In this document: positions 1 through 32,180 of the stretch, piece after piece
Numbering within the stretch: the first letter of the stretch is position 1
Layout of the letters: each line of letters opens with the position of its first letter
From: Candidatus Brocadiia bacterium
GTDB lineage: Bacteria > Planctomycetota > MHYJ01 > JACQXL01 > JACQZI01
Direction: 5' to 3'
Assembly (NCBI GenBank): GCA_020051675.1
Contig: JAGVQN010000115.1
Span: forward strand, 1 to 32,180
Length of the DNA: 32,180 nucleotides
The notes under the pieces: model-generated
What the model saw: the letters and a program-made list of their open reading frames with translations, nothing else
Database searches by the model: none
What the model was told of the DNA's origin: nothing
Translations under genes and position numbers: made by a program

Positions 1-553
1 CGTATCGGGACGCCCGATCGATTAAAGTTGGTAGGGGCGGGCTGGGTTCTGTAAAAGTTACCCCGCCTTGCGGGGTTACACCGCGGGTTACAATGAGGTT
101 ACGGAGGCGGCCCCGGCATTCGGCAGGACGACCGATTATTTATTATTGAATGTATCCCGACACTGCCGGTCGGGACGTCACTGCGTTCCGGAATGGTCGG
201 ATGGCTGATTAATTCTGGTAGATGTACCCCGACGTTCGTCGGGACGTCGCCATGGCTCCGGAGCCGGGATGCTGGATTATTTGAAGTATTCTGGATTAGA
301 ATACGTGCGCGTAAATGTTCTTGGATGGTTTATATAATTAAAAGAGAACACGAATTGCACGAACCTGCCCGAATGGATCGTTCAGGCGGGTGGGACGAAT
401 ACCACGAATATAAATTCTTATTAGTGTGATTCGTCTTTATTCGCCCCCCGACATTCGTCGGGGGACTCCCTATTAATCGGGGTCCCGCGGAGCGGGGTGT
501 TTAATCTTCTGGTCGTCCCGAATGTCTTGCCCAGTAGCACAGGGAGTTTTTGC

Positions 554-582
554 TTGACTCTTTATAGCTCATTTGGTAACAT
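554..582 (+). promoter_or_regulatory. putative sigma-70 promoter upstream of phaE (TTGACT-N17-TAACAT)
   Basis: TTGACT at 554-559, 17-nt spacer, TAACAT at 577-582; start codon at 615 with AAGGAAAT upstream. Confidence 0.4.
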
Positions 583-614
583 ACTCCTTTCCGTTTATAT
601 AAAAGGAAATAAAT

Positions 615-1727
615 ATGAAAACCAAAGAACCAAAGAAGAATAAGTCCGCTAAAGAGAAAGAGAGTCCCCAATCTCCATTCAACAACATGAACGAAGGTAT
701 GCAGTCCTGGATGGATATGTGGAAAAAGTTTAACCAGAATATGCCCGGAATGGACGCCGCGGGAATGAACGCCTCGTTCTATCCCTCCTGGCTTAAGATG
801 TATGATGAAATTTACCGTAATTCGATGAGCCTGCCGATGGGCGGCGGCGACATGGGCGATATCTACCAGAAATTCGTGGACGCGGCTAATATCTATACCA
901 ATCTTTTCAGTTCCTGGGGCGGGATTATGGAAAAATCCGATAAGCAGTTTGGCCCGGAGCATTTAAAATCGTTCCTTAATGTCTGGATGGAAAGCCAGAA
1001 GAATATTTTCAGCCGTATGTTCGGACTGCCTCTGCCGGAAATGCCCGCCAATATTACCGATATGAAAGAATGGGCCGAGGGCGTTAAGCAGTCGCTGGAA
1101 AACTGGCAGAAGATGTATCAGGAAGATTACCGGCCGATGATGGATAACTGGCGCAAGGCCTCCGAAGACGCCCTGGAAATGATGAAGCCCGGCGTCGCGC
1201 CCGCCAAATCCAAGGAGTTTTACCAGGCGTGGATGAAGGGCTATGAATCGACTTTCGGCAAATTCCTTAAAATGCCCATGATGGGCCCTTCGCGCAATAT
1301 TTCCGATAAGATTATGAAAAGCGTGGACGCGTTTATCAAGTATTGCGGTTCGACGGCTGATTTCTATATGGTCATGTACAGCCCGAGCGCCAGCGCGGTC
1401 GAGGAGCTTTCTAAAAAGGCGTCGGAAACGCTTAAGGGCGAGGTGACTCCGGAAAAATACAAAGAATTTTACGAGTTGCTTTTAAAGACGTTTGAGGATA
1501 AATTTTACGAGCTTTTCCGCACCCCGGCTTTCGCCGATATCATGAAAAGCACCCTGGATGCCTCGCTTAATTTCCGCCACCACCACTTCGGCGTAATGGA
1601 GGAAATATTGAAAGGAACTCCTATTATTACGCGAAACGAGATGGATGAGGTTTACCAGATGCTTTATTCACTGAAGAAACGCATCAAGGAATTGGAAAAA
1701 CAGCTTAAAGATAAGAAGAAAGAATAA
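615..1727 (+). CDS. phaE: class III poly(R)-hydroxyalkanoate synthase subunit PhaE
   Basis: 370 aa, Met/Trp-rich helical protein (MQSWMDMWKKF...), C-terminal ELEKQLK helix typical of PhaE; immediately upstream of phaC. Confidence 0.85.
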   Translation: MKTKEPKKNKSAKEKESPQSPFNNMNEGMQSWMDMWKKFNQNMPGMDAAGMNASFYPSWLKMYDEIYRNSMSLPMGGGDMGDIYQKFVDAANIYTNLFSSWGGIMEKSDKQFGPEHLKSFLNVWMESQKNIFSRMFGLPLPEMPANITDMKEWAEGVKQSLENWQKMYQEDYRPMMDNWRKASEDALEMMKPGVAPAKSKEFYQAWMKGYESTFGKFLKMPMMGPSRNISDKIMKSVDAFIKYCGSTADFYMVMYSPSASAVEELSKKASETLKGEVTPEKYKEFYELLLKTFEDKFYELFRTPAFADIMKSTLDASLNFRHHHFGVMEEILKGTPIITRNEMDEVYQMLYSLKKRIKELEKQLKDKKKE

Positions 1728-1742
1728 AGGGGGAGTCAAAAT

Positions 1743-2858
1743 ATGGCAGAGAATCAGACATCAACTAAAGAACATAAAAATGCCGCCTGTCTGCCAGAGC
1801 ACAGGCAGGCTTGGATGGAGGAAATGCGGAAAGTCCAACAGAGGTTTATCCAGGGCTTTAATATCTTGACCAAACCCCTGGATATTGAAGTCGGAACGAC
1901 ACCGAAAGAATTGGTTTACCAGGAAGATAAGGTTAAATTATATCATTATATCCCGGTTAAAGAGCACATGTATTCGCCCCCGATTCTGATTTCCTACGCA
2001 CTGGTCAATAAGCAATACATGCTCGACCTTCAGCCTGACCGGAGCGTGATTAAATACCTCCTGAACCAGGGGCATGAGCTTTTTATCATTGACTGGGGCT
2101 ATCCCTCCCCGGCGGATAAATACATTACCATGGAGGATTATATCGAGGAATATCTCGGCGGTTGTGTCGATAAGGTATGCGAATTAACCGGCGTTTCCCA
2201 GGTGACCTTGATGGGCATCTGCCAGGGCGGCACTTTTTCCCTTATCTACAGCGCGCTTCACCCGGAAAAGGTGAAAAACCTGGTGACGATCGTTACCCCT
2301 TTCGATTTCCATACCGATACAGGGCTTCTTAACGTCTGGTCGCAAAATATGGATATAGATAAAATGGTGGATACGCTCGGCAATATCCCCGGAGATTTTA
2401 TGAATATCGGCTTCCTGATGCTTAACCCGTTCCGCCTGATGTTTGATAAGTATATCGGATTCAGCGAGCACGCGGATGACAAGGAGTTTGTCAATAACTT
2501 TATCCGGATGGAAAAGTGGATATTCGATTCTCCTGACCAGGCAGGGGAGACCATCCGCAAGTTTGTCAGGGACTTATACCAGAAGAACCTGTTAAAAGAA
2601 AATAAGTTGAGGATCGGCGATAAAACGGTTGATGTGAAAAACATTACCATGCCGGTCTTGAATATTTTTGCCGAGTATGACAACCTCGTCCCGCCGGCCT
2701 GCTCCCGTAATTTTACGGATTATATCGGAAGCAAGGATAAAGAAAGCGCCAGTTATCCGACGGGCCATATCGGCATATTCGTAAGCGGCCGTTCGCAGAA
2801 GGAAATATGCCCGCGGCTGAGCGAATGGGTGGTTAAACACAGCTCCAAGGGTAAATAA
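1743..2858 (+). CDS. phaC: class III poly(R)-hydroxyalkanoate synthase subunit PhaC
   Basis: 371 aa alpha/beta hydrolase with lipase-like box GICQGG (Cys nucleophile), downstream Asp (FAEYDNLVPP) and His (PTGHIGIFVSG); directly after phaE. Confidence 0.93.
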   Translation: MAENQTSTKEHKNAACLPEHRQAWMEEMRKVQQRFIQGFNILTKPLDIEVGTTPKELVYQEDKVKLYHYIPVKEHMYSPPILISYALVNKQYMLDLQPDRSVIKYLLNQGHELFIIDWGYPSPADKYITMEDYIEEYLGGCVDKVCELTGVSQVTLMGICQGGTFSLIYSALHPEKVKNLVTIVTPFDFHTDTGLLNVWSQNMDIDKMVDTLGNIPGDFMNIGFLMLNPFRLMFDKYIGFSEHADDKEFVNNFIRMEKWIFDSPDQAGETIRKFVRDLYQKNLLKENKLRIGDKTVDVKNITMPVLNIFAEYDNLVPPACSRNFTDYIGSKDKESASYPTGHIGIFVSGRSQKEICPRLSEWVVKHSSKGK

Positions 2859-2884
2859 AAATAGCGATTTATTAAAAATAGGGC

Positions 2885-2913
2885 TTGACAAATCGAGTTT
2901 ATAAATATATAAT
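2885..2913 (+). promoter_or_regulatory. perfect consensus sigma-70 promoter TTGACA-N17-TATAAT
   Basis: TTGACA 2885-2890, spacer 2891-2907, TATAAT 2908-2913; ATG at 2923. Confidence 0.75.
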
Positions 2914-2922
2914 ATTAAAAAT

Positions 2923-3333
2923 ATGAAATACGCAGATATAAAAATCGGTGACAAGGCTTCTTTTTCCAAGACCATTTCCGAGGCGGATATATACACCTTT
3001 GCCGGGGTTTCCGGAGATTTTAATCCAGTCCATATCAACGAAGAATTCGCCAAGAACGGCCTCTTTAAGACGCGCATCGCGCACGGTTTTCTTGTTGGCA
3101 GTTTTATTTCCACGGTTTTAGGCACCCAGCTGCCCGGGCCGAATACGATTTACCTAGCGCAGGAGCTGAAATTCAAGGCGCCGGTTAAAATCGGCGAGAC
3201 CCTGACCGCCGAATGCGAAGTCCTGGAAAAGAACGATGAAAAGAAAATCCTCAAGCTTAAAACCACCGTGCGGAACCAGACCGGCGCGCCGGTTATCGAA
3301 GGAACCGCCACGGTAATGAAATACGAGAAGTAA
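2923..3333 (+). CDS. phaJ: MaoC-family (R)-specific enoyl-CoA hydratase (PhaJ-like)
   Basis: 136 aa hot-dog fold with hydratase-2 motif DFNPVHINEEFA...RIAHGFLVGSFIS; PHA gene neighbourhood. Confidence 0.85.
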   Translation: MKYADIKIGDKASFSKTISEADIYTFAGVSGDFNPVHINEEFAKNGLFKTRIAHGFLVGSFISTVLGTQLPGPNTIYLAQELKFKAPVKIGETLTAECEVLEKNDEKKILKLKTTVRNQTGAPVIEGTATVMKYEK

Positions 3334-3415
3334 GTAAAGGGTTTCAGAGCATCATCCCGCTATGCGGGAAGAGTATCAGATTGATAATCTGTAACGGGAA
3401 GGATGGTGACGCGCG

Positions 3416-3772
3416 ATGAGCAATATATTTGACCATGAACATATGAGAAAGGAATTATTGGATTGGATAGATAATTACGGAGAGGGGGTGAAAAAGATGT
3501 TCGACCAGCAGAAAGTTGCCCAGGAGGTTTTTAATCTGACCAAGAATTATTGGACGACCACGATGGATATGATGTCCACTTTCCAGGAACAGAATGAGAA
3601 GGTGTGGAATACTCTTCTGGACCAGGGATTAGTTGCGCAGAATGAAGGCAAGAAGATGCTTCAGGACTGGCTTAATCGGTCAAAACAAGCCCAGGAACAG
3701 TTTACCAAGACGATGGAAGACAACTGGAAAAAAGCCGAAACCGCGTTCGGTTCCACAAAAACAACCAAGTAA
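3416..3772 (+). CDS. small phasin-like / PhaE-like helical protein
   Basis: 118 aa, amphipathic, Gln/Trp/Met-rich, no signal peptide; follows phaECJ. Confidence 0.55.
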   Translation: MSNIFDHEHMRKELLDWIDNYGEGVKKMFDQQKVAQEVFNLTKNYWTTTMDMMSTFQEQNEKVWNTLLDQGLVAQNEGKKMLQDWLNRSKQAQEQFTKTMEDNWKKAETAFGSTKTTK

Positions 3773-3779
3773 AACATCA

Positions 3780-3816
3780 TATGCAGGGAGCGTCCCGAAG
3801 TCATATTGGGGCGCCC
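3780..3816. terminator. imperfect hairpin after the phasin-like gene, possible terminator
   Basis: CAGGGaGCGtCCC...GGGgCGCcCCTG arms just after the stop at 3772. Confidence 0.4.
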
Positions 3817-3864
3817 CTGTTCTTCCCCGCCGAAAAGCCCTTTAGCTTAAGTTTATTATATTAT

Positions 3865-3893
3865 TTGCAATAACGGTAAAAGTTGATTATACT
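3865..3893 (+). promoter_or_regulatory. putative sigma-70 promoter of the AOR gene (TTGCAA-N17-TATACT)
   Basis: TTGCAA 3865-3870, 17-nt spacer, TATACT 3888-3893; AAAGGAGAG RBS and ATG at 3934. Confidence 0.5.
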
Positions 3894-3933
3894 ACGGCTA
3901 TAAATAATCTTTAAATTAGAAAGGAGAGCATAT

Positions 3934-5748
3934 ATGTTCGGTTACGGCGGAAACATCTTGAGAATTAATCTCTCTGGCGGTAAAATAACGAAATCGCCCA
4001 CCCCGGAAAAACTGATAAAAGACTATATCGGTGGCCGTGGATTCACGGCAAAGATTCTCTATGACGAGCTTAAACCGGGCATAGACCCTTTCGGGCCGGA
4101 TAATAAAGTGGTCATTGCTTCAGGTCCTCTTTCCGGGTTATTCGTTCCGGGCGCCGGTAAAATCACTTTTGCTTCTAAATCTCCGGCTACCAATTCTTAC
4201 GGCGACAGCAATATGGGCGGCCATCTTGCTTCAGAAATAAAATACGCCGGTTATGATGCCATTATCCTGGAAGGAACCGCCGCCAAACCTTCTTATATAT
4301 ACATAAATAATGATAAGGTTGAAATCCGCGATGCCGGCAAATACTGGGGCAAAGGCGCTATTAGCACGGAAAAGATGTTGAAAGACGACCTCGGCGAGGA
4401 ATTCCAGATTGCCACCATCGGGCCGGCTGGCGAGAATAAAGTTAAATTCGCCTGTATTTCGCATGATTTCGGCAGGCAGGCAGGCAGAACCGGCATAGGA
4501 GCGGTATTGGGTAATAAAAATATCAAAGCCGTGGCTATCCGCGGAAGCAAATCGCTTAAGGTTGCTGATCCCAAGGAGCTGCAGGCATTAACCAAAAAGG
4601 CGATTAAGGAATGTGCCAGCCATCCGGGTTTCAAAATGTGGGTGGCTCAGGGAACAGCATCGGTTACGGTCTGGTCTAATGAACAGGGTTCTTTCCCGAC
4701 CCGTAATTTCCAGAGCGGCCAGTTTAAGGATTACCGGAAAATAAGCGGCGATGTCATGCTTAAGGAAACCATCATTACCAACAAAGCCTGTTTCGGCTGC
4801 CCGACCGCCTGCGGTAAATACGCCAAGGTTAAAAAAGACGGCAAGGAATATTATGTTGAAGGCCCGGAATACGAAACCGCCGCGCTTATCGGAGGCGATT
4901 GCGCCGTTGCCAATATTACGGATTTGACCTATGCCAACTGGCTCTGCGATGAATTAGGGCTTGACACCATTTCCGGCGGGAGCGTGGTTGCCTTTGCCAT
5001 GGAATGTTACGAAAAAGGCATTATCACCAATGAAGATACCGGCGGGGTGGAGCTGAAATTCGGTGACATAAAGTCGTTTGATAAGATGATTAATATGATT
5101 GCCCGCCGGGAAGGAATCGGCAATATCCTGGCTGACGGAGTCCGTGAAGCCGCCGTTAAATTCGGCAAGGGCTCGGAGAAATTCGCCATGCAGGTAAAAG
5201 GGTTGGAGATATCCGGTTACGAATCGCGCAAGGCGCCGGCAATGATGCTGGCTTATATGACCTGCGATATCGGGGCGCATCACAACCGCGCTTGGGCGAT
5301 TACTCACGATATCGCCGCGGGACGTGATAAGATAGAAGGCAAAGCGGCTAAAGTTATCGAACTCCAGCACCTGCGGCCTCTTTTCGATATGGTTGGCTGT
5401 TGCCGCTTGCAGTGGATAGAAACCGGGATGTCGCCCGAATACTATCCTAAAATGCTTAAAGCCGCCACCGGTTTGGATTATACGTTGGATGAATTGTTAA
5501 AGTGCTCGGAACGCGTCTGGAACCTTAACAGATTGTTCCTGATACGGGAGCATAAGGATTACGGCCGCCACTTTGATTATCCGCCCGCCAGGTTTTATGA
5601 GGAAAAAGTCCAGAACGGGCCGACCCAGGGCAGTATTGTCAAGAAGGAAGATATTGAACGCCTTTTGGATGAATACTATACCTTGCGCGGCTGGGATAAA
5701 AACGGCAAGCCGGGTCAGGCGAAGTTGAAAGAACTGGGTTTGGTTTAA
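3934..5748 (+). CDS. aor: aldehyde:ferredoxin oxidoreductase (tungsten/molybdopterin family)
   Basis: 604 aa; N-terminal GYGGNILRINLSGGKI, GGRGFTAKILYDEL, GPLSGLFVPGAGK, CFGCPTACGKY cluster motif, MVGCC near the C-terminus. Confidence 0.9.
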   Translation: MFGYGGNILRINLSGGKITKSPTPEKLIKDYIGGRGFTAKILYDELKPGIDPFGPDNKVVIASGPLSGLFVPGAGKITFASKSPATNSYGDSNMGGHLASEIKYAGYDAIILEGTAAKPSYIYINNDKVEIRDAGKYWGKGAISTEKMLKDDLGEEFQIATIGPAGENKVKFACISHDFGRQAGRTGIGAVLGNKNIKAVAIRGSKSLKVADPKELQALTKKAIKECASHPGFKMWVAQGTASVTVWSNEQGSFPTRNFQSGQFKDYRKISGDVMLKETIITNKACFGCPTACGKYAKVKKDGKEYYVEGPEYETAALIGGDCAVANITDLTYANWLCDELGLDTISGGSVVAFAMECYEKGIITNEDTGGVELKFGDIKSFDKMINMIARREGIGNILADGVREAAVKFGKGSEKFAMQVKGLEISGYESRKAPAMMLAYMTCDIGAHHNRAWAITHDIAAGRDKIEGKAAKVIELQHLRPLFDMVGCCRLQWIETGMSPEYYPKMLKAATGLDYTLDELLKCSERVWNLNRLFLIREHKDYGRHFDYPPARFYEEKVQNGPTQGSIVKKEDIERLLDEYYTLRGWDKNGKPGQAKLKELGLV

Positions 5749-5758
5749 GTTATCGTTT

Positions 5759-7444
5759 ATGAGCATTTTCCCCGTTGTGTCAATCGGGTTGCTTTTGCTT
5801 CTGGCCGGGTATGTTTTTTACGGGCGGTTTCTCTCCCGTTATTTTCAACTTGACCGCAATGCGCGCACTCCTGCCGTTGAACTGAACGACGGCATTGATT
5901 ACGTCCCTGCTGATAAATCATTGCTTTTAGGGCAGCATTTCTCGGCCATTTCGGCGGCCGGGCCGATTGTCGGCCCGATTATGGCCGGCTTATTATTCGG
6001 ATGGCTGCCGGCAATGATATGGATTATTGTCGGCTCGATATTTATCGGCGGGGTACATGATTTTTCCACACTTATAGCCTCGGTTCGCCATAAGGCGCTT
6101 TCCATCGGGGAGATTGTCAGGCAGCATATCAGCAAAACCGGTTTTTTATTATTCCTTGTCTTTATCTGGTTTACGCTTATATATGTGATAATCGCTTTTA
6201 CCGATATTACGGCTAATACCTTTATGGCAAAAGACGCCAATACGGCATACGGCCCGGCCGTGGCGGTTTCATCGGTTGTTTATCTGTTCCTGGGATTGAT
6301 TATGGGCGTATGTTTATATAAATTCAAGGTGCCGTTATGGCTGGCGACTGTGATATTTATCCCGCTGGTATTATTTTCCATCTGGCTCGGGCCAAAGTTG
6401 CCTGAATGTCTCCTGAATATGTTCGCCTCGCCCGGCGTAAAGGGGTGGGGTTTTATACTTTTGATTTATTGCTTTATCGCTTCGGTTATCCCGATGTGGC
6501 TGTTGCTCCAGCCGCGCGGTTATTTGGGCGGCTGTTTTTTATACGGAACTATTTTCGCCTGTTTAATCGGGGTGATTTTCGGTAATTTTAATATTAATTA
6601 TCCGGCGCTTAACTTAAAAGGCTTATCCAGCGCTTTTAACGAGACTAAATCTCTTTTTCCTGTGCTGTTTATCACGGTTGCCTGCGGGGCGATTTCCGGT
6701 TTCCACGCGATTGTCGCCTCCGGCACCACTTCCAAGCAAATAAAATACGAAACAGATACCAAACCGGTCGGTTACGGCAGTATGATTTTGGAGGCGGTGG
6801 TCGCGCTCTTCGCCCTTTCCACAATAATGTTTCTTATCCCTGACCCTGCCAACCTCAAGAAAGATCCGAGTGATATTTACGCCAATGGCGTGGCAAATTA
6901 TGCGGGATTATTGGGGGTAGATTTCAGTATTGCTTATCCTTTTGCGCTGCTTGCTTTTTCCACTTTCGTTTACGATACGCTGGATGTTTGCACCAGGCTG
7001 GGCCGGTATGTCTTCCAGGAATTGACCGGATGGCATGGCAAAACCGCCCCTTACATTGCAACCCTGGCAACGCTTGCCATTCCTTTTATTTTCCTTTCTG
7101 TTACCGGCGAAAAAGCCTATAAGGTTGCCTGGGATGTTTTCGGGACAAGTAACCAGCTCTTAGCCAGCCTGACATTGTTGGGTATTTCCGTCTGGCTCTG
7201 GCGTAGAGGGAAAAATCCTTTCGTGACGTTAATTCCCATGTTTTTTATAATGGTGATGACTTTCTGGTCGCTTATTATGCTCATTATTCCGCGCGCCGGG
7301 AAAATTCTCGGCGGGGGAGTGATGGACGTGCAGGGGATGGTTGTCCTGGTGTCTTCCGTAATACTTTTCATCCTGGCTGTTTGCGTTATCGTGGTGACCG
7401 TTTTTGTAGTCAGCCGTGGCAGGGAAAAGCCGGTGCGGGATTAA
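5759..7444 (+). CDS. cstA: carbon starvation protein CstA family carrier
   Basis: 561 aa multi-TM protein; DGIDYVPADKSLLLGQHFSAISAAGPIVGPIMAGLLFGWLPAMIWIIVGSIFIGGVHDFSTL signature; FHAIVASGTTSKQI. Confidence 0.92.
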   Translation: MSIFPVVSIGLLLLLAGYVFYGRFLSRYFQLDRNARTPAVELNDGIDYVPADKSLLLGQHFSAISAAGPIVGPIMAGLLFGWLPAMIWIIVGSIFIGGVHDFSTLIASVRHKALSIGEIVRQHISKTGFLLFLVFIWFTLIYVIIAFTDITANTFMAKDANTAYGPAVAVSSVVYLFLGLIMGVCLYKFKVPLWLATVIFIPLVLFSIWLGPKLPECLLNMFASPGVKGWGFILLIYCFIASVIPMWLLLQPRGYLGGCFLYGTIFACLIGVIFGNFNINYPALNLKGLSSAFNETKSLFPVLFITVACGAISGFHAIVASGTTSKQIKYETDTKPVGYGSMILEAVVALFALSTIMFLIPDPANLKKDPSDIYANGVANYAGLLGVDFSIAYPFALLAFSTFVYDTLDVCTRLGRYVFQELTGWHGKTAPYIATLATLAIPFIFLSVTGEKAYKVAWDVFGTSNQLLASLTLLGISVWLWRRGKNPFVTLIPMFFIMVMTFWSLIMLIIPRAGKILGGGVMDVQGMVVLVSSVILFILAVCVIVVTVFVVSRGREKPVRD

Positions 7445-7445
7445 T

Positions 7446-10280
7446 TTATTCGCCTACCTTGGTCGGCGTGGTTTTATCCGTGTAATCATTCACCCCTAAT
7501 TGGCCCAGGTCGTTAAGCCCCCATGTCCAGATGGTGCCGTCATTTTTCAGCGCGATATTATGCCGGCTTCCGGTGGATATCATTGACCAAGTGGTTAATA
7601 CGCCGATTTTAGTCGGGATAAGCTTGTTTGTTCCCTCGCCGCTATCACCCAGTCCGAGTTGCCCGTGATTATTAAATCCCCATGACCATAATGTCCCGTC
7701 ATTTTTGATGGCAATGGAATGATATTCGCCGGCTGAAATCTTTGCCCAGTCGGAATCCGTTCCCACGCGCACCGGCGTGTTCCTGTTTGCGGTATCGTCC
7801 AGCCCCAATTGTCCGTAGTTATTGATTCCCCAAGCCCAAAGCGACCCGTCTGATTTTATCGCTAAGGTGTGGTATTTACCTCCGGCAATCATATTCCAGT
7901 TTGTCGCGCTTCCGACCTGTGTCGGGGATGTCCTTTCCGTTCCGGCGCCGCTGTTCCCTAGCCCAAGTTGTCCGTATTCATTATGCCCCCATGCCCATAA
8001 AGTCCCGTTAGTTTTTATGGCCAGCGTGTGATAACGCCCGGCCGTTATTTTCAGCCAGTCCGTGGCGCTCCCCATTTGCGCCAGGATTGTTCTTCTGGTA
8101 TAATCTCCGAAGCCGAGTTGGCCGAATCCGTTATATCCGCATGACCAGATTGAGTTGTTGTTTTTCCTGATGATGGAATGGAATTCTCCTACCGCGATAT
8201 CTATCCAATCCGTTGACGAAGGATTTGTTATTTGTTCCGGGGTTATTTTCTCCGCTCCGCTTCCCCAGACGATAAGCCCTAATTGACCGTCGCTGTTAAA
8301 TCCCCACGACCAGATCGAGCCGTCTGTTTTTACGGATAGATTATGGTAACTTGCGGCTATGACCGTATCCCAGTTATATAAAGCGCCGATGCGTGTCGGC
8401 ACGCTTTTATTGGTCCCGGTGCCTTTGGTTCCAAGTCCCAGTTGCCCGTCATCGTTATCGCCCCAGGACCAGATGCTGTTATTACTGGCAACGGCTATGC
8501 AATGGGAGTATCCGGCAGAGACTTTCAGCCAGCTGCCGTTTGTCGTATTGCTTGAAGTGTTTGAGGCGGCGCTGTCCCCGAACCCGTTGTATGCCTTGAC
8601 GAGGTAATAATATGTTGTCAGCGGCGAAAGCCCGGTGTTGGAATAAGAAGTTATATTGGCGTCAAGCGTGGCAATTTGGGTGTAGTTTCCGTTGCTTCCT
8701 ATCTTGCGCCATATTTTAAATCCGAGTTCGTTTGAAGAATTATCGAACCATCCCAGGTCAATCTGGGAAAGTGATACGACCGTATTGGTCAAGGTGGTGG
8801 GCGCGGCCGGTATCCCGGTTGCCGGCGCCGGTTCGTCGCGGTTATCGTTATCATTAAGCCCTAATTGTCCTAAATCATTTTTACCCCAGCTTGAGATGGT
8901 CTTATTGTTTTTTAAGGCAATTGAATGGTAATCACCGGTCGTGACCGCAATCCAATTTGTCTCCGAGCCGACTTTTGCCGGAGCGGTCCTGCTTATCGTA
9001 TCGTTCAGCCCTAATTGCCCGTAGTCGTTATTTCCCCATGCCCAGAGTGTTCCATCTGTTTTTATCGCCATCGTATATCCGTTACTTATTGAAACAGTTG
9101 CCCAGTTTGTTTCGGTGCCGACCCTGGTCGGAGTTGTTCTGCTTATGGTATCGCCTAACCCTAATTGCCCGGAATCGTTTTTGCCCCACGCCCAGAGTGA
9201 ACCGTCTGTCTTTATGGCAAACGTATAACCTTTGCACGCGGCGGCGGTTGCCCAATCCGTATCGGTCACTACTCTTGCCGGGGCTGTTCTGCTTAAAGTA
9301 TCGCCTAACCCTAATTGCCCGGAATCGTTTTTGCCCCATGCCCAGAGTGTTTTATCCGCCTTTATGGCGACGGCGTAGCTCTCTCCGGCGGAAACTTTAT
9401 CCCAGTCCGTATCGCTTCCTATTTTAGAAGGGGAGTCTTCGTTATCCGTATTTCCCTTTCCCAATTGCCCCCAATCGTTTTTACCCCATGACCAGAGTGT
9501 CTTGTCGTTTTTGATGGCAAGTGAATGGAAGTCTCCGGCGCCGAATACTTTCCAGTCGGTATCGCTCCCGATTTGCGCCGGCTGTGTTTTGGTTATGGCG
9601 TCGTTAACGCCCAATTGCCCGAAGTCGTTCCTGCCCCATGCCCAGAGCGTGCCGAGTGTTGTCAGGGCGAGGGAGTGGCCGGAAGAGCCGGCGGCTATTT
9701 TTGACCAGTTGGAAGCGCTCCCTATCTTTACCGGTCCGGATCTCGCGGTCGTATCGCCCAGCCCCAATTGTCCGTGTGAATTGCCGCCCCATGACCAGAT
9801 AGTCCCGTTAGTCGCAATTGCCAGGGAGTGTTCTCCGCCCGCGCTTACTTCTGACCAGGCGTCGTAGGTGGTCGCCGTTGCCTCGTTGGAATAATCACTG
9901 TAACCGTAAGGATTATAGCTCCTGATTCTGTAATAATAAGCGGTTGAAGGCATCAGCCCCGTATCCGAAAATGCTATGACATTCGGACCGACCGCCGCAA
10001 TCTGCCCGTAAGTTCCGCCGGCTCCGGTTTTGCGCTCTATCTTGAATCCGGTTTCGTCCAAAGAGGCGTCTGTCCAGGAAAGGTTAATCTGTGATGTGTT
10101 GACGGCGTTTGCGGCCAGCGATAGCGGTATGTTCGGAACCGTGAGAGCGCCGCTGCTTCCCGCGGTTGTAGTATCGTCGTCATTGTCTTTATCTTTGGAC
10201 CAGCAGCCTTTAGCCCCGGTAAAAAAGGCAAGGGCAAAGGAAATCAGAAGAGTGATTGTAATCAATATTCGTGTCTTCAT
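7446..10280 (-). CDS. secreted RCC1-repeat protein with two fibronectin type III domains
   Basis: 944 aa; N-terminal hydrophobic signal; two FN3 segments (PLSLAANAVNTSQINLSW..., APTTLTNTVVSLSQIDLGW...) each followed by seven W.W/GQLG repeat units. Confidence 0.85.
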   Translation of the reverse strand: MKTRILITITLLISFALAFFTGAKGCWSKDKDNDDDTTTAGSSGALTVPNIPLSLAANAVNTSQINLSWTDASLDETGFKIERKTGAGGTYGQIAAVGPNVIAFSDTGLMPSTAYYYRIRSYNPYGYSDYSNEATATTYDAWSEVSAGGEHSLAIATNGTIWSWGGNSHGQLGLGDTTARSGPVKIGSASNWSKIAAGSSGHSLALTTLGTLWAWGRNDFGQLGVNDAITKTQPAQIGSDTDWKVFGAGDFHSLAIKNDKTLWSWGKNDWGQLGKGNTDNEDSPSKIGSDTDWDKVSAGESYAVAIKADKTLWAWGKNDSGQLGLGDTLSRTAPARVVTDTDWATAAACKGYTFAIKTDGSLWAWGKNDSGQLGLGDTISRTTPTRVGTETNWATVSISNGYTMAIKTDGTLWAWGNNDYGQLGLNDTISRTAPAKVGSETNWIAVTTGDYHSIALKNNKTISSWGKNDLGQLGLNDNDNRDEPAPATGIPAAPTTLTNTVVSLSQIDLGWFDNSSNELGFKIWRKIGSNGNYTQIATLDANITSYSNTGLSPLTTYYYLVKAYNGFGDSAASNTSSNTTNGSWLKVSAGYSHCIAVASNNSIWSWGDNDDGQLGLGTKGTGTNKSVPTRIGALYNWDTVIAASYHNLSVKTDGSIWSWGFNSDGQLGLIVWGSGAEKITPEQITNPSSTDWIDIAVGEFHSIIRKNNNSIWSCGYNGFGQLGFGDYTRRTILAQMGSATDWLKITAGRYHTLAIKTNGTLWAWGHNEYGQLGLGNSGAGTERTSPTQVGSATNWNMIAGGKYHTLAIKSDGSLWAWGINNYGQLGLDDTANRNTPVRVGTDSDWAKISAGEYHSIAIKNDGTLWSWGFNNHGQLGLGDSGEGTNKLIPTKIGVLTTWSMISTGSRHNIALKNDGTIWTWGLNDLGQLGVNDYTDKTTPTKVGE

Positions 10281-10311
10281 ACAACCGAATGCCGCCCGAT
10301 GTTTACGGAAA

Positions 10312-10331
10312 GGGCAATTCGTGAATTGCCC
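10312..10331. repeat. palindromic hairpin GGGCAATTCgtGAATTGCCC
   Basis: perfect 9-bp arms with a 2-nt centre. Confidence 0.8.
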
Positions 10332-10353
10332 CTACAATTTACCGGTGATGTAG

Positions 10354-10373
10354 GGGCGGTTCATGAACCGCCC
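10354..10373. repeat. perfect 20-bp palindrome GGGCGGTTCATGAACCGCCC
   Basis: exact self-complementarity; CCCCTACA...TGTAGGGG also pairs between this and the neighbouring hairpin. Confidence 0.8.
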
Positions 10374-10388
10374 TGTAGATTGGGGGAA

Positions 10389-12554
10389 TTATTCCGCTGA
10401 TTCTTCTTCAGCTTGCTGGGTGGTTACAAATTGGTCAAGGATGGCTTTATCATCACTGGCAATATCCAGATAATATGCCGCAACCGTATAGCGGCCTGTT
10501 CCTTTTGATTCGCTTATCCGCACCACGCGCATCATGCAATCTATTTTCTTGTGGTTTTCTGGCGCTTCGACATTCAGTTTGAGGATGCTTCCGACAGCCA
10601 ATAATTCCTTGGTATCAAAGGAAATGCCTCCCGCACTGATATCCGTGGCGACCGTTTTTACCGGCCTGACGGAGATTTCCTCTGCGCTGTCCATTGATCT
10701 TTTGTATATGGTGTATTCAAGCGGAATCCTGGTGCGAATCCTTTGATAGGTTCTTGGTTTTGTTGCTGTTGCTTTGGATTGCTGAGGGGAAGTCATTGAA
10801 TTTTCCGGTTCAGCTTTAGGTGCTTCTCCGAGTTTTTCTTCGGTGGCTTCTTCAGCCGGGGTTACCCTTAAGACTTCCTCCGGAGTGGTTACGCCCTGGC
10901 TCACTTTTTCCCAGCCGTCCAGGCGCAGGGTTTTCATCCCGTATCTTAATGCCACCCGCCTTATGTCATCCGATGATGATTTGAGGAGTATTGATTTCTT
11001 TATCGCTTCGTTCAGAATCATTATTTCATAAAGGGCGGTCCTGCCGTGATAGCCCGTAAAATTGCACGTCTCGCATCCCTTGCCCCTGTAAACCTTTACT
11101 TCTTTCTTTGCCTTAAGCTCCCGCGTGATTTGGGCAACCACTTCCGGCAACACGGATTTATCTTCCTCGCGGCAGTCCGGGCAGATTACCCTCACCAGGC
11201 GCTGGGCGACAAATGCCTCGACCGATGAAGCGATTAAATACGGTTCAATTCCCATATCAATCAAACGGGTAACGCCGCCTGCCGCGTCATTGGTGTGCAG
11301 GGTGGAAAATACCAAATGGCCTGTTAAAGCGAGGCGTATGGTGATTTCCGCCGTCTCAAAGTCGCGCACTTCGCCGACCATGATAACATCCGGATCGTGG
11401 CGCAGGATGCTCCGCAAGCCTAGCGCGAAGGTCAGCCCGATTTCCGGATTGACTTGTATCTGCGTGATGCCTTCCATCTCGTATTCAACCGGGTCTTCTA
11501 TCGTGATGATTTTTACTTCATTCGTATTTAATTTATTCAAGCTGCTGTAAAGGGTAGTCGTCTTGCCGCTTCCGGTCGGGCCCGTTACAAAGATGATGCC
11601 GTGCGGCTTTTCAAGCAGGTTTTCTATTACTTTGGTATCAATCGGGTTTAAGCCGAGGTCGCTCAGGTTATGGAGGAGCGTCATCGGGAGGAGCCTGACG
11701 ACTATACTTTCCCCGTAGGGCGTCGGGATAATTGAGATGCGCAAGTCCAGCGTTTCCTTATCTGTCTTAACGACACAGCGACCGTCCTGGGGGAGCCGCC
11801 GTTCCACGATATTAAGATTGGAGATAATCTTTATGCGGGAGATTATTGCGGAGAAAAAGTTCTTGATAGCCGGAGGGACGTTGGCGTCAAAAAGCACGCC
11901 GTCCACGCGATAACGCAGGCGTATCTTGCCCCGGTAGGGCTCTATGTGGATATCCGTCGCCCGGCTCTTGTGCGCTTCCAGGATAATCTGGTTGACCAGT
12001 TTTATGACGGAGGCGTCTTCAGACGACTTCTCTATTTCTTCAACCTGATTGCTAATGATTTCCTGAGAGACCGGAATCGCCGAGCTCTGGGTCATTATTT
12101 TCTCTATGGTGTCTGCCGCCAGGCCGTAATACTTCTTTATCGCGTCCATCACTTCGATACGGCTCGCCAGGGAAAGCGCGATTTCAAACCCAATGTTTAA
12201 GCGCATCTCATCTTTGGTCCTGAGGTCGTAGGGAATAGGGGAAGCGATGGTCAGGACGTTATTTTCCAGCTTTATCGGGATAAAACGGTAATGGGCGACG
12301 AACCTGATGGGTATCTTTTTAAACAGGCTTTTATCGATGGTGAAATCACGCAGTTTGATTAAGGGGATGGAATTCTGGGTGGAGATTGTTTTAAGGACAT
12401 CGTCTTCCTTGACCGAGCGCATGCGGCTGAGTATTAAGACCAGTGGCTCGCCGGTTTGGTCGTGCTTTTTCATCGCCTCGTTAAGGATATCCTGTGAGAT
12501 TACGCCCTGTTTGACAAGCGTGTCGCCTAATGAAAGTTCTGAAGAATTTGCCAT
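10389..12554 (-). CDS. type II secretion / type IV pilus ATPase (GspE/PilB family) with C-terminal PilZ-like domain
   Basis: 721 aa; Walker A GPTGSGKTTTLYSSL, GEVRDFETAEI, STLHTNDAAGGVTRLIDMG, CPDCREE...CETCNFTGYHGR; C-terminal RIRTR...DISAGGISF PilZ motifs. Confidence 0.93.
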   Translation of the reverse strand: MANSSELSLGDTLVKQGVISQDILNEAMKKHDQTGEPLVLILSRMRSVKEDDVLKTISTQNSIPLIKLRDFTIDKSLFKKIPIRFVAHYRFIPIKLENNVLTIASPIPYDLRTKDEMRLNIGFEIALSLASRIEVMDAIKKYYGLAADTIEKIMTQSSAIPVSQEIISNQVEEIEKSSEDASVIKLVNQIILEAHKSRATDIHIEPYRGKIRLRYRVDGVLFDANVPPAIKNFFSAIISRIKIISNLNIVERRLPQDGRCVVKTDKETLDLRISIIPTPYGESIVVRLLPMTLLHNLSDLGLNPIDTKVIENLLEKPHGIIFVTGPTGSGKTTTLYSSLNKLNTNEVKIITIEDPVEYEMEGITQIQVNPEIGLTFALGLRSILRHDPDVIMVGEVRDFETAEITIRLALTGHLVFSTLHTNDAAGGVTRLIDMGIEPYLIASSVEAFVAQRLVRVICPDCREEDKSVLPEVVAQITRELKAKKEVKVYRGKGCETCNFTGYHGRTALYEIMILNEAIKKSILLKSSSDDIRRVALRYGMKTLRLDGWEKVSQGVTTPEEVLRVTPAEEATEEKLGEAPKAEPENSMTSPQQSKATATKPRTYQRIRTRIPLEYTIYKRSMDSAEEISVRPVKTVATDISAGGISFDTKELLAVGSILKLNVEAPENHKKIDCMMRVVRISESKGTGRYTVAAYYLDIASDDKAILDQFVTTQQAEEESAE

Positions 12555-12597
12555 TATAAATATTCCCTTTCGTAAGTAAGCTGATTTAGCCCCACTC

Positions 12598-12652
12598 CTC
12601 CCGCCTTGCGGGATTCGGGGACACCCAATTATAGGAAGTCCCAGAATGGGGC
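12598..12652. repeat. dispersed palindromic element, copy B
   Basis: CCCGCcttGCGGG hairpin followed by ATTCGGGGACACCCAATTATAGGAAGTCCCAGAATGGGGC; homologous to 17635-17674 and 21878-21922. Confidence 0.7.
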
Positions 12653-12893
12653 AGATTGGGCTGATTTTACGGAATGAAGTAAATGGTTCTTTTCCGCTTA
12701 ATCAGCTTAATCCGCGTACTAAAAGCATTTAATATAATTATCGGCTCTTAAAACCTTATATATAAAGAGTAAATCAGATAATTAAATTATACACTTAATT
12801 AGGCAAAAGGTCAACTGAATTCGGAACGAAGTGACGTCCCCCGCAGCGCAGCGGAGCGGGACTCCGGAGGCGGGGTGGTTTATATGATTTTCA

Positions 12894-15800
12894 TTACTGC
12901 TTGAAGGTGATGGTTATTTCACGTTCTTCTTCACGCGCGATGCGGTTGACGAATTCCCGGAATTCCTTATAGTCCTTAGCCGATATCCGCCTGGTTTTTA
13001 GCGTTACTTTTTCCGTAAAGACAATCCGTTCGTTGTCGCCCGCGTTGGCGGCCGGCGTGATTTCATACGTAATCTTAAATGTCCCGAACTTGGTCGCGAG
13101 CTCCACGTTTTCCGGAATCGATTTCACCTGGGCGTCCAGCGGCAGGATGAATTCGTTGCGGATGGAATCCTCATAAGGGAATCTGTTAATCGGCAATAAC
13201 AAATCAAACTTCCTTTCCGATAATGCCGCCAATCCGGAAAGCCCCTGTGGAGCGATAGCGGAATCCCGGCCTAATCGGGATGGCGGGAAGAGAACCGCCT
13301 TGAAAGACAAATCCTTTCCTGCAGACAGTGAGTCCGCAGGACGTTCCGGCGTGTCTTCTTTTGCCTGGGCGAATTTCGGGATATTCGCCTCCACCGTGAC
13401 CGAAGCCGGCGTTTCCAGCTCTTCCAGCCGCGATGTCTTTACGGAAGTCACCTCCGTCCCTCCGTAAAGAGCCCCCAGCATCCTTTCCATTAGCAGGTTT
13501 CTTTTAGCCGGGTTAAAGAAATAATACCTTATCTCGCCGGCGCGTTCGCCTTTTAAAAGCAGTTTTATGTTAAGGCGCGCGTTTCCTTTTTTGTCAATGC
13601 GGACGGTGTTCATTTCCCTGCGGCTGTTATCCGCCGGAGACAGGGGCGGTATCTCTTTTATCACGCCGCCGGTTTCGTTCAAGACCACCACCTTGGAATC
13701 CGTATCCGCCGCTGGCACCGTGCCCATGGCGTTAAAGACGGCCGTTCCGTCCAGCCAGAGTTCCTGCCCGTTTTCAAGGGATACGTAGGAGATGCAGTGG
13801 TTAAAATGTTCGACCATGGGAAGCGTCAGGTCGTCTTTGCCTTTGGATTCTTCGGCGTAAATCAAAACCGGGTAGGCGGTTATCCCCATATCGTTAAGGA
13901 AGACATTAATCATGGTTGCCTTGTCTTTGCAATCGCCGAAGCGCCGTGCGAATATGGTCGAGGCGCGGTAGGGCTTCCAGCCGTGGATTCCGTATTCCCA
14001 GGCGACATACCTTATTTCGCTTATGACATAGGTATAGGCTACCCAGATTTTCGCCTCTACCGGCGCGGCCGGCTTGATATATGGTTTTAAGGCGTCGCGC
14101 ATCTCATCGGTGATATCATACTGCCGTTTTATCAGGTTCCAATACCACTTGCCGAATTCTTTCCAGCCTTTTTCTCCGGCCGGGTAAGAGGAGACCTGGA
14201 GCATAGGCGCTGTTTCTTCCAAGGGAGGCATCAAAGGTTCGGGGGTAAAGCCGGGAATATTATTGAGTTCCCATAGGTAAACGGTCTTGTTTTCTTCTTT
14301 AATGATTTTGGATTGGTTTTCCGGTAAGGGTGCGTTCTTCATATTGAAGTATATGGGCTTATCAGGCGGGGCAATCAGGATATAGCTTGCCTTATAAGCC
14401 GGGTTGGTCGTATTAAAATAGAATGTATCGCCGAAGTAATCTCCGAAAAACCCCACCTGGGTATCGTCGCGGCGGTATTCCAAATCTATAACGGCGTTTG
14501 CTTCCAGCGGCGGCAAATCCATGGCGTATCCGCCCTGGTAGGTCGCGTCGGCGCGCCGGCCATCCGGATAAATCACCCGCGCGGTGAGCATCTTGATTCT
14601 TTGCTGTTCCGGGTTGTAGGAAAGCGATACTTTCTGGAAATCCTTTATGCCTTTTTCGCTGAGTATCCGGATAATCAGGTGGATATATTTGCGGCAGGTG
14701 CCGTCTTTATTAATCTTGTTTACGGATTGGTTTAAGAGGAAATACGCGGAGCTATCCTGAATTGCCGGAGCGGTTTTGGATTCCTTCAACTCTTCAATGA
14801 TAGTTTCCGGGTCAATCTTATAAGGCGTCTCGAAAGATTCGGACGAGCTTTCCACCCATTCCATATAGCGTTGCAACCAGAGATAATTCGGGTTTACCAG
14901 GAGCGCCTTTGCCCAGGAAACTTTTGCCTCGTCAGTATTGCCGAGCTGGCGGAGATACATGCCTTCCATTCCAAGCGCGATATAATTATCCGGGCAAAGC
15001 TCCAGGGCCTTTCTGGTTTCGAGAAGGGCTTTTTCGTAATCCTCCAGGCTTTCCATTATTTTGGCGCGTGCTATGTAGGATTCAACCGGAGATAAGCCCA
15101 GCCAAACGGAAACATCGTGCAGCTGTAAAGCCTGCGCCAAGCGCCCCTTTTTTACCAGGATATCAATCATGCCGTTCCGGGCAATCGCATCGGTGTAATC
15201 CACGTTTCGCAGGATATGTTGGTAGATGAGGAGCGCCTCGTCAGGGCGTTTCGTATTGACAAGCCAATTGGCGTAATCGTATTGGACAGGCAGGTAATCC
15301 GGATTCTTTTGTGCCAGCGATTTCAAGGCGGAGAGCTTTTCGTTTTCGAACCTTTTTGCCTCGAACCATTTTATTTCCAGGTGTCTGGCGGGCGGGAAAT
15401 CAGGATTTACCTTTAAGGCGCGGTCGAGGTAATCGCGTGTTTTGGTCAGGTTCTTCATGGAGTAAAAATAATATTCGGCCAGTCCGGTGAGCGCCCGGAG
15501 ATGCTCGGGGGAGAGCCCGACGGCCATTTCCATTAGTTCCCGGCAGGCGTTTTCGTCCTTTTCCGAGACAGAGAGCGTTTCATCCTGAAGCGATTTCGCC
15601 AGGTAGTAATAATAATACGCCTGGTTTAAAGAAACGCGGGCAGTGTGGAGAAATGCTTCCCTTTCCGCCGGCTTGTGGCGGTCGGAATCCGAACGGGCTT
15701 CGTGTATCAGTCCTACATAAAAAGAATAACCGGTTTTTTCCGGGTAGCGCTGTGACATTTTTTCCAGGTATTCCAAAGCACTTTCCGTTAAACGCGGTTT

Positions 15801-16781
15801 CTTGCGGGTGGGATTTTCCGGAAAGGAAATACCCGCTATTTCTTTTTGTCCCGAGGCGTATTTCAGGCCTGTTAACGGACTGCCGTCCGCGGAGGTTATC
15901 CTTAAGCGGAAACCGCGCCCGTAACCGGTTGAAGAAACTTTTACCAGGATTTCATTCCAGCCTTTTTCCAGCGTTCCGGCGGCAATATCCTGGTCAAGCG
16001 TGGCGCGCGCGCGCTGAATATCATTGTAATATAATAAAGCGCCGTTGAGCCAGAGCTTGATGCTTTCTTCCGAAGCCATCCGGAAATTTACCGGCTTGGC
16101 TTCTTCGGAAAATACATAGGTAAGCGCATAGGCGATGTAATTATCGTTCGGGATTAAATAATTTGAAAGGTTGATATAACCCCCCGAGGTGTCGTTTACT
16201 GATATATGGCGCCAGGAGACGCTTTTCTTCCTGCCGTCATAGCTTGCCTTCAGGTCTATGCTGTTTTCCGGCTGGTAGGGGGTATTGAATCCGGCGCCGT
16301 TTTCGTTATCAAACGGCCCGATAACCTGCCAGCTGTTGATAAAGCCGAGTTCGGAGAATTTCTCCCTGCCTTGGGCGGCGTCATTGGTTTTACAATATAA
16401 AATTCCCAGGTAATATTTTACCCAGGCGGAAAACTCCGGAAGGGTCCGGTGTTTTTCAGCCTTGGAGAGAAGTTTTAGGGCGTCTTTAAACCGGTAATTT
16501 TCCGAATAAAGCCCGACCAGCTTATGGAGGTATGCCTCGCTGATTGCCGTATAGAGTTTGCGTTCATTGCCTTTTACCAGTTCCTGTTCTTTTAATAATT
16601 CCAGCAATGCCTGGCTTAAGTAATCAATCGCCTCATCAGAATCGCCGCGGCTTTCGGCAGACAGGACTTTTTCATCCGTTTTATTAAGAAAGGAAAGCGT
16701 GTTATCCGATTGCGGCCAGGCGGGCGATAAACAAATTAAGAAGATAAAAAGAATCGCGGATGAAAGGTTTTTAAGGCGCAT
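12894..16781 (-). CDS. TPR repeat protein with DUF3857 and transglutaminase-like domains, exported
   Basis: 1295 aa; signal peptide MRLKNLSSAILFIFLICLSPAWPQ; TPR-like helices; transglutaminase-like RRFGDCKDKATMINVFLNDMGI...VEHFNHCISYV...WLDGTA. Confidence 0.8.
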   Translation of the reverse strand: MRLKNLSSAILFIFLICLSPAWPQSDNTLSFLNKTDEKVLSAESRGDSDEAIDYLSQALLELLKEQELVKGNERKLYTAISEAYLHKLVGLYSENYRFKDALKLLSKAEKHRTLPEFSAWVKYYLGILYCKTNDAAQGREKFSELGFINSWQVIGPFDNENGAGFNTPYQPENSIDLKASYDGRKKSVSWRHISVNDTSGGYINLSNYLIPNDNYIAYALTYVFSEEAKPVNFRMASEESIKLWLNGALLYYNDIQRARATLDQDIAAGTLEKGWNEILVKVSSTGYGRGFRLRITSADGSPLTGLKYASGQKEIAGISFPENPTRKKPRLTESALEYLEKMSQRYPEKTGYSFYVGLIHEARSDSDRHKPAEREAFLHTARVSLNQAYYYYYLAKSLQDETLSVSEKDENACRELMEMAVGLSPEHLRALTGLAEYYFYSMKNLTKTRDYLDRALKVNPDFPPARHLEIKWFEAKRFENEKLSALKSLAQKNPDYLPVQYDYANWLVNTKRPDEALLIYQHILRNVDYTDAIARNGMIDILVKKGRLAQALQLHDVSVWLGLSPVESYIARAKIMESLEDYEKALLETRKALELCPDNYIALGMEGMYLRQLGNTDEAKVSWAKALLVNPNYLWLQRYMEWVESSSESFETPYKIDPETIIEELKESKTAPAIQDSSAYFLLNQSVNKINKDGTCRKYIHLIIRILSEKGIKDFQKVSLSYNPEQQRIKMLTARVIYPDGRRADATYQGGYAMDLPPLEANAVIDLEYRRDDTQVGFFGDYFGDTFYFNTTNPAYKASYILIAPPDKPIYFNMKNAPLPENQSKIIKEENKTVYLWELNNIPGFTPEPLMPPLEETAPMLQVSSYPAGEKGWKEFGKWYWNLIKRQYDITDEMRDALKPYIKPAAPVEAKIWVAYTYVISEIRYVAWEYGIHGWKPYRASTIFARRFGDCKDKATMINVFLNDMGITAYPVLIYAEESKGKDDLTLPMVEHFNHCISYVSLENGQELWLDGTAVFNAMGTVPAADTDSKVVVLNETGGVIKEIPPLSPADNSRREMNTVRIDKKGNARLNIKLLLKGERAGEIRYYFFNPAKRNLLMERMLGALYGGTEVTSVKTSRLEELETPASVTVEANIPKFAQAKEDTPERPADSLSAGKDLSFKAVLFPPSRLGRDSAIAPQGLSGLAALSERKFDLLLPINRFPYEDSIRNEFILPLDAQVKSIPENVELATKFGTFKITYEITPAANAGDNERIVFTEKVTLKTRRISAKDYKEFREFVNRIAREEEREITITFKQ

Positions 16782-16783
16782 TA

Positions 16784-18163
16784 TTATCTTCCCAATCCTT
16801 TAAACTTTCCCATGAGCTTGCCCATTTTACCGGCGTTGCCCATATCCTTCATCATTTTCTGCATTTCCCTGAACTGCTTGAGTAGGCTGTTGACCTGTGA
16901 AACCGAGGTGCCGGAGCCGCGGGCAATACGCGCCCGGCGGGAGCCGCTGATTATTTCCGGGGTGGCGCGTTCTTCTTTGGTCATGGATTGGACAATCGCC
17001 TCGACCCGCTTCATTTCCTTATCATCCACCTGGTTGATTGCTCCGCCCATTCCGGGAATCATTGCCAGGAGGTCTTTTAACGGGCCCATTTTCTTTATCT
17101 GCTGGAGCTGGTCAAGGAAATCCTGTAAGGTCAGCTCCTGCTTCCGGAGTTTTTCCTCCAGTTTCTTGGCTTGTTCCATATCCACGTTTGCCTGGGCTTT
17201 TTCAACCAGGGTGACGATATCGCCCATGCCGAGTATCCGGGAGGCCATGCGGTCAGGATGGAACTCCTCGAAGTTATCTATTTTCTCGCCGATGCCGACG
17301 AATTTAATCGGTTTGCCGGTAACGGCTTTGATGGAAAGCGCCGCGCCGCCGCGCGCGTCGCCATCCAGCTTGGTGAGTATTATTCCGGTTAGGGCGAGTT
17401 GTTTATCGAATTCCGCCGCGCTTTTGACCGCGTCCTGCCCGGTCATGGCGTCGGAGACCAGGAAGATATTGCCCGGCTTTATGCGGGCGGCGATTTGTTT
17501 CAGTTCGTCCATCAGTTCTTTATCGATATGGAGACGTCCGGCGGTATCGACGATGACCGTATCGCGGTTGGTTTCCCGGGCGGTGTTGAGGGCTTTTTCG
17601 CAGAGCTTCGGCGGGAAGCTCCCGCTCCGCTTCGCTTCGGGGGCACCCGATGATAGGGAATCCCAGAATGGGGCGCCCGGCTCTGAATAAACCGGCAGCT
17701 TAAGCTGGGCGCCGAGCGTTTTAATCTGTTCAATGGCGGCCGGGCGCTGGATATCCGCCGCGACCAGGAGCGGTGTCTTTCCCTTTTTCACCAGATATTG
17801 CGCGAGCTTGGCGCAGGTGGTCGTTTTTCCGGAACCCTGCAAGCCCGCCATCATGATTACGGTCGGCCCGCCGGGATTGAAATTTATCGAGTAATCGGGC
17901 GGTCCCATAAGGCGCGCCATTTCGTCATAGACTATTTTCACTATCTGCTGTCCGGGAGAGATGCTCTGGATGACTTCCTGCCCGACGGCACGCTTGGTGA
18001 CGGTATCAATAAAATCCTTGACGACTTTGTAATTTACATCCGCTTCCAGCAAAGACATGCGCACTTCGCGCATTCCTTCCTGGATGTTTTTCTCTGTGAG
18101 TTTGCCGCGGCCGGTAAGTTTGCGGAAAGTTGCTTGGAGTTTTTCGGTAATTGATTCAAACAT
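16784..18163 (-). CDS. ffh: signal recognition particle protein Ffh (SRP54)
   Basis: 459 aa; GLQGSGKTTTCAKLA, DIQRPAAIEQ, DTAGRLHIDKELMDEL, TKLDGDARGGAALS, M-domain IPGMG and SRRARIARGSGTS; carries an apparent 19-20 aa insertion before DTAGR. Confidence 0.96.
   Translation of the reverse strand: MFESITEKLQATFRKLTGRGKLTEKNIQEGMREVRMSLLEADVNYKVVKDFIDTVTKRAVGQEVIQSISPGQQIVKIVYDEMARLMGPPDYSINFNPGGPTVIMMAGLQGSGKTTTCAKLAQYLVKKGKTPLLVAADIQRPAAIEQIKTLGAQLKLPVYSEPGAPFWDSLSSGAPEAKRSGSFPPKLCEKALNTARETNRDTVIVDTAGRLHIDKELMDELKQIAARIKPGNIFLVSDAMTGQDAVKSAAEFDKQLALTGIILTKLDGDARGGAALSIKAVTGKPIKFVGIGEKIDNFEEFHPDRMASRILGMGDIVTLVEKAQANVDMEQAKKLEEKLRKQELTLQDFLDQLQQIKKMGPLKDLLAMIPGMGGAINQVDDKEMKRVEAIVQSMTKEERATPEIISGSRRARIARGSGTSVSQVNSLLKQFREMQKMMKDMGNAGKMGKLMGKFKGLGR
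17614..17674. repeat. dispersed palindromic element, copy C, inside the ffh reading frame
   Basis: CTTCGGGGGCACCCGATGATAGGGAATCCCAGAATGGGGC aligns with intergenic copies B and A; encodes PFWDSLSSGAPEAKRSGSF on the - strand. Confidence 0.7.
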
Positions 18164-18195
18164 ATAGGCAGCCGTCCCGATGTTTCGGGATTATA

Positions 18196-20127
18196 TCACT
18201 TTTTGCTTTCTTGTTCCTGAGGCGCCGGGGGCGGCGGCAGCATGTTGTTAACCAGGGCCTTTATTTCCACCCGCCATTTTTCGTTGAAATCATCGTTTCT
18301 TTTGGTCATCCATTCGTTTTCCAGTAACGGCTTCTGGCTGTCAAAATCCTCGGCTGCCGGCGGGCGTTTGGCATTTACCTGGACCAGGTAATAAACGCCT
18401 TTGCTTTCTGTCATTGTGTAATCGCCTGTTTCCATCAGCAGTGCTTTATCCAGGAAGTCCGCGTCTATTTCTTCGTGCTCGGGTACGGCGCCGCCTCTTT
18501 TTACCCAGGAAGACTGGTTTATCGGCGTGCCTTTGTTTTTCAAGACGCTTTCAAAAAGGCGCAGTTTTATTTCTGCTTCAAGCCTGGTTTTTTCCTCGTC
18601 CGTTTTGCCTGAAATCGCCTGGGATTCTTCCGTGAAAGATGCGGTGATTTTGGTCCGCAGTTCCTTACAATCGTTTTCCGCCGCCTGTTTTGATTTCATC
18701 TTTATAATGTCGCGGGTGACTTTTTCTTTAATGGCCATGGTAAAAGGCGGGTTATAGGTGACCTTCTTTTCCAGCACTTTAAAGATAAGCTGCCCTTTGC
18801 CGCAGTCGACAGGGTTGGAGATGATGTCTTTCTCGTACTCGAAGGCCTGTTCGGCGAAAGCTGCCGAGCCGCCCATGGCTTCGGTGATTTCATTAACGCG
18901 TTCCTTGCTGAAAAAGCCGGTCTTTTCGTAGTGCATGCCGAATTCTTTGGCGATTGCTTCCATGTCAACCGGTTTCTGTTTGATGAGCAGGATATCGATG
19001 CGCTGTTTTATTTCCGCGGTTTTCTCGATTGCCACGCTTTTGGCTTCAAGCTCTTTCCATTTTAATTTTATTTCTTCCTGGGCTTCCTCAAGCTTTTTGT
19101 GGGTTGCGGTCGGGGTGACAGGGGTGGAATCGGTTATCTTGAATTCCTCAAGGTTTTTATCGTAATAGTTTTTAATTTCTTCGGGCGTCGGCTCGCGGAT
19201 GGTTTCCTTAAGCTTGGTGTAATCGGCGATGATGTATTCCGCTTGTAATTTATCCGGCACCACGTAAGCGGGCATGTTATCCCTGAAATACTTTTCCAGC
19301 TCCTCGGCTGATTCTATATTGACTTTGGATTTGTATTCATCCGGGTTAAAGGCGGCCCATTTAATTTTGGCTTCTTCATTATTCAGGATATACTGGCTGA
19401 AGAGTTCCTGGAGCGAGGGGAATTCGCCTTCCTGGCGGAAAGTAGAGAGCTTCAGTGCTTTTATCCATTCCTCGATTGTTTTCTCGAATCCGGCCTGGGT
19501 TAGTTTTATTTCCCGCTCCACGGAATAGCGGTAATAATTGATGCTGAATTGGTTGGTATTTTGGTCGCGGAAGAACGGCAGCCCGGAAGAGATAAAACCC
19601 TGTATTTCATCGTCGGAGACCTGGATGCCTAGCCTGTCTGCCGTCGCGGTCAGGACGGCGATTGTTTTGGCAAGGCTTTCCGAATATTTATTGGGCTTAT
19701 CGTTCCACCATTCTTCGTAATCGGCAAGGTTAAACGGCGCGATATTAAGCAGGGTGAATGCCTTTATAAAATAAGCTTCCTGCCAGCTTTTGTATTGGCC
19801 TTTGATGCTTTCCTCTCCTTCTTTTTGCGCATCCCACCATTTTTGGAACCCGGTTTCGCTGAAATGAGGCGCTTTGGCGAGGACGAACGGGTTTTTGGAA
19901 ATATAACCGGCAATATAGCTGGTAAAATTATACCATCGGATTTCAATGCTCCTGAGTTCGCTTTCCGATATTTCTTTGCCGTAAATGGTGCCGGGCGGGT
20001 TTTCGTCCTGGCCGGCCATATTTATAAGCTGGGGCGAGATGCCGAAAGCCAGGGCGGTGACAATCGCCAGGATAATAAACGCCTTGCGTTCGTGTTTCTG
20101 GAAGAACTTGCGGAAACCTCTTAACAT
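18196..20127 (-). CDS. SurA/PpiD-like peptidylprolyl isomerase/periplasmic chaperone
   Basis: 643 aa; single N-terminal TM (FIILAIVTALAFGIS), SurA_N-like GKEISESELRSIEIRW, charged helical C-terminus. Confidence 0.7.
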   Translation of the reverse strand: MLRGFRKFFQKHERKAFIILAIVTALAFGISPQLINMAGQDENPPGTIYGKEISESELRSIEIRWYNFTSYIAGYISKNPFVLAKAPHFSETGFQKWWDAQKEGEESIKGQYKSWQEAYFIKAFTLLNIAPFNLADYEEWWNDKPNKYSESLAKTIAVLTATADRLGIQVSDDEIQGFISSGLPFFRDQNTNQFSINYYRYSVEREIKLTQAGFEKTIEEWIKALKLSTFRQEGEFPSLQELFSQYILNNEEAKIKWAAFNPDEYKSKVNIESAEELEKYFRDNMPAYVVPDKLQAEYIIADYTKLKETIREPTPEEIKNYYDKNLEEFKITDSTPVTPTATHKKLEEAQEEIKLKWKELEAKSVAIEKTAEIKQRIDILLIKQKPVDMEAIAKEFGMHYEKTGFFSKERVNEITEAMGGSAAFAEQAFEYEKDIISNPVDCGKGQLIFKVLEKKVTYNPPFTMAIKEKVTRDIIKMKSKQAAENDCKELRTKITASFTEESQAISGKTDEEKTRLEAEIKLRLFESVLKNKGTPINQSSWVKRGGAVPEHEEIDADFLDKALLMETGDYTMTESKGVYYLVQVNAKRPPAAEDFDSQKPLLENEWMTKRNDDFNEKWRVEIKALVNNMLPPPPAPQEQESKK

Positions 20128-20211
20128 AAGATGGACATATTATCAGTTTTTTAGGTTATGTCAAGAAAATCGTTATGATATAACTTTACGGATGTTTCGG
20201 AATGGATAAAG

Positions 20212-20248
20212 GAGCGTCCCCCGGCTTAACGTCGGGGGAACGCTCCCT
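20212..20248. terminator. hairpin GGAGCGtCCCCCG...CGGGGGaaCGCTCC downstream of gdhA
   Basis: strong dyad 14 nt after the gdhA stop codon (20262) on the - strand; followed by TTTA on that strand. Confidence 0.5.
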
Positions 20249-20261
20249 AAGGTTTGATATG

Positions 20262-21696
<1,435 letters not shown>

Positions 21697-21735
21697 ATAA
21701 GGGGGGAGTGGTCAAGTAAAACAGGGCGAAATCGG

Positions 21736-21767
21736 CCTGTCTGCCCCGATGGCAATCGGGAGACAGG
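21736..21767. repeat. palindromic element CCTGTCT-gc-CCCGAT-ggca-ATCGGG-AGACAGG
   Basis: 7 bp + 6 bp stem with a 2-nt bulge. Confidence 0.65.
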
Positions 21768-21877
21768 GTTGATTTAGCGGGACGAGATATTCATATAAAC
21801 CAACCCGACCCCGGAGTCCCGTCCCGCTCTTCCCGCTTTGTCCCTAGATCCTGAATATCTTGGGATCTCAGGACGGG

Positions 21878-21922
21878 ATTCGGGGACATCCCGACATGCT
21901 GTCGGGAAGTCCCCGAATGAGG
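21878..21922. repeat. dispersed palindromic element, copy A
   Basis: ATTCGGGGAC-a-TCCCGAC-atgct-GTCGGGA-a-GTCCCCGAAT: 17 bp stem with one A/A mismatch; homologous to copies B and C. Confidence 0.8.
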
Positions 21923-22056
21923 CCACGCTCCCTACAGTCGCTCGCAATTACAGAAGAAGCATTTCGCAAAAGTTCAGTAAATAGCATACCAAATATGATA
22001 AACTATGACATACCCCCATACCGCCACCCCCCATACCCCTCAGCGCCAAGGTTTAT

Positions 22057-22322
22057 ACCCCCTTCGGCCAGTAAGCGTATCCCCTTAGGCCAGTAAGCGT
22101 ATCCCCTCCGGCCAGTAAGTGTAGCCCATCCGGCCAGTAAGTGTACCCTATCCGGCCAGTAAGTGTACCCCATCCGGCCAGTAAGTGTAGCCTATCCGGC
22201 CAAGAAGTGTACCCCATCCGGCCAAGAAGTGTACCCCATCCGGCCAGTAAGTGTAGCCTATCCGGCCAGTAAGTGCACCCCCTCCGGCCAGTAAGTGTAC
22301 CCCATCCGGCCAAGAAGCATAG
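22057..22322. repeat. tandem array of 12 x 22-bp units
   Basis: GGCCA starts at 22066, 22088, 22110, 22132, 22154, 22176, 22198, 22220, 22242, 22264, 22286, 22308: exact 22-bp spacing; consensus GGCCAGTAAGTGTACCCCATCC. Confidence 0.97.
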
Positions 22323-22371
22323 CCGTCATCTTCAAAAAACATTTTCAGTGTTATAATTTTTCTCTTGCCTC

Positions 22372-22399
22372 TTGACAAATCCATTCGGAATGGCATAAT
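22372..22399 (+). promoter_or_regulatory. putative sigma-70 promoter with an internal operator-like dyad
   Basis: TTGACA 22372-22377, 16-nt spacer, CATAAT 22394-22399; spacer contains perfect CCATTCgGAATGG (22381-22393). Confidence 0.5.
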
Positions 22400-22405
22400 G
22401 TCACC

Positions 22406-22740
22406 CATCTCGCCGGTGCGGCGGGTAAAACATGTATAAACCGGATCGCAAAGGCGTTGGGAAGGGATTTTGTCGTAAGAAAGGCTTGTAAGCTTGGAAA
22501 ATAAAGGGATACAGGCGGGTGGGATGTGTCCTGCACCGCTGCAAGTCAAGCATTTAGCTGGGTTCATTGAGAGGGGTGTGTCATCGAATTCTTCACCGAA
22601 TTACTGCCACCGAATTTCGGAAGACTGTTCCACCAGAGTAGCGGCCTAAAAGCATAATCGTTTAAATGTTTAACGCCTTAACAGGTTTAGTAACGCTACC
22701 TTATAGCCAGGTAAAGCGCTAATACCCTGTTAAGGCATTC
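22406..22740 (+). ncRNA. candidate structured non-coding RNA, family unknown
   Basis: promoter-like start, no long ORF, CGCCGGTGCGGCG hairpin near the 5' end, long hairpin at the 3' end; no family recognised. Confidence 0.3.
22675..22736. repeat. 62-nt long hairpin
   Basis: GCCTTAACAGG...CCTGTTAAGGC perfect 11-bp outer arms with inner TTAG/CTAA and CGCT-ACCT/AGGT-aa-AGCG pairing. Confidence 0.75.
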
Positions 22741-22768
22741 CTAAATATCCAAGAACAAAGCGGTTTCC

Positions 22769-24352
22769 TTAAGACTTAATTATCTTCTCGGCTTCGGCTT
22801 TATCTACATCCATCGCGTAAGTGATGCCGCTGATATCGGTCGCTTCCTTGGTCAGTGACATCAAATCATCGCGGGAGATATTATCCAGCGTGAACTTCCT
22901 GCAGCCGGCCATCAACTGCCGTAATCCTTGAGCCAACCTTTCATAATAGGTGTAAAGCCCGATAGCGCCGGTGGGGAGTTTTTCGAATTCCGCATCGCCA
23001 AGTTCCTTGCGCAGGGAAGCGGCGGTCACAAAGATTTCGTCTTTGCTTGAGCCGAACCTTTCCACATAAACCGGCAGCTGATTTTCATCTATCGCGCGGC
23101 CGATTGTTTTACCGACCATTGCCGCGGCTATCGGGGCGCGGGCCATGCCGATCATCTTGACAAACGGGGCGCCCATTGAAAGCCCCTTGAAAATCTGGTC
23201 TTCAAAACTAAAGCCGCCGCCTACGGCAATCGCCGGCAGGTGTGCTTTCTTTTCAGCCAGCATTTTGGCATATTTGTAAACGAGCGAGTGCAGTTCGACC
23301 GGAGGAACGCCCCATTCATTCATCATCTTCCAGGGGCTCATGCCGGTTCCGCCGCCTGCCGCGTCCACGGTCAGGAGGTCCAGTTTATATTTGGAGGCGA
23401 ATTTCATGGCCAATGCCAGAGCGGCCGGGCGGTAAGCGCCGGTTTTCAGGAAGATATACTTGGCGCCTGCCTTGCGCAGTTCTTCCACGCGTTGGGCAAA
23501 ACCTTCTTCGGAGACCATGCCGACCCTGGAATGGCGCTCGAATTCCTTAAAGGCGCCTTTTTCAAACGCCTTGATAACGTTCGGGTCCATCGGGTTAGGC
23601 AGCAAGACATAACCGCGGTCGTAGAGCATCTGGGCTTTCTTCAAATCCCGGATTTTCACTTCACCGCCGATATTCTTCGCGCCCTGACCCCATTTCAACT
23701 CCACGCAGGTGACGCCGAGCTTTTCAATGGCGTATTCCTGGACGCCCAAGCGGGTATCTTCGACATTCGCCTGGACGATAATCGCGCCGTAACCGTCGTG
23801 CTGGCTGTCCATATAAAGCTTTACCCTGCGCTTTAAATCTACCGTATCCATGACACGGCCATTTTTAATGACAGCCTGCGGGTCCATGCCGACGACGTTT
23901 TCTCCGATGGTTAAGGGCGTCCCCGAAATAGCCGAGCCGATTGCCAGTCCTTCCCAGTTATTCTTAGCTATATCGGTCGAGCCGATGCCGGAAATCACCC
24001 ACGGATATTTAAATTTCAATCCTTTATCATGCCCGATAGCCAGTTCCAGCTTGACGTTCGGGAAAATGGCCTTGTCGCTATCCGCTTCGATTCCCTGCGC
24101 GCCGATTACGCCGCTGATGATATTGAAATGTGAATAATCGACCGGATATGCTTTTTCGCCGGCTGAAGTGATGACGCCAAATGGCTGGGGATAAATGACT
24201 TCATGCCCCCGGTAGGCGGATTTGCCGATTTCGCACATGCCGATGCATCCATCCACGCATGTTGCGCACATGCCGGATGCCGGTATGACCGAGCCTTCGG
24301 TCCTGTTTTTGGTCAGGGTGGCCGCTGTTGCATTCGTCTTCGAGAGTGACAT
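22769..24352 (-). CDS. FMN-binding-domain glutamate synthase-like protein (stand-alone, GltB2-like)
   Basis: 527 aa; AAGGGTGMSPWKMMNEWGVPPVELH, AVGGGFSFEDQIFKGLSMGAPFVKMIGMARAP; no N-terminal amidotransferase domain; N-terminal CATCVDGCIGMC. Confidence 0.85.
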   Translation of the reverse strand: MSLSKTNATAATLTKNRTEGSVIPASGMCATCVDGCIGMCEIGKSAYRGHEVIYPQPFGVITSAGEKAYPVDYSHFNIISGVIGAQGIEADSDKAIFPNVKLELAIGHDKGLKFKYPWVISGIGSTDIAKNNWEGLAIGSAISGTPLTIGENVVGMDPQAVIKNGRVMDTVDLKRRVKLYMDSQHDGYGAIIVQANVEDTRLGVQEYAIEKLGVTCVELKWGQGAKNIGGEVKIRDLKKAQMLYDRGYVLLPNPMDPNVIKAFEKGAFKEFERHSRVGMVSEEGFAQRVEELRKAGAKYIFLKTGAYRPAALALAMKFASKYKLDLLTVDAAGGGTGMSPWKMMNEWGVPPVELHSLVYKYAKMLAEKKAHLPAIAVGGGFSFEDQIFKGLSMGAPFVKMIGMARAPIAAAMVGKTIGRAIDENQLPVYVERFGSSKDEIFVTAASLRKELGDAEFEKLPTGAIGLYTYYERLAQGLRQLMAGCRKFTLDNISRDDLMSLTKEATDISGITYAMDVDKAEAEKIIKS

Positions 24353-24366
24353 ACTTCTCCTCCTTT

Positions 24367-25044
24367 TTAATCTTTCTTTATTTCACAAGCCACGCAAGGT
24401 GACATATAACACATCATATCGTCGAACTTTTCCTTTTCCAGGCAAGGCGGTTCCAGGTTGGCGCAGCCGCCGCAAATCGCTTTATCCGGCTGGGTATAAG
24501 TGCAGCGTAGCTGGCAGGCCGGGCATACATACATACATCCTCCGCACAGGCGGCAAACTTCACTCTTGGCGTTAAAGGGCGTATTGATAACTCGTTTTTC
24601 GCCCCTGTTTTGGAAACCAATCGCGCCGGCCATCATCTGCTCCTTGCACATCCGGACGCACAACCCGCAAAGGATGCAATCCTCGTGTTCCTGCTTGAAC
24701 CTCTGCTGGCGCACGCCGAAAGAAGAAGCCAAATCCTGAATCTGTTTGGATTGCGGGCAGGAAGCGAGCAAGAGCTCGATAACCATCCGCCTGGCTTTCA
24801 TCACCCTTTCCGAAGCGGTGCGGACTTTTAAGCCCTCCTCAACCGGATAGGTGCAGGAAGAAACCAGCTTGGCGCGCGTTCCTTCCCCGATTTCCACCAC
24901 GCACAAACGGCAGGCGCCATAAGGGGAAAGCCCTTCCATATGGCAAAGCGTGGGTATAGGAAACCCCATGAACCTGGCGGCTTCCAGCAAGGTGCTTCCC
25001 TCTTCCATTGAAACTCTTACGCTGTTAATATATAAATTCACCAT
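24367..25044 (-). CDS. NuoG/HoxU-like iron-sulfur subunit (2Fe-2S plus multiple 4Fe-4S motifs)
   Basis: 225 aa; PTLCHMEGLSPYGACRLCVVEI...SSC; CILCGLCVRMC; CRLCGGCMYVCPACQLRC; C-terminal CGGCANLEPPC...CYMSPCVAC. Confidence 0.85.
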   Translation of the reverse strand: MVNLYINSVRVSMEEGSTLLEAARFMGFPIPTLCHMEGLSPYGACRLCVVEIGEGTRAKLVSSCTYPVEEGLKVRTASERVMKARRMVIELLLASCPQSKQIQDLASSFGVRQQRFKQEHEDCILCGLCVRMCKEQMMAGAIGFQNRGEKRVINTPFNAKSEVCRLCGGCMYVCPACQLRCTYTQPDKAICGGCANLEPPCLEKEKFDDMMCYMSPCVACEIKKD

Positions 25045-25066
25045 CTGCGTCTGCTCCTCTTTACTG

Positions 25067-26917
25067 TTATTTCACTTCAACTGCTTCGAACTTGCAGATT
25101 GTCCGGCAAACGCCGCACTTTATGCACTTGCTTGTATCAAGCTTATGCTGTTTCTTTTTCGCGCCGGTTATCGCTTCTTTCGGGCAGGATTGCCTGCATA
25201 AACCGCAACCGGTGCATTTGTCGTTTATCGAATAAGTAATCAGTTCTTTGCACACACCGGCCGGGCATCTCTTATTATTAATATGCTCCAGGTATTCATC
25301 GCGGAAGTATTTCAGCGTGGAAAGAACCGGGTTCGGAGCGGTTTGCCCCAAACCGCACATGGTAGTATCTTTAACCGCCAGTGCCAGTTCTTCCAGCAAA
25401 TCTATTTTCTCCGGGGTTGCCTTGCCTTTGGAAACCTCATCCAGTATTTCGTGCATTCTTTGGGTTCCCTTCCGGCAGGTGAAACATTTGCCGCATGATT
25501 CATCTTTCAGGAAATTCATATAGTATTTTGCCACGTCCACCATGCAGGTGTTTTCATCCATGACAATCATCCCGCCCGAACCCATAATCGAGCCGGCTTT
25601 AGCCAGGCTGTCATAGTCTACTGTTAAATCAAACATCTTTTCCGGGATACATCCCCCCGAAGGACCTCCGGTCTGGACGGCTTTGACTTTTGATTTGCTT
25701 GCCGAGCCTCCTCCGATTTGGTAAACAATATCCCTGAAGCTCGCCCCCATCGGGACTTCGACAAGTCCGGTATTTTTGGCTTTGCCGACCAGGCTGAATA
25801 TTTTTGTGCCGGTATTTTTATTAGTTCCGATTTTAGCGAATGCCGCCGCGCCTTTATTGATGATATACGGAATATTAACCCATGTTTCCACATTATTAAT
25901 AGCCGTCGGGCGGTTATTAATCCCTTTCTGCACCGGAAAAGGAGGGCGTTGGCGCGGCTCGCCCGTTTTGCCCTCGATTGACTTAATAAGTGCGGTTTCT
26001 TCCCCACAGACAAAGGCACCGGCTCCTTTGACAATCATAATATCAAAAGAGAAAGAGGTGCCGAGTATATTCTCGCCCAGGAAACCCATTTCGCGAGCCT
26101 GCTGCAGAGCGATAATCAGGTGCTTGACGGCGAGTGGATATTCATTCCTTGCATAAACAACGCCGTCTTTGGCGCCGGTCGCATAGGCGCCGATAATCAT
26201 GCCTTCAATAATGCTGTGTGGATTGCCTTCCAGGACGCTCCGGTCCATATAAGCACCGGGGTCGCCTTCATCGGCGTTACAGGCCAGGTATTTGCCCTTG
26301 TCCGAAGGCTGTTTGGAAAGGAATTCCCACTTAAGCCCGGTCGGGAATCCGGCGCCGCCTCTTCCGCGCAATCCGGAACTCTTCACCTCATTCAAAACCC
26401 AGGCGCTGTCGCCTTTTTCCAGGGCTTTTGCCAGCGCGGAATAACCGTCATTCTCAATATAAGTAAAAATCCTTATCGGGTCGACTTTCTCGTTGCGGGA
26501 AATAATCAACCGCATCTGTTTCTTAAAGAAAGGTATCTCATCCTGTTTTTCTACCCGGCGCCCGGTTTCCTTATCAAGGGACAATAAATCCTCGACCACT
26601 TTCCCTTCGGCGGCCGCGTGGATAATCCGCGCCATATCTTTCGCATTAACCTTGGGATAAAACGTCCCTTTTGGCTCAACCAAAACGGAAGGCTCCATTT
26701 CGCAGAAGCCCTGGCAGCCGGTTATCCGCAGGTTTATTTTCTTTAGAAGATTTTTCTTGAGCATCTCGCGTTTGGCAATGCGGATAAGGTCATTAGCACC
26801 GCTTGCCTGTCCGCAGGTGCCGGCCGGAATCACAACCGTCGGGATGCCGGAATTCTGGAGAGCAATCAGTTTCCCCTGCAAAGCTTTGAATTCCTGGATT
26901 GATTTTAGTTTTTTCAT
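25067..26917 (-). CDS. NuoF/HndC-like NAD(P)H- and FMN-binding subunit with C-terminal 2x[4Fe-4S] ferredoxin domain
   Basis: 616 aa; GLRGRGGAGFPTGLKWEF, CNADEGDPGAYMDR, GAGAFVCGEETALIKSIEGKTGEPRQRPPFP, ESCGKCFTCRKGT, C-terminal CTGCGLCRQSCP...CIKCGVCRTIC. Confidence 0.95.
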   Translation of the reverse strand: MKKLKSIQEFKALQGKLIALQNSGIPTVVIPAGTCGQASGANDLIRIAKREMLKKNLLKKINLRITGCQGFCEMEPSVLVEPKGTFYPKVNAKDMARIIHAAAEGKVVEDLLSLDKETGRRVEKQDEIPFFKKQMRLIISRNEKVDPIRIFTYIENDGYSALAKALEKGDSAWVLNEVKSSGLRGRGGAGFPTGLKWEFLSKQPSDKGKYLACNADEGDPGAYMDRSVLEGNPHSIIEGMIIGAYATGAKDGVVYARNEYPLAVKHLIIALQQAREMGFLGENILGTSFSFDIMIVKGAGAFVCGEETALIKSIEGKTGEPRQRPPFPVQKGINNRPTAINNVETWVNIPYIINKGAAAFAKIGTNKNTGTKIFSLVGKAKNTGLVEVPMGASFRDIVYQIGGGSASKSKVKAVQTGGPSGGCIPEKMFDLTVDYDSLAKAGSIMGSGGMIVMDENTCMVDVAKYYMNFLKDESCGKCFTCRKGTQRMHEILDEVSKGKATPEKIDLLEELALAVKDTTMCGLGQTAPNPVLSTLKYFRDEYLEHINNKRCPAGVCKELITYSINDKCTGCGLCRQSCPKEAITGAKKKQHKLDTSKCIKCGVCRTICKFEAVEVK

Positions 26918-26936
26918 AATTTATCCGTTTAATTCT

Positions 26937-27788
26937 CTATAAATTTACACTACTCAAATCAAGCATATGCTGGCGGCATCCACGCCGGGAACAGATTTGG
27001 ACTATACCACCACCGTAAACAATCATCGGAACCATGGGCGCATCGCATTCCGGACAGTTACCGGCTTTAATGAACGGGGCATTGCAATGCGGGCAGAAAA
27101 AGTTTACCACGCTATCCGATGTGATTTCGAACTCAGATTCCATATGAGGGCTACCGTAAAGAGAAGACAGCCTAATCCATCCGTGTTTTTCCCCGAAGGA
27201 AGCGGTAAGCTTAATGGACGGATGCTTATCAATCAGCTGTTTTGAGTCCATCAGGCTATGGTTGCAATGGGGGCAGCTTACTTCCACCGGGAAAATGCGC
27301 TCGTCCTGGTCGACATCCACTTTATCCAACCCTTCGCGCGTTTTCTTTATTATTTGCTTGACCCTGGAAGGGGTGACATTGGAAAAGTAATGCCCGTTAA
27401 CCACAACCATCGGTCCCAAAGCGCATGAACCAAGGCAGTTTACCGGCTCAAGGCTGAACTCCATATCAGCGGTGGTTTCCCCCGCCTTGATATTAAGCTG
27501 CCTTTCAAACTCCTCGATAATCTGCGGAGAGCTTCTGATATGGCAGGCCGTTCCCAGGCAAACCGACACAAGATATTTACCAATCGGTTTCAGCCTGAAA
27601 AAGCGGTAGAAGGTGGCCACCCCGAATATTTCTACTACTGAAGTCTTGGTTTTTTCTGCCACTATTCTTAAAGCCTCTTCCGGAAGATACCCGTAACGTA
27701 TCTGAATGCCTTCCAAGATTGAAATAAGGTGTCCCAGTCCATTCTGGTGCTTATCGACTATCCGGATAACTTCTTCTTTGTCAACCAT
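26937..27788 (-). CDS. NuoE/HndA-like thioredoxin-fold 2Fe-2S subunit with C-terminal zinc-ribbon-like extension
   Basis: 283 aa; VSVCLGTACHIRSSPQI...VNCLGSCALGP; extra C-terminal CPHC, CPHC, CPEC, CSRRGC. Confidence 0.9.
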   Translation of the reverse strand: MVDKEEVIRIVDKHQNGLGHLISILEGIQIRYGYLPEEALRIVAEKTKTSVVEIFGVATFYRFFRLKPIGKYLVSVCLGTACHIRSSPQIIEEFERQLNIKAGETTADMEFSLEPVNCLGSCALGPMVVVNGHYFSNVTPSRVKQIIKKTREGLDKVDVDQDERIFPVEVSCPHCNHSLMDSKQLIDKHPSIKLTASFGEKHGWIRLSSLYGSPHMESEFEITSDSVVNFFCPHCNAPFIKAGNCPECDAPMVPMIVYGGGIVQICSRRGCRQHMLDLSSVNL

Positions 27789-27810
27789 GATATTCCTCCT
27801 TAGCTAATTA

Positions 27811-28086
27811 TCACCTGTATTCTTCGCAATGGCAGATTCCGCCTTCAGGTTTAGGGCGGTTGCAATCTTCACGGTTTTCACAATTCATGCACAGCCCCTT
27901 ATACTGGCGAGAATCTTTTTCCACCATTGCGTTTGCGTTTGAAGCAAGGCTCATTCCCGAGCCACCGGGAATATATTCATATTCGTTGCAGTGTTGTATT
28001 GGCTTGGTTGCCGATTTCTGAAAGGAACACTCCGGGGTATTCTTGCAATTCACGCACAAATTTTTACGTTCTTTAGCTTTTGGCAT
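27811..28086 (-). CDS. small Cys-rich protein with two copies of a C-x2-C-x5-C...C-x-EY motif
   Basis: 91 aa; LCVNCKNTPECSFQKSATKPIQHCNEYE and LCMNCENREDCNRPKPEGGICHCEEYR; GGAGG-like RBS; first gene of the operon. Confidence 0.7.
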   Translation of the reverse strand: MPKAKERKNLCVNCKNTPECSFQKSATKPIQHCNEYEYIPGGSGMSLASNANAMVEKDSRQYKGLCMNCENREDCNRPKPEGGICHCEEYR

Positions 28087-28198
28087 ATATAGCAGCCTCC
28101 TTTTTTAATTAAGGGGCATTAGCGGCTACGCTTTTTCCATAACTTGGGGTATTAGACGCACGCTTTTTCCCTTACTCACTCCGCGGAGTTCTCCCGGA

Positions 28199-28230
28199 GA
28201 GAGCGAAGGTTCTGATGGGTCTTCGCTCTC
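28199..28230. promoter_or_regulatory. hairpin in the predicted 5' UTR of the Nuo/Glt operon
   Basis: GAGAGCGAAG-N12-CTTCGCTCTC perfect 10-bp arms. Confidence 0.6.
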
Positions 28231-28293
28231 CCCTTAGAAAGGAGATTGGGAAATCAGCGTAGCGTGCTTATCCCCGATTATTCTCTATAATAT

Positions 28294-28309
28294 AGCAATT
28301 AGCGTGCCA
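28294..28309 (-). promoter_or_regulatory. sigma-54 (-24/-12) promoter of the Nuo/Glt operon
   Basis: - strand reads TGGCACG-CTAA-TTGCT, matching TGGCACG-N4-TTGCW; adjacent to an NtrC-type activator. Confidence 0.75.
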
Positions 28310-28489
28310 AGAAAGGTGGAAATAGGCGTGCGTTTCCGGTGGCCTGTTGAACCACCGAGAAATCAATGCCTTAGATATTTATGTCGCGGTTATGATAAAA
28401 TAATTTTGTATGATTTTGAAAGAACTTTTATGGGTTTAGCGGGGAGATTTTACCCGGTTGGAGAATATTTACCCAGCAGGATATGGGTT

Positions 28490-29854
28490 TTATTTGGTTA
28501 ATTTATCGCGGAGAGTTTTCCTGTCTATCCCGAGTATTTCAGCGGCTTTGGTTTTATTGCCGCCAACGCTTGCAAGGACATTCTTAACATATTCAGACTC
28601 CATTTCAACCAATGTTTTGGCAGGCTTTATTTTACCGGAATCAGAAACATTCAAGGCTGAAAACCGCATTAAACTCGGCAGGTCAGGGACGTCAATAGAA
28701 TTGCCATCCGTCATAACAACCATTCTCTGGATTACATTTTCGAGTTCTCTGACATTCCCCGGCCAGTGATAGTTTTTAAGAACCTGTAAAGCCTCGTCAG
28801 AAAAAGAGGGGACGGTCTTGCCGCTTTCGCGGGCAAACTTGGCGATAAAGTGGTTTATCAAAAGTAAGATATCATCTCCCCGCTCCCTTAACGGAGGGAG
28901 TTCGACCATGATGATATTCAGTCGGTAAAACAAATCCTCGCGGAAAAGGTTTTTCTTGACCAGTGCCTGCAAATCCTTATTGGTGGAAGAAATTATCCGG
29001 ACGTTTACTTTTCTGGGCTGGCTGGAGCCTATCATGCAAACTTCTTTCTCCTGCAGGACCCTTAAAAGCTTGACCTGCATGGCCGGAGTTGTCTCGCTTA
29101 TTTCATCCAGGAAAATAGAGCCTCCGTCCGCGGTCTGGAAAAAGCCGAGCCGTGATTCTGAAGCGCCGGTAAAAGCGCCCTTGACATAGCCGAAAAGCTC
29201 GCTTTCCAGAAGTGTTTCCGGAATACCGCCGCAGTTTACCGGGATAAACGGGGCGGAAGCGCGTGAACTGCTGTAATGAATCGCCCTGGAAACCAGCTCT
29301 TTGCCCGTTCCGCTTTCGCCGAAAATCAGCACCGTAGCGATGGTGGAAGCGGCTTTATTGATTGCGCTGAATACTTTTTGCATCGCTTCTGATTCGCCGA
29401 TAATACCCTGCGGGGTACGCGGAGTGCAATGACCCTGCCCAAGAGCGGTTTTACGGATGTGTAATTTATCCAGTGTCCGCCGTACGGCCGAGGATAATTC
29501 ATCATCCGTAAAAGGTTTGGAAAGATATTCCTCGGCGCCGGTCTTCATTGCCTCAACCGCGCCGTTAATTGATGCGTATCCGGTAATCATCATCACCTCG
29601 GTTTCATGGGAATTTTCCCGGATGTGCTTTATCAAATCAAGCCCGTTCGCGCCGGGCATTTTAAGGTCGGTAATCACCAAATCAAGCGGGGTATCTTCAA
29701 AAATAGTTATCGCCTCGCGGACATTCGGAGCGGTAAAAACCTGATAACCCTGGTTCGTCAAATTCCTGCGTAATAACTCCAATGTATCCGGTGCATCATC
29801 CACCACCAAAATACTCTCTTTTACAACTGCTGTTTCCATACTAATTCTGCTCAC
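28490..29854 (-). CDS. sigma-54-dependent NtrC-family response regulator (REC-AAA+-Fis HTH)
   Basis: 454 aa; receiver VVDDAPDTLELL...DLVITDLKMPG...SKPF; GESGTGKELVSRAIH; GAFTGA; Fis-type HTH NKTKAAEILGIDRKTLRDKL. Confidence 0.96.
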   Translation of the reverse strand: MSRISMETAVVKESILVVDDAPDTLELLRRNLTNQGYQVFTAPNVREAITIFEDTPLDLVITDLKMPGANGLDLIKHIRENSHETEVMMITGYASINGAVEAMKTGAEEYLSKPFTDDELSSAVRRTLDKLHIRKTALGQGHCTPRTPQGIIGESEAMQKVFSAINKAASTIATVLIFGESGTGKELVSRAIHYSSSRASAPFIPVNCGGIPETLLESELFGYVKGAFTGASESRLGFFQTADGGSIFLDEISETTPAMQVKLLRVLQEKEVCMIGSSQPRKVNVRIISSTNKDLQALVKKNLFREDLFYRLNIIMVELPPLRERGDDILLLINHFIAKFARESGKTVPSFSDEALQVLKNYHWPGNVRELENVIQRMVVMTDGNSIDVPDLPSLMRFSALNVSDSGKIKPAKTLVEMESEYVKNVLASVGGNKTKAAEILGIDRKTLRDKLTK

Positions 29855-31556
29855 CTTCGGTTGCGGTTAAATCATCTATCGGGAAACTCACCTCAAAACA
29901 AGTTCCTTTGTCAGGCGCGCTTTTTACCTTTATCGAGCCGCCATGTGCGGCAACAATCCCATGGACGACCGAAAGTCCCAAACCCGTTCCCTGCCCCACT
30001 TCCTTAGTGGTAAAAAACGGAATAAAGACCTTTTTTATTATTTCTTCGCTCATTCCGATACCGGTGTCAGAAACGGTCAGTAACACATATTTATTTGCCG
30101 CTTCGGTCCGGACGGTTAAAACGCCGCCAGAGGGCATTGCCTGAATGGCGTTTACAACCAGGTTAACTATCACCTGATGTAATTGTGAATGGTCGGCGAC
30201 AATATCAGGAAGTTTAGGGTCAATTTCGCGGATTAACCTCACGCCCTCTTTCTGGCAACGTGATTCCAGGAAATAAAGCCCTTCCTGAACGACCTGATTA
30301 ATATTAACGCTTGATTTCCTTATCGGCATCTGCCTGGCAAAAAGCATAAGTTTTCTGATGACTTCTCTGGTATGCAAAGATGCCTTGATGATTTTTTCTA
30401 TATCTTGAGAAGCCTGCGCGGGCAATCCGGGGCATTTTGCGGAAAGCTGTGCAAAGCCGAGTATATCGCTTAACGGTTCGTTTATTTCGTGTGCCACGCC
30501 GGCGGAAAGCTGTCCGATAGTGGCTAATCTGTCCGCATGGCGTAATTGTTCCTGCAGTTTTATCCTGTCATCCTCGGCATAACGGCGTTCTATCAAAACG
30601 GCAATCTGGCGCGCAATAGTATCCAGAAGGCTCTGTTCCTCCTTAAGGAAAAGCACATTTTCCGTCTCCCCTGCCGTTTTGGTGTAAAAGACTTCAACCA
30701 TTCCTCTTTTTTCGCCTCGGACAAAAATATCCGAATAGAGTTTTCGGTCTGTTTCCGTAAAATTAACAGTGGAATATATTTTACCGTCAAGCACAATCCG
30801 ACCTGAAGCAAAATCCGGGTATTGAAACGCCGGAGGCAGTAAATCTGCTATGCCCTGAAGAATACCGTCCAGCGAAAGATTAAGCTGGCTGACCAGTCCG
30901 GCAATCCCGTAAAGACAGATTAATTCTTTAACACGTTCCCTCAAGGCCGCTTGGGCACGGCGGTTGGCGATAGAAACGCCCAGTATTTGCCCGACCTGCT
31001 CGTATAACTCTATATCCTGCGGCTTAATATGTTCAGAAGATTTGCATTTTAACTGAAGAACACCTCTGTTATGTTCATCGATGATAAACGGTATCATCGC
31101 CATAGATTGGCAACTATCTTCGAATACGGTTTTATTTTGTTCCCCGCAAATAGCCAGTGTTTTTAAGTCCTTCTGCGCATTGCCTGTCCAAAAACTGCCA
31201 TGCTTGGTAAAGAAAGGCATGGCCGGATTGAGATTACCGCTGAAAAGGTTATTAAACAACTTATCATCCACAGTATTTTCCGGTGATTCATAAACAAACT
31301 CTCCCTTTTTATTCTGGTGGACAGGGAGAATTTCGAACTTAAAAGATTCTTCGGGATGAATCCGGGCGGCGAAACGGTAATACATCGGGCCTTCTGCCAC
31401 TCGGAACTCAACCGCATCGCATCCGGAAAAATTAAGAACTATTCTTGATGTTTCCTTTAAGAACTCGATGCGCGGAATCCCTTTGATTGCATAGTCTAAA
31501 ATCTTGCGCGATAACGCCCAGAAATCGCTAAACTGACGATTCATGGATTCAATCAT
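29841..31556 (-). CDS. GAF-domain sensor histidine kinase (soluble)
   Basis: 571 aa; GAF-like regions; H-box GQLSAGVAHEINEPLSDILGFAQ; N-box VVNLVVNAIQAMP; DTGIGMSEE; GTGLGLSVVHGIV; no clear TM helix; overlaps the RR start by 14 nt. Confidence 0.93.
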   Translation of the reverse strand: MIESMNRQFSDFWALSRKILDYAIKGIPRIEFLKETSRIVLNFSGCDAVEFRVAEGPMYYRFAARIHPEESFKFEILPVHQNKKGEFVYESPENTVDDKLFNNLFSGNLNPAMPFFTKHGSFWTGNAQKDLKTLAICGEQNKTVFEDSCQSMAMIPFIIDEHNRGVLQLKCKSSEHIKPQDIELYEQVGQILGVSIANRRAQAALRERVKELICLYGIAGLVSQLNLSLDGILQGIADLLPPAFQYPDFASGRIVLDGKIYSTVNFTETDRKLYSDIFVRGEKRGMVEVFYTKTAGETENVLFLKEEQSLLDTIARQIAVLIERRYAEDDRIKLQEQLRHADRLATIGQLSAGVAHEINEPLSDILGFAQLSAKCPGLPAQASQDIEKIIKASLHTREVIRKLMLFARQMPIRKSSVNINQVVQEGLYFLESRCQKEGVRLIREIDPKLPDIVADHSQLHQVIVNLVVNAIQAMPSGGVLTVRTEAANKYVLLTVSDTGIGMSEEIIKKVFIPFFTTKEVGQGTGLGLSVVHGIVAAHGGSIKVKSAPDKGTCFEVSFPIDDLTATEGEQN

Positions 31557-31774
31557 AACTTATATTATTTTAGCAATAATCTGCAATGTGTCAATAACAA
31601 TCCGCCAGCGGTTTTGCCACCCTGTTATTTCTAAACATTGGGTAGAATTTGGTGAACTCCAATACCATGATTTTTCCTTCGGGATATTACGGTAATTCAG
31701 GGGTAATTCTCCCGAATTTGATGCTGTTTTACGCGTAGTTTACGAAATTGTTCCCTCCCCGGATTACAAATTAT

Positions 31775-31804
31775 TTGCGTAAATACCCGATTTTATGGTA
31801 TACT
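31775..31804 (+). promoter_or_regulatory. putative sigma-70 promoter (TTGCGT-N18-TATACT)
   Basis: TTGCGT 31775-31780, TATACT 31799-31804; ATG at 31833. Confidence 0.35.
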
Positions 31805-31832
31805 TAACGCCACGTCTAAAAAGCAGATTATT

Positions 31833-32180
31833 ATGAAAATACTCCTGATTTCCCCGAGCATCGCGCCTGATATAAAAACACCTGGCGGGTTGATGATTCC
31901 CCAGCTGGCCTTACATATATTGGAAGGGCTGACGCCTCCTGAATATGAGGTCAGGACGCTTGAAGAAGAGACCGAGGATATAAACCTCGATGAAGAATGC
32001 GACCTGGTGGGCATAAGCTGCATGACGGCAAACGCGCCGAGGGCTTATCATCTTGCCCAGGAATTCAAGAAGAGGGGGAAAAAGGTGATTCTGGGCGGGG
32101 TTCATCCGACGCTTTTGCCCGACGAGGCGCTTGCCTATGCCGATTCGGTGGTTATTGGCGAGGCGGAGGGCGTCTGGGAA
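31833..32180 (+). CDS. B12-binding-domain radical SAM-type protein, N-terminal part, truncated by window end
   Basis: open frame to window end: MKILLISPSIAPDIKTPGGLMIPQLALHILEGL...DLVGISCMTANAPRAYHLAQEFKKRGKKVILGGVHPTLLPDEALAYADSVVIGEAEGVWE. Confidence 0.8.
   Translation, partial: MKILLISPSIAPDIKTPGGLMIPQLALHILEGLTPPEYEVRTLEEETEDINLDEECDLVGISCMTANAPRAYHLAQEFKKRGKKVILGGVHPTLLPDEALAYADSVVIGEAEGVWE

Follow-up and report, generated by a model that had tools for sequence, protein, structure and literature searches.

The ffh gene in the DNA that we analysed (a stretch of 32,180 nucleotides, below called the window) carries a hairpin-rich segment of 54 bp in frame. It is very likely that this segment is one of the copies of a short palindromic element, mobile but non-autonomous, which has multiplied in the genus, and that the in-frame copies of this element are translated as loops. 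The window is contig C60 of G000, a partial draft genome of 1.2 Mb that is 57% complete, and the only genome of the same genus compared with it was G001, a draft that is 97% complete. In a tree of Ffh sequences (18 rows) the phylum of the window groups with a Sedimentisphaerales sequence (Planctomycetota) with a support of 100/98, and the genus is therefore referred to as Planctomycetota-like.

The host gene, at 16784..18163 on the minus strand, encodes the signal recognition particle protein and scores 583 bits against the TIGR00959 equivalog, as compared to a cut-off of 473. Its product is 459 aa long and that of G001 441 aa, and apart from the 54 bp the two are colinear and 95% identical. 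The element occupies 17620..17673 (minus strand), which is an exact 54-bp gap against the G001 gene (nhmmer E=6e-18), and adds 18 aa (APFWDSLSSGAPEAKRSG) directly after VYSEPG. The preliminary description had correctly pointed out an extra in-frame segment in Ffh, but placed it at 17614-17674 and made it 19 aa long. It had also set the alignment of Ffh from relatives as a test in advance, and the insert turned out to be absent from G001, from the other 15 aligned relatives of the order, class and phylum, and from 10 distant Ffh proteins. Outside the insert, dN between the window and G001 is 0.030 and dS 0.63 (dN/dS about 0.05), which implies that ffh is under purifying selection.

The insert is positioned in the G domain, between a strand (E158-159) and a helix (184-197), and in solved Ffh structures the segment at this site is much shorter. 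An AlphaFold2 model of the protein (mean pLDDT 74, alignment of 11 sequences) gave values below 50 for residues 163-181, flanked by the well-modelled strand and helix, and the insert is thus best taken as a predicted disordered loop. The tryptic peptides predicted from this region are LPVYSEPGAPFWDSLSSGAPEAK and SGSFPPK.

A covariance model of the element, built from 21 copies, had at least 134 matches in G000 and at least 133 in G001 at E<=0.1, 106 and 99 at E<=0.001, and 64 in each genome at E<=1e-6. With the same model, the other seven genomes of the order had 0 matches at E<=0.001 and 21 other genomes of the class 0 at E<=1e-6, and the repeat in ffh can therefore not be attributed to chance. 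With the ffh element as query, blastn at E<=1 gave 42 matches in G000; at E<=0.01 there were 24 in G001 and 0 in the 38 other relatives. In the stretches that were examined, 135 element clusters were located. The elements form a dispersed, hairpin-rich repeat family that is restricted to the genus, and the genome-wide search with the core that had been proposed earlier yields over a hundred copies, many of them in frame within genes.

Two forms of the element can be recognised, a long form close to GCCCC-ATTCT-GGGACTCCCTATTATCGGGTGTCCCCGAAACGAAGTGGAGCGGGGC and a short form, GGCGCC-H1-GGGACTCCCTATCGTCCCGCGGAGCGAAGCGGAGCGGGGC, where H1 and the following GGG complete a hairpin. The sequence of H1, the 5' hairpin, varies among the copies while the pairing is kept; variants are CCCCCGAC-GTT-GTCGGGGG, CCTTGCC-TGCC-GGGCAAGG and CCCTGCCC-GCC-GGGCAGGG. 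The mean fold energy of H1 in 65 copies is -8.57 kcal/mol, as compared to -5.78 kcal/mol with the 3' arms exchanged (z -11, with 0 of 5000 shuffles as stable), and part of this result may reflect subfamily structure. These swapped-arm energies were used instead of an earlier pairing statistic with longer arms, which was weak. Single consensus copies fold unremarkably, with z from -2.6 to +0.4, and the structural claim therefore rests on the covariation. Extra hairpins can nest in the 3' arm, for instance at 12588-12652 in the window, and some short-form copies are enclosed by CTCGCAATGAC...GTCATTGCGAG arms. Clean inserts are 54-57 bp, and longer composites of 75-120 bp are also present.

Ffh included, 23 sites in G000 and G001 have in-frame copies within conserved genes, the host genes being recognised by NCBIfam or Pfam models, many above curated cut-offs, or by a colinear sister gene. 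In G000 these are Ffh, ThiL, BioB, IspD, MetG (two), MurG, MurF, GuaA, the pyruvate carboxylase subunit B / OadA type, and HdrA2-like, spermidine-synthase-like, thymidylate-synthase-like and DUF58 proteins. The hosts in G001 are PheT, GpmI (two), RsmA, CysS, a XerC-like recombinase, an ECF sigma factor, a KdkA-like kinase and the orthologue of the 1295-aa ORF of the window. The element is read in different frames, giving DSLSSGAPEAKRSG, GLPIVPRSEAERG and YNRVSPEQSGAG in sense and APLRFAPRDDRESL in antisense. In both genomes, elements are found at a corresponding position of the NfeD-type protease genes, immediately behind the signal peptide (G000:C87:2706-2795 and G001:C10:234405-234458). These elements differ in structure and frame between the genomes, and perhaps go back to an old insertion that underwent remodelling later on.

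A net difference of 57 bp between G000 and G001 was observed at seven further sites, in thiL, metG (site 1), hdrA, the DUF58 gene, gpmI (site 2), the xerC-like gene and murG, and other aligned host-gene sites show differences of 3n or local replacement. The thyA-like copy is present in both genomes and thus predates their split. A target-site duplication was sought at the clean junctions, where at most 0-3 ambiguous G-rich bases were found.

An insert in this position could also be a lineage-specific functional loop, formed by ordinary expansion or under positive selection. The site lies in the insertion-box region, which is unique to SRP GTPases, and two of the aligned Ffh proteins have additions of 1-3 residues near it, unrelated to the insert. 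However, the closest other copies elsewhere in the genome are 91% identical to the insert at the DNA level, and its peptide pattern DSLSS...KRSG is also found in unrelated proteins such as ThiL, which makes such an origin very unlikely.

That the element is simply translated in Ffh is suggested by the reading frames. The intragenic inserts that allowed a judgement lack stops and have lengths divisible by three, which speaks for translation rather than for splicing or a bypass by the ribosome. The census had started from ORFs that span the element, and for this reason a separate frame-blind control was run, taking all elements that have a long open frame on either side, in any frame. In-frame, stop-free cases dominate here too, and the few shifted or stopped ones look like junctions between neighbouring genes; among the elements flanked by long open frames there was no convincing case of a conserved gene interrupted out of frame. 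In yeast mitochondria, mobile hairpins are bypassed in translation, and with this precedent, the hairpin structure and the covarying stems in mind, one could imagine that the element, although transcribed, is taken out of the RNA or passed over by the ribosome, and that the Ffh produced lacks the extra residues. Such a process would relax the demand for 3n length and open frames, contrary to what the judgeable copies and the two-gene appearance of the few frame-shifted cases indicate, and we regard it as highly improbable. A repeat-induced misjoin in the metagenome bin might be suspected in a fragmented genome with a highly repeated family, but it is barely conceivable that the insert is such an assembly artefact, as the sequence on either side is colinear with a single uninterrupted gene of G001, the junction is exact and in frame, and the same kind of insert occurs in many genes of two separate genomes.

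A translated mobile palindrome, the reading that we prefer, would have had the following history. The element would have multiplied in this genus, entering intergenic DNA as well as genes, and out-of-frame or harmful insertions would have been purged, leaving stop-free inserts of 3n length (54 bp here, often 57 bp) that may simply be translated as surface loops. The Ffh copy was most likely gained after the split from G001, and would have added an 18-residue disordered loop to the GTPase domain with a presumably near-neutral effect. The word mobile, used in the preliminary description, is backed here by presence and absence between the two genomes; transposition would be the route of spread, most likely by way of a transposase that acts in trans and recognises the hairpin DNA.

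A search with PF01797 found an IS200-like Y1 transposase TnpA of 143 aa in G000 (G000:C94:202-633), which has hairpin ends of its own (CGCCTGTAAAGGCG), and in G001 a truncated RAYT-like ORF of 83 aa (MPRIARAVVVDYPHHIIQRGNNRQ...; G001:C32, L203:1489-1740, minus strand), probably a remnant of a REP-associated transposase. With these as the only finds, a RAYT as the mobiliser is unsupported, and by this search no transposase could be assigned to the element family in G001 or in the 57% complete G000. There is also a copy of the element about 400 bp downstream of the IS200-like gene.

The 57-bp short form consists of 19 codons, is stop-free in four or five of the six frames, and has most of its copies in ORFs. 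Of 20 short-form copies that we examined, roughly one half lie in members of known gene families, and the others mostly in unvalidated ORFs. We consider it rather doubtful that the short form is specialised, as a mobile element, in living within genes; if it were, it would spread through coding DNA largely by avoiding damage, not by avoiding genes. Five open frames were also considered as an unusual property in themselves, but this was rejected, as 20-62% of composition-matched shuffles are equally open.

The Rickettsia palindromic elements (RPEs) were reportedly described by Ogata et al. in 2000. They occur as many palindromic copies in the genome, many of them in frame within conserved genes (PMC3767692, PMC2229807, PMC10969869), and an enzyme that carries one, guanylate kinase, is translated and active (PMC2229807, PMC3767692). 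The element found here resembles them in being multi-copy, palindromic, in frame within conserved genes and absent from the orthologues. However, RPEs are about 100-150 bp and belong to the low-GC Rickettsiales, whereas this element, compared with them by description only, has clean inserts of 54-57 bp and is GC-rich and from another phylum. The likeness to RPEs that had been put forward thus stands as an analogy, but not as membership, since the size differs.

Short palindromic repeats (REPs) with a CGTC tag, including RPE-4 and RPE-6 (Di Nocera et al. 2013), are both intergenic and intragenic and have no dedicated transposase, and within genes their dimers or groups encode 20-30 aa (PMC3733652). 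The five phyla listed with CGTC repeats do not include Planctomycetes, and both CGTC and GTAG REPs have been found within genes, in R. conorii, Opitutus terrae (which has intragenic GTAG REPs) and others (PMC3733652). In those REPs the tag (CGTC, or else TGTC or CCTC) is unpaired and lies at one end of the stem. Our element may have a counterpart of it, the short form reading TATCGTCCCGC...GCGGGG and the long form GGGTGTCCCCG; in both forms CGTC or TGTC stands before the 3' stem, but is internal to the double element. The CGTC REPs have AT pairs next to the tag and an unpaired CCA tail, whereas our element lacks both, its stem being CCCGC/GCGGG or CCCCG/CGGGG, and unlike them it is built of double-hairpin units of 54-57 bp. 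It shares with REPINs and the GTAG REPs that depend on RAYT the inverted pair of hairpins, the non-autonomous nature and a copy number in the order of a hundred (PMC8049555, PMC3733652), but its consensus has no GTAG tag, and the truncated ORF in G001 was the only RAYT-like gene found in G001 and the 57% complete G000, none being intact. By its behaviour the element is of the same kind as RPEs and intragenic REPs, and we file it neither as an RPE nor as a REP.

Rickettsia is the best-known case of in-frame 'selfish' palindromes in essential proteins, and some other genera are reported to have intragenic REPs. The same outcome is seen here in a Planctomycetota-like genus, with a sister genome that provides clean empty sites. 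Two questions thereby become testable: by what means hairpins this short can move when no dedicated enzyme is obvious, and to what extent essential enzymes can accommodate the sudden gain of a loop of 18-19 residues. A published REPIN model takes insertion into a gene as destroying it (PMC8049555), and the element family looks like a counter-example to this assumption.

The window itself also contains intergenic copies of the element. The one reported earlier at 12613-12652 was confirmed (E=2e-12) as part of a long-form copy at 12588..12652 on the minus strand (E=6.7e-12), with a nested CCCGCAAGGCGGG hairpin in its 3' arm; this copy folds at -38.7 kcal/mol into an outer stem and two inner hairpins. 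Another copy, at about 440..497 on the plus strand (nhmmer E=1.1e-5), has the hairpin CCCCCGACATTCGTCGGGGG and the core GGGACTCCCTAT, and a counterpart resembling it is found at G001:C16:3202. The second copy proposed earlier, at 21878-21922, is indeed related, but weak and diverged (21877..21922, minus strand, nhmmer E=0.0018), with an enlarged central hairpin, and at 12839..12861 on the plus strand there is a fragment of the 3' arm (nhmmer E=0.0043; 92% over 24 bp). An Rfam search of the window gave no match. A second dispersed repeat of 43 bp (AGCGGGACTCCGGAGGCGGGGTGGTTTATATGA), inverted and 84% matching, is located at 12850-12892 and 21786-21828; it adjoins element fragments and is possibly a composite of hairpin modules. 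It was also possible to observe a 22-bp unit (about TAAGTGTACCCCATCCGGCCAG) in tandem at 22012-22363, with at least 11 copies in register in intergenic DNA beside the ORF at 22769-24352, and, at 7446-10280, a protein of 944 aa that has long arrays of repeats with a period of about 150 bp, which by eye look RCC1-like, as well as fibronectin-like stretches.

Follow-up and report, generated by a model that had tools for sequence, protein, structure and literature searches.

A probable two-component sigma-54 circuit with tandem operators at a Bfu-type operon carrying a glutamate-synthase-like subunit

The NtrB-NtrC, AtoS-AtoC and ZraS-ZraR systems each consist of a histidine kinase (HK) and a response regulator (RR) of the REC-AAA+-Fis type, with dyad enhancers above a -24/-12 promoter and with the HK and RR genes adjoining the target. 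Among enzymes, the HydABC-type electron-bifurcating enzymes have been defined as the Bfu family (PMC9304861). The locus described here was found in a stretch of 32,180 nucleotides, the whole of which is called the window. Judged by its sequence, the adjacent HK-RR pair, tandem operators and a sigma-54 promoter very likely switch on a redox operon. The features are, in order of transcription:

29841..31556, minus strand: soluble HK with two GAF-like domains, HisKA (His356) and HATPase_c; overlaps the RR gene
28490..29854, minus strand: NtrC-family RR with REC (Asp63), AAA+ with GAFTGA, and Fis-type HTH (Pfam PF00072, PF00158, PF25601, PF02954)
28460..28474, minus strand: promoter-distal operator UAS1, GGGTAAATATTCTCC, 19 bp from UAS2
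28441..28455, minus strand: promoter-proximal operator UAS2, GGGTAAAATCTCCCC, a likely RR site; de novo motif, one of a tandem pair
28309..28294, minus strand: sigma-54 promoter, -24/-12 TGGCACG-N4-TTGCT; exact consensus match, conserved across phyla
28087..28283, minus strand: structured 5' leader of 197 nt; predicted fold, kept in the same-genus genome G001
27811..28086, minus strand: first gene, 91-aa protein with two C-x2-C-x5-C-xn-C modules; conserved with the circuit
26937..27788, minus strand: HydC/BfuC (NuoE-like) [2Fe-2S] subunit with a Cys-rich C-terminal extension
25067..26917, minus strand: HydB/BfuB-type (NuoF-like) subunit with an FMN motif and bifurcating-type Cys motifs
24367..25044, minus strand: short HoxU/HydA-N-terminal-like (BfuA-like) Fe-S subunit
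22769..24352, minus strand: glutamate-synthase-like FMN subunit (Glt) with an N-terminal Cys cluster (Pfam PF01645; GOGAT by Foldseek)

The first-pass annotation had placed a near-perfect sigma-54 site on the minus strand at 28294-28309, and the site is present exactly there with the correct consensus and spacing. The sequence TGGCACGCTAATTGCT is the only zero-mismatch match to TGGCACNNNNNTTGCW in the whole window. The distance to the first operon gene, given earlier as about 210 nt, was measured as 207 nt to the ATG at 28086, and the predicted transcription start near 28283 agrees with the -12 position. The 1.2-Mb bin has 6 exact matches to TGGCACNNNNNTTGCW and the 2.9-Mb genome G001 has 37, against 0 in both for the control in which the pattern was read backwards; sigma-54 sites are thus clearly enriched in the genus. 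The promoter 16-mer is identical in the G001 locus (L035). Many of the 37 exact sites in G001 (L126-L154) have the spacer ATAT (TGGCACGATATTTGCT), and several precede short proteins of a repeated family, a pilin-like protein or secreted-looking proteins, without an operator pair.

The presence of rpoN, which the annotation had asked to be confirmed in the genome, was borne out in relatives but not in the window's own bin. No rpoN was found in that bin, which is 57% complete; the gene was found in G001 and in 57 of 61 searched genomes, with none missing among the 29 that passed the completeness cut. Two rpoN-like genes occur in G001 (G001:C24 and G001:C6), one of them matched as two pieces of a 523-aa frame.

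The gene at 28490-29854, claimed to encode an AAA+ GAFTGA response regulator, does encode a REC-AAA+-Fis protein with GAFTGA. All three NtrC-family features tested are present (phospho-acceptor Asp in REC, GAFTGA in the AAA+ domain, Fis-type HTH). The protein falls below the NCBI cutoffs for NtrC, AtoC and ZraR; for the NtrC equivalog of NCBIfam it scores 412 bits, short of the 558.6 required. The kinase had been described as a GAF protein with no clear transmembrane helix. The latter part holds, as no membrane helix was found (best 19-residue Kyte-Doolittle mean 1.55). The GAF assignment is weaker in the window protein, where the profile match (E 0.0075) is below the curated cutoff, but the ortholog in L049 exceeds that cutoff (E 6e-10) and the AlphaFold model predicts two GAF-like alpha/beta units. 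Phytochrome kinases are among the top Foldseek matches of the HK.

The operator pair at 28441-28474 and the leader structure were both absent from the first-pass annotation. The operator motif was obtained by an EM search of the stretch from the RR stop codon to the -24 element in 34 loci. Its consensus, approximately CGGGGAAWWTTTCCCCG, is a palindrome of the form GGGG-N7-CCCC with an A/T centre, and scored 487 under an 18-bp palindromic model compared with 150-220 in resampled sequence. The operators come as pairs 18-19 bp apart, the pair score peaking at a spacing of 17-19 bp, and across loci the usual distance of the pair above the -24 element is about 160 bp (131 bp in the window). Many of the loci later scored had also been used in training the operator matrix, and held-out loci reduce this circularity without removing it. 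The main guard against it is therefore the occurrence of the pair in seven loci outside the training set (L060, L062, L064, L078, L092, L112 and L119), each followed at a distance of about 130-210 bp by a promoter-like site.

All pairs scoring at least 22 bits in the scanned loci were located at this control region. Tightly specified operator patterns gave poor coverage when genomes were to be searched widely, and the whole-genome operator search was confined to G000 and G001. In these two genomes the search for tandem operators returned this operon and otherwise matches at background level. No other sigma-54 promoter among those examined in them has the pair upstream; L152 has a single site. 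Within the genus these results support the annotation's proposal that the circuit is dedicated to the operon. Autoregulation of the HK-RR genes was considered and rejected: one weak operator (11.8 bits) lies upstream of the HK gene in the window, there is no sigma-54 site, and the relatives are inconsistent.

A search with the Glt protein gave 80 related loci. According to the record names these belong to Planctomycetota, Zixiibacteriota, Deltaproteobacteria/Thermodesulfobacteriota, Bacteroidota, KSB1, WOR-3, Spirochaetales, Acidobacteriota, Gemmatimonadetes, Coatesbacteria and others. The genes for the HK, the RR, the 8-Cys protein, the NuoE-, NuoF- and HoxU-like proteins and the Glt flavoprotein are found in the same order across many phyla. 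Allowing up to 2 mismatches in 12 positions, a -24/-12 site was found within 450 nt after the RR stop codon in 35 of 42 loci, where Markov resampling predicts 2.7 of 42 and where the opposite strand gave 0 of 42.

A census was made of 55 loci, with cutoffs of at least 15 bits for the pair and at most 3 mismatches for the promoter. Since the loci share descent or were transferred, the counts are not independent events; of the 41 that bear an RR gene, 37 passed both cutoffs. L080 is borderline because its promoter has 4 mismatches, although the pair is there; L086 and L096, also borderline, have pairs of 14.1 and 14.9 bits. An inserted dehydrogenase gene in L051 shifts the pair and promoter beyond the scanned stretch, and both were seen there in a separate scan. 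The 14 loci without an RR gene in view comprised 5 with pair and promoter and 9 without the pair; several of the 5 are cut by contig ends, and L062 and L092 apparently have no adjacent RR gene. In the 42 loci passing both cutoffs the GG and the -12 G are invariant and the -12 C is found in 39. Footprinting, proposed earlier as a check, thus shows that syntenic loci from about ten phyla keep the promoter, and that the tandem operator linked to it tracks the RR gene. Between the window species and G001 the UAS block is 74% and the promoter 89% identical, the spacer separating operators and promoter 53% and the third codon positions of the RR gene 70%.

Two genomes that yielded no Glt gene also have an ortholog of the RR. 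In one of them, G017, an 8-Cys gene and a gene of the Glu/Leu dehydrogenase family are preceded by a pair of operators and a promoter with two mismatches; in the other, G021, a pair and a promoter follow the RR gene, with other genes downstream. The dehydrogenase gene inside the L051 operon belongs to the same Glu/Leu family. A glutamate or nitrogen link of the circuit is suggested, on a modest basis, by the GOGAT-like subunit together with the dehydrogenase genes of G017 and L051.

The operon had been labelled Nuo/Glt, and the first half of this label does not stand. No Pfam family of the membrane proton-pumping subunits of complex I was found among the window genes scanned. The closest PDB relatives of the NuoF-like protein are the HydB/NfnB subunits of bifurcating enzymes, and the protein carries SCGKC, CPAGVC and two C-terminal ferredoxin (4Fe-4S) motifs, so that "Nuo" is to be read as a HydBC/Bfu-type core. 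At the level of sequence motifs the features of Bfu membership are present (BfuBC core, FMN, the N-terminal motif, CPAGVC and two C-terminal 4Fe-4S motifs), and the enzyme core is by these motifs of the HydBC/Bfu (electron-bifurcating) type, accompanied by a GOGAT-like FMN subunit. The predicted Glt model has the GOGAT synthase fold (Foldseek), its first 96 residues being modelled at low confidence. Pfam gave no glutaminase (GATase) domain in the Glt subunit or among the operon genes, the PDB gave no sequence relative of the subunit, and a plasmid search with it returned just two distant (~40%) relatives.

The NuoE and NuoF proteins of the window and of G001 (L035, G001:C16) are 45-57% identical, the flanking HK, RR, 8-Cys, HoxU and Glt genes 79-95%. 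In G001 NuoF has 1059 aa and is fused to a GltD-like domain; in the window it has 616 aa and a ferredoxin tail (25067-27788 region). The NuoE/NuoF core has apparently been swapped inside a conserved operon. The 91-aa 8-Cys protein matched no family in Pfam or NCBIfam; the family (27811-28086 and orthologs) is first in the operon and mostly co-occurs with the circuit. The operon is followed after 1.16 kb by a same-strand gene for an NADP-type glutamate dehydrogenase (GDH) at 20262-21608, and GDH-family genes are found near the operon in several relatives. A tandem array of 11.7 copies of a 22-bp unit (22056-22312) is situated between the Glt and GDH genes, and, given the 1.16-kb gap that holds it, GDH is not supported as a member of the operon. 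Further along the window, 7446-10280 encodes a large RCC1-repeat protein with a fibronectin type III domain.

The leader has a predicted minimum free energy of -76 kcal/mol (z -5.3) in the window and -71 (z -5.0) in G001. Its identity between the two is 88-92%, depending on the alignment, and it is thus better kept than the operator-promoter spacer or the RR third codon positions. It is a single-copy element in both genomes of the genus and was seen in this genus only; a dispersed element was rejected on the same grounds and by its absence from 39 other genomes searched. Elsewhere the median length of the predicted UTR is 52 nt, the starts having been chosen automatically. Rfam gave nothing at the gathering cutoffs, and a sub-threshold mir-67 match on the opposite strand of the hairpin was put down to chance. 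The leader is possibly a second layer of control in the genus.

The promoter, the operators, the RR and HK domains, their conservation and their co-occurrence can be read from the sequences, and regulation in vivo would run as follows. The HK (31556..29841) would sense a cytoplasmic signal through its two GAF-like domains and phosphorylate the RR (29854..28490), which would bind the tandem palindromic operators at 28460-28474 and 28441-28455. The AAA+ ring of the RR would then assemble, its GAFTGA loop touching sigma-54 by looping of about 130 bp of DNA, and the promoter would open. Sigma-54 RNA polymerase would transcribe the operon from 28309..28294, giving a transcript from about 28283 with the folded 197-nt leader, the 8-Cys protein, the HydABC/Bfu-type flavo-iron-sulfur core and the glutamate-synthase-like subunit. 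The signal could, at a guess and as the most speculative part of the scheme, be a nitrogen- or glutamate-related or a redox metabolite inside the cell; the redox/nitrogen signal of the first-pass annotation is likewise a guess.

The promoter might instead be driven mainly by another enhancer-binding protein, such as a general nitrogen regulator, with the neighbouring two-component system regulating something else. Related genomes do contain many NtrC-family regulators (52 candidates at a first look in G001), and L062 and L092 retain the control elements with no RR gene beside them. However, the operator pair tracks the presence of the RR and was not seen at any other of the sigma-54 promoters inspected in G000 and G001, and the RR ortholog of G017 has the pair below it, before a different target, in a genome with no detected Glt gene. 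Such an activator is considered improbable. It is very improbable that the operon depends on sigma-70 promoters or on transcription reading through from HK and RR, with the -24/-12 site of minor importance. Two weak minus-strand sigma-70-like matches (9/12), located close to the RR end and within the gap, are consistent with this, as is the lack of any terminator-like site on the minus strand between the RR gene and the operon. Sigma-70-like matches are, however, near shuffle level (3 found against a mean of 1.0, sd 0.9), and the sigma-54 site and the operators have been conserved while the spacer drifted to 53% identity.

The Glt subunit is ~80% identical across phyla, which is high for vertical descent, and the cross-phylum conservation of the sites could thus reflect shared ancestry after horizontal spread of a cassette rather than selection on the control region. 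Against this, UTR lengths and spacers vary widely, but the operators persist at their 18-19 bp spacing, as do the GG and G of the -24/-12 elements, and within the genus the spacer has diverged below the level of the RR third positions. This explanation is given the least credence of all. Control by the adjacent HK-RR pair through the tandem operators and the sigma-54 promoter remains the preferred reading. A wider proposal, doubtful as a whole, is that a horizontally mobile cassette (soluble GAF kinase, NtrC-type RR, CGGGGAAWWTTTCCCCG tandem enhancer, sigma-54 promoter and 8-Cys protein) controls glutamate-linked redox enzymes in about ten phyla. Its main target would be an undescribed Bfu-type enzyme in which a glutamate-synthase-like flavoprotein is coupled to NAD(H) and ferredoxin, with the leader as the second control layer in this genus.

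With operator, spacing and regulator now specified, the regulon becomes testable and the same switch can be marked in many uncultured lineages. The Bfu-type operon with its glutamate-synthase-like subunit and 8-Cys protein can be treated as one regulated unit, which offers a handle on the purpose of the enzyme. Literature searches and term look-ups, in sources of partial coverage with subscription papers mostly outside, gave no description of the operon or operator. The circuit is of a well-known kind, and its regulator, operator and operon are apparently undescribed, a novelty that is provisional because of this coverage.

The enzyme resembles Bfu (PMC9304861) in its BfuB-type subunit with FMN, 4Fe-4S, CPAGVC and two C-terminal ferredoxin motifs and in its BfuC-like and short BfuA-like subunits, and differs by the added glutamate-synthase-like FMN subunit. 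The main text of that paper does not use the terms glutamate synthase, GltA, GltB, GltS and GltD. In most relatives of the operon NuoF is fused to a GltD-like domain in place of the C-terminal ferredoxin. These fused relatives share with the Sporomusa-type Nfn, StnABC (PMC7483475), a NuoE/NuoF-like core and a GltD-like NADPH domain. In StnABC, however, the GltD-like domain is on the NuoG-like subunit, whereas here it is on NuoF in the relatives and absent in the window, and the three Stn subunits, as given in PMC7483475, include no GltB-like subunit. The Glt protein shares the FMN-binding synthase domain with the GOGAT large subunit, as both Pfam and the fold indicate, and differs from it in the N-terminal Cys cluster, with no glutaminase domain found and no sequence relative in the PDB. 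The regulatory part shares with NtrB-NtrC, AtoS-AtoC and ZraS-ZraR the same layout of HK-RR pair, enhancer, promoter and adjacency. It is set apart from them by an RR below their NCBI cutoffs, by the CGGGGAAWWTTTCCCCG operator with its 18-19 bp pair spacing, by a soluble GAF-like kinase and by a target that is a flavo-iron-sulfur oxidoreductase operon.
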